This document shows, one piece after another, positions 1 to 45,550 of a stretch of DNA of 45,550 bases. The notes below the pieces were generated by a model that had not been told where the DNA came from, ran no database searches, and was given only the letters and a program-made list of their open reading frames with translations. Source of the DNA: an uncultured Flammeovirgaceae bacterium (GTDB lineage Bacteria > Bacteroidota > Bacteroidia > Cytophagales > Cyclobacteriaceae); contig CAKZYJ010000039.1 of assembly GCA_937884755.1 (NCBI GenBank), positions 1 through 45,550 of the forward strand, given 5' to 3'. The stretch's first letter is position 1. Each line of letters begins with the position of its first letter. A program made the translations under genes and the position numbers.

Positions 1-258
1 AGTAATGGGTCGAATAATGCCCTGTACCGCAATGGAATCAGCTAGTTCCTGTAAAGCTTCCCGGTCAAAATGACTACGGGGTTGAAAAGGGTTGACCTCA
101 ATATTTTCGAGAGCAATTTCATTGATAGAGCTATACTCCCGCACTGAATCTTCGGGTCGGGAGGTATCGCGAGAAGAGTCTTCCAGTAGAGCTCCCAAGC
201 CTCTTCCTAGCGCATTTTTTCTTCGAGTTGGTCTTCCGGTTGTTTTATTAATACTCAT
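1..258 (-). CDS. parB: ParB/Spo0J chromosome partitioning protein, N-terminal part (cut by window edge)
   Basis: The minus strand is open from an ATG at 256-258 to the window edge, giving 86 residues with no stop. Near the N-terminus it reads KNALGRGLGALLED, the short basic leader typical of ParB, where the family carries the motif that stimulates the ParA ATPase. It continues IEVNPFQPRSHFD and LQELADSIAVQGIIRPIT, the start of the ParB/sulfiredoxin-like nuclease fold that binds CTP in characterised homologs. The helix-turn-helix and dimerisation domains lie outside the window. The gene follows parA by 85 bases on the same strand, the usual parA-parB order. ParB binds parS sites near the origin and loads SMC. 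No parS-like palindrome was noticed in this part. The identification is firm; only the truncation limits it. Confidence 0.93.
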   Translation of the reverse strand, partial: MSINKTTGRPTRRKNALGRGLGALLEDSSRDTSRPEDSVREYSSINEIALENIEVNPFQPRSHFDREALQELADSIAVQGIIRPIT

Positions 259-343
259 TCAGAAAAGTCGGTTTTCAATGATTTAACGTATATAATGGAC
301 GTGAGGTATCTTTAGTAGCCTCAAATATATTTTATCAGCAATT

Positions 344-1120
344 TCAGCGAACAACCTGCCGGTTTCGTTCCAGCAACTCCTTGGCCAGATTGAGGTAGCT
401 AATGGCACCCTTACTGTCGGCATCGTGGATAATAGCGGGTAGACCGAAACTGGGTGACTCGCTTAGCTTTATATTCCGGGGAATAAGGGTGGTAAACACC
501 ATGTGCTGAAAATGAGAGTTGACTTCTTCCACCACCTGATTAGATAACCGTAGGCGTGAATCGTACATAGTGAGTAAGATACCCTCAATCTCCAATCCGG
601 TATTTAGCCGCGACTGAATAATTTGAATTGTATTCAGCAGTTTGCCTAAACCTTCCAGTGCATAGTATTCACATTGTACCGGAATAATCACCGAATTAGC
701 TGCGGTAAGAGCATTAATGGTGATTAGTCCCAGGGAAGGCGAGCAGTCCAAAATAATGAATTCGTAATCGTTGCGAATCGGTACTAAAGCCTCGCGCATC
801 TTTTTTTCTCGGTTCTCCAGGCTCACCATTTCCACTTCGGCGCCCACTAAGTCAATATGAGAGGGAAGTAGGTAAAGATAGTCTAGTTCAGTAGGTACGA
901 TGGCTGAGCGAATGTCGGCTTCATCCACCATGCATTCGTAAATGCTGTCTTCTACCTCTTTAGGGTTAAATCCTAAACCGGAAGTGGAGTTTGCCTGAGG
1001 ATCGGCATCCACTACCAGGGTTTTATGCTCCAAAGCTGCCAAACTCGCGGCCAGATTAATAGCACTGGTTGTTTTTCCTACTCCACCTTTTTGATTGGCT
1101 ATGGCAATAATCTTACCCAT
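344..1120 (-). CDS. parA: ParA/Soj chromosome partitioning ATPase
   Basis: This 258-residue protein is a MinD/ParA-family ATPase that binds DNA non-specifically when bound to ATP and is released by ParB, helping segregate the chromosome origin. The N-terminus has the deviant Walker A motif [15 protein letters not shown] (residues 11-25). It also has the Walker A' stretch [14 protein letters not shown] and the Walker B-like [17 protein letters not shown]. Length is normal for chromosomal Soj-type ParA, which lacks the N-terminal DNA-binding extension of plasmid ParA. It precedes parB. A -7 box (TATATTTG, 1274-1281) lies about 150 bases upstream with a 32-codon reading frame in between (1138-1236). 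Confidence 0.96.
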
Positions 1121-1137
1121 GACTGTATATTCATCGT

Positions 1138-1236
1138 TTAGGCTGAGGGCGCGAAACCATTATCGACAAAATTATTGTAAATTTGCAATACTGCCTGGGT
1201 GACCAGAGTGCTGGCTACCAGAATGGAAGAGCGCAT
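1138..1236 (-). CDS. Possible 32-residue leader peptide upstream of parA
   Basis: An ATG at 1236 opens 32 codons ([20 protein letters not shown] and onward) that stop 17 bases before the parA start. The frame begins about 38 bases downstream of the -7 box at 1274-1281, so it would lie inside the parA transcript. The peptide is hydrophobic in its first half and matches no family I recognise. It could be a translated leader, or simply an open frame by chance; frames of this length are common. Confidence 0.2.
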
Positions 1237-1273
1237 AGGCCTCAGAGTTATAGAAGGCTAAAATTGCTTTGCA

Positions 1274-1281
1274 CAAATATA
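1274..1281 (-). promoter_or_regulatory. Candidate promoter -7 box for parAB
   Basis: On the minus strand the sequence reads TATATTTG, a full match to the Bacteroidota -7 consensus TAnnTTTG. It sits about 150 bases upstream of parA in the divergent region between parA and the GNAT-like gene. No convincing -33 TTTG was found at the usual spacing. Confidence 0.45.
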
Positions 1282-1379
1282 AAAAGTTTAACCGCACATT
1301 TAGTAAAGTGCTAAAAATAGCCGGACAAAAAACCCTAACCTACTGAAAATCAATTACAAATTACAGTAGTACCACGTCC

Positions 1380-2543
1380 ATGCACATTGTAAAGGTTCAA
1401 GACAAGTATTCTCAGCGGGAGTTTTATCAGTTTCCGACCAGACTGTACCGAAATTATCGGCAGTGGGTGCCACTAAAATTGCAAGAGGTTGATCAGTTTT
1501 TTGAAACCGAGCGCGACGGTTTTCCTAAAGAAAACGAAGTTTGCCGCTGGATTCTCCAGAATTACCGAGGAGCAACTATTGGGCGTATTGCTGCTTTTGT
1601 AGATCGGCAGGAGGAAAACACTACAGGTTATCTGGGGCTCTTTGAATGCATTGAACACGAGAAAGCAGCAGAAAAACTATTAGAAGAAGGTAGTCACTGG
1701 CTCCAACGACAGGGAGTGGCTATTGTGAATGCGCCAGTGAACCCTAATAGTTTGCTTCTAAAAGCCGGATTACTCACCCAAGGCTTTGATAGCTCACCCG
1801 GCTATACCTCTAACTATCACCCTAATTACTATCAGGAATATTTTGAGTCGTGCGGCTTCGTTAAGCACCTACGGCAGCAGACGCTCCGATTTAAGGTAGA
1901 TGATTTAAAGCTTCCCCGTTCGGTTCAACAGAAGGCACAGAACGTATTGTACAACCGAGACTTTAAACTAATCACTTTTAAAAAAGACAAGCTGGATCAA
2001 ATGGCCAGGGATATTGCCAACGTATACAATGCTGCCTGGCAATCGTCGCCGGTATTCTATCCGCTCACCGAACCTCAGATTAAGGATGAACTTCATGAAT
2101 TACTACCCTGGATTGATGAAGATGTTTTTCTGTTAGCTTACCATCAGCAACAAGCAGTCGGATTTTTCTTTAATCTGCCCGATTTGAACCAGGCCCGACG
2201 GTTGGCCCGCAACGGGATTTTCAAGAAAGTACGAGAGGCTTATTTCAGAAAAGTCAAACATAAGCATTTGCTTAGTGTTCTCTTGGGGGTTCTGCCCGAG
2301 TTTCAGAACCGGGGAGTAGGCTCAGCACTGATTAAGGCGGTTGTTGATCATCTCAAGAGTTCAAAAGCGAACTACACCAACATTGAGACTAACCGAATTG
2401 GTGACGACCTAGAGGTAGTTCGTAAGGTAGTGAAGCAGTTTTTGGGTAAAGTACATCAGCAATATTGGATCTATGACAAACAACTGCCCGTAATAAATAA
2501 AGAACCTGCTATTTTGGCGAACCAGTCCTCGGACGAAAAATAG
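1380..2543 (+). CDS. GNAT-superfamily acyltransferase-like protein (YghO-like)
   Basis: This 387-residue protein resembles long GNAT-like proteins of the YghO type, whose substrate is unknown. The second half carries the acetyl-CoA-binding motif A region, LLGVLPEFQNRGVGSALIKA, with the Q-x-x-G-x-G/A pattern (QNRGVG) of GNAT enzymes. The N-terminal half (residues 1-170) has a conserved aromatic pattern such as QFPTRLYRNYRQWVP and GFDSSPGYTSNYHPNYYQEY but no motif I can assign to a reaction. It ends 28 bases before the sugar kinase gene on the same strand, so the two may be co-transcribed. The fold assignment is reasonably safe; the function is not known. Confidence 0.8.
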   Translation: MHIVKVQDKYSQREFYQFPTRLYRNYRQWVPLKLQEVDQFFETERDGFPKENEVCRWILQNYRGATIGRIAAFVDRQEENTTGYLGLFECIEHEKAAEKLLEEGSHWLQRQGVAIVNAPVNPNSLLLKAGLLTQGFDSSPGYTSNYHPNYYQEYFESCGFVKHLRQQTLRFKVDDLKLPRSVQQKAQNVLYNRDFKLITFKKDKLDQMARDIANVYNAAWQSSPVFYPLTEPQIKDELHELLPWIDEDVFLLAYHQQQAVGFFFNLPDLNQARRLARNGIFKKVREAYFRKVKHKHLLSVLLGVLPEFQNRGVGSALIKAVVDHLKSSKANYTNIETNRIGDDLEVVRKVVKQFLGKVHQQYWIYDKQLPVINKEPAILANQSSDEK

Positions 2544-2571
2544 ATTTAAGTTTTAAAATCATTCATTATTT

Positions 2572-3498
2572 ATGAGTTTACTAGTAGTTGGCACGGTTGC
2601 CTTCGATGCTATTGAAACCCCTTTTGGGAAAACCGATAAGGTAATTGGCGGTTCGGGAACCTACATTTCACTAGCCGCATCCTACTTCACCAAATCGGTC
2701 AACATTGTAGGAGTAGTAGGAGAAGATTTTTTACAGTCGGATATTGCTATGTTTCAGCGGCATGGCATCAATACTGAAGGTTTGCAGATTAAGGAAGGAG
2801 AAAAGTCTTTCTTTTGGGCGGGGCGTTACCATAACGATCTAAACACCCGTGACACACTGGCTACCGACTTGAATGTGCTGGCCGACTTTGACCCGGTCAT
2901 TCCGGATTCTTACCAGGATTGTCGGTACCTGATGCTAGGTAACCTAACTCCGGAGGTACAACAAACTGTACTGAACCGACTGCATAACCGTCCTGAATTG
3001 GTAATACTGGACACGATGAATTTCTGGATGGAAGAGCCGTTTATCGGTGGGCTAAAGGAAGTAATCAAACAGATAGATGTGCTTTCCATTAATGATGAAG
3101 AAGCCCGCATGCTATCCGGGGAATATTCCTTGGTGAAAGCGGCCCGAGCTATCTTGGCGATGGGACCGAAGTATATAATTATTAAGAAAGGTGAACACGG
3201 AGCTTTGCTATTCAGCGATGACCAGATATTCTTCGCGCCAGCATTACCCCTGGAAGAAGTGTTTGACCCTACTGGGGCCGGTGATACTTTTGCTGGTGGG
3301 TTTATTGGACACTTAGCTCAGACCGAAGACCGATCTTTCGATAATATGAAACGGGCTGTGATTTACGGTTCAGCGATGGCTTCGTATTGTGTAGAAAAAT
3401 TTGGACCGGAACGCTTGATTGGCCTATCGGCAGATGCACTTGAGGAGCGGGTTCAGGAATTTATTGATTTAGTGCAGTTCGAAATTGATTATGCTTAA
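2572..3498 (+). CDS. PfkB-family carbohydrate/nucleoside kinase
   Basis: The 308-residue product belongs to the ribokinase/PfkB family, cytoplasmic kinases that phosphorylate a hydroxymethyl group of a sugar or nucleoside with ATP. It shows the N-terminal glycine-rich substrate-side motif GGSGTYISLAASYF (residues 26-39) and the C-terminal PfkB signature DPTGAGDTFAGGFIGHL, which contains the catalytic Asp (GAGD) and the anion hole. The substrate cannot be told from the sequence; ribokinase, adenosine kinase and fructokinase subfamilies all share these motifs. It follows the GNAT-like gene by 28 bases and is separated from egtB by 208 bases. Confidence 0.9.
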   Translation: MSLLVVGTVAFDAIETPFGKTDKVIGGSGTYISLAASYFTKSVNIVGVVGEDFLQSDIAMFQRHGINTEGLQIKEGEKSFFWAGRYHNDLNTRDTLATDLNVLADFDPVIPDSYQDCRYLMLGNLTPEVQQTVLNRLHNRPELVILDTMNFWMEEPFIGGLKEVIKQIDVLSINDEEARMLSGEYSLVKAARAILAMGPKYIIIKKGEHGALLFSDDQIFFAPALPLEEVFDPTGAGDTFAGGFIGHLAQTEDRSFDNMKRAVIYGSAMASYCVEKFGPERLIGLSADALEERVQEFIDLVQFEIDYA

Positions 3499-3623
3499 TT
3501 TAAGTATTAATACTCATTTTTTAAGGAAGATACTCTTTTTGATTCTTTTTTTGAGATTATTCTAAATTATAGCTAGCTTGAAAGCGGTTACCCTTTGTCG
3601 GTAAGCAGACAACCTATCAGACT

Positions 3624-3644
3624 ACCATTCTTCTCGTGGATGGT
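3624..3644 (+). other. Small hairpin in the 208-base leader of egtB
   Basis: ACCATTC (3624-3630) can pair with GGATGGT (3638-3644) across a 7-base loop, with one G-U pair in RNA. It lies about 60 bases before the egtB start. No T-tract follows and no known riboswitch consensus was recognised. A stem of this size could arise by chance. Confidence 0.15.
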
Positions 3645-3706
3645 TGAGTAACTCGTTGCTTAGCTATCCGTGAACTAACTACAAAACAGCTTGATCTGAT
3701 TTATCT

Positions 3707-5020
3707 ATGAAAGATTCCGTCTCCACTATACTTACGGAACTTGCGCCTCCTACTTTAGCCTCTCGCTACGAGGAAGTGCGCCAACAGAGTGTTTATCTGT
3801 GTCAGCCACTGCAACCGGAAGATTATGTGGTGCAACCCATCGTAGATGTGAGTCCTCCCAAGTGGCACTTGGCCCATACTACCTGGTTTTTTGAGCAATT
3901 TATTCTCATTCCCTATTTTCTTAATTACCGGGTTTTCAACGATCAGTTTAATTTCCTGTTTAACAGCTACTACGAGAGCAAAGGCGACCGTATGGTTCGT
4001 ACTAATCGCGGAAACATGACTCGGCCTACCACCGAAGAGGTGATGCAGTACCGTGCCTACATAGACAGCCATATTGCGGAGATGCTTCAGGATGTAGATG
4101 AATCTGATTCAGAAGTAGCTACTTTGCTAGAGCTAGGCTTACACCACGAGCAGCAGCATCAGGAATTGCTGGTGACTGACCTAAAATACATTCTAGGGCA
4201 CAATCCCTTGTTCCCGGCTTACTCCGAAGCTTCCCCTCCGACTTCTTCCGAAAGAATAACTACAGAAGATTACGTGACTATACCTGGGGGGAATTATCAT
4301 ATTGGATTTCAGGGAAATGGATTTCATTTCGACAACGAGGAGGGCTATCACCAAGTTTATTTGGCCGATTACCGGCTGTTGAACCGCTTAGTGACTAACG
4401 GCGAGTTTCTGGCTTTCATAAAAGAGGGAGGCTACCAAAACGCTGACCTGTGGCTATCGGATGGTTGGGCCTGGTTACAGGAAAACCAGATTAGCTCTCC
4501 GCATTACTGGCACCAGCAAAATGGGGAGTGGTATAACTATACGCTACAAGGACTGCGAAAAATTAACCTAGCTGAGCCAGTTACGCACGTAAGCTACTAT
4601 GAAGCCGAAGCCTACGCCCGTTGGCGGGGTAAGCGATTACCCACTGAAGCTGAGTGGGAGGTGGCTTGCCGGTTGGTCGGATACGAAAATGATTTTCACC
4701 AATTATCTTCGGCTAATTTGGTAGAATCCTCTCATTATCATCCCCGTCCTCTTCAAAAAGAGGGTACCGATTCGGTTCCGGCGCAAATGGTAGGTGATGT
4801 GTGGGAGTGGACGCATAGTGCCTACCTGCCTTACCCGTTTTACCAACGCGTAGAAGGAGCGCTAGGAGAATACAATGGTAAGTTCATGATTAATCAGATG
4901 GTACTGCGAGGTGGATCCTGTGCAACTCCCGAAAGCCACTTGCGCATTACGTACCGCAATTTTTTTCAACCCGATAAACGCTGGCAATTTACGGGCTTCC
5001 GTCTTGCCGAACACTGCTAA
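3707..5020 (+). CDS. egtB: EgtB-type sulfoxide synthase, ergothioneine biosynthesis
   Basis: EgtB is a non-heme iron enzyme that joins a cysteine-type thiol to the C2 of hercynine's imidazole ring with O2, forming a sulfoxide. The 437-residue protein has the two expected parts. A DinB-like helical domain carries the likely iron ligands His57 (WHLAHTTWFFEQF) and His147/His151 (HHEQQHQE). A C-terminal formylglycine-generating-enzyme-like fold carries RWRGKRLPTEAEWEVA, GDVWEWTHSAY and LRGGSCATP. The stop codon directly abuts the start of egtD, so the pair forms a unit. No egtA, egtC or egtE is present here. The segment FNSYYESKGDRMVRTNRG resembles EgtB branches that I recall as using cysteine rather than gamma-glutamylcysteine, but this is inference. 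Confidence 0.93.
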   Translation: MKDSVSTILTELAPPTLASRYEEVRQQSVYLCQPLQPEDYVVQPIVDVSPPKWHLAHTTWFFEQFILIPYFLNYRVFNDQFNFLFNSYYESKGDRMVRTNRGNMTRPTTEEVMQYRAYIDSHIAEMLQDVDESDSEVATLLELGLHHEQQHQELLVTDLKYILGHNPLFPAYSEASPPTSSERITTEDYVTIPGGNYHIGFQGNGFHFDNEEGYHQVYLADYRLLNRLVTNGEFLAFIKEGGYQNADLWLSDGWAWLQENQISSPHYWHQQNGEWYNYTLQGLRKINLAEPVTHVSYYEAEAYARWRGKRLPTEAEWEVACRLVGYENDFHQLSSANLVESSHYHPRPLQKEGTDSVPAQMVGDVWEWTHSAYLPYPFYQRVEGALGEYNGKFMINQMVLRGGSCATPESHLRITYRNFFQPDKRWQFTGFRLAEHC

Positions 5021-6052
5021 ATGTCTCAAACCGACCGATCCGAGAAGACTGCCGCTATTTTAGAAGGAGACAGTTTTGAAAGTTATTCTAGAAAAATAAA
5101 CCGGCAGTTTGCTGCCAATGTGTACGAAGGCCTTACTGCGCAAGAGAAATTTCTGCCTTCCAAGTATCTATATAATAAACGGGGTGACGAGATTTTTCAG
5201 CAGATTATGGCCATGGAGGAGTATTATCCTACTCGGGCTGAATATGAAGTCTTTGAACTTCATTGTCAGGAAATGCTGGAGCACTTTGCTCAGAATCAGG
5301 TTCCCTTTCGCCTCATCGAGTTTGGGGCAGGGGATGGCACCAAAACCAAAGTATTGCTTCAGTACTTTCTGGAACAGGATACGGATTTCACCTACGTACC
5401 TATTGATATTTCGGCTAATATCCTACAAGAACTCACGGCTGATTTAGCCGAAAATATGCCTGAACTGAAAGTTCAAGGGATTCAGGATGACTACTTTCGC
5501 GCTATTGATCAACTGAGAGCGTCTTTCAATGGACAGCAGGTTCGTAATGTAGTACTGTTCCTGGGTGCCAATATTGGTAATTTTTCGCATCAGGAAAGTA
5601 TTGGCTTTTTGAAAGAGATTGCCGACCATTTAACTTCGGGCGACTTACTGATGACCGGCTTTGACTTGAAGAAAGATCCAGAACGTGTCCTGAATGCTTA
5701 TTTTGATAAAAATGGTATTACTCGCGACTTTAAACTGAATCTGCTACAGCGCATCAACGATGAGCTAGACGCTGATTTTGATTTAGACAACTTTCAGTAC
5801 TTCCCAATCTACGACCCTATGGAAGGAAGCATTCGTAGCTACTTGGTGAGTAAACAGGATCAGCAGGTAACTATTCGGGCTATTGACGAGGTTGTTCAAT
5901 TTGAGGCCTGGGAGGCAATATATATGGAGCGTTCGCAGAAGTACAGCATCAGTGATATTCAGAAATTAGCTGATAAATCTGGCTTTTCGGTAATCCATAA
6001 CTTCTACGATGCCGACCAGCTTTTCACCGACTCGCTCTGGCAATTGCCTTGA
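5021..6052 (+). CDS. egtD: EgtD, L-histidine N-alpha-methyltransferase
   Basis: EgtD trimethylates the alpha-amino group of histidine using three S-adenosylmethionine molecules, giving hercynine, the substrate of EgtB. The 343-residue length is normal. Visible family features are YNKRGDEIFQQI followed by EEYYPTRAEYEVF (residues 51-78), the SAM-binding glycine-rich loop LIEFGAGDGTKTKVLL (98-113), and FLGANIGNF, part of the EgtD-type methyltransferase core. The ATG follows the egtB TAA with no bases between, which suggests translational coupling. No independent promoter is expected. The identification is firm. Confidence 0.96.
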   Translation: MSQTDRSEKTAAILEGDSFESYSRKINRQFAANVYEGLTAQEKFLPSKYLYNKRGDEIFQQIMAMEEYYPTRAEYEVFELHCQEMLEHFAQNQVPFRLIEFGAGDGTKTKVLLQYFLEQDTDFTYVPIDISANILQELTADLAENMPELKVQGIQDDYFRAIDQLRASFNGQQVRNVVLFLGANIGNFSHQESIGFLKEIADHLTSGDLLMTGFDLKKDPERVLNAYFDKNGITRDFKLNLLQRINDELDADFDLDNFQYFPIYDPMEGSIRSYLVSKQDQQVTIRAIDEVVQFEAWEAIYMERSQKYSISDIQKLADKSGFSVIHNFYDADQLFTDSLWQLP

Positions 6053-6119
6053 TAATGCTGACTCGCTAGAGTTTGTAGCAAAAAAAACGGCATCCTTTCG
6101 GTATCCTAAGTATCCCCCC

Positions 6120-6127
6120 TATATTTG
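6120..6127 (+). promoter_or_regulatory. Candidate promoter -7 box for hemB
   Basis: TATATTTG matches TAnnTTTG and is followed by C (TTTGC), with a possible -33 element (CTTTCG, 6095-6100) about 19 bases upstream. It ends only 14 bases before the hemB ATG, so the transcript would have a very short leader. Confidence 0.5.
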
Positions 6128-6141
6128 CAGGAAAAACGAAT

Positions 6142-7125
6142 ATGCTACGTCGTCCACGTCGTAACCGAAAATCGTCGGCTATTCGCGATTTGGTAGAGGA
6201 AACTCAGCTTTCGGTAAAGCAACTGATCTTTCCAATCTTTATTATTGATGGTGATAGCCAGCGGGAAGAAGTTAAGTCTATGCCCGGTATCTACCGCTAT
6301 AGTATTGATTTACTTCTGGAGGAGGTAGCTGCCTGTCGGGATTTAGGCATTCGTACGTTTGCCCCTTTCCCTGCCCTAACCGATGATAAAAAAGACCCAT
6401 TTGCTGAAGAAGGACATAATCCGGAAGGGTTATTTCCCACGGCTATCCGCCAGATAAAAGAAAACTTTCCAGATGTGAGCCTGATGACCGACATTGCTAT
6501 GGACCCCTATAGTTCAGACGGACACGATGGGTTGGTACGCGACGGCGAAATTCTCAACGATGAAACCCTGGAGATTCTGGGAAAGATGGCATTAACTCAA
6601 GCGGAGGCTGGTGCCGATATACTTGGCCCCTCCGATATGATGGACGGTAGGGTTGGCTATCTCAGAAATTTGCTGGATGAACACGGCTATCAGCAGGTTT
6701 CTATTATGTCGTACACGGCTAAATACGCCTCAGCATTCTACGGTCCCTTCCGGGATGCGTTAGACTCTGCCCCTAAATCAGGCGATAAAAAAACGTATCA
6801 GATGAACCCCGCTAACCGGGTAGAGGCTCTGATGGAGGCCGAATTGGATTATGAAGAAGGTGTTGATATGCTGATGGTAAAACCGGCTCTAGCGTATTTG
6901 GATATTATCCGATCATTAAAAGATAATTTTCCTATACCCATTGCGGCTTATCAGGTAAGCGGTGAATACGCTATGATCAAAGCTGCCGCAGCTAACGGCT
7001 GGCTAGATGGTGAAAAAGCGATGCTAGAAAGCTTAATTAGCATCCGGCGGGCCGGAGCCGATATTATATTGACCTACTTTGCCAAGGAATACGCTATATT
7101 ACAAACGCACTTGCCAGATCTATAA
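6142..7125 (+). CDS. hemB: Delta-aminolevulinic acid dehydratase (porphobilinogen synthase)
   Basis: HemB condenses two 5-aminolevulinate molecules to porphobilinogen in tetrapyrrole (heme) synthesis. The 327-residue protein carries both Schiff-base lysines: Lys194 in SYTAKYASAFYGPFR and Lys247 in MLMVKPALAY. Residues 117-130 read DIAMDPYSSDGHDG. The positions that are cysteines in zinc-dependent enzymes are Ala, Asp and Asp here, so this is the aspartate-rich, magnesium-type active site rather than the zinc type. A short-leader promoter lies just upstream. Downstream, 84 AT-rich bases separate it from purL. The enzyme looks complete. Confidence 0.97.
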   Translation: MLRRPRRNRKSSAIRDLVEETQLSVKQLIFPIFIIDGDSQREEVKSMPGIYRYSIDLLLEEVAACRDLGIRTFAPFPALTDDKKDPFAEEGHNPEGLFPTAIRQIKENFPDVSLMTDIAMDPYSSDGHDGLVRDGEILNDETLEILGKMALTQAEAGADILGPSDMMDGRVGYLRNLLDEHGYQQVSIMSYTAKYASAFYGPFRDALDSAPKSGDKKTYQMNPANRVEALMEAELDYEEGVDMLMVKPALAYLDIIRSLKDNFPIPIAAYQVSGEYAMIKAAAANGWLDGEKAMLESLISIRRAGADIILTYFAKEYAILQTHLPDL

Positions 7126-7209
7126 ATATTTTGACTTTATTTTTAATAGTTTAAAACTGAACAGGCAATATTTTGAAGACTGTATCGTTTAATCGTATTA
7201 TTCTTAACT

Positions 7210-9426
7210 GTGGAACAAACCTTACCTACCCTACAGACCGCGCAAGACCTGGGATTACTTGAAGAAGAGTTCGAACGGATTCAGGAGATATTAGGTCGAG
7301 TACCTAACTTCACCGAACTATGCATCTTTTCGGTAATGTGGTCAGAGCACTGCTCCTACAAAAACTCCATTGTTTGGCTCAAGAAACTGCCCCGTGATTC
7401 GGACCGGATGCTAGCCAAAGCCGGGGAAGAAAATGCTGGATTGGTGGATATTGGCGACGGACTGGCCTGTAGCTTTAAAATAGAATCGCACAATCACCCT
7501 TCAGCCATTGAACCTTACCAGGGAGCAGCTACCGGAGTAGGGGGAATTAATCGGGATATTTTCACAATGGGCGCTCGTCCCATTGCTCAACTCAATTCTT
7601 TACGCTTTGGCGACATCAAGAACGAGCGTACGCAGTGGCTACTTCGTGGAGTAGTGAAAGGAATTGGCGACTATGGTAATGCCTTCGGAATTCCCACTGT
7701 AGGGGGCGAATTGTTTTTTGATCCCTGCTATCAGGTAAATCCACTAGTGAATGCTTTTTCGGCGGGTATTGTGGAAACTGATAAAGTTGCCAGCGCCATT
7801 TCCTACGGAGTAGGGAATCCAGTGTTTATTGTTGGCTCAGCTACCGGCAAAGATGGTATCCATGGGGCGGCCTTTGCTTCTAAGGATATTACCGAAGATT
7901 CAATCAAGGACTTACCAGCCGTACAGGTAGGTGACCCCTTTCAGGAAAAATTGCTGTTAGAAGCTACCCTGGAGGTCATTGCCTCCGGCCATGTAATCGG
8001 CATCCAGGATATGGGTGCTGCCGGTATTATCTGCTCTACTTCAGAAATGAGTGCCAAGGGCGAACACGGTATGGAGATCTGGTTGGATAAAGTGCCGTTG
8101 CGCCAAAGCGATATGCTTGCTTGGGAAATTCTTCTTTCCGAATCGCAGGAACGGATGCTGATTGTGGTAGAGAAGGGGAGTGAGGAAGAAGTAAAACAGA
8201 TTTTTGAAAAGTGGGATTTGCAGTGCGAGCAAATCGGGATAGTAACAGATACTGAGCGGTTAGTATTTCATCAACACGGTGAAGTAGTAGCCGATGTTCC
8301 GGCTGATGATCTGGTATTAGGGGGAGGAGCTCCCGTTTACCAGCGCGAATATAGAGAGCCAGCTTACTACCAAGAATACCAGAAATTCAACATAGATGAC
8401 ATTCCTGAACCTGATGATTACGCTGAAGTAGCTAAATTTCTATTAAGTCATCCGAATATTGCCTCTAAGCAGTGGGTAGCTCAACAGTACGATTCTATGA
8501 TCGGCACGGGTACTGTTACCACCAATTCTCCCGCGGATGCTGGAGTAGTGCGGATTAAAGGAATGGACAAAGCCATTGCCGTTACAGTAGACTGTAACGC
8601 CCGCTATGTTCACGCTGATCCCGAAATAGGCTGCGCTATTGCAGTAGCTGAAGCAGCTCGTAACATTGTTTGTAGCGGAGGGGAGCCAGTAGCAATTACT
8701 AATTGTCTAAACTTTGGTAATCCTTACGATCCGGAAGTATACTGGCAGTTTGTGGGTGCTATTAAAGGAATGAAGAAAGCCTGCGAAAAGTTTGGTACTC
8801 CGGTAACCGGGGGTAATGTTAGTTTTTATAATCAGTCCAGCGATGGGGGAGCGGTTTTTCCTACTCCAACCATTGGTATGCTAGGGTTGCTGCAGAATTA
8901 TCGCAACAAAATGACTCTTGCCTTTCAAAATGAGGGCGATGTTATTTATCTTCTGGGGAAATCAGTGAATAATATTGCTGGTTCTGAATATTTGTATAGC
9001 TACCATCAGGTAAAAAAATCACCGGCACCTTACTTTGATTTGGAAGAGGAATACGCTTTACATCGGACAGTAGAAGAGCTTATTAAGCAAAAAATGATCG
9101 TTTCAGCTCACGATGTATCCGATGGAGGCTTATTTATTGCGTTGGCCGAATCCGCTATGGCTGGAAACCTAGGATTTAAAATTCAAACAGATGGTAAAGT
9201 AAGAAAGGACGCATTTCTATTTGGTGAGACTCAAGGTCGGGTGATCGTGAGTGTGAGTCCTTCTATTCAAAGAAGGTTTATTGATTTTTTGTCCGCTTCC
9301 TCTTCTGAATTTTCTCTTTTGGGGGAAGTCAGCAAAGCTGAGTTTGTTGTTAATAAAGATAGGTGGCTAAAAACAGAAGAGGCTCTGACTGCTTACAACA
9401 GTACATTAATTAGTTACTTGAGCTAG
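7210..9426 (+). CDS. purL: Phosphoribosylformylglycinamidine synthase subunit PurL (small form)
   Basis: PurL converts FGAR to FGAM in purine synthesis with ATP and ammonia supplied by the PurQ glutaminase, with PurS bridging them. At 738 residues this is the small PurL that needs separate PurS and PurQ, neither of which is in the window. Characteristic stretches are [11 protein letters not shown] near residue 45, the substrate/ATP loop [26 protein letters not shown]-type glycine-rich segments of the AIRS-like fold, and the second-repeat [20 protein letters not shown]. The start codon is GTG at 7210; no earlier in-frame start gives a better N-terminus, because [15 protein letters not shown] is already the normal beginning of the family. 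Confidence 0.95.
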
Positions 9427-9490
9427 TGTTCTTTGATTTATAAAGAAAAGCTGGTTTAGAGTATAAAAAATAATAATATGTCTTTTTATT

Positions 9491-9533
9491 ACATTAGTTA
9501 GGTTTGATTGAAGCCTTCTGCTTACACTAATGT
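9491..9533. repeat. Inverted repeat in the purL-EPS intergenic region
   Basis: ACATTAGT (9491-9498) is repeated inverted as ACTAATGT (9526-9533), 27 bases apart. It lies between the purL stop and the exopolysaccharide operon. It could be an operator or a weak hairpin; there is no T-tract directly after it, so it is not a standard terminator. Confidence 0.2.
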
Positions 9534-9643
9534 ACTATTAACGCATTGTGGTTATTTCTGATGAAATAGCTATCGTGTAAAATAGAATATGAAAATAATT
9601 TTATTTTTTTGGATTTTGGCTTTTTATATGGCCGATTAATTAC

Positions 9644-9651
9644 TAGATTTG
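9644..9651 (+). promoter_or_regulatory. Candidate promoter -7 box for the exopolysaccharide operon
   Basis: TAGATTTG matches TAnnTTTG and lies about 50 bases upstream of the export lipoprotein start. A TTTTG at 9614-9618 could be the -33 element, but the spacing of 25 bases is longer than usual. The whole 262-base intergenic region is very AT-rich. Confidence 0.35.
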
Positions 9652-9703
9652 TTAAATCAAATAGAAAAAATTAAATAAAATATTAGTTGTGTATAATTTT
9701 CAG

Positions 9704-10504
9704 ATGATACGTAGAAAATCAAGCGCGAATATTCTGGGCTTATTCTCAATAATATTACTACTAACGGGTTGCTACTCTAAAAATCAACTGGTCTACCTAC
9801 AAGATAGAGATTTTAACAAGGAATACCCTACTGTAATAAAGAACAGACGGCCAGAATATAGGATACAAATTAATGACGTTTTACAGATTGATATTAGAAA
9901 TCCTGACCCTACAACAACGGCGCTTTTCTCAAAATCTGACGGGCAGGTACTAAATGGAAACGTAAATCCTGCCTTCTTATATTTGTCTGGTTATTCTGTT
10001 GATGATCAAGGGTTTATCAACATTCCTATTGTTGGGAAAGTACGAGTTGACGAACTAACGATTAAAGAGGCACAAACTTTGGTACAAACTGAGATTGACA
10101 AATACCTAAACAATACATCAGTTGAACTCAAATTAGTAAGTTTTAAAATTTCCGTTCTAGGTGAAGTCAATAATCCTGGATACTACCTGATTTACAATGG
10201 TCAGGCAAATATTTTGGAGGCCTTGTCTTTGGCTGGAGATTTGACACAATTCGGAAGTAGAGAGAATATTAAACTTATCAGACAAACAAATGAAGGTTCA
10301 GAAGTAATCATGTTGGACTTAAAAGATGCTCAATTAATGGCCTCTAAGTACTATTTTTTACTCCCGAACGACGTTTTATACGTAGAACCTAACCAGGAAC
10401 AGGTACAGCGTTCTAACTTAGTGCCTCTCACTGTAGTTTTTTCAGCGTTAACTACACTGGCTCTATTTATTAACGCTTACGTGAACGTAACTAGAAATAA
10501 CTAA
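9704..10504 (+). CDS. Polysaccharide export outer-membrane lipoprotein, Wza/BexD-like
   Basis: Wza-family proteins form the outer-membrane channel through which capsular or exopolysaccharide leaves the cell. An ATG at 9704 gives 266 residues starting MIRRKSSANILGLFS and leading to the lipobox LLLTGC, a classic lipoprotein signal. A GTG at 9689 in frame would add five residues ahead of the charged n-region and is less likely. The polysaccharide-export domain follows (YRIQINDVLQIDIRNPD, then GFINIPIVGKVRVDELTI). An SLBB domain comes next (LGEVNNPGYYLIYNGQ through about EALSLAGDL). The hydrophobic C-terminus LTVVFSALTTLALFINAYV is probably a membrane helix. The gene leads the operon and is 12 bases upstream of the autokinase. 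Confidence 0.9.
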   Translation: MIRRKSSANILGLFSIILLLTGCYSKNQLVYLQDRDFNKEYPTVIKNRRPEYRIQINDVLQIDIRNPDPTTTALFSKSDGQVLNGNVNPAFLYLSGYSVDDQGFINIPIVGKVRVDELTIKEAQTLVQTEIDKYLNNTSVELKLVSFKISVLGEVNNPGYYLIYNGQANILEALSLAGDLTQFGSRENIKLIRQTNEGSEVIMLDLKDAQLMASKYYFLLPNDVLYVEPNQEQVQRSNLVPLTVVFSALTTLALFINAYVNVTRNN

Positions 10505-10516
10505 TATCAACTACAA

Positions 10517-12949
10517 ATGGAACAAATAAAAAAAGTGGAAGACGGTGGAGCTGATATTTTGCCTTTAATCCACAAGATTAAGTCAAAGTGGTATTGGTTC
10601 GCTATAAGTACTTTCTTCTTTTTAGTGATTGCTGTAGGGTACAGTAAATTAGCAGAAAAAAAGTATGCTGTTCAGGGTAGTATTCTTTTTGAAGCAAGAG
10701 AGATTGGATCTACTGATGTAGATGAATTGTTAGACGACCGCAATCAAAATACCCGGCGTGATGATAAAACTATTGCGCTATCTAACGAAATTGCCAAGCT
10801 TACGTCCGATAATATGGTCGGTCAAGCTATAGATAAGCTAGATTCGAGGGTTACCTACTTCACTGCAGGGAAAATTTGGCCTGGCTTCTTGAAAAAAAAT
10901 GGCCTTCAAGAGAGATATAAAGACTTTCCTATCGAGGTTGTAATAGATTCTAGCCAATTTCAATTAGTGGGTGCACTAATCTTTGTAGAATATGTATCGG
11001 ATACACAAGTTAATATTAGTGTAGAAGCTGAAGAAGTAAGAGCATATAATTTTGAGACTCAAGAGTTCTCGGGTATTATTCCTAGTGTTTCTTTTTCTGA
11101 AATTATTACTGTCGGCGAGAAACTTCAGACCAGTTATTTGAGTATTGAAATTCGTGAGCGTCCAAGGTCTATGATAAGTAAGGACGAATTTGATTTAGCG
11201 TTTCGTATAAACTCAGACAAGTCGCTAGTTGATAGTTATAAATCTAAGCTTAGTGTATCTCCGGTTGATGAGACAGACCAAGCTTCTCGCGTGGTAAACC
11301 TTAGCATGGAGATTAACATACCTGCTAAAGGCGAGGATTTTATTAATGCGCTAATCGATACTTACTCAAATTCCGTTTTGTTCAAGAAAAATCTGAAAGG
11401 TGAAAATTCACTAGAGTTTATTGATCGTCGTTTAGCAATACTCTCTGATTCTTTGAAAGAAGCGGAATTAGCTTTGCAATCCTTCAAATCTAACTCGGCA
11501 GTAGTAGATGTAGACTATGCTAAAAACAGTCTATATAACCGATTAGATCGCGTAGAACAGGAAAAAGCCCGTATAGATGATCAACTTAACTACTATCGAA
11601 GTACATTAAGAGCGTTGGATACGCCCGGATCGGGATCAATTGTTGCCCCTTCGGCAGTAGGAATTAATGATCCAGTTTTCAACAAGTTAATTGATAACTA
11701 TATTCAACTAAGTGCTCGGTTAGAACAGATGCGCTATAACGCCAAGGACTCGAATCCTCTAGTAACTCAGTTAGAAAGAGAAGTAGAGAATACGAGGCAA
11801 GCTCTGAAAGATAATGTTGGCGGCATTGTTTCAAATTTATCTTCAACTCAAGGAAGGCTAAATAGAGAGATTTATCAATTACGGTCTGAAGCAAATACCT
11901 TACCTCAACAAGAGAGGAAGATTACGGTATTAGAAAGGGATTATAATTATTACAAAGAAAAGTATTCGGCACTAATGGAAAAGAAAGCCGAAGCAGAACT
12001 TATTCTTGCTACCAATACCACCAATGTTGAAACCATTGAGAAAGCAGAAATGGTTGGTAATGGACCAATTTGGCCAAAAACATCCTTGTTTTTGTTTGCA
12101 GCCATCATACTAGGATTAACCTTTCCACTAGCGGTTATAGTGATAACTGACTATTTGGACGATCGAGTACTTGATAAGGATGAATTAGAGAATAAAACAA
12201 AAGTGCCTTTACTTGGCATGATTGCTAACGGGCCTAAAGAATCAGCAATCATTTTAAATATGTATCCTAACTCAGCGATTGCGGAATCATTTAAGTTCGC
12301 AAGAATCAATCTACAGTACTTCCATCAAGACCCTCACGACCAGGTTATTGGAATAACATCTTCCATAAGTGGTGAAGGTAAAACTTTTTGTGCAGCTAAT
12401 TTAGCAGCAACCTTTGCCGATTCGGGGAAACGTACTTTGTTGATAGGCGGCGACCTAAGAAAACCCCGTATTCAAGAGTATTTTGATCTTAGTGGCCCTG
12501 GTTTAACGGATTATATTCAAAATTTTGCAACGCTCGATGATGTGATTCAGCCTACCGAATTTCGTCATTTGGACGTTATTGCTCCGGGTATGCCTCAAGA
12601 CGATCCTACCAAGTTATTTGAATCTCCCAACCTTGACCAACTGATTGCTCTAGCGAGAGACCGGTATGATAAAATCATCATGGAAACGCCACCCATTGGG
12701 TATGTTCCTGATTATTTTGTATTGATTAAGCACTTTGATATAAACTTATTTGTAGTGAGATATAAGTACACAAACAAAAATATTTTAGTAGGCATTAATG
12801 ATTTGTATACCAACAAAAAAATCAAAAACCTTTATCTACTGTTCAACGACGTAAAACACAGTCAAGAATATGGTTATGGTTACCTTAGTAACGACAATGG
12901 GTACTATACAAAGTCTAAAAAGAAAGCTCTAAAGAATCCATTTGCTTAA
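10517..12949 (+). CDS. Wzc-like polysaccharide co-polymerase and bacterial tyrosine autokinase
   Basis: The 810-residue inner-membrane protein is expected to control chain length and export together with the Wza-like channel. An N-terminal Wzz domain begins with a membrane helix (WYWFAISTFFFLVIAVGYS, residues about 28-46). A long periplasmic coiled-coil part follows, then a second helix (LFLFAAIILGLTFPLAVIVI, about residues 525-545). The cytoplasmic BY-kinase domain has Walker A GITSSISGEGKTF (from residue 612), Walker A' LLIGGDLRKP, and a Walker B region IIMETPPIGYVPDY where the usual Asp (DTPP) is Glu. The tail carries a tyrosine cluster (EYGYGYLSNDNGYY), the autophosphorylation sites in this family. 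A phosphatase partner is not in the window. Confidence 0.92.
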   Translation: MEQIKKVEDGGADILPLIHKIKSKWYWFAISTFFFLVIAVGYSKLAEKKYAVQGSILFEAREIGSTDVDELLDDRNQNTRRDDKTIALSNEIAKLTSDNMVGQAIDKLDSRVTYFTAGKIWPGFLKKNGLQERYKDFPIEVVIDSSQFQLVGALIFVEYVSDTQVNISVEAEEVRAYNFETQEFSGIIPSVSFSEIITVGEKLQTSYLSIEIRERPRSMISKDEFDLAFRINSDKSLVDSYKSKLSVSPVDETDQASRVVNLSMEINIPAKGEDFINALIDTYSNSVLFKKNLKGENSLEFIDRRLAILSDSLKEAELALQSFKSNSAVVDVDYAKNSLYNRLDRVEQEKARIDDQLNYYRSTLRALDTPGSGSIVAPSAVGINDPVFNKLIDNYIQLSARLEQMRYNAKDSNPLVTQLEREVENTRQALKDNVGGIVSNLSSTQGRLNREIYQLRSEANTLPQQERKITVLERDYNYYKEKYSALMEKKAEAELILATNTTNVETIEKAEMVGNGPIWPKTSLFLFAAIILGLTFPLAVIVITDYLDDRVLDKDELENKTKVPLLGMIANGPKESAIILNMYPNSAIAESFKFARINLQYFHQDPHDQVIGITSSISGEGKTFCAANLAATFADSGKRTLLIGGDLRKPRIQEYFDLSGPGLTDYIQNFATLDDVIQPTEFRHLDVIAPGMPQDDPTKLFESPNLDQLIALARDRYDKIIMETPPIGYVPDYFVLIKHFDINLFVVRYKYTNKNILVGINDLYTNKKIKNLYLLFNDVKHSQEYGYGYLSNDNGYYTKSKKKALKNPFA

Positions 12950-13084
12950 TATATGTTGTTATTAATAAAGCAAATTCATAGGTATGATCTTATGCAAATG
13001 AAGTTTATAAGGTCAACCATGTTCTGTCCTTAAGTACTGGTGTAAGTTTTGGTCTACTACGAGAGTCGGATGATTTTTTTAGTG

Positions 13085-13127
13085 GCGGTATGAATAGCTA
13101 GAATTACCGCTAAGAAAAATTTTTTTT
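13085..13127 (+). terminator. Possible terminator after the autokinase gene
   Basis: GCGGTA (13085-13090) pairs with TACCGC (13105-13110) across a 14-base loop. A run of eight T residues follows at 13120-13127, after the linker TAAGAAAAA. The nine-base gap between stem and T-run is longer than in a good intrinsic terminator, so this is weak evidence. Confidence 0.3.
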
Positions 13128-13272
13128 GAAATGGGTAGTATTTTATACTACTAAATAAGCCGAAAGCTGGTACATCAAATCTACCTTCACAACCTTCCAC
13201 CTATCTCAATGAAGATAACATTGTGTGAAATTATGCTGAATTGACTAAAGTCCATATGACAAAGAAGCACCT

Positions 13273-13389
13273 ATGCTTTCTAAAAATAAGTTTGAAAAAG
13301 GCACTGTAATGAGAGTACACAAATCAGAGCAACTTGATTTTGCTAGTCGATTTGTAAAAAAAACAGTAAGTTCCAAGAAGTTAGGGTAA
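13273..13389 (+). CDS. 38-residue reading frame directly before a glycosyltransferase gene
   Basis: An ATG at 13273 opens 38 codons (MLSKNKFEKGTVMRVHKSEQ and onward), basic and ending SSKKLG. The stop at 13387-13389 is one base before the ATG of the glycosyltransferase, a spacing typical of coupled genes. I recognise no family. It could be a small coupled peptide, the remnant of a lost gene, or chance. Confidence 0.2.
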   Translation: MLSKNKFEKGTVMRVHKSEQLDFASRFVKKTVSSKKLG

Positions 13390-13390
13390 T

Positions 13391-14467
13391 ATGGGAGGAC
13401 AAGAAGTTTTTGATCAAGTTCTCTATATAGCTCCTAATTACAGATGGTGGAAAGGCGGTATTTCCTCAGTGATTATTGAGTACAAAAAATCCATTAAGTA
13501 CTTTCATTTTTTTCCGAGCACTACTTCTTCCAATATAGTCATTACAGCAATTAGCTTTTTGCCCTTATTGTTGTTGTTTGCCGGTAAGTTACTTATCACT
13601 CCCAAGCTAAAAGTAATTCATATCCACGGCGCATCTAAAGGAAGCTTCTATCGCAAGTACATATTTTATCTTATCGCGAAAAAAATCTTTGGTAGAAAAG
13701 TAGTTTATCACATTCATGGTGCCGGGTATCACTTATTCTATCAAAATGCATCACCTATCATTAAGAATCGAGTTAGTCGCATGATTAATGGGAGTGACGC
13801 GCTTGTTGTGCTTTCGGAATGGTGGCGGGATTATTTTCAATCACACTTTGATCCAAAATTGATTGAAATTATTCCGAATATGGTAGATGAGCCAACTCCT
13901 GTGGAAAAAGCGTCTCAGGTGAATTCGAAAGTTAATCTATTGTTCTTAGGCCGAATAGGTGATAGAAAAGGGATTTTTGATTTAATAGATGTAATTATTT
14001 CTAATAAAAATTTCTTCAAAGAGTATTGCAAGCTTTTTGTTGGGGGAGACGGAGAGGTAGACAAACTAAACCATCTAATTGATCAATACGAAATCCAAGA
14101 TATTGTTAGTTACATAGGGTTTATCGGAGGTTACCAAAAAGCAGAGATTGTAGCTAACTCTGATATATATGTTCTGCCATCGTATAACGAAGGTTTACCT
14201 ATATCAATATTAGAAAGTATGGCCTATGCTAAGCCTATTATTTCTACTAAGGTAGGAGGAATACCCGAAGTGGTGATAGAAAACAGAAATGGATTGTTAA
14301 TTGAACCTGGCGATAAAGATGCACTTTTCAAATCTATACAGAAGTTAGTAAGAAGTAGGGAAGAGCGGCTCCGTTTTGGTGAAGAGTCTTTCAAAATTGT
14401 AGAAGCTAACTATTTTCCCAACCCAGTAATTGAAAAGTTGAAAGGCCTTTATAGAAAAATTTTATGA
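13391..14467 (+). CDS. Glycosyltransferase family 4 (GT-B fold)
   Basis: The 358-residue protein is a retaining GT4-type glycosyltransferase that probably adds one sugar to a lipid-linked EPS repeat unit at the cytoplasmic face. The N-terminal Rossmann domain has GGISSVIIEY and a hydrophobic stretch (ITAISFLPLLLLFAGKLL), likely a membrane-associating helix. The C-terminal donor-binding domain carries LLFLGRIGDRKGIFDLID and the diagnostic motif PSYNEGLPISILESMAYAKP with the E-x7-E pattern, then GGIPEVV. The stop overlaps the start of the next gene by four bases (ATGA), so translation is coupled. Donor and acceptor sugars cannot be predicted. Confidence 0.9.
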   Translation: MGGQEVFDQVLYIAPNYRWWKGGISSVIIEYKKSIKYFHFFPSTTSSNIVITAISFLPLLLLFAGKLLITPKLKVIHIHGASKGSFYRKYIFYLIAKKIFGRKVVYHIHGAGYHLFYQNASPIIKNRVSRMINGSDALVVLSEWWRDYFQSHFDPKLIEIIPNMVDEPTPVEKASQVNSKVNLLFLGRIGDRKGIFDLIDVIISNKNFFKEYCKLFVGGDGEVDKLNHLIDQYEIQDIVSYIGFIGGYQKAEIVANSDIYVLPSYNEGLPISILESMAYAKPIISTKVGGIPEVVIENRNGLLIEPGDKDALFKSIQKLVRSREERLRFGEESFKIVEANYFPNPVIEKLKGLYRKIL

Positions 14468-15747
14468 AGAAGAAATTTTCTTTTTTCAAACGACATATAC
14501 TTAAACATAACTACTTCTTTCATAGAAGATTAAGAGAGGTACAAACTCAGAAAGATTTTCCGAGGGAACTGTTATCTGAACTTCAGAGTGAGCGATTTTC
14601 AGCGATGGTCCGGTACGCTTATAAACACTCAAGGTTTTATAGGCGATTCTATGATGAGCATGGTGTGAACATCAATCAGGTTCAAAATATTCAAGACTCA
14701 GCGAAACTTCCAATCCTTGAAAAGGAAATGGTACGGAATTACAACAAAGGGTTCCTAACTACTTCACCGTATTTTTGTATTGAAGCCCGAACGAGTGGCA
14801 CTTCTGGATCACCACTTGTAGTTTATCGAGACTGGAAATCTACCGTAGTGGAAGAAGCATACTTGTGGCGTCAAAGAGGGATATTTTCTCATAAGTATGG
14901 TGAGCGAGCTGTATCGCTAAGAGGTAATCTTGATCGCTCTAAATTCAAGGAATACGACCCTTTTTCTAAGGTTCTGTATTTAAGTAGCTACTTGCTAAAT
15001 GAGCGTTCTGCGGATCACTACTACCACGAACTTAAGCAGTTTACTCCTAAGGCCATGTATGCTTATCCGAGTTCGTTAGAAACGCTGGCTAATTTTTTAT
15101 TAGATCAAGGAAAGAGCCTTCAAATACCAGTTGTATTTACCTCATCGGAAACTTTATACGATTTTCAGAGAAGTAAAATTGAGAAAGCATTTAATACCCG
15201 AGTGGTTGACTGGTATGGTAATGCTGAAAGAACGATAGCCTTAGAGGAGAACGTAAAAGGTGATTATGATGAATTACCCTTGTATTCTTTTAATGAGTAT
15301 CACGACCAATATACCTTATCTACCGGATTAATTAATTTTTCGTTTCCACTTATTCGCTACAAAGTCCACGATATTATTATTCCGGGTACTGAAGAAGGTA
15401 GAGTATCTAAAATCTTCGGTCGTGCAGATGATGTTATTACCCTACCTGACGGTACCAAAATAGGGCGATTAGGAATGGTCTTTAAGAATATCGATGGATT
15501 AAAATTGGCTCAAGTAGTGCAGGATAATGTAAGGGAGCTAGAAATTAATATCGTTCCTAACCAGCACTTTAAAAAAGAAGAAACCAATTTACTTCGAAAA
15601 AATATGCACAAACGAATTGGTATGGAAATGAAGCTAAATATTCGCATTGTAAATGAAGATGATATTATTAAAACAGAGAAAGGTAAATACAAACTAATAG
15701 TGAATAACCTTAATAAAAGTGTGTTACCTGAACTAATACCTTCATGA
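14464..15747 (+). CDS. CapK/PaaK-like adenylate-forming enzyme in the EPS locus
   Basis: The 427-residue protein belongs to the phenylacetate-CoA ligase/coenzyme F390 synthetase-like branch of adenylate-forming enzymes, whose capsule-locus members are often called CapK. The ATP-binding loop is visible as ARTSGTSGSPLVVYRD (about residues 109-124), and the later core motif appears as DWYGNAERTIALEE, the A5-like Y-G-x-x-E pattern. IFGRADDVITLPDG corresponds to the A8 hinge. Such enzymes activate a carboxylate as an acyl-adenylate. In an EPS operon the product could be transferred to a sugar as an acyl or aminoacyl decoration, but the substrate and the acceptor enzyme are unknown. It starts inside the preceding glycosyltransferase gene by four bases. 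Confidence 0.82.
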   Translation: MKKKFSFFKRHILKHNYFFHRRLREVQTQKDFPRELLSELQSERFSAMVRYAYKHSRFYRRFYDEHGVNINQVQNIQDSAKLPILEKEMVRNYNKGFLTTSPYFCIEARTSGTSGSPLVVYRDWKSTVVEEAYLWRQRGIFSHKYGERAVSLRGNLDRSKFKEYDPFSKVLYLSSYLLNERSADHYYHELKQFTPKAMYAYPSSLETLANFLLDQGKSLQIPVVFTSSETLYDFQRSKIEKAFNTRVVDWYGNAERTIALEENVKGDYDELPLYSFNEYHDQYTLSTGLINFSFPLIRYKVHDIIIPGTEEGRVSKIFGRADDVITLPDGTKIGRLGMVFKNIDGLKLAQVVQDNVRELEINIVPNQHFKKEETNLLRKNMHKRIGMEMKLNIRIVNEDDIIKTEKGKYKLIVNNLNKSVLPELIPS

Positions 15748-15872
15748 TTTGAAGTAAGTCACGAGAAACAAGAGTATCATCTTTCTATAACTAGAAGAAA
15801 GAGAAAATAACCTACCTAACCTAAAGTCCTGATTAGAATTACCGCTACGTTATCTAAATTATCAGAGATTTT

Positions 15873-16991
15873 ATGAAAGATAGAATTCTATTTATCAAGT
15901 TAGGGGGCTTTTCTCACGTCAACAGAAAAGTTGCTGATATACTAAAAAGAAATTATCCTTCTGCCGAAGTTGTAGTTTATGATGTATTAGAGGATCTGTT
16001 TAGCAACAGGTTAATATACCTCACAAATCTATTTTATTTTTTTTGGGAATACCGTTACGATATCATTGCAAGAAATAAGACCCCACGAGAACTGAAATCT
16101 TGTCTGATAGTGACGACATATTTTTTTAAAAAGGTAAAAAATAGAATCAAGACTAAATTTGCTAACCAGCCTATTTCTTTCACCTTTCAAACTCAATCCC
16201 AGTTTGACTGTAGCATCAAGGACATTCCTCATTTTATATATACTGATCATACATTAAGGGCAAACTTCTTGTATCCGAACATTAATTATCATGCATACAT
16301 GAAGCCTAACTTTTATATGTTGAGACTTGAGAAAACCGTATACGACAATGCTAATCGGATACTGACCTACAGTGATTTTGCTAAACAATCCTTAATCAAT
16401 CAGTATGAAATTCAGGAAGATAAGATTAGTGCAGTAGGTATTTCACCAAATGTTCCCAGCCAGTCAGATTCTGACAGCATAAATAAAACCGACAAGGTTG
16501 TGCTATTTGTCGGAATAGATTGGAAGCGCAAGGGAGGCGATTTGCTAGTAGAAGCCTTTATGAAGGTATTGGAGGAAATTCCTGATGCAGTGCTAAAAAT
16601 TGTTGGCTGCAGTCCTCAACATATCAATCATCCCCAAATAAGAGTAGTCGGCAGAGTACCTTTGGAGAAAGTATCTCAGCACTATCAAGAAGCTTCAGTA
16701 TTCTGCATGCCTAGCTTGCGCGAACCATTTGGTATTGTATATCTAGAAGCAATGGCCTACAGATTGCCGATAGTTGCTTTAAGACGTGGGGCTGCTGAGG
16801 AGATTGTTGATCATGGAATTACAGGTTATCTTAGTCAAGAATGCCATGCTGCTTTATCAGAGTATATAATAACCCTTTTAAAAGACTCAGACACGAGTAG
16901 AAAGATGGGAGTAAAAGCTTCTAAAAAAGTTGAAAATTTCTATAGTGAAAAGATATTTGAGAAGAATGTTACAAATGCTATTAGTATCTAA
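15873..16991 (+). CDS. Glycosyltransferase family 4
   Basis: This 372-residue protein has the two-domain GT-B layout. The C-terminal half shows VVLFVGIDWKRKGGDLLVEA, the start of the donor domain, and PSLREPFGIVYLEAMAYRLP, the E-x7-E donor-phosphate motif of GT4 enzymes, followed by RRGAAEEIVDHGITGYL. The N-terminal half has AT-rich codons and little recognisable conservation, as usual for the acceptor domain. It follows the CapK-like gene after a 125-base gap and is probably part of the same operon. The sugar transferred is unknown. Confidence 0.88.
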   Translation: MKDRILFIKLGGFSHVNRKVADILKRNYPSAEVVVYDVLEDLFSNRLIYLTNLFYFFWEYRYDIIARNKTPRELKSCLIVTTYFFKKVKNRIKTKFANQPISFTFQTQSQFDCSIKDIPHFIYTDHTLRANFLYPNINYHAYMKPNFYMLRLEKTVYDNANRILTYSDFAKQSLINQYEIQEDKISAVGISPNVPSQSDSDSINKTDKVVLFVGIDWKRKGGDLLVEAFMKVLEEIPDAVLKIVGCSPQHINHPQIRVVGRVPLEKVSQHYQEASVFCMPSLREPFGIVYLEAMAYRLPIVALRRGAAEEIVDHGITGYLSQECHAALSEYIITLLKDSDTSRKMGVKASKKVENFYSEKIFEKNVTNAISI

Positions 16992-17065
16992 CTTGATTCA
17001 ATAAACTAAAGAATATCTATTATAATTAATTTTATTAAATTACGATACAATTATCAAGTCATACA

Positions 17066-18118
17066 ATGAATAGTATTATAGTAAGAAGCCGAAGAAATGT
17101 TTTTCGTCATGAAACCGAGTTGCTTGCTTCAGAATACGGCTTTCAAGAAATCAATGACGGTGAGACTTCAAAGGGAATAAAAACTCCTAAGGAACTCGCT
17201 TTATTTTTTCTAGGGAATGTCTTTTTCGTATTGAAGAATATTAAAAATTTAAATCGCAAGCATACAATAATCGCTGTTGGCTATCCTGCTCTAGTAATCA
17301 AACTGCTAATAAAATTAGGGTTGGTTAAATGTAAGCAACTACTTTGGTTTGGGTTTTTTATACATACCGATCTTGCGTTCAAAATATTCAGAGTCTTGTT
17401 GAACTTGTTAAGCATTAAGAACGAAAAAATTGTATTAAATGCTTGGTATGAAATACCTCTTTACGCAAAGAGGTTAAATATTGAGGAACATAAACTAACG
17501 TGTCTCCCTCTAGGTGACTGGAAGCCCAATGAACTTTTTGATCCTGCGTATCAACCGCCTTTTAAAGATTACCATTTTGCTGGAGGGTTTACAAATCGCG
17601 ATTATGCTTCACTCATTGAAGTTTTTAAGAATACAAATAAGAATCTTATTATTGTCGGATCTAAGTTGAATTCAGACCTTAATGTTACAAGCCTTCCTGA
17701 AAACATTTTGATACTAAAAGATATTGATAAGGTAGAATTTGAGTCATTAGTGGGTAATTCGTCTGTTTGTATCCTACCTATGAAAGATCGTGACGCTGGC
17801 GCTTCAGGGCATATGGTGCTATTGGCCTATATGCGTCACAAGAAACCTATACTCGCCTCAAATTATCCCGCAATTCAGGAATATCTAACTGACCAAGTAT
17901 CGGGGTTACTATATGATGATCCATTGAAAGATCTTCCGACGATTTTAGAAGAGATTGATCAAAATAAGTATGGTCTAACTGCTTTAGGTGAGAATGCTCT
18001 ACTTTCTTACAATGAAAAATTTACTAGAGAAGCCCTGGCAAATAGGCTAACTGAGATTATTGATGAAAGTTCGATAAATGCGAAAAACAAACTCAAAAGT
18101 ACTGGTATTAACGCCTGA
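17066..18118 (+). CDS. Glycosyltransferase-like protein of the EPS locus
   Basis: The 350-residue protein looks like a GT-B glycosyltransferase but is more diverged than its neighbours. The C-terminal half has the order expected of a donor domain: ILPMKDRDAGASGHMVLLAY (a substitute for the usual E-x7-E loop, with Asp-Ala-Gly-Ala-Ser-Gly), then KKPILASNYPAIQEYLTDQV and SGLLYDDPLKDL. The hydrophobic segment HTIIAVGYPALVIKLLIKLG may bind the membrane. The 3' end overlaps the start of the next gene by 41 bases in another frame. Role inferred mainly from context and this C-terminal pattern. Confidence 0.72.
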   Translation: MNSIIVRSRRNVFRHETELLASEYGFQEINDGETSKGIKTPKELALFFLGNVFFVLKNIKNLNRKHTIIAVGYPALVIKLLIKLGLVKCKQLLWFGFFIHTDLAFKIFRVLLNLLSIKNEKIVLNAWYEIPLYAKRLNIEEHKLTCLPLGDWKPNELFDPAYQPPFKDYHFAGGFTNRDYASLIEVFKNTNKNLIIVGSKLNSDLNVTSLPENILILKDIDKVEFESLVGNSSVCILPMKDRDAGASGHMVLLAYMRHKKPILASNYPAIQEYLTDQVSGLLYDDPLKDLPTILEEIDQNKYGLTALGENALLSYNEKFTREALANRLTEIIDESSINAKNKLKSTGINA

Positions 18119-19205
18119 ATTACAGGTTCCAGGTGGAGTAAGTAACTTCTTCGAGGCTTTACGCCTGGATCGTTATCCAGATATAGAGTACTTCTTTATA
18201 TCTCCTTCAAAAGAAGAAGGGTGGTTGGAGTCTGTTTGGAGGATTATTAATAACTATTACTTATTTATCAAAATATTGTTACAGGGTGAAGTATCAACAG
18301 TCCATGTGAACCCTTCACTTAATCTTAAGTCATTTTTAAGAGACGGAGTTTTTGTTTTCATTGCCCAGATGTTTAGTATAAAAACAATAACGTTCTTTCA
18401 TGGCTGGGATGAAAAATTTGAATATCGATTGAACCGTAATTTGTTATGGAAATGGTTTTTTTCAAAAACATTCCAGAGAAGTGAGCATCTCATTGTACTA
18501 AGCAAGAAATTTAAAAGCAAACTAATAAATCTTGGCTGTTCAGAGCTTACTTCTAAGTTTCATTTACTGACTACGGTAGCTGATACTTCGTTTATAAACG
18601 ATTTTTCAATTGAAGCAAAAATCAATAGCTACGATAATGAAATTGTGATTCTTTTTCTGTCCCGAATTGAGGAAAGTAAAGGTATATTTATCGCAATAAA
18701 AGCTTTTGATCAATTACAAAAAGAAGTTAAACATCTCAGATTTAAGTTAATTGTGGCTGGTGATGGATCTGTCCTAAATCAGGCTAAACAGTTGGTTTCA
18801 GATCAACATATTGAGAATATCGAGTTTACTGGCTATGTACGAAATAATGCCAAAAAAGAAGTATTGCTAAACTCGCATATTCTCTTATTCCCGACATACT
18901 ACGGGGAAGGAATGCCGACAAATATCCTAGAGAGTATGCTGTACGGTATGCCAGTGGTATCACGCTATAATGCTGGAATAGCAGATACAGTTGAGCAAGG
19001 GGTTAATGGATACTTAACTGATAGCTTAGACCCTGAAGTGTTTGTAGATTTTCTAAAGAAAATAGTGCTACAGAAAGATTACTATGAGCAGATAGTAATT
19101 AGAAATAACCAAAAAGCACTGAATAATTATTCGCCAGATAAAGTGAATGAAAAGCTTTTGAGTATATATGGTCTTACTTCATCAAAAAGTTTAATACACT
19201 GTTAA
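18078..19205 (+). CDS. Glycosyltransferase family 4, last gene of the EPS cluster
   Basis: The 375-residue product begins at an ATG inside the previous gene (41-base overlap). The frame is supported because the N-terminus reads VLVLTPELQVPGGVSNFFEA, the standard first strand and glycine loop of a GT4 enzyme. The donor domain shows VILFLSRIEESKGIFIAIKA and LFPTYYGEGMPTNILESMLY, followed by GMPVVSRYNAGIADTVEQG. It is the last gene on the plus strand before the convergent metG locus. Function is sugar addition during EPS repeat-unit assembly by inference from the family and locus. Confidence 0.88.
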   Translation: MRKTNSKVLVLTPELQVPGGVSNFFEALRLDRYPDIEYFFISPSKEEGWLESVWRIINNYYLFIKILLQGEVSTVHVNPSLNLKSFLRDGVFVFIAQMFSIKTITFFHGWDEKFEYRLNRNLLWKWFFSKTFQRSEHLIVLSKKFKSKLINLGCSELTSKFHLLTTVADTSFINDFSIEAKINSYDNEIVILFLSRIEESKGIFIAIKAFDQLQKEVKHLRFKLIVAGDGSVLNQAKQLVSDQHIENIEFTGYVRNNAKKEVLLNSHILLFPTYYGEGMPTNILESMLYGMPVVSRYNAGIADTVEQGVNGYLTDSLDPEVFVDFLKKIVLQKDYYEQIVIRNNQKALNNYSPDKVNEKLLSIYGLTSSKSLIHC

Positions 19206-19278
19206 CAATCAAAGTTAGCCACTTACTATTCTGCTGAAAGTTTTTTGTGTAGATGTAGTGATATATTGACTATCAGTG

Positions 19279-19296
19279 ACCTTATTGCTATAAGGT
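19279..19296. other. Stem-loop between convergent genes
   Basis: ACCTTAT (19279-19285) pairs perfectly with ATAAGGT (19290-19296) around a 4-base loop, immediately downstream of the EPS cluster and next to the stop of the metG locus. There is no T-tract on either strand, so it is not a clear intrinsic terminator. Confidence 0.25.
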
Positions 19297-19300
19297 GCTC

Positions 19301-21251
19301 CTAACTTATCCCACTTCCATTTCCAAACTCATTTTCCGGTTGAATAAAGACGAGTGAGCCATTGGAATCTTCGGCCATCAAGATCATACCCTGCGACTCA
19401 ATACCCATCATTTTTCGGGGGGCAAGGTTTACCAGCACGCACACCTGTTTGCCAATAATTGTTTCCGGCTCATAGTGCTGGGCAATGCCGCTGAGTACAG
19501 TACGCTGGTCCAGGCCAGTGTCTAAAGTCAACTTGAGCAGTTTTTTAGATTTTTTTACTTTCTCGGCGGCTAGGATAGTGGCTACCCGCATATCCAGTTT
19601 CACAAAATCATCGTAGGTAATTTCTTCTTTCATAGGTGGAATGGTTGGGGTAGTTCCTTCTGTTGCAGTATCTTCCTGATGCAGTTTAGCTATTTGTTCC
19701 TCTACCCAGGAATCCTCAATTTTCTGGAATAGTAATTCAGGCTTTTCTAATGTATGTCCTACTGTCTGTAAGTCGTCGAGGCCAGCATCGACCCAATCAG
19801 TAGACTGAAAATTGAGCATACGTTGTAGTTTGTCAGCCGTATACGGAAGGAAAGGATGACAAATGACGGACAGACTGGCTGTAATCTGTAAACCAATATT
19901 CAGAATAGTTTCTACCCGATCTTTGTCGTTCTTGATCACCTTCCAGGGTTCGGTATCGGCTAGATACTTGTTACCGACTCGGGCTAAATCAATCATATGA
20001 GCCGCCGCCTCCCGGTAATTGTAGTTCTCGATAGACGTAGCTACTTTGTTCGGGGCTTCCCGAATCTGTTGAAGAGTCTCTTCATCTATGGTGTCTAATT
20101 TATGCCGTTGAGGCACTATTCCATCGAAGTACTTTTGTGTAAGCACCAGGGTGCGATTCACAAAGTTACCGAAGATAGCTACCAGTTCATTATTATTTTT
20201 GGCTTGATAATCTTTCCAGGTAAATTCACTGTCTTTGGTTTCCGGCATAGTGGTACAGAGTGTGTAGCGCATCTCATCTTCTTTCCCCGGAAATTCATCC
20301 AGATACTCGTGCAGCCATACAGCCCAGTTGCGACTAGTGGATAGCTTCTGTCCTTCCAGATTCAAAAACTCATTGGCCGGTACATTTTCCGGTAAAATAT
20401 ATCCGCCGTGCGTATGCAGAATAGCTGGGAAAATAATACAGTGAAATACGATATTATCTTTGCCAATAAAATGAATAAGCTGTGCGTTGTCTGCTTCGTC
20501 CGGTTGTTTCTTCCAGTACAACTCCCTATCTTTTCCATTATCTAATGCCCACTGTTTGGTGGCCGAAATGTAGCCAATGGGAGCATCTAGCCATACATAT
20601 AGTTTTTTGCCTTCAGTGTTGGGAAGCGGAACATCAACTCCCCAGTCTAGGTCGCGGGTCATGGCTCGGGGCTGTAAGCCGGCTTTGAGCCAGGAACTGC
20701 ATTGCCCGTATACGTTGGGTTTCCAGATTCCTTTCTTTCCTTCTAGTAACCACTCTTCCAACCAGGGCTGGTATTTATCCAGCGGAAGATACCAGTGCTT
20801 AGTCGGTTTCAGTACGGGCGATTTTCCGCTTAGCGTTGATTTGGGATTGATCAGATCCGTAGGACTCAGGGAAGAACCACAGTTCTCACACTGGTCGCCG
20901 TAGGCGTGGGGATAATCGCATACCGGGCAGGTTCCGGTAATGTAGCGGTCGGCTAAAAACTGGTTGAACTCTTCGTCGTAATACTGCTCTGATTCCTGCT
21001 CAATAAATTCTCCCTTTTCGTACAGCTTAGTAAAAAAGCTCTGGGAAGTCTGGTGATGAATGTAACATAATGGCTGCTCCGTGCTCGTCGCTACCGCCTA
21101 TGAAAATTATATCGCGTCCTTGCTGGCGCTGATAGCGGACGTAGATATCGGCAGGCAGGTAAGCACCGGCAATATGGCCGATGTGTAATGGACCATTAGC
21201 GTAAGGGAGAGCTGCGGTAACGGTTATACGATTATTGTTTTGATTGGTCAT
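19301..21251 (-). pseudogene. metG: Methionyl-tRNA synthetase gene with out-of-frame internal deletion
   Basis: MetG charges tRNA-Met. The ATG at 21251 starts [20 protein letters not shown] with the HIGH motif ([12 protein letters not shown]), but after [11 protein letters not shown] (ending at 21066) this frame runs into an early stop at 21027-21029. The rest continues in a different frame from about 21064: [18 protein letters not shown], the zinc knuckle CPVCDYPHAYGDQCENC, YVWLDAPIGY, the KMSKS equivalent KLSTSRNWAVW, the anticodon-binding helices and a C-terminal tRNA-binding EMAP/Trbp111-like domain. Compared with E. coli MetG about 40 residues are missing at the junction and the frame is lost. 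Remaining codons give about 62 plus 587 residues. Without an ATG the distal frame could only start at TTG 20761 or similar. It is either a true pseudogene with another metG elsewhere, or a sequence error. Confidence 0.85.
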
Positions 21252-21350
21252 GGAAGTCAGATTACAAATTGCAAAATGGCTAATTGTAGATTGAAATAAC
21301 ACAAATTGAAAGAGCTGCTACAAAGCTAGGTCTTTTCAATTTGTAATCAA

Positions 21351-22835
21351 TCAAAGAGCAGAATTGAAGTGAACGAAGAATCCAGCGGTGCCGGCAATCT
21401 TCCAGGATCGCTCCAGCCGGAATACAGTATCGTAAAAAGTGACGATATCGATGCCCAGTCCGTAGCCCATTAGGTACTGATTAGCCAATCGATCGCTCTG
21501 CTCATACTCAATGGTATTGCTTACGTAGCCGTGGTCAACGTAACCTTTGATATACACGCTGAGAGGGATCACGTTAAATTGATCAATAGGTATATAGCGC
21601 GACATGTCAAATTCAGTAGCGAAAAGGCGCTTACTAATAGTATTCTGTTGCATAACAAAAGCTTGTCCTTCAATCACATCGAGTTCGTAGCCTCGTAGCC
21701 AGAGCCGGTTATAACCCAGTCCACGAAAGTTAGCGTAAGGCTGAAAGCGGGGAGTACTAATATATCCATTGACCGAACTGGCAAAGTAAAAACCTTTACC
21801 CAGGTTGAAGTAGTGGCTGTACATACCCGAAATTCTTAGTAAATCTAGATCACCGAAAATCCCTAATCCTAGCTTACTGATGGAGGCCCGCCAGCGGTAG
21901 CCTTCCAAGGGGTAGCCAACGTAGTCGCGGTGATCGCCGGTGGCAGTGTAGTTGAGCATAAAATACTGCTGCCGCGTGTCGCCATGAGTGAAGTAATTAG
22001 GGTTTAAATCCAGAACCGTATCTGCTACCTGCATATCCGAATAGGTGAGAGTGATACCGTGCGTATTATAGTAGGTGGGGCGGTAGGTCCAACCCGCCAG
22101 CGCGGAAATTCTCCGGGAAGCCGGGTTAAGCGGGGTTTCTACCACCTGATTAGTAAACTGGAATTTATGATCCAGCGTCATGTAGTTGATATTTCGGTTT
22201 TCGGAATAGCTAAAGCCTACTTCTATGCCATTTTTTTGTGCTGCATCTACATAGGGTACCGTGTAGTTTACCCCAAAACGCCGGGTAAAGCCAAACTGGG
22301 CCAACACTGAAAGGCGTTCATTAAGTCCGCGAAAGTTGAATTGTGTGAACTTGATGCCGTAGGTTAATAGATTCCAGTCTGGATCTCTCAGAAATACATT
22401 AATGTTAGGAACAGCTCGGGGCAACGCTAGATGCGGAGTCGGTATAGTGTACCAGCGCTCAGCTACTCGCACAATAATATCAGCCGTACCCGGATAGACT
22501 TCAACTACGTGTAGTTCTACACTTAGAAAAAGCGTGGTGTTTATTAGCTTCTGCCGGTCTTTCTTAAGCAGCTCATTCAGCTCGTATACCGGAAAAGTCA
22601 GACCTTCCTCTACGCTTAATTCCCGTAGAATAATCTTGTTTTTAGTAATCCGGTTGCCCAGCACAAAAATACGGTCAATCGTGATAAAATCGGCTTGGGT
22701 AGAGTCGGAAGTAATGATGTTTGGGGTGGATAGAGCAGAAGTATCTGTAGATACTACTTGCCCCCAGGCGGATAGGGTCAATATCCAGCAACCAAACCAA
22801 CCTATACACTTAAACCAATTCCGCACGGATATCAA
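21351..22835 (-). CDS. Omp85-family outer-membrane protein (POTRA plus barrel, BamA/TamA-like)
   Basis: The 494-residue protein begins with a signal peptide (RNWFKCIGWFGCWILTLSAW, cleavage probably after AWG-Q). One POTRA-like domain follows (ITIDRIFVLGNRITKNKIIL, then LIVRV-like strand DIIVRVAERW, about residues 50-130). A C-terminal barrel of about 340 residues is rich in alternating aromatic strands such as KFTQFNFRGLNERLSVLAQF. It is shorter than BamA, which has five POTRA domains, so it is probably an accessory Omp85 protein that inserts or secretes proteins or acts with lipids. No ATG is available: candidate starts are TTG at 22835 and GTG at 22826. A -7 box lies about 33 bases upstream. 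Confidence 0.82.
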   Translation of the reverse strand: MISVRNWFKCIGWFGCWILTLSAWGQVVSTDTSALSTPNIITSDSTQADFITIDRIFVLGNRITKNKIILRELSVEEGLTFPVYELNELLKKDRQKLINTTLFLSVELHVVEVYPGTADIIVRVAERWYTIPTPHLALPRAVPNINVFLRDPDWNLLTYGIKFTQFNFRGLNERLSVLAQFGFTRRFGVNYTVPYVDAAQKNGIEVGFSYSENRNINYMTLDHKFQFTNQVVETPLNPASRRISALAGWTYRPTYYNTHGITLTYSDMQVADTVLDLNPNYFTHGDTRQQYFMLNYTATGDHRDYVGYPLEGYRWRASISKLGLGIFGDLDLLRISGMYSHYFNLGKGFYFASSVNGYISTPRFQPYANFRGLGYNRLWLRGYELDVIEGQAFVMQQNTISKRLFATEFDMSRYIPIDQFNVIPLSVYIKGYVDHGYVSNTIEYEQSDRLANQYLMGYGLGIDIVTFYDTVFRLERSWKIAGTAGFFVHFNSAL

Positions 22836-22867
22836 CGTTTGAGATAATTGAGCTCTAGTAATTCAAG

Positions 22868-22875
22868 CAAAATTA
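22868..22875 (-). promoter_or_regulatory. Candidate promoter -7 box for the Omp85-family gene
   Basis: The minus strand reads TAATTTTG followed by C, matching TAnnTTTG. It sits 33 bases upstream of the TTG start. A TTTG about 24 bases further upstream could be the -33 element, slightly beyond usual spacing. Confidence 0.4.
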
Positions 22876-23035
22876 GTGATATTTATTGTGTCTGTAGGTC
22901 AAAAAACCGACGGAGGATAACGAACTGACTAAAAACAGGTCTCAAATAGCGTGCAAACGTTCCCAAAACAGTGAAAAAGCAAACATTTTACTTCGCTTTG
23001 GCGTAATAAATCCCTAACAATTTCTAAAAATACCA

Positions 23036-23043
23036 TAAATTTG
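23036..23043 (+). promoter_or_regulatory. Candidate promoter -7 box for the cupin gene
   Basis: TAAATTTG matches TAnnTTTG and lies 32 bases before the ATG at 23076, a normal leader length. No good -33 element was found at the expected distance. Confidence 0.45.
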
Positions 23044-23075
23044 TATCATTATAGATATTCAAAAATCAATTTTTT

Positions 23076-23972
23076 ATGGCACTAGACTATAACCATCCTA
23101 TCGACATTATTGAAGACATTGATCTTCGTCATTTTGAAGAGAATTATCTTATTCCGCAGAAGCCAGTCATTCTGCGCGGATTATTGAAAGGTACTAAAGC
23201 CTACGATGAGTGGAACTTTGAGTACTTCAAGAGAGTAGCGGGTGATTTAACCATTGGCGTATTTGAAAACCGGGAGGAAGACCTGGATAAAACCATGAAG
23301 GTTCCACATCGGAAAATGAAATTTGCCGACTATCTGGACTTAATTGCTACTACTCCTACCGACTTACGAATTCACTTGTGGAACATCTTTAAAGATTGCC
23401 CGCAATTGATGGATGACTTTGAGTTTCCTCCCATCAATACCACCTTCCTGAAAGGGTTTCCCTATATGTTCTTCGGGGGGCAAGGCTCAGTAGCCCGAAT
23501 GCACCAAGATATTGATATGTCGAACGTGTTCCTTACCCAGTTTGAAGGAAAACGTCGGGTAGTGCTATTCGCTCCTGAATATTCACATTTGCTGTACCGC
23601 TATCCGTTGAATGTACACACCGGAGTAAATGTAGTTAAACCTGACTATGAGCGCTTCCCTGGTTTGAATTACGTAAAGGGTTATGAGTGTGAGATCAAGC
23701 ATGGCGACACCCTCTTTATGCCGGGTGAGTACTGGCACTACATTGAGTACACCGAAGGTGGCTTCGGTATGAGCTTACGTTCGTTGAACCCTCATTTGTC
23801 TAAGCGCTTTAGAGGATTGATGAATATTAGTGTACGTCAGGCCGTAGACTGGTCTATGCGTAAGGCGATGGGCGACGGATGGTTTGAGGCGAAGCAAAAA
23901 ATTGCCGACCGTCGGGCTAACGCCGCTATTCGTAAAGCAACCAAAAAAGAATCAGAGTTGATTCCTCAGTAA
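23076..23972 (+). CDS. Cupin-like (JmjC-type) Fe(II)/2-oxoglutarate oxygenase candidate
   Basis: The 298-residue protein matches the Cupin_8/JmjC-like family, related to FIH-type hydroxylases that use Fe(II) and 2-oxoglutarate. The putative metal triad is His and Asp in ARMHQDIDMSNVF, and His in GEYWHYIEYTEGG. The N-terminal IPQKPVILRGLLKG is the usual start of this fold. Core strands such as GKRRVVLFAPEYSHLLY follow. The basic, Lys/Arg-rich tail (last 35 residues) lies outside the fold. The substrate is unknown; proteins and ribosomal residues are substrates in related enzymes. It is a single-gene unit bounded by its own promoter box and a strong terminator. Confidence 0.87.
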   Translation: MALDYNHPIDIIEDIDLRHFEENYLIPQKPVILRGLLKGTKAYDEWNFEYFKRVAGDLTIGVFENREEDLDKTMKVPHRKMKFADYLDLIATTPTDLRIHLWNIFKDCPQLMDDFEFPPINTTFLKGFPYMFFGGQGSVARMHQDIDMSNVFLTQFEGKRRVVLFAPEYSHLLYRYPLNVHTGVNVVKPDYERFPGLNYVKGYECEIKHGDTLFMPGEYWHYIEYTEGGFGMSLRSLNPHLSKRFRGLMNISVRQAVDWSMRKAMGDGWFEAKQKIADRRANAAIRKATKKESELIPQ

Positions 23973-24004
23973 TAGAGGCTTCTGAAAATAACATTCTAGC
24001 CAGA

Positions 24005-24037
24005 AAGGTCGTATTTTGAAGTACGACCTTTTTTATT
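24005..24037 (+). terminator. Intrinsic terminator after the cupin gene
   Basis: AAGGTCGTA (24005-24013) pairs perfectly with TACGACCTT (24022-24030) over an 8-base loop, followed by a T-rich run TTTTATTT. It lies 33 bases after the cupin stop. An ATG at 24016 that would extend the next gene lies inside this hairpin, which argues for the later start at 24070. Confidence 0.9.
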
Positions 24038-24069
24038 TAAACTACTCAATAGCGAGGATATCCATTACT

Positions 24070-24810
24070 ATGAAATACGCAATTGTTATTTTCTCAATAT
24101 TAACCTTAGTCGCTTGTCGCTCCAATTCATTTGAGAAAAGTCCGGTAGACGAAATGATTCGGGACATGACCGATGTCCCAGCCTACTCCATTATCCTCTA
24201 CGATATGGATCAGGCAGGAAACTTTTATCCAGAATACAAGCATCAGTACCGCATCATTAAAGAAACTAACGATGCTGATAGCATTCCCGAAGAAGAACTC
24301 ACTGGTTGGTATACTGTGAGCGAAAACTTCTTCAATCAGAATCTGGATAATATGGGAATGGAGATCGTTTCCAAAAACCGAGATGGTGAAGTTTCTAAAA
24401 CGGCGGCCCCTCCGGGTTACGGTAATTATGTAGGTAATCCCCAGTATGGTCAGTGGCAGCAAGGAGCAAATGGTGAGACTTTTTGGTCGTTCTACGGAAA
24501 GTATGCGTTGTTAAGCAGTTTGTTCAATATGGCCTCTTTTCCGGCTCGGCGGTCTTACTACGATGATTACCGGGGGTACCGAAGCAGCGGTCGTCCTTAT
24601 TACGGCCCCACCGTAAATAACCGCCGTACCTATGGAACTAATAGTAGCTATACCACCACTACTAAACCCAACACTACCTGGCGGACCAAAACTTCAAGTC
24701 GGAGCTTTCGCACGTCCACGTCTAGTCAGCGAACTTCTCGTTCTAGCTCTCGCTTCGGGAGTAGCAGCTCCAGTTCGCGATCGCGAAGTAGCGGAGGGTT
24801 TGGTAAATAA
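24070..24810 (+). CDS. Lipoprotein with Ser/Arg/Thr-rich tail, possibly linked to the DUF350-spermidine synthase cluster
   Basis: The ATG at 24070 gives 246 residues beginning MKYAIVIFSILTLVACRSN, a lipoprotein signal with the lipobox LVAC. The middle (residues about 30-130) is a globular domain with the sequence DVPAYSIILYDMDQAGNFYP and HQYRII, not known to me by function. The last 80 residues are low-complexity: Tyr/Arg/Gly then Ser/Thr/Arg repeats (SSSSRSRSSGGFGK at the end), suggesting a flexible surface segment. I recall that Bacteroidota genomes often hold similar Ser-rich lipoproteins beside DUF350 proteins and membrane-bound aminopropyltransferases, as 2 kb downstream here; that link is an inference from memory. 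Confidence 0.75.
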   Translation: MKYAIVIFSILTLVACRSNSFEKSPVDEMIRDMTDVPAYSIILYDMDQAGNFYPEYKHQYRIIKETNDADSIPEEELTGWYTVSENFFNQNLDNMGMEIVSKNRDGEVSKTAAPPGYGNYVGNPQYGQWQQGANGETFWSFYGKYALLSSLFNMASFPARRSYYDDYRGYRSSGRPYYGPTVNNRRTYGTNSSYTTTTKPNTTWRTKTSSRSFRTSTSSQRTSRSSSRFGSSSSSSRSRSSGGFGK

Positions 24811-24817
24811 ATTTCGC

Positions 24818-25876
24818 CTAAGTACTCGAAGTACGCTTTTCAAATTCCAGTAGCCATTTCTTTCTCTCTATTCTGCCGCCGTATCCAGTTAGGCTGCCAT
24901 CTTTTCCAATAACTCGGTGGCAAGGAATAATGATTGAAATTCGGTTGTGGCCGTTGGCAGTAGCCACTGCCCTAACGGCTGTTGGTCGCTCTAATCGCTC
25001 GGCTTGTTGCTGATAGGATACTGTGTCACCAAATGGAATTTGTTGCAGTGATTGCCAAGCTAGTTGCTGAAAATCGGTACCTGGGGTGTGCAATGCAACA
25101 TCAAATTTCTTGCGCTTCCCCTGAAAATATTCAGTCAGCTCTTTTCGTACCTGCTGTATGTGTACGTTTTCGCCAATGATGATTGTTGCTGCCAATAGTC
25201 TTTGTAAATCTCTGAATTCCGTTTCCAGCATTTTCCTTTCGGTAAACTCCAATAAGCAGATACCTTGGTTAGTAGCACACGCAAACATAGGCCCTAACGG
25301 AGTAGCTATCCGGTTAATGAGGATGATGTTTTTGTTCTTACTTTTTAACGGGGCTTTTCCTACTAGTTTTTTGTACGTATACCCAAAACCGCTCAATGAT
25401 TCATATCCTGAGTCAAAAGCCACTGTGATGGCATTTTTTCCCTCTTTCAGCTCTTGGTACGCATTGTTAATCCGATACATTCTTTGAAAGGTGTGGAAAG
25501 TCAGGCCATAGTGTTGCTTAAACCAACGTCTCACCAGATTTGGGCTTATGTTTTCTTCCCTTAATTTAAAGTTGGAAATTTTTTCTCTGGGAGACTCTTT
25601 TACTAACCGAATAGCTCGTTCCACCTGCTCAGGGGCTTGATGAGCATTTTCAGTAGGCTTGCAAACTTTACAAGGACGAAAACCATCAGTTAGTGCTGCT
25701 TGGAACGAGGTATAAAATACCACATTTTCTTTTTTTGGCTTTCTAGCTCTGCACGTTGAAATGCAAAATACGGATGTGGTAGTAACCCCTACGTAGAAAA
25801 TTCCGATATACTTTGGGTCTCTATTCAGCAATGCCCGATAGTAGTCGTCGATTTTTTCTGGAGAATGAATACGCAT
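24818..25876 (-). CDS. ada: Ada-like regulator and O6-methylguanine-DNA methyltransferase
   Basis: This 352-residue protein has the full Ada layout. The N-terminal zinc domain has four cysteines (Cys38, Cys42, Cys69, Cys72) that in Ada accept a methyl group from methylphosphotriesters. An AraC-type helix-turn-helix region follows (FKLREENISPNLVRRWFKQH and AVAFDSGYESLSGFGYTYKK-like). The C-terminal alkyltransferase domain has the acceptor Cys319 in IIIPCHRVIGKDGSLTGYGG. It would repair alkylated DNA and switch on repair genes. The ATG at 25876 overlaps the stop of the upstream PEP-mutase-like gene (TAATG), so the two are translationally coupled. Confidence 0.93.
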   Translation of the reverse strand: MRIHSPEKIDDYYRALLNRDPKYIGIFYVGVTTTSVFCISTCRARKPKKENVVFYTSFQAALTDGFRPCKVCKPTENAHQAPEQVERAIRLVKESPREKISNFKLREENISPNLVRRWFKQHYGLTFHTFQRMYRINNAYQELKEGKNAITVAFDSGYESLSGFGYTYKKLVGKAPLKSKNKNIILINRIATPLGPMFACATNQGICLLEFTERKMLETEFRDLQRLLAATIIIGENVHIQQVRKELTEYFQGKRKKFDVALHTPGTDFQQLAWQSLQQIPFGDTVSYQQQAERLERPTAVRAVATANGHNRISIIIPCHRVIGKDGSLTGYGGRIERKKWLLEFEKRTSST

Positions 25877-26634
25877 TATTGAAATACTGGTTTAAAAGAA
25901 CCCGATGATTTAATCGCCAGAAGTATGTTTTCTAACTGGTTCAGCATTTTAGTATGTACGAAATTTCCCATAGATATTCTTTTCACACCGAGTGTTTTTA
26001 AAGTCTGAAAATCAGGTAAGTTTGGCGTACCCATCACATTTAGGGGAAGATGTGTCGCCTGAACTATGCACTTGATATCCGCCTCTTTCTCAATACATGG
26101 AACGAAAATTCCATCGGCTCCTGCCTTTTCGTATTGCTTTGCCCTTTTTATCGTTTCCTCAACTGGATTTGTACAATGCAGTAGGAAGGTATCGGTTCTT
26201 ACATTGACGAAAACATCAATACCCTGAGATTTTAGGCTAGTACAAATCGTCTCAAGCTGTTGACTAAAATCATCAGCATTAATTAATTTTCGTTGTTCGT
26301 TTGCTAAACTGTCTTCCAAATTAATCCCTACCACTCCTAATTGTACTAACCTCGTAATGTGATCTACTACCTCATCCGGATGGCGACTATAACCTGCTTC
26401 CAAATCTACCGACAAAGGCAGGTGGACGTTTTTCACAATTCTTTTGATAATATATTCTAACTCGCTAAAGCTCATTTCTTCACCGTCTTGGTACCCTAGC
26501 ATAGCGGCAATTGCCCCACTCGATGTGCCCATGACCGCGTAGTTTAGCTTCGCGACAATTCTGGCGCTAGCTACATCCTACACATTGCCAATTAGCATCG
26601 GTTTGTTCAGATGGTGTAAATCTTTGAAACTCAT
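25876..26634 (-). pseudogene. PEP mutase/isocitrate lyase superfamily protein, interrupted by an in-frame TAG
   Basis: Reading from the ATG at 26634 gives MSFKDLHHLNKPMLIGNV, then a TAG stop at 26578-26580, then DVASARIVAKLNYAVMGTSS and onward to the TAA at 25876. Together this is a normal 252-residue PEP mutase-like protein; the stop sits where the family has Trp (NVWDVAS). The downstream open frame from ATG 26532 is 218 residues and lacks the first beta-strand. Visible family motifs are GTSSGAIAAMLGYQD, VDLEAGYSRHPDEV, GINLEDSLANEQRKL and GADGIFVPC. It lacks the Lys-Lys-Cys-Gly-His motif of true isocitrate lyases. The stop may be a real mutation or a sequencing error. It is coupled to ada (TAATG). 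Confidence 0.85.
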
Positions 26635-26782
26635 ATTTCTTATTTTTACACAAATGTTGGCAGATGGATTTTAGCCAGCAACCGATTTTTTAACAAGTAT
26701 TTTTTCTATAACTGCCCAAAACCATAAAATAAAGCGTTCGTATTCTTAAATTACTGACGAAGTACGACTAACCAACGCATCC

Positions 26783-27631
26783 ATGCCAATTCTTGACGCT
26801 ATTCTATCGGCCATTACGTATCTGGCCCTCTGTTTCATTTTGTTCTTATTGGGAAAATGGGTCTACCGGCTATTTCAGCGAAAAATTAAGGTGCAGCAGG
26901 AGTTAGTGGAGAAGGATAATTTTGCGTTTGCTGTGGCCCACGTAGGGTACTTTATCGGACTGTTGTTGGCCATCGTTAGTGCCGTATCGGGACCATCCGA
27001 CGGGCTGTACTACGATATTATCGATATTACTGTTTACGGTTTGCTGGCGATTGTGCTGCTGAACTTTTCCATTTTGATTAACGATAAAATCATCCTCCGG
27101 AAATTCAGTGTCTACAAAGAAATTATTGAAGACCGTAACGTGGGGACGGGGGTGATTGAAGGAGCTAATGCTATTGGTACTGGACTAATTATTCTGGGTG
27201 CCGTATCGGGAGAAGGGGGCGGAGTTCTAACCGCGCTGGTTTTCTGGGTGGTTGGGCAACTACTGCTCATCGCCACTGCTTATATTTACGCGGCCATTAT
27301 TCCTTTTAATGTGCACGATCAGATTGAAAAGGATAACGTTGCGGTTGGCCTGGGCGTGGCTGGAGCATTAATTTCTATTGCCAACCTTATCCGCTACGGA
27401 TTAATGGGTGATTTTGTAAGCTGGGATGAGTCGCTCCTTACGGTAGGTATTGATGTGCTAATCGGCCTGGCATTTTTACCCGTAGTACGTTTGCTGACGG
27501 ATAAAATTCTGCTGCCCGGCCGAAACTTAACCGATGAACTGATAAACCAGGAACATCCTAATGTGGGGGCGGGTTTGATTGAGGCGTTTGCCTACGTAGG
27601 CGGCTCGGTGTTAATTACCTTATGTCTGTAA
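26783..27631 (+). CDS. DUF350 membrane protein (UPF0719)
   Basis: The 282-residue protein is all-membrane, with two tandem DUF350 units. Each unit has helices carrying small glycine-rich segments, such as ILFLLGKWVYRLF, AVAHVGYFIGLLLAIVSAV and GTGLIILGAVSGEGGG in the first, then VAVGLGVAGALISIANLI and NVGAGLIEAFAYVGGSVLI in the second. About eight helices are expected. Its function is not established. Related genes (YjfL type) occur next to polyamine-linked ligases and aminopropyltransferases. The last 10 bases overlap the start of the spermidine-synthase-like gene, which indicates tight co-expression. Confidence 0.88.
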   Translation: MPILDAILSAITYLALCFILFLLGKWVYRLFQRKIKVQQELVEKDNFAFAVAHVGYFIGLLLAIVSAVSGPSDGLYYDIIDITVYGLLAIVLLNFSILINDKIILRKFSVYKEIIEDRNVGTGVIEGANAIGTGLIILGAVSGEGGGVLTALVFWVVGQLLLIATAYIYAAIIPFNVHDQIEKDNVAVGLGVAGALISIANLIRYGLMGDFVSWDESLLTVGIDVLIGLAFLPVVRLLTDKILLPGRNLTDELINQEHPNVGAGLIEAFAYVGGSVLITLCL

Positions 27632-29208
27632 CCCACTCATCTACTGATAAAGATTCTTCCTGGCTTGACCGTTCTAAGTCCAGAATACTTAAGGTTTCGC
27701 TGTTTGCTACCGGGTTAGCGGGTATCGTCGCTGAATACGTACTGTCTACGCTGGCCACTTATTTTTTGGGCGATTCAGTTTTTCAGTGGACGATGATTGT
27801 CTCGTTGATGCTATTCTCCATGGGCTTGGGTAGCCGGTTGAGCCAGTTTTTTCAGAAAGATTTACTGCAAAAGTTTATCCTGGTAGAATTTACCCTGTCC
27901 GTACTTTGTGGCTTCTCAGCATTATTTGCTTACCTAGCTTCCGGCTATACCTTATACACTGGGTTAATCATTTACGCCTTGAGTATGTGTATCGGTATCC
28001 TGATCGGACTGGAGATTCCGTTAGTCATTCGGGTGAACAATACCTTTGAATCGCTGCGGATTAACGTGGCCTCGGTGATGGAAAAAGACTATTTCGGAAG
28101 TTTACTGGGAGGCGTATTCTTCGCCTTTGTTGGGCTTCCATATTTAGGGCTTACCTATACACCATTTATACTGGCCTTTATCAACTTCGCGGTAGCGATT
28201 GTACTGTTGTTCATCCTGTGGCGACATCTGTCCTCGACTAACCAAAAACTTTTAGGGGGGATTGGTAGTGGAGTCGGAGTATTGTTAATGGCCGGATTGA
28301 TTTTTGCCAAACCCATCATTCTGTTCGGTGAGCAGCAGCGTTACCGTGATAAAGTAATTTTTGAACAGCAGAGCCGCTACCAAAAAATTGTTTTGACCCA
28401 GTGGAAAGATGATTACTGGTTGTATATCAACGGAAACCAGCAGTTGAGCACGGTAGACGAAGCCCTCTATCACGAACCACTGGTGCATCCAGCGATGACC
28501 TTAGTATCGCAACCTCAGCAGGTTTTGGTACTGGGTGGGGGAGATGGCTGCGCAGTGCGGGAAATTCTAAAGTACTCGTCGGCAGACAATATCACGCTGA
28601 TTGATTTGGATCCGGCTATGACTCGCTTAGCGAAGGAACATCCGGTACTACTCAACCTGAATGATAGCTCTCTGTACCATCCGAAGGTAACTATTCAGCA
28701 TCAGGATGCTTACACCTTCTTAGATCAAACCCGCGATTACTACGATGTTATTATTGTGGATTTACCTGACCCTAAGTCGGTTGATCTGAACCGTTTGTAT
28801 ACGCTGGAGTTTTACCGTATGGCTTATCATCACTTGCGAGAAAACGGAGTACTGGTTACCCAGGCTGGCAGCCCGTACTTTGCTACGCGAGCTTACCTTT
28901 CGGTAGAGAAAAGTGTAGCGGCAGCCGGTTTTCGAACGGCTATGCTACACAACCAAATTATAACGATGGGCGAGTGGGGCTGGATACTGGGGGTGAAAAC
29001 TAATAATGAAATTAACGTAAAAGAACAGCTACAAAACCTATCGTTTAAAAATGTGCCTACCGTCTGGATCAACCAGGAAGCTATGCAACTGATGACTTCT
29101 TTCGGAAAAGACATCTATGGTTTCCCTACCGATAGTGTGGAAGTCAACCAAATCCATAACCCAGTACTTTACCAATACTACCTTAAAGGCAACTGGGACT
29201 GGTATTGA
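27622..29208 (+). CDS. Membrane-anchored spermidine synthase-like aminopropyltransferase
   Basis: Residues 1-235 contain about seven membrane helices (for example VSLFATGLAGIVAEYVLSTL and MLFSMGLGSRLSQFF). The C-terminal part is a soluble aminopropyltransferase fold. Diagnostic segments are LVLGGGDGCAVREILKYS (dcSAM site), LIDLDPAMTRLAKEH, QHQDAYTFLDQ, and the catalytic acid region VIIVDLPDPKSVDLNRLY (PDP in place of DPVGP), then QAGSPYFATRAY. The 528-residue fused membrane form is widespread in bacteria without a proven substrate. It overlaps DUF350 by 10 bases, so the product may modify a lipid or another membrane target with an aminopropyl group. That last step is inference. Confidence 0.9.
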   Translation: MSVTHSSTDKDSSWLDRSKSRILKVSLFATGLAGIVAEYVLSTLATYFLGDSVFQWTMIVSLMLFSMGLGSRLSQFFQKDLLQKFILVEFTLSVLCGFSALFAYLASGYTLYTGLIIYALSMCIGILIGLEIPLVIRVNNTFESLRINVASVMEKDYFGSLLGGVFFAFVGLPYLGLTYTPFILAFINFAVAIVLLFILWRHLSSTNQKLLGGIGSGVGVLLMAGLIFAKPIILFGEQQRYRDKVIFEQQSRYQKIVLTQWKDDYWLYINGNQQLSTVDEALYHEPLVHPAMTLVSQPQQVLVLGGGDGCAVREILKYSSADNITLIDLDPAMTRLAKEHPVLLNLNDSSLYHPKVTIQHQDAYTFLDQTRDYYDVIIVDLPDPKSVDLNRLYTLEFYRMAYHHLRENGVLVTQAGSPYFATRAYLSVEKSVAAAGFRTAMLHNQIITMGEWGWILGVKTNNEINVKEQLQNLSFKNVPTVWINQEAMQLMTSFGKDIYGFPTDSVEVNQIHNPVLYQYYLKGNWDWY

Positions 29209-29225
29209 CGATATATCTACTATCA

Positions 29226-29948
29226 TTACCTTTCAGATGATTGATCTTCACCACTTTCGCTGCTTTGGTTCTCTATTAATTTTGGCTCACTAATGTCAAT
29301 TTTATGTTGCTGTCTAGTTAAACGCTGTTCGTATCTATTACCATCAATATCTTCAAAGTGAATAATAATATTAAATGGCACCTGCTTTGAATTAAGTTCT
29401 GTCCTAGTTGAGTCAGACCTTCCGGAGAACTCTAACTTTTGATTTTGATCATATTCTTTGGTTGAGTCAAGTTTTCTTATCCTTGCTAGCTCTTCTCCTA
29501 TTTGTTCTAACCTTAAGTTTTTTGCTGTTTTACCTTTATTTTTAAGGTGAATATCGAATTTATCTACGTTTGAAAACATACCAGCACTAACAAAATGAGG
29601 CTTAATACTTAATCTTCTTTCTTTCTTCTGAAGCTCTATTATCTGTTTGTCAGTGACACGATTATGAAGAAAGACTTGATTCTGGATGTTTACTTGATCT
29701 TTAAAGATTTCATTGGACTCTCGCATCAGCTCCGAATGATATTGATACTCTGAAGTTTGTCGAGCTAACTCTTGAATCTGAAGAGCTTGAGATTGAGCTA
29801 AACTTTCAAGTGCATTTAATTTTTTTTCCTGATCTTTATTTTTCACAAAAAGGCGAAATATCCCATAGATAACTGTAGGTATTCCTAACAGGGTACCTAT
29901 TGAGCTTATCCAGTCCGTAATTTTAGGTTCAGTCCAGTCTATATCCAC
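29226..29948 (-). CDS. Hypothetical membrane-anchored coiled-coil protein
   Basis: I do not recognise this 240-residue protein. It starts with GTG at 29948. Residues about 12-35 form one membrane helix (WISSIGTLLGIPTVIYGIFR), followed by a charged coiled coil (residues 38-110, such as EKKLNALESLAQSQALQI). A compact C-terminal part (PHFVSAGMFSNVDKFDIHLK, then FNIIIHFEDIDGNRYEQRLT) has a possible beta-sandwich pattern. The end is acidic and Ser-rich. The gene and its small neighbour at 30019 are AT-rich relative to the surrounding genes, form a pocket between spermidine synthase and threonine aldolase, and may be a recent insertion. Single-helix, coiled-coil proteins of this type have many possible roles. 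Confidence 0.6.
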   Translation of the reverse strand: MDIDWTEPKITDWISSIGTLLGIPTVIYGIFRLFVKNKDQEKKLNALESLAQSQALQIQELARQTSEYQYHSELMRESNEIFKDQVNIQNQVFLHNRVTDKQIIELQKKERRLSIKPHFVSAGMFSNVDKFDIHLKNKGKTAKNLRLEQIGEELARIRKLDSTKEYDQNQKLEFSGRSDSTRTELNSKQVPFNIIIHFEDIDGNRYEQRLTRQQHKIDISEPKLIENQSSESGEDQSSER

Positions 29949-30018
29949 TTTTATATATAGTTTTTTCTAATAATCGAGGAAGAAGAATTAAGGTATAACT
30001 CCTCAAGCAGTACTACAG

Positions 30019-30234
30019 CTAGCCAGGCTCTAATATTACTTTTACCTTATAAGCTTTAAGGTTTTCTAACAAATTCTTTACTAGCTCTTTTTTTCTATAC
30101 TCATATTGACCACGCACGAAATCATCGTCATGGTGAATATCAATCATGTTATTGACTGACTCGATTTGTTCCAGTATATCAAGCACTTCAACTATCCACA
30201 ATGGCTTTCTAAGTTTCAGATATTCGCAGGATGT
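30019..30234 (-). CDS. Small hypothetical protein, start uncertain, possibly a fragment
   Basis: The frame is open from a stop at 30235-30237 to the stop at 30019, about 71 codons reading EYLKLRKPLWIVEVLDILEQ near the start, then IHHDDDFVRGQYEYRKKELV and LLENLKAYKVKVILE. No ATG occurs before residue Met19 of the TTG form (TTG at 30201). The alternatives are TTG 30201 or CTG 30219. The helical, Lys/Glu/Leu-rich pattern with a PLWIVE-like start resembles small Bacteroidota hypothetical proteins of about 65-75 residues as I recall them; the family match starts before the TTG, so the original start codon may be lost. Function unknown. Confidence 0.4.
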   Translation of the reverse strand, partial: TSCEYLKLRKPLWIVEVLDILEQIESVNNMIDIHHDDDFVRGQYEYRKKELVKNLLENLKAYKVKVILEPG

Positions 30235-30263
30235 TTACAACCCTTTGGCAAAATCTGGGGTCA

Positions 30264-30277
30264 TACCATTAATGGTA
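30264..30277. promoter_or_regulatory. Perfect 14-base palindrome in a non-coding gap
   Basis: TACCATTAATGGTA reads the same on both strands. It lies about 60 bases upstream of the small hypothetical gene on the minus strand and 64 bases after the threonine aldolase stop. It could be an operator for a dimeric regulator. A palindrome of this length in a random 45-kb AT-rich sequence is possible but uncommon. Confidence 0.25.
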
Positions 30278-30327
30278 CAATGCAGCTTCCTCTGATACTG
30301 AAGTAATTCTTTGTTAGAGGATGTACA

Positions 30328-30367
30328 GATCGGCAGTTGGCTATGCTGGCTGTCGATCTAATTTTTT
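30328..30367 (+). terminator. Hairpin with T-run on the plus strand, antisense to the end of threonine aldolase
   Basis: On the plus strand, 30328-30341 pairs with 30345-30358 as 14 continuous pairs (four G-U pairs) around a TAT loop, followed by TAATTTTTT. The outer stem is GATCGGCAG/CTGTCGATC. In the minus-strand RNA the G-U positions become A-C mismatches, so the plus strand is favoured. There is no plus-strand gene for more than 1.1 kb upstream. It overlaps the last codons of the aldolase gene. Confidence 0.45.
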
Positions 30368-31366
30368 CAACACATCTACCACTCTATTCAATTGCTCATC
30401 GGTAAAATCTAGATGCGTTACGAAGCGCACGTCCTGTTTGCCGAAGGCCACTGCTTTTACCCCTTTCCCTTCTAGTTGAGATAGAAATTGAGACGGAGTG
30501 ATGTCTTTTAGTGTAGCGATCACAATATTAGTTTCTACGGGCATTACCGAAGTTACGTAATCGCATTTCTTTAGTGTTTCGGCCAAAACTCTAGCTCGTT
30601 CATGGTCTTTGCTCAGTCGTTTAACATGATAATCCAGCGCGTAGATACCCGCCACGGCCAGATAACCTGCCTGGCGCATACCACCTCCAAACACCTTGCG
30701 AATTCTCCTCGCCCGCCGAATTAAATCCTGACTGCCTACCAGCACCGAGCCTACCGGAGCACCTAACCCTTTGGAAAGGCATACTGAAATAGAAGAAAAG
30801 TGCTCTCCGTACTGAGCGGGCGAATCGCCGGTAGCTTGCAGGGCATTAAAGACCCGGGCACCATCCAGATGAAGAGCCAACGAGTGCTTGTGGCAAACTT
30901 CTGATATAGCTTCTATTTGGCTCAAAGTATAGCAGGCCCCACCTCCCTTATTCATCGTATTTTCTAGTGAAACCAAACTTGTTTCCGGAAAATGAGCATC
31001 GTCAGGGTTAATATTCTCCTCCACCATTTCCGGACTAAGGATTCCGCGCACACCGTTGAGTAGCCTTACTGAGACCAAAGAATTATACGCTAGTCCACCG
31101 CCTTCGTACAGATAAATATGCGAACGCTGGTCGCAAATAACCTCTTGCTGGGGCTGGGTTTGTGCTCGAATAGCAATCTGATTAGTCATTGTTCCCGAAG
31201 GACAGAATAATCCCGCTTGCATACCGAATATACTGGCAGTTTTATTTTCTAAATCCTTTACGGTGGGATCTTCGCCAAAAACATCATCGCCAACTTTAGC
31301 CTGCATCATGGTTTCTAGCATGGCTGGAGTAGGGCGGGTTACCGTATCACTTCGTAAATCGATCAT
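30341..31366 (-). CDS. Low-specificity L-threonine aldolase
   Basis: This pyridoxal-phosphate enzyme splits L-threonine or L-allo-threonine into glycine and acetaldehyde. The 341-residue protein starts IDLRSDTVTRPTPAM, the highly conserved beginning of the family. It has DDVFGEDPTVKDLE, FCPSGTMTNQIAIRA (cofactor phosphate region), LHLDGARVFNA (Asp holding the PLP ring nitrogen), and Lys199 in CLSKGLGAPVGS, the Schiff-base lysine. The sequence is complete. It lies divergent from the sigma factor gene across a 128-base gap. An antisense hairpin overlaps its 3' end. Confidence 0.95.
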   Translation of the reverse strand: MIDLRSDTVTRPTPAMLETMMQAKVGDDVFGEDPTVKDLENKTASIFGMQAGLFCPSGTMTNQIAIRAQTQPQQEVICDQRSHIYLYEGGGLAYNSLVSVRLLNGVRGILSPEMVEENINPDDAHFPETSLVSLENTMNKGGGACYTLSQIEAISEVCHKHSLALHLDGARVFNALQATGDSPAQYGEHFSSISVCLSKGLGAPVGSVLVGSQDLIRRARRIRKVFGGGMRQAGYLAVAGIYALDYHVKRLSKDHERARVLAETLKKCDYVTSVMPVETNIVIATLKDITPSQFLSQLEGKGVKAVAFGKQDVRFVTHLDFTDEQLNRVVDVLKKLDRQPA

Positions 31367-31494
31367 AATACATTGATAAGTGTAACTTCAAAATTGCTAA
31401 TTTACCGGCGAAAACTTGAGTTACAAAAAATTTACCCAAGAACGCAACCCTACCAAAGGTGAATGCATCTTACCTCTGAAATGTATAACCGAAT

Positions 31495-32061
31495 ATGAGA
31501 TTAAACATTTACCAGAGCCGTACCTTGGATAAACTCGTTGACGGATTACGTAAGAACGACAGCCGGTCGCAGCAGGCAGTGTATGAGCGATTTTCGCCCG
31601 CCATGTTTGCGGTCAGTCTACGCTATGTGAAAGATCACGATAGTGCGCAGGATGTGCTGTTGAAGAGTTTCATGAAGGTATTTAGTAATATTCGGCAGTA
31701 CAAAGGCAAAGGTAGTTTTGAAGGTTGGATTCGCCGGATTGTGGTGAATGAGGCACTGATGTTTTTACGAAAATACAAGAATATGTCGGTAGAGGTAGAT
31801 ATTCAGGAAGCAAAAGATACTGCTGCCAGCACCTATGATCATCTGGAAGCGGAAGAACTGTTGCACGTGGTTCAGCAACTACCAGTAGGTTACCGTACGG
31901 TGTTTAATCTTTACGCTATTGAAGGATACTCCCACGCCGAGATTGCCGAAAAATTAGACATTAGTGAGGGTACATCTAAGTCGCAATTAAGTCGGGCTAA
32001 GCAACTACTCAGACAGTTACTAAATCGGCTCGATCAGTCTTATAGAGATCAAATCGGATAA
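31495..32061 (+). CDS. ECF-type RNA polymerase sigma factor
   Basis: The 188-residue protein has both sigma-70 regions of extracytoplasmic-function sigma factors: region 2 (RYVKDHDSAQDVLLKSFMKV, then GSFEGWIRRIVVNEALMF) and region 4 (LPVGYRTVFNLYAIEGYSHA, EIAEKLDISEGTSKSQLSRA). The first residues are longer than a minimal ECF factor. Two bases separate it from the next gene, which encodes a single-helix protein that is probably its anti-sigma factor. The next gene encodes an outer-membrane barrel. Together they suggest an envelope-responsive unit. Confidence 0.93.
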   Translation: MRLNIYQSRTLDKLVDGLRKNDSRSQQAVYERFSPAMFAVSLRYVKDHDSAQDVLLKSFMKVFSNIRQYKGKGSFEGWIRRIVVNEALMFLRKYKNMSVEVDIQEAKDTAASTYDHLEAEELLHVVQQLPVGYRTVFNLYAIEGYSHAEIAEKLDISEGTSKSQLSRAKQLLRQLLNRLDQSYRDQIG

Positions 32062-32063
32062 GT

Positions 32064-32795
32064 ATGAACGATATTGAAAAGTTATTTAAAGAGAAAATCC
32101 AGCATTATCCAGTTACTCCGCCTGCGGAAGTCTGGGAAACGTTGCAGGATTCTCTTCAACAGCAACGACAAAAGAAAAAAGCAGGTTGGTGGTGGATGGC
32201 TGCCTCAATTGTTCTGCTGGCTACTGCCGGAGCTTTCTTCTATCTAAACAATCAGCCAACTGTTTTACCAGAGAGTAGGGGAATTGCGAATAATCCAGTG
32301 GTGGTACAGCCGGTGGAACCCCTAAAGTCTATATCTCCAGGTTCTGATACTGAATCTGAGGTTAATCATACCGCGCCCTTGGCAACAGTTCAGCCTAAAC
32401 TGCTTCCGGTAGAAACTACGGAGTCTTCGGTAGCAGTAGTAGCTCAGACTACCCGTGTAATTAACAATCCTGAACGTATGCGACCTGTTGCCAGATTAGA
32501 TATAAGTCCTTTAGAGGAAGAAAATACGAGTATCAACCCTATGCTTCAACCGAAAAATTTAATTGCCATAGCCAAAATGCCAGTTGAAAGTACTCCTACG
32601 GTAACTATCATTTATAAGTCGGGAGGGGAAGAAGTAAAAGAAGAAAATACCAATAAAAATCCGCTAACGAAGGCAGCCAATTTCTTAGCTAGCATCAAAG
32701 AAAACGGAGTAGGTTTCTCGGAGCTTCGTTCGGCTAAATCTGAGATTATATCCAAAGCTTTTTCCAGTAAACGCGACCCTATACCCGCCGAGTAA
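32064..32795 (+). CDS. Putative anti-sigma factor, single-pass membrane protein
   Basis: The 243-residue protein has a short cytoplasmic N-terminus (MNDIEKLFKEKIQHYPVTPP, then AEVWETLQDSLQQQ). This kind of start is common in Bacteroidota membrane partners of ECF sigma factors. One membrane helix follows (WWWMAASIVLLATAGAFFYL, about residues 44-64). The rest is a low-complexity periplasmic region rich in Pro, Thr, Val and Glu with no recognised fold. The start follows the sigma gene by two bases. The role is inferred from position and topology, since no zinc-binding anti-sigma motif is visible. Confidence 0.7.
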   Translation: MNDIEKLFKEKIQHYPVTPPAEVWETLQDSLQQQRQKKKAGWWWMAASIVLLATAGAFFYLNNQPTVLPESRGIANNPVVVQPVEPLKSISPGSDTESEVNHTAPLATVQPKLLPVETTESSVAVVAQTTRVINNPERMRPVARLDISPLEEENTSINPMLQPKNLIAIAKMPVESTPTVTIIYKSGGEEVKEENTNKNPLTKAANFLASIKENGVGFSELRSAKSEIISKAFSSKRDPIPAE

Positions 32796-32836
32796 CTACG
32801 GCGCAAATTTGTAATTAACCCATTAAATTCAATACA

Positions 32837-33892
32837 ATGAAATCTATACTTACCAGCTTGCTGGCCCTGGCTAGCTACGCCCTTTACGCTAATTCCTTCG
32901 CTCCCGATACTATTATTATTCGCCTAAGTAATGGTGAAGAAGTGATGATTGTGTCGGAAAACGATAACGAAGTAGAGCTACTTCAACAGTACGATATGAA
33001 CGCTATACTGCGCGACCTTCAGCGAGATACTACGCAGGAGGGGAGTATTTACATTGAGATACAAGATCAAACCGGAAGCAGATACGATTTAGAGGAAGAA
33101 AACGATGATGACTTATCGTTGGAAGAAAAGCTAGAGCGATTGGAAAGAAAGATGGAGAGAGCAGGTAGGCAGCGGGAATATACTGCCGAATCCTCTTCTT
33201 CAGGTTCTACGCAATCTTCATCTCACTCGCATAGTCGCCGTCGCCGCAGTGGTACTAGTTCCACTATGATGTTTGATTTCGGTTTGAATAATTATTTACT
33301 CAACGGCAGGTTCCCAGATGAGACAAACGAGTTGTATACCGTAAAACCACTAGTATCCTGGAATATTGCTTTGGGAGTTACGAATACCACAAAAATAGCC
33401 GGACCTTTGTACCTAGAGTGGGGTGGAAATATAAACTGGTACAACTTTAAGTTTGAGAATGATCGTGTTCGGATGGAAAAAACTGACGATGGGGTCGTGT
33501 TTTTTGAGGACCTGGATGTGGTAGACCCCCGAAAGAGCAAATTTGTGGTGCCCTATTTGAATGCTCAAATGGTGCCTATGTTTCAGTTTGGAAAAGCCCG
33601 ACGCGACGGCTGGTTTCCCTTAGACCGAGATGATGATTCCGGATTCCGGATAGGAATGGGTGGCTACGTGGGTTACCGGGTAGGAAGCAGGCACAAGTAC
33701 GTAATCAGGGCGGATAACCGTATCCGGGTAAAAAACAGAGTGAACTACTTCGTAAACAACTGGCGCTACGGAGTTCGGTTTCAGCTAGGGTTTCGCAGCT
33801 TTGACTTTTACGCAAATTACGATCTGAATGAACTTTTTATAGAAGGCAAGGGGCCAGAATTGAATGCCTTTAGCTTTGGAATTATGTTCTAG
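32837..33892 (+). CDS. Outer-membrane beta-barrel protein of the sigma-factor operon
   Basis: The 351-residue product begins with a signal peptide (MKSILTSLLALASYALYANS, cleavage near SFA). A charged segment follows with a coiled coil (LEEKLERLERKMERAGRQRE, about residues 96-115) and a Ser/His/Arg-rich linker. From residue 135 alternating aromatic strands run to the C-terminus (FGLNNYLLNGRFPDE, YLEWGGNINWYNFKF, YGVRFQLGFRSFDFYANYDL), ending in Phe (AFSFGIMF), as expected for an outer-membrane barrel. It is the last gene of the sigma/anti-sigma operon. The stop shares four bases with the convergent PorP/SprF stop. Confidence 0.75.
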   Translation: MKSILTSLLALASYALYANSFAPDTIIIRLSNGEEVMIVSENDNEVELLQQYDMNAILRDLQRDTTQEGSIYIEIQDQTGSRYDLEEENDDDLSLEEKLERLERKMERAGRQREYTAESSSSGSTQSSSHSHSRRRRSGTSSTMMFDFGLNNYLLNGRFPDETNELYTVKPLVSWNIALGVTNTTKIAGPLYLEWGGNINWYNFKFENDRVRMEKTDDGVVFFEDLDVVDPRKSKFVVPYLNAQMVPMFQFGKARRDGWFPLDRDDDSGFRIGMGGYVGYRVGSRHKYVIRADNRIRVKNRVNYFVNNWRYGVRFQLGFRSFDFYANYDLNELFIEGKGPELNAFSFGIMF

Positions 33893-34944
33893 GGCTTCCA
33901 TAAATAATTAGGCATAAATGCCGGACAAGGGTTTTTCATAACTTTACGACTTACTTTTCCTGGTTTGGGCTTGGTAGAAAATTGTAGGGCTAACGAAACT
34001 TCGTGAGAGCCCCCCGATGAGGCGGGACCTAATTTTGAAACCGTCAGATCGTAACTATACCCGTTCGAGTATCCGTTCACTGATACCCCGAACGCAAATG
34101 CCAGGGCATCGTGATTAATAGTGCGAGGCATATCCCGTTGCAGTGGTAACCCTCGGTACCAAACCCCCAGCATTAGCATCCGGTAGAAGTAGCTCATTCC
34201 TACATCCAATTGGTTGAATCGGCCTTGCTGCCGGTACTGGAAAGAAGGATTAATACTGGATGCCATTCGGTTGCGGAATGGGCCCAGATTGATGGGGATT
34301 TTATAGCCTGCATGTACCGAGAACCGCATGGGTAGTACACTTTCTTCATCCAAAATAGACTGGTTCGGTTGGTTCAGATGGTGTAGCGCAAATCCTCCCC
34401 AAAACCGTTTATCGTAAACTAATAAACCGGTAGCAAAATCGAAGTGACTAACATTTTCCAGACTCCGTAGCGCCGGGTCGGTGCTCGGAGCATCGGGGTT
34501 TCCAAATTGCAGCTGATCGGCAAAAACTAGTTTAGAATAATCCAGGTTTTGCATAACGTAGCCTACCTGTACCGAAGGTACGGCTTGCAGTCCGTTGGTA
34601 AGTGGGATACGATAAGAATAAACTCCCCCTATTGAAGTGGACTGTAATCCGGCGGTTCCCGCCCGATCATTCATCGCAATAACGCCTACGCTACTTGCTG
34701 AGTTTTTAATGTTGTAATCGTACGAAACGGCGTAGGTAACAAATGCTTGTGGTAAGCTAGACCAGTGGTTACGGTAATTCATCGCTACTCGATGTTGGCG
34801 GGTAGCTCCGGCAAAAGACGGATTAAGATAAATAGGAGAGGAATAGTATTGCGTAAACTGAGGGTCTTGCGCCTGCAAACTTTCCGTACTAATCAGTATA
34901 AGTAATAATAGCGTAAATATTCTCACCATAGCTTCTCTATTCAT
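33889..34944 (-). CDS. PorP/SprF-family type IX secretion system membrane protein
   Basis: PorP/SprF proteins are outer-membrane barrels that help deliver or anchor type B CTD cargo of the type IX secretion system. The ATG at 34944 gives 351 residues with a signal peptide (MVRIFTLLLLILISTESLQA, cleavage before QDPQ). The diagnostic start DPQFTQYYSSPIYLNPSFAG follows and continues to the C-terminus. A start at 34977 is excluded because it is inside the upstream gene and lies before the ideal ribosome-binding site. The adjacent upstream gene encodes the likely cargo, the usual pairing. A typical Bacteroidota genome carries several such paralogs. Confidence 0.95.
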   Translation of the reverse strand: MNREAMVRIFTLLLLILISTESLQAQDPQFTQYYSSPIYLNPSFAGATRQHRVAMNYRNHWSSLPQAFVTYAVSYDYNIKNSASSVGVIAMNDRAGTAGLQSTSIGGVYSYRIPLTNGLQAVPSVQVGYVMQNLDYSKLVFADQLQFGNPDAPSTDPALRSLENVSHFDFATGLLVYDKRFWGGFALHHLNQPNQSILDEESVLPMRFSVHAGYKIPINLGPFRNRMASSINPSFQYRQQGRFNQLDVGMSYFYRMLMLGVWYRGLPLQRDMPRTINHDALAFAFGVSVNGYSNGYSYDLTVSKLGPASSGGSHEVSLALQFSTKPKPGKVSRKVMKNPCPAFMPNYLWKP

Positions 34945-34950
34945 ATCAAT

Positions 34951-34960
34951 CACCTCCTTA
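34951..34960 (-). promoter_or_regulatory. Ideal Shine-Dalgarno sequence of the PorP/SprF gene
   Basis: The minus strand reads TAAGGAGGTG, a full match to the anti-Shine-Dalgarno core, six bases before the ATG at 34944. Its first three bases are the stop codon of the upstream PKD-repeat gene (34958-34960). Translation of the cargo and partner genes is therefore likely coupled. Most genes here lack such a site. Confidence 0.85.
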
Positions 34961-37900
34961 ACGGACCAGTGTAACATCCCCCACTACCGTTTTAAAGTTT
35001 CCGTCGCTAAACTTAAGCTCTAGTTTGTAGACGTAGGCATCTTTCGGACACAGCCGGCCTTTGTAGTATCCATTCCATCCGTAGTTCTTGTCAAAGCTCT
35101 CAAATAGCATCTCACCCCAACGGTTGTATACCATCATGTGGAAGTCGGTGACTCCTTCAAAAACTGGCAGGAAAATGTCATTTTTTCCGTTGGGGCCAAC
35201 TACTTCCGAATTACTAGGGCCAAACTGACTGGGCGTAAACGCATTGGGTACTTGCACCTTTCCACCATTCTCAATTAATACTGCTGATTCAACTACCAAA
35301 GTATCTCGACATCCTTTGTTTGACTCGGCGATCAATGTAATGTCGTAACTTCCGGCCTGTTCGTAGGTATGTTCAGGGTTCGGATCAGTAGAGGTGTTAC
35401 CATCGCCAAAATCCCAGTAGTAGTTCTCAGCTTCGTAACTAAGGTTCACGAAGTAAATAGGTTCACCTAGGAACGCTCTATCAGGGCGTAGGTTAAAGTA
35501 GGCGCGTGGTGTTTCGTATACTTCTACACTAAACTCCTTTCGTTCGGCCACCGTAACTCCAAAGCTGTTACTAGCCTCTAGCGTGATGGTGTAAAAGCCT
35601 GGTTCGTAGTAAGTGTATACTGGGTTTTCTTCCGTAGAAACTCCCTCACCTTCGCCAAAACTCCAGCGGTAGCTATCGGCTTCAGCGTAACGACTGAGGT
35701 TTCGGAACTGTACGGTCAGGGGACGACATCCTTTGGGTGGTTCATACGTAAAATCAACTTCCGGAATCAGAGGCTCAATAATAATCTCCTTTACCAAAGT
35801 ATCGGTACAGCCTAATGTACTGTATGCAATTAGCATAATATCGTATTCTCCTTCTTCGGCATACTGGTGTGTCGGCTCTTCATCAGTAGAGGTAGTTCCA
35901 TCGCCAAAGTCCCAGAAGTAGGAGTTAGCTCGCTGACTCAGATTACTGAAGTAAATATCTTCATTTCGGATATACCGTTGAGCTAACCGGGGCCTGAAAT
36001 TGGCCTGAGGGCCTTGGGTAAGATCCACTACCAGTGTTTTTTCTTCAGTCACTACCACTCCTAATTCATTGCTGGCTTGCAGAGAAACGGTGTAGACACC
36101 TGATACATCGTAGGTATGAACCGGATTCCACTCGGTAGAAATCGTTCCGTCGCCAAAATCCCATAGAATAGTGGTGCTATCGGCGTATAGCGTGGTATTA
36201 GTAAAAGTTACCTCCAAAGGAAGGCAGCCTTCAATAGCAGTATAATCGAAGCTGAGCTGGGGCAACGTTTGCTTAATGATCACTTTGGCGGAATCCTCCT
36301 CAAAGCAGTAGGTGCCCGTAGCTCTTAGTTTAATGGTATACTCACCGGGGGTGGCGTAGGTATGGGTTCCCGGATTAGCTTCATTAGAAACTGTACTATC
36401 TCCAAAATCCCACTCGTACGTCCAATCACCAGGATTGGTTGTATTAGTAATAGTAACGGTGGTATTAGGAACTTCTAATAGGGTTGGGTCAACCGTAAAC
36501 GATGTGCTAATGTCTTCCCGCGGATCGATCGCGATCGTTTCAGAAGTGACAGCACTCTCACAGGCGTTACCGCCGTTGATAGTCTTTAATGTTACCGTTA
36601 CTGGGTAGCTTAGGTTTTTCTTCTCAAACACCACTTGTAACTTTTCAGCAGTATAGCTGGGGTTATTCAGCGGAGCCGGATTCACTGTCCATTGATAAAA
36701 CAATCCTTTCTGATCTGCCTCTAATTCGTAGGTTACCAAATCGCAGGTGCCGTCTATCGGAGCAGCCGTAAACGATGAAGAAGGAGCAGGGAAGACCTGT
36801 ACCACTTCTTCGTAAGGAGCAAAACATTTATCGTTAGCTAGGGGCTGAAGCTTTATCCGGTACTGTTTGATAAGCGCTTCGTCGTTGACTACAGTATAAC
36901 TGTAGGTAGGATCAATAGCTGAAATAGTGTCAGTAGAGACGATAGATGAATCAGCTTCATCAAATACTGTCCAAACATATTCATCAGGACTCAATGCCTG
37001 CGTAGCTGCGGCTACCTCCAACTCGAAGGTGTGCGGAGAACAGTTAGTGCTGCTTCCGGAAAAATTAGTAATAATATACTCTGAAGGTGGACCAGCAAAT
37101 ACAGTAATGGTATCTCGCTGGCTAACAGCATCGCAACCGTTGCTCGCTTTTACTTCTAACCAGACTTCGTACTGTTGATCAGCAAAGCTGGCTAACGTAT
37201 TAAGGAAAGTCAGCTCGGTCGTATCAGCAAGCGGATAGGAAAACAATTGCTCCGAGTTATCGTCAAGGTTTTTAACGTGCCAGATGTAGTCGGTTGGGGC
37301 AGTGGGCTGGTCTACTAGCAGTGTATCCACCGCAAAAGCGATGGTAAGCGGAGTACAACCCTGGGTAATATCCGGAGTGAATGATGCAAAAGGAGAGGGC
37401 TGAACCGTAATAACATCGGTAAACACATCGGAGCACTGTCCTTTTTGGGTAACTACTCGGTGGCGGACAGTATAGCTTCCGGCGGCAGGAAATAAATGCT
37501 TGAACGGGCCTTCCTCGGTAGTTTCATAAGTACCATCGTTATCTAAGTCCCACCCATAATCGGCAATATTATCACCATTTACCACTTGTGAGATAAAGGC
37601 AGTACTTTCCAGTACCACACTATCCGATTGGCAACCGGCGGTGAAAGTGAAATCAGCGGTAGGAGGAGCGTAGATATGAACATAAGCCGTATCACGGGTT
37701 TCGCAAGGAACGCCAACTGATGAAGCAATCAGCTCGGCCATATAAGTACCTGGGTTCGTAATCGTAACCTCTAAGCTATCGGGAGCAGTATCACCACTAT
37801 CATTATCGGCGAGTGCCCCAGTTTCATCGTAAAAATTCCAAATCCATTCGGAAGTAGCTGGATCAAAATTACTGGAGATATCTTTAAACCTAACGTTGTA

Positions 37901-39232
37901 ACTCACTGGCGAAAGAGGGTCATAACACAACGTTGTTGGTAGGGAATTACCGCTGAGGTCGGACACTTCAATGGCTGCATTGGCAGTTTCTACAACATCT
38001 ATTGTTTTGACAAATCGCCCCCCGCAACCACCTACTGAGTTACCATCAGTAACAGTTAGCGTAATTACTTTTTGACCCGGAGTAGTAAAGGTATAATTTG
38101 GGTTCTCTTGAGTAGAGGTATTGAGTACCGTTCCGGTAGTAACATCCCTAAACTCCCAAGAATATGAGAAGTCGGCATCGTTATTCCCGTCCCCGTCATC
38201 ATCAATATCAGGAGTAATATTCTCGAAATAAACACTCTCGTTTAGACAAAACCTGGTCTGAATTGGCCCTGAAGCATTATTGAGTCGGGTTTCAAATTCA
38301 GCCTGGGCGGTATCTACAATAATAATTTGGGCAGTAGTAAAGATAAATGGTCTATCTCCTCCGGGTGTTGCCGGATTAAGTGGATCACCATCCGCTAAAT
38401 TGGCATCGTAAGGGTTACAGGTATTCCAGTTCCGGAGTGTGACCTCAAAGACTTTTCCTATATCAGCCCCAGTGGTTACTGGCACGAAAATATTATCACT
38501 CCGGCTTTCAGGCCCGTTAGGCTGGGGGTCAGTCAATAGAAAGTCTGCCCCGGGTTCCCAATACTTTACGTTTTCTTCGTAGTTAGTTGTCCCTGGAAAA
38601 GAATTGGGGCCTACGGTGATACCCGGAATCCGGTTGGCAGCAATACCATCTGTACCGTACACCCACTGGGTCCACCGATCGGCATTGTTTAAGTTGCTTG
38701 ATATAGTAGGTGGGGTACAGTTCCAGTTACTGTTATCCTCCATAGTCACTAAAGAGGAATTACCTACGCAAACTCGATATACGTTAGGAGTGATAATTAA
38801 TTCGGCACCAGCTTCATTATCCACATCCCATACTTTGAAGTTTGTTTGCTCTTGCTCGTTGTCGCAGAGTACCCCATCTACTTGTACTCTCACTCTAGGT
38901 GAGTAAAGGCATTGATCCTCACCAGCGGGGTATAAGTGCGTAACTGTAGCTTCGCAATCGTTACCTACGCACGTTACGGGTATCACTTCTTCTGGATTAC
39001 CGTCATCCCAATCTACTACAAACCGCACATCGAGAGCATCGCCTCCAGCCACATCCCACTGAACAAACCACTGAAAATTGACCGGGGCACAAGAATTACC
39101 CGAACTTAGCACTAAGTTACCCGGATTAGATATGTTATCGCATACGCTCTGACTCTTTGCGGAGGTAGCTAGTAGAATGCAGAAGCTTAAGCAAAGTAGT
39201 CGGAGGCTCCAGAACCGTGTATTTCCCTTCAT
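34958..39232 (-). CDS. Giant PKD-repeat secreted protein with type B T9SS C-terminal domain
   Basis: Taking the ATG at 39232 gives about 1,424 residues with a signal peptide (RLLCLSFCILLATSAKSQ). ATGs at 39256 and 39292 would add an N-terminal extension. The N-terminal third is an aspartate- and cysteine-rich, Ig-like region. Several degenerate PKD-like units follow (YGWDLDNDGTYETTEEG). Five regular PKD modules then occur at about 82-residue spacing, with cores WDFGDSTVS, WDFGDGTIS, WDFGDGTTS, WSFGEGEG and WDFGDGNTS (residues about 940-1275). The last 100 residues are a gliding-motility-type CTD (PNAFTPSQFGP, MVYNRWGEMLFES, WNGYYKGRLCPKDAYVY), the type B sorting signal. Probably a surface adhesin or motility-associated protein. 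Confidence 0.93.
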   Translation of the reverse strand: MKGNTRFWSLRLLCLSFCILLATSAKSQSVCDNISNPGNLVLSSGNSCAPVNFQWFVQWDVAGGDALDVRFVVDWDDGNPEEVIPVTCVGNDCEATVTHLYPAGEDQCLYSPRVRVQVDGVLCDNEQEQTNFKVWDVDNEAGAELIITPNVYRVCVGNSSLVTMEDNSNWNCTPPTISSNLNNADRWTQWVYGTDGIAANRIPGITVGPNSFPGTTNYEENVKYWEPGADFLLTDPQPNGPESRSDNIFVPVTTGADIGKVFEVTLRNWNTCNPYDANLADGDPLNPATPGGDRPFIFTTAQIIIVDTAQAEFETRLNNASGPIQTRFCLNESVYFENITPDIDDDGDGNNDADFSYSWEFRDVTTGTVLNTSTQENPNYTFTTPGQKVITLTVTDGNSVGGCGGRFVKTIDVVETANAAIEVSDLSGNSLPTTLCYDPLSPVSYNVRFKDISSNFDPATSEWIWNFYDETGALADNDSGDTAPDSLEVTITNPGTYMAELIASSVGVPCETRDTAYVHIYAPPTADFTFTAGCQSDSVVLESTAFISQVVNGDNIADYGWDLDNDGTYETTEEGPFKHLFPAAGSYTVRHRVVTQKGQCSDVFTDVITVQPSPFASFTPDITQGCTPLTIAFAVDTLLVDQPTAPTDYIWHVKNLDDNSEQLFSYPLADTTELTFLNTLASFADQQYEVWLEVKASNGCDAVSQRDTITVFAGPPSEYIITNFSGSSTNCSPHTFELEVAAATQALSPDEYVWTVFDEADSSIVSTDTISAIDPTYSYTVVNDEALIKQYRIKLQPLANDKCFAPYEEVVQVFPAPSSSFTAAPIDGTCDLVTYELEADQKGLFYQWTVNPAPLNNPSYTAEKLQVVFEKKNLSYPVTVTLKTINGGNACESAVTSETIAIDPREDISTSFTVDPTLLEVPNTTVTITNTTNPGDWTYEWDFGDSTVSNEANPGTHTYATPGEYTIKLRATGTYCFEEDSAKVIIKQTLPQLSFDYTAIEGCLPLEVTFTNTTLYADSTTILWDFGDGTISTEWNPVHTYDVSGVYTVSLQASNELGVVVTEEKTLVVDLTQGPQANFRPRLAQRYIRNEDIYFSNLSQRANSYFWDFGDGTTSTDEEPTHQYAEEGEYDIMLIAYSTLGCTDTLVKEIIIEPLIPEVDFTYEPPKGCRPLTVQFRNLSRYAEADSYRWSFGEGEGVSTEENPVYTYYEPGFYTITLEASNSFGVTVAERKEFSVEVYETPRAYFNLRPDRAFLGEPIYFVNLSYEAENYYWDFGDGNTSTDPNPEHTYEQAGSYDITLIAESNKGCRDTLVVESAVLIENGGKVQVPNAFTPSQFGPSNSEVVGPNGKNDIFLPVFEGVTDFHMMVYNRWGEMLFESFDKNYGWNGYYKGRLCPKDAYVYKLELKFSDGNFKTVVGDVTLVR

Positions 39233-39518
39233 CAATCTTAATATCTCCCAACTCATAGGCGTTTCAGAAAAAACTTTACAGGAATAATACAAAAACTGAG
39301 CCTTGACTAATTAGTTAGTTGAGTGTATTTGTAAGAAGGGAGTTAAATCGAGGAAAGGAGTGTATGTAAGGAAAAATAGGCTTATTTTATTGATTTTAGT
39401 CAATCAAGTATAAATAAAATGTAATTATTTTTGAATTTGTTATCATTTAAGTAGCCTAAACAGACTGCGATAAAGTAATAAATGAAGCAATATTACCAGA
39501 GTAGCTCGTTGAGAAATA

Positions 39519-40592
39519 TTAGAAAAAGTCAAAATGAAGTTGTTGATCGGTTTCATTTAGTAGATTTGATAAACTCAAACCTACTAAACGGATAGGGCGA
39601 GGGTCGCTAAGAACTTCATCCAGTAACATTACTACAAATGGCCACCATTCGTTAGAGGCTGAGTGTAACTGAGAAGATGTATGGCTGCGGGTAATTTGCT
39701 GAAAATCTGAGAACTTCACTTTCAAGGTAATGGTGCGGCCCTGAGCCTGGTTTTTCTTTACGCGCTGCTCAAGAGAAGCAGATAATTCAGCCAGTTCTTC
39801 TAGTAGATCATTCCGATGGGTGATATCATTGGAAAATGTGGTTTCAATACCGATGGATTTTCGGATGCGATGCGGCTTTACTTCACGCCGATCTTGTCCT
39901 CTAACGATATGGTAATAATGTCGGCCAGCTTTGCCGAAATAGCGAACTAGCGTGGGTAACGGTAATTCTTTAAGGTTTTTTCCAGTAAAAATCTGGAGAG
40001 AATGCATTTTCTTGGCGGTAACCCGGCCAATACCGTGAAATTTCTCAATGGGTAATCCTTCCAAAAAAATTTCAGCCTCTTTTGGCAGAATCACCTTTAG
40101 TCCATCAGGCTTATCAAAGCCGGAAGCCACTTTTGCAAGAAATTTATTGTAAGAGACTCCAGCGGAGGCTGTCAACTGAGTTTCGGAAAAGATTTGCTGC
40201 TTAATTCGTTGGGCTATTCGGATAGCTGACCTTTCTTCTACTTTGTTATCTGTTACATCCAGATAGGCTTCGTCTAATGAAAGAGGCTCCACTAAATCAG
40301 TATACTGAAAAAAAATATCTCTGATTTGTTGAGATACTCGACGGTATTCATCAAAACGCGATTTTACGAAGATAAGGTCTGGACAAAGCCGAACTGCTCT
40401 GACGGAGGACATGGCTGAATGTACCCCGTATTTTCGGGCCTCATAACTGGCTGCTGCAACCACTCCCCGATGACTACTGCCGCCTACCGCAATGGGTTTA
40501 CCTCGGTAAGCAGGATTATCCCGCTGCTCTACCGAAGCAAAAAACGCGTCCATATCAATATGAATGATTTTACGTATAGTAGGCTGGGGCAT
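39519..40592 (-). CDS. dinB: DNA polymerase IV (Y-family translesion polymerase)
   Basis: Pol IV copies damaged DNA without proofreading. The 357-residue protein has the palm-domain catalytic triad: Asp13 in HIDMDAFFASVEQR, and Asp107-Glu108 in LSLDEAYLDVTD. The steric-gate region is near DAFFAS. Helix-hairpin-helix motifs of the thumb are seen in KFHGIGRVTAKKMHSL. The C-terminus QQLHFDFF looks like a beta-clamp-binding motif. No LexA-type SOS box was recognised upstream. A small membrane protein gene lies divergent on the plus strand. Confidence 0.96.
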   Translation of the reverse strand: MPQPTIRKIIHIDMDAFFASVEQRDNPAYRGKPIAVGGSSHRGVVAAASYEARKYGVHSAMSSVRAVRLCPDLIFVKSRFDEYRRVSQQIRDIFFQYTDLVEPLSLDEAYLDVTDNKVEERSAIRIAQRIKQQIFSETQLTASAGVSYNKFLAKVASGFDKPDGLKVILPKEAEIFLEGLPIEKFHGIGRVTAKKMHSLQIFTGKNLKELPLPTLVRYFGKAGRHYYHIVRGQDRREVKPHRIRKSIGIETTFSNDITHRNDLLEELAELSASLEQRVKKNQAQGRTITLKVKFSDFQQITRSHTSSQLHSASNEWWPFVVMLLDEVLSDPRPIRLVGLSLSNLLNETDQQLHFDFF

Positions 40593-40657
40593 GTATCAGA
40601 GAACTATTTTATTCATTAGTGGTTGACTCAGTAAACGAATTTGCGGATATGCCTCAC

Positions 40658-40813
40658 ATGACATTGCAAAAGAAGATATTTCTGGTAGCAGCAGTCCTTT
40701 TCTTACTGGTCGTGCTGTACTTTAGCTTTGATATTGCCCGTAAAACTACATTTCCTGGTTCTAAACCCAATTTGAAAGAACGTATTGCTCCGTCTTCGGA
40801 TACCATAAAGTGA
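40658..40813 (+). CDS. Small single-pass membrane protein
   Basis: The frame is open from a GTG at 40619. The best start is the ATG at 40658, giving 51 residues: MTLQKKIFLVAAVLFLLVVL and onward. One membrane helix (residues about 6-24) is followed by a short polar tail (PGSKPNLKERIAPSSDTIK). It ends 13 bases before the DUF2452 gene and is probably co-transcribed with it. The function is unknown. Start choice rests on placing the basic residues just before the helix. Confidence 0.55.
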   Translation: MTLQKKIFLVAAVLFLLVVLYFSFDIARKTTFPGSKPNLKERIAPSSDTIK

Positions 40814-40826
40814 TGAATTCAGTACT

Positions 40827-41303
40827 ATGAGTCAAGATACCCAAAAGCAGAAAATAGATATTGATCGGATTGATCTGGAGAAAGAGCGGGAGAAAACCAC
40901 CGAACAGCCAGGCCTGATTGCCTTTCCGCATACGGTTGGTGGAGCGGTCATTAAACCGGAAGATCAGGGAAAGATGAAAGGGCGGGCAGTTTCGGCCATG
41001 CGCCAACAAACCGACCGGCAAATGCGGCAGTTATACGAGCAGGCGCAAACGCTGGCTCGGCAGGCACAGGCCATCAAAGATCGGGTAGATATTTCAGAAC
41101 GGATTTACGAGGCTGAGATGAACTTCGAGCCGATTATTGCTCATACCTATTTCTTGTATCAGAAAAAAGACGAAACTGATGTATTGTCGTTAGTTGCACC
41201 AGAAGAGTGGGGGCGGAGCTACCCATTTAAAGCTTACGTGGCTAAAGTAACCCTATTATCAGACCACACCTGGGAGGTAGAACCTAACTCTGAAAATCAG
41301 TAA
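40827..41303 (+). CDS. DUF2452 family protein
   Basis: The 158-residue soluble protein matches the DUF2452 family, whose role is not known. Recognisable features are the charged N-terminus (IDLEKEREKTTEQPGLIAFP), the helical stretch RQQTDRQMRQLYEQAQTLAR, and the C-terminal FEPIIAHTYFLYQKKDETDV and VAPEEWGRSYPFKAYVAKV, the most conserved parts. It follows a small membrane protein and is read from an ATG at 40827. Downstream lies the promoter region of the histidine kinase gene. Confidence 0.85.
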   Translation: MSQDTQKQKIDIDRIDLEKEREKTTEQPGLIAFPHTVGGAVIKPEDQGKMKGRAVSAMRQQTDRQMRQLYEQAQTLARQAQAIKDRVDISERIYEAEMNFEPIIAHTYFLYQKKDETDVLSLVAPEEWGRSYPFKAYVAKVTLLSDHTWEVEPNSENQ

Positions 41304-41317
41304 GCCGCCTTCTCTAA

Positions 41318-41325
41318 TAAATTTG
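41318..41325 (+). promoter_or_regulatory. Candidate promoter -7 box for the histidine kinase operon
   Basis: TAAATTTG matches TAnnTTTG, 51 bases before the GTG start at 41376. A near-match TAAATTTTGC at 41344-41353 has a TTG element about 18 bases upstream of it and could be the true -7 with one extra base. Either could serve the operon. Confidence 0.4.
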
Positions 41326-41375
41326 ATTTCCTGGCTAGTTTCGTAAATTTTGCAGCATAACCAAACTAGGGCTTA

Positions 41376-43154
41376 GTGAGAATCTACAAACTGCGGCTGG
41401 AGCGATGGCTTACCATTGGACTATTCAGTCTGACAGTATTCTTTGTAGGAGCAGTTTCGGTGGGTTTCTATACTCAGTTAAGAAACGCAGTACTTACTCG
41501 AACGCAAGACCAATTACTGTCTATTAATATTTTGAAAAACCGATTGGTAGAGCAGTATTTGGATAATCAAGTTCGGCAAGGAGAAGAACTATTTCTAAGT
41601 TCTTTGAGCGAAGTAGAGCCTTTCCAGCAGATAGGTTTTACACAGCGTAGCAAAAAGTACGATTGGCAAAAAGCCGTCTTTATAGATTCAGCCGGAAGAA
41701 CTTTTTCTTCAGCCGATACTAGCCCGGCCTGGGTCGATAGTATCTTGCAATATACCAAGCCTGATTATACCTCTATTGGGCTAATTGCCCCAAGCGATGG
41801 AGCCAACTCTGAGTTTTATATAGCCATACGAAGTAGTCAGACTGCTTTAGTCCTAAGTTACGATATGAGTGGTTTGGAGGCAATCATGACTGAGCGAACC
41901 GGAATGGGAGCTACCGGTGAGTCGTATCTGGTTACCGAAGAGGGCTGCATGCTCACAATATCCCGGTTTTTTCCGGATACGATTCCTAGTCAAGTTCTGG
42001 TAGATACTGAGGGTTTTTGGGCTGCTCAGGTCGGTGAAGAGGGGGTGAAAATTTATCCTGATTACCGGGGAGTGCCGATTGTGGGAGCGTACCGGAGAAT
42101 TCAACTTCCTACCAAAACCTGGGTAATTCTAACCGAAATTGATGTAGCTGAGGCTACCGCACCTATTACTGAGTTAAGAAATCGGTTCGTAGGGCTATCG
42201 CTATTGTTCTTACTGCTATCCTGGCTTATTTCGTCTTGGTTAGCAAAGGGCCTGTCAAGACCAATTCTATCGCTGAAGCGTAATATCAACAGCCTGGCAC
42301 GGGGTAAATTGCCTAAAAAACAACTTCAACCTTCTCAAATTCGGGAAATTGAAAGTATTGCTGACTCTCTAAACGAGCTTATTCAGGCACTCAATAGTAC
42401 AGCTAACTTTGCCCAACGTATTGGGCAGGGTGACTTTGAGGCTACCTATCATCCTTTAAGTGAGCAAGATAAGCTAGGGCACTCATTACTAACCATGCGC
42501 GACCAACTGATTCTATTGAACGACCAGAAAGAACAACTAGAACGCGAAACCAAAAAGATACTGGTGAGTACCCAGGAAGCGGAACGGGAGCGTATTTCCC
42601 GGGATATTCACGATGGAATTGGCCCCTTGCTTACGGCTACCAAGTTTAAAATGTCTTCTTCGGATATTCCTGATTCCACTCGGAAAGAGGTAACTCAATT
42701 ACTGGATGATATCATTGCTGAGATTAGACGAATATCCAGCAACCTGATGCCCGCGGTATTGAGTGACTTTGGCCCTGGCGAAGCGTTAAATCAGTTGGTG
42801 TGGGAGATCCAAAAAAATTCTCATCTTACTGTACGGTACGTCAATGATCTACTTGCTGAATCTCAACTAGGTAAAGAGGCTGGCATTGCTTTGTACCGCA
42901 TCGCGCAGGAAGCGATCAACAATACCTTGAAGCATGCCGAAGCCACTGAAATTACCATGTCGCTTACGGAGTTTGAGGATCAGGTAGTTTTTTATTATAG
43001 AGACAACGGTAAAGGATTCGACCTGCAAAAAGTATATCAAGCGCAGGGCAAAGGATTGAAGAACATTCAGGAAAGGATTGGTATTTTAGGAGGTATTGTT
43101 CGTATCCATAGCAGCGACGGAACCACCATTGAAGCTGAAATCCCAGTAGTATGA
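41376..43154 (+). CDS. Sensor histidine kinase, Cache sensor with HisKA_3 domain
   Basis: The 592-residue protein (GTG start) has a first membrane helix (WLTIGLFSLTVFFVGAVSVG, residues 11-30). A periplasmic Cache-like sensor follows (residues about 35-265, with GRTFSSADTS and GATGESYLVTEEGCML). The second helix is RFVGLSLLFLLLSWLISSWL (about 267-286), followed by a HAMP linker (GLSRPILSLKRNINSLARGK). The HisKA_3 phosphoacceptor is His412 in ERERISRDIHDGIGPLLTA. The ATPase domain has AQEAINNTLKHAEATEI, DNGKGFDLQK and GKGLKNIQERIGILGG. This is the NarX/LiaS class that pairs with LuxR-type regulators. The partner gene overlaps its stop by four bases. Confidence 0.94.
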   Translation: MRIYKLRLERWLTIGLFSLTVFFVGAVSVGFYTQLRNAVLTRTQDQLLSINILKNRLVEQYLDNQVRQGEELFLSSLSEVEPFQQIGFTQRSKKYDWQKAVFIDSAGRTFSSADTSPAWVDSILQYTKPDYTSIGLIAPSDGANSEFYIAIRSSQTALVLSYDMSGLEAIMTERTGMGATGESYLVTEEGCMLTISRFFPDTIPSQVLVDTEGFWAAQVGEEGVKIYPDYRGVPIVGAYRRIQLPTKTWVILTEIDVAEATAPITELRNRFVGLSLLFLLLSWLISSWLAKGLSRPILSLKRNINSLARGKLPKKQLQPSQIREIESIADSLNELIQALNSTANFAQRIGQGDFEATYHPLSEQDKLGHSLLTMRDQLILLNDQKEQLERETKKILVSTQEAERERISRDIHDGIGPLLTATKFKMSSSDIPDSTRKEVTQLLDDIIAEIRRISSNLMPAVLSDFGPGEALNQLVWEIQKNSHLTVRYVNDLLAESQLGKEAGIALYRIAQEAINNTLKHAEATEITMSLTEFEDQVVFYYRDNGKGFDLQKVYQAQGKGLKNIQERIGILGGIVRIHSSDGTTIEAEIPVV

Positions 43155-43783
43155 ATAAAATTAATATAGTGGTAGCTGACGACCACCAGTTGTTTCGAGA
43201 TGGACTGAAGGCCATGCTCCAGGCTTGGGGACAAGTAAACATTGTGGGTGAAGCATCTCATGGTTCGGTGCTGCTTACGGTGCTCGCTTCCCAAACCCCT
43301 GATATTGTGCTACTAGATATTTCTATGCCTCAGGGTTCAGGGATTGATCTGCTACCAACAATAAAGCAACGTTTTCCGAACGTGAAGTGTATTATGCTGA
43401 CTATGCACGAAGACGTTCAGTACGTACTTCGTAGCCTCAAACAGGGCGCTGACGGTTATCTACTAAAAGATGCTGCCGAAGAAGAACTTAAGACGGCTAT
43501 TCGAGAAGTATACGAAGGCAATAAATACTTTAAAAATAAAATCTCCGACATGATTGTGGCTAACCTTTCAGGTGCGCGAGCACCCGAAACGCTACTCAGT
43601 GAGCGCGAAATTCAGATTATCCGACTAGTGGCCGAAGGTAAAATCACCAAGGAGATTGCCGACCAACTTTATGTAAGTGTGCGTACGATTGAAACTCACC
43701 GATCGCGAATTATGAAGAAGCTAGGGGTGTCCAACACCGCTGAAATGATTCAAATGGCCTATAAGAAGAAACTTATTGGCTAG
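43151..43783 (+). CDS. NarL/FixJ-family response regulator
   Basis: The 210-residue regulator pairs with the upstream kinase (ATGA overlap). The receiver domain has the acidic pocket Asp10-Asp11 (VVADDHQLFRDG), phosphoacceptor Asp56 in IVLLDISMPQGSG, and Lys106 in GYLLKDAAEEEL. The C-terminal LuxR-type helix-turn-helix is LSEREIQIIRLVAEGKITKE then IADQLYVSVRTIETHRSRIM. The target genes are unknown; the kinase operon itself and nearby genes are possible. Identification of the pair is firm. Confidence 0.96.
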   Translation: MNKINIVVADDHQLFRDGLKAMLQAWGQVNIVGEASHGSVLLTVLASQTPDIVLLDISMPQGSGIDLLPTIKQRFPNVKCIMLTMHEDVQYVLRSLKQGADGYLLKDAAEEELKTAIREVYEGNKYFKNKISDMIVANLSGARAPETLLSEREIQIIRLVAEGKITKEIADQLYVSVRTIETHRSRIMKKLGVSNTAEMIQMAYKKKLIG

Positions 43784-43872
43784 ATTTATTCAGTATTTTT
43801 CACAAACCCACAGGGATACATTACGTATTTACCACATTTTTCTTGTCGGTTTTCCGCAAAAAAATATACCGA

Positions 43873-43880
43873 TATTTTTG
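43873..43880 (+). promoter_or_regulatory. Candidate promoter -7 box upstream of the 104-residue protein gene
   Basis: TATTTTTG matches TAnnTTTG, and a TTTTCC about 19 bases upstream could be the -33 element. The start codon at 44034 lies about 150 bases downstream, so the leader would be long. It contains a short interrupted reading frame (43911-44021). Confidence 0.4.
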
Positions 43881-43910
43881 TATTAACACATTGATTACTA
43901 GTACGTTATA

Positions 43911-44021
43911 ATGAATACAAACTATATGAATCCGCTATAAAAAAGCAAAGAGCTATTTGAAGAGGCCCTCGTGCAAGAAGTCACAAGCCTTGGAACAAGT
44001 AAAGCAATGTATAACCCTTAA
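43911..44021 (+). other. Short reading frame interrupted by a TAA in the leader of the 104-residue protein gene
   Basis: From an ATG at 43911 the frame reads MNTNYMNPL, then TAA (43938-43940), then SKELFEEALVQEVTSLGTSK and a final stop at 44019-44021. The second part has a protein-like helix pattern. It could be a small peptide pair, a decayed small gene, or chance. It lies fully within the putative transcript leader. Confidence 0.2.
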
Positions 44022-44033
44022 AGTATCGTAATC

Positions 44034-44348
44034 ATGATTAAAGCAACAATTAGAGAACGCTACATTAGCAGCGAAAATGGAATTGCTCATGAGCAAGTAA
44101 AAGAAATCACTCACGAGTCTCGCATTTTCTCCACCGAAGAAAAATTTAACGAGTGGCTACAAACCTTTAAGCACCAACTGTGGCAAGACGATCCGACAAA
44201 AGTACAGTTGGTAGAAGGAATCTACGTAGACAAGCAAATAATCAACGTAGATGATACCACTCCTCCTAGAAAGATACGTAAGTATGCTACTTTCCGTAAA
44301 GGGGTATCTTACTACTACGCTCACGACAACGAAGAGCATGTAGTGTAA
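44034..44348 (+). CDS. Hypothetical 104-residue protein
   Basis: I do not recognise this protein. It is 104 residues long and soluble, with no signal or membrane segment. It begins MIKATIRERYISSENGIAHE, carries a predicted beta-alpha-beta mix (EKFNEWLQTFKHQLWQDDP, then VQLVEGIYVDKQIINVDDTT), and ends basic-aromatic (KIRKYATFRKGVSYYYAHDN). Codon use looks ordinary. It has its own promoter candidate 150 bases upstream and a terminator 30 bases downstream, so it is probably a monocistronic gene. Confidence 0.75.
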   Translation: MIKATIRERYISSENGIAHEQVKEITHESRIFSTEEKFNEWLQTFKHQLWQDDPTKVQLVEGIYVDKQIINVDDTTPPRKIRKYATFRKGVSYYYAHDNEEHVV

Positions 44349-44378
44349 GATCTACATACAATACAAAGGAACAGAATA

Positions 44379-44413
44379 AAAAAAGGGGCTATCACAGTAG
44401 GAGCCCCTTTTTT
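44379..44413. terminator. Bidirectional intrinsic terminator between convergent genes
   Basis: AAAAAAGGGGCT (44379-44390) pairs with AGCCCCTTTTTT (44402-44413) over an 11-base loop, giving T-runs on both strands. It lies between the 104-residue protein gene and the glutamine synthetase gene, which converge on it, and can end both transcripts. Confidence 0.92.
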
Positions 44414-44433
44414 ATTTGCTTTATAAAAATGAT

Positions 44434-45450
44434 CTACGCTGGAACCGCAGCTTCTTTGACAGTCTTTACAATTCGGGCGGCAATTTTATAAGGATCACCG
44501 TTAGATGCTGGACGACGATCTTCCAACCAGCCTTTCCAACCATTCTCGACTGTAGCAATCGGAATACGAATAGAAGCACCTCGGTCAGAAATCCCGTAGC
44601 TGAACTTGTCAATCGATTGGGTTTCATGGGCACCAGTAAGGCGTTGGTCGTTATCGGCACCGTAGACTTCGATATGCTCTTGTACCACTGGCTCAAATGC
44701 CTGGCAGATTTTGTCATATACCTCTTTAGAACCCGCTTCGCGTAAAGTAGAATTAGAGAAGTTGGCGTGCATACCTGAACCGTTCCAGTCGCCTTTAATT
44801 GGTTTAGGGTGGTAATTAATAGATACCCCGTACTTTTCAGCGTTACGCTCGGCTAAGTAACGGGCTACCCAAACGTGATCACCAGCCGCGGCAGCACCTT
44901 TAGCGAAAGTTTGAAACTCCCACTGTCCGGTGGCAACTTCCGCGTTAATACCTTCTACGTTTACACCGGCTTCCAGGCATTGATCCAGATGTTCTTCAAT
45001 AATCTCCCGGCCGTAGGCGTTCCCTGCTCCTACTGAGCAATAGAAAGGCCCTTGAGGACGAGGATAGCCGTTAGACGGGAATCCAAGGGGTAAATTGGTT
45101 TCCGGATCCCACAAGAAGTACTCCTGCTCAAATCCAAACCAGAAATCGGCATCATCATCATCGATAGTAGCCCGACCATTGGTTTCGTGCGGTGATCCGT
45201 CGGAGTTGAGTACCTCGGTCATCACTAACCAACCTGCTTGACGAGCCGGGTCAGGAAATAATGCCACGGGTTTCAATAAGCAGTCAGAAGAACCTCCTTC
45301 GGCTTGCTCAGTAGAACTTCCGTCGAAAGACCACATTGGGCAATCTTCTAATTTTCCACCGAAGTCTTTTACAATTTTAGTTTTACTACGTAGGCTCTGG
45401 GTGGGTTTGTAGCCATCTAACCAGATGTACTCAAGTTTTGCTTTGGACAT
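44434..45450 (-). CDS. glnA: Glutamine synthetase, GSII (eukaryote-like) type
   Basis: This enzyme makes glutamine from glutamate and ammonia with ATP. The ATG at 45450 gives 338 residues; a TTG two codons upstream also fits but is less likely. Length and sequence are of the GSII (GlnII) class found in eukaryotes and some bacteria, not the 470-residue GSI. Conserved stretches are WSFDGSSTEQAEG, FWFGFEQEYFLWD, GPFYCSVGAGNAYGREI, NAEVATGQWEFQ, the ATP-site WNGSGMHANFSNST, and GASIRIPIATVENGWKGW near the C-terminus. No adenylylation-type regulation is expected for this class. The downstream terminator is shared with a convergent gene. Confidence 0.95.
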   Translation of the reverse strand: MSKAKLEYIWLDGYKPTQSLRSKTKIVKDFGGKLEDCPMWSFDGSSTEQAEGGSSDCLLKPVALFPDPARQAGWLVMTEVLNSDGSPHETNGRATIDDDDADFWFGFEQEYFLWDPETNLPLGFPSNGYPRPQGPFYCSVGAGNAYGREIIEEHLDQCLEAGVNVEGINAEVATGQWEFQTFAKGAAAAGDHVWVARYLAERNAEKYGVSINYHPKPIKGDWNGSGMHANFSNSTLREAGSKEVYDKICQAFEPVVQEHIEVYGADNDQRLTGAHETQSIDKFSYGISDRGASIRIPIATVENGWKGWLEDRRPASNGDPYKIAARIVKTVKEAAVPA

Positions 45451-45504
45451 ATGCAATCTGCATTTAAGGGGTTATAGATTAGATTTTAGGTATATGCCTA
45501 CAAA

Positions 45505-45520
45505 AGCCGCGTGAACGGCT
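45505..45520. repeat. Small inverted repeat upstream of glutamine synthetase
   Basis: AGCCG (45505-45509) is inverted as CGGCT (45516-45520), about 55 bases upstream of the glnA start, inside the probable promoter region. It is short and could be an operator half or chance. No TAnnTTTG box was seen nearby. Confidence 0.15.
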
Positions 45521-45550
45521 GTTGTTTAGCATGATCTCAAAATAAAAAAC

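Follow-up and report, generated by a model that had tools for sequence, protein, structure and literature searches.

Methionyl-tRNA synthetase (MetRS), the product of metG, is represented by the family models NF001100, TIGR00398 and TIGR00399, and an intact MetG gene is recognized by a single open frame over the whole MetRS profile. Interrupted genes in draft assemblies have been considered by Cooley and Wright (2024) (PMC11017572), who attributed many putative pseudogenes to errors dependent on coverage, platform and assembler. Among the literature matches listed, none described a MetRS gene broken in the manner reported below.

The window, by which we mean the whole 45,550-nucleotide stretch of contig CAKZYJ010000039.1 analysed here, derives from an uncultured Flammeovirgaceae bacterium (assembly GCA_937884755.1) whose genome is an 8.35-Mb draft in 528 contigs, with 97.83% completeness and 3.74% contamination. 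Among the best 80 matches listed, the closest metG genes from named relatives had 86 and 84% identity and belonged to two MAGs, both titled uncultured Flammeovirgaceae bacterium, and, given these nearest relatives and its 528 contigs, the window's genome may itself be a metagenome bin. No single open frame of the window's metG covers the whole MetRS profile; the gene lies instead in two pieces:

19301-21251, minus strand: metG as a whole, start at 21251 and stop at 19301.
21027-21251, minus strand: 5' piece of metG, with the start codon (21251-21249), HIGH motif and GSDEHG, matching TIGR00398 positions 2-56.
21061-21062, minus strand: metG junction, at which 119 bp of all three congeners (G001, G002 and G003) are absent, from an alignment with G001, G002, G003, JC749 and G004.
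19301-21061, minus strand: 3' piece of metG in the other frame, with the remainder of the catalytic domain, the zinc region, KLSTS and the C-terminal tRNA-binding domain, and its stop at 19303-19301.
21351-22835, minus strand: Omp85-domain protein, upstream of metG, the same neighbour as in G002 and G003.
23076-23972, plus strand: Cupin_8 protein, a conserved neighbour in G002 and G003.

The 5' piece keeps the correct frame up to the junction, leaves it after ATG TTA C and continues for 11 codons out of frame before a stop at 21029-21027, whilst the 3' piece restarts with IHHQTSQ, its first codon at 21061-21059. Against the TIGR00398 profile, the pieces occupied positions 2-56 and 95-530, in two frames and in the correct order. 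The 3' piece alone matched NF001100 over positions 101-675 (683.8 bits against a cut-off of 587) and retained the C-terminal tRNA-binding domain (TIGR00399, 140.6 bits, cut-off 116.65), and no further stop was found within it; its zinc region and KLSTS motif were identified by eye. These results agree with the preliminary description in its frames and coordinates (a 5' frame stopping at 21027 and the remainder resuming in another) and in the conservation of both sides of the gap, from the HIGH motif to the zinc region, KLSTS and tRNA-binding C-terminal domain. Shortly before the 5' stop, the minus strand carries six consecutive T (21032-21037).

Alignment of the window's metG with those of G001, G002, G003, G004 (locus L038) and the Catalimonadaceae bacterium JC749 contained one internal gap, of 119 columns, with the other five rows gap-free. 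Between the Leu and Ile codons kept in the window, the congeners have 40 codons, so that 1 base of 120 remains and the net loss between 21062 and 21061 is 119 bp relative to three of three congeners; the earlier estimate of about 40 residues, or about 120 bases, was thus accurate. No inserted bases were present at the junction in this alignment, and the breakpoint can be placed to within about 1 base, the lost stretch being represented only by the sequences of relatives. The lost block comprises 40 residues of the MetRS catalytic domain, between GSDEHG and HHxTSQ, and the reading frame is lost with it.

All 110 metG loci fetched from relatives carried the block in ungapped form (30 from our genome set and 80 from GTDB records, with 102 distinct over the region and some genes in both sets), so chance is no issue for the gap in the window. 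It also aligned ungapped to two solved MetRS, 1rqg and 5gl7, which we take to be the archaeal enzyme and the human cytoplasmic enzyme, respectively. A block profile built from 23 diverse relatives has 9 invariant columns within the 40 residues, and a search with this 23-row profile found the block in 192 of 196 family genomes with completeness of at least 90%. The four others were the window's genome; G006, whose metG match reaches 45 profile positions before the gene is truncated at base 2 of its contig; and G132 and G138. In the latter two, nothing exceeded the metG cut-off, and the weaker matches lay in long frames resembling other class I synthetases. In the five genomes with a short open frame that were inspected (G070, G095, G099, G118 and G142), the metG match always ended 16 bases or fewer from a contig end. 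Within a 39-genome sample, the metG match lay in one frame in all except the window's genome and G006, and exactly one match exceeded the metG cut-off in 38 genomes, with none in the 39th. The window's metG is therefore alone among the genomes examined in being broken inside a contig, open-frame lengths having been seen for part of the 196 rows. Block loss as a lineage trait was ruled out, since no examined relative lacked the block in an otherwise whole metG.

The Omp85-domain and Cupin_8 genes, together with a gene at 24016, are also found near metG in G002 and G003, and these common neighbours identify the window's metG locus as native. The interval between metG and the Omp85-domain gene contains an inverted repeat of 16 nt, its arms at 21260-21275 and 21333-21348 being 94% complementary, and a perfect pair of 11 nt at 21301-21311 and 21334-21344. 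Directly downstream of metG, positions 9689-19205 hold a polysaccharide export and glycosyltransferase cluster, named from sequence, for which the congener stretches gave only distant matches (25-43% identity). Two adjoining genes at 3707-6052 presumably resemble EgtB and EgtD of ergothioneine synthesis.

Substitution counts over the 580 codons downstream of the gap gave no indication of relaxed constraint, there being no excess pN to outgroups: values for the window's metG to three outgroups were 0.163, 0.195 and 0.204, compared with 0.169-0.176, 0.186-0.198 and 0.208-0.211 for the congeners, with pS to the outgroups near saturation (0.69-0.92). Between the window and its congeners pN was slightly higher (0.079-0.100) than among the congeners (0.069-0.075), which may reflect the window's position in the tree. 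Residues unique at columns invariant in the others numbered 4 in the window, 0 in G001, 3 in G002 and 3 in G003. This lack of a decay signal implies that constraint on the rest of metG was unrelaxed up to the time of the loss, or remains so, and old decay, not being visible in the substitution counts, was ruled out. The preliminary description held that any real decay would be recent; the rest of the gene, with neither a further stop nor excess pN, has no signs of decay, which favours an assembly or sequence fault.

The single lesion in an essential, otherwise well-kept gene fits a technical fault better than a real loss, and we know of no bypass for MetRS. We are therefore fairly confident that the gap reflects a sequencing, assembly or consensus fault in a native, ordinary metG, and the living organism very probably has an intact copy. 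The preliminary description had offered two options, another metG copy or a faulty assembly; the former was not borne out in the sequence searched and the latter is the better option, albeit unproved. Both the technical nature of the fault and its kind are what we infer: the 119 bases may have been dropped where coverage was low, through a read that was chimeric or carried the deletion; a false short-overlap join may have removed them; or two templates may have been resolved to the shorter path.

Within the kept sequence, no repeat able to cause a false join at the junction was found, the direct repeats around it being short and imperfect (20 of 21 direct-repeat families). At the block edges, G001, G002 and G003 have a single shared base on one side and JC749 has none, these relatives serving as a proxy for the bases lost from the window. 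Repeat collapse was ruled out, as no fitting repeat existed in the kept sequence or at the block edges of these four relatives. The stretch across the junction (21044-21075) weakly resembles one just upstream of the metG start (21252-21281), in two short matches with spacings of 208 and 206, a likeness that is probably due to chance. As the contig contains no N, some read or join step had to carry the junction and, with no repeat to account for a false join, this weighs against a simple technical explanation and leaves room for a real deletion with an unseen second copy or for a minor allele.

Broken genes were also counted across 0.98 Mb of the window's genome (49 sequences, non-random) and, as a reverse control, across 1.04 Mb of G002 and G003. 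Of 756 ORFs taken from the congeners, 110 reached 65% identity or more in their best match; after removal of 4 rows with less than 60% cover, 100 were whole and 6 were broken, the latter representing 5 genes, since metG was supplied by two congeners and counted in two rows. The four genes other than metG, each identified against G002, were as follows, the first two being listed by contig because gene and span were not paired:

C512, 88897-90508 or 45405-46823: gene with a frameshift, which we take to be ATP-dependent-DNA-ligase-like.
C512, the other of the same two spans: gene with an in-frame TGA, presumably serine-dehydratase-like.
C390, 31958-32671: gene with a TAA, assumed to be pseudouridine-synthase-like.
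C21 (L171, 3-2813): gene with a TAA, which we regard as SusC-like.

None of these had a deletion of the size seen in metG. Overall, 5 of 105 genes were broken in the window's genome, compared with 1 of 99 for the reverse control (a recombinase-like gene of G002), an excess that leans towards poor sequence and is not significant (Fisher p = 0.21; 4 of 104 and p = 0.37 with metG left out). Earlier, laxer counts had given 6 and then 5 broken rows of 86, with 3 of 81 in the reverse control; one row of the window's genome proved to be a natural stop at the protein end, and stops close to a protein end accounted for two of the three rows in the control. A second broken gene within the window is PEP-mutase-like (25876-26634, minus strand), with an in-frame TAG near its start (26578-26580); its PF13714 match begins at profile position 33 after the stop and at position 1 if the stop is read through. 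Stop recoding was ruled out, because the in-frame stops in other genes comprise TGA, TAA and TAG, which no single reassignment fits.

Amongst the alternatives, the one that survives best, although we consider it unlikely, is a real and very recent metG deletion accompanied by an intact second MetRS gene (duplicate, plasmid-borne or acquired) outside the sequence searched. Contigs shorter than 3 kb appear as N in the genome's sequence (three of three seen, C1, C13 and C28, among the first 28 contigs), so a 2-kb gene could hide there; completeness is 97.83%, and a misassembly would have occurred with no repeat to explain it. Against this, a genome search for a second intact metG, which the preliminary description had proposed, found none by profile in the assembly sequence searched, that of contigs of at least 3 kb. 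The remaining TIGR00398 matches were ruled out as a second MetRS, being IleRS, LeuRS, ValRS and CysRS, each of which exceeded the cut-off of its own family within a single frame. Moreover, the exactly one metG match in 38 of 39 genomes would make a second copy unusual, and metG carries no second lesion. The block itself was found elsewhere in the genome neither as DNA (best E 0.6, contigs of at least 3 kb) nor in a protein search (best E 3.9, compared with about 1e-22 for G001, G002 and G003), and its relocation within the sequence searched was rejected on these grounds.

It is improbable that the consensus took up a real deletion borne by a small or dying fraction of the population sequenced. 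The contig may stem from a metagenome bin and the junction is clean, as this explanation would allow, but null alleles of essential genes would be expected to be rare in a population and not to prevail in the consensus. We give very little credence to a functional variant, that is, a split or shortened MetRS or pieces joined by frameshifting. Both pieces are conserved and the six-T run could let the ribosome slip into the 3' frame; however, slippage would not bring back the 40 residues, with their 9 invariant columns and ungapped alignment to 1rqg and 5gl7, the run simply forms two Phe codons that are also present in all three congeners, and no examined relative has such a form. Least credible of all is a real and fixed deletion with Met-tRNA charged by an enzyme unseen by the MetRS profile, or by a two-piece MetRS that does without the block.

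Returning to the technical fault, the break in metG is most likely an artefact rather than new biology. If so, its practical consequence is that a count of profile presence would overlook the break, as the longer piece alone exceeds the curated MetRS cut-offs. A true loss would imply an organism living with no recognizable MetRS, which would be remarkable and finds no support here.

In comparison with known systems, the window's metG resembles the spurious pseudogenes of draft assemblies (PMC11017572) in that a conserved gene is interrupted and other stops and a frameshift occur in the same assembly. It differs in that the study counts frameshifts and internal stops, whereas the 119-bp loss exceeds a base error. 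Compared with MetG as defined by NF001100, TIGR00398 and TIGR00399, the gene lacks 119 bp, equivalent to 40 catalytic-domain residues, and has lost its frame, yet it shares with that family both pieces in their proper order, the C-terminal tRNA-binding domain and a native locus.
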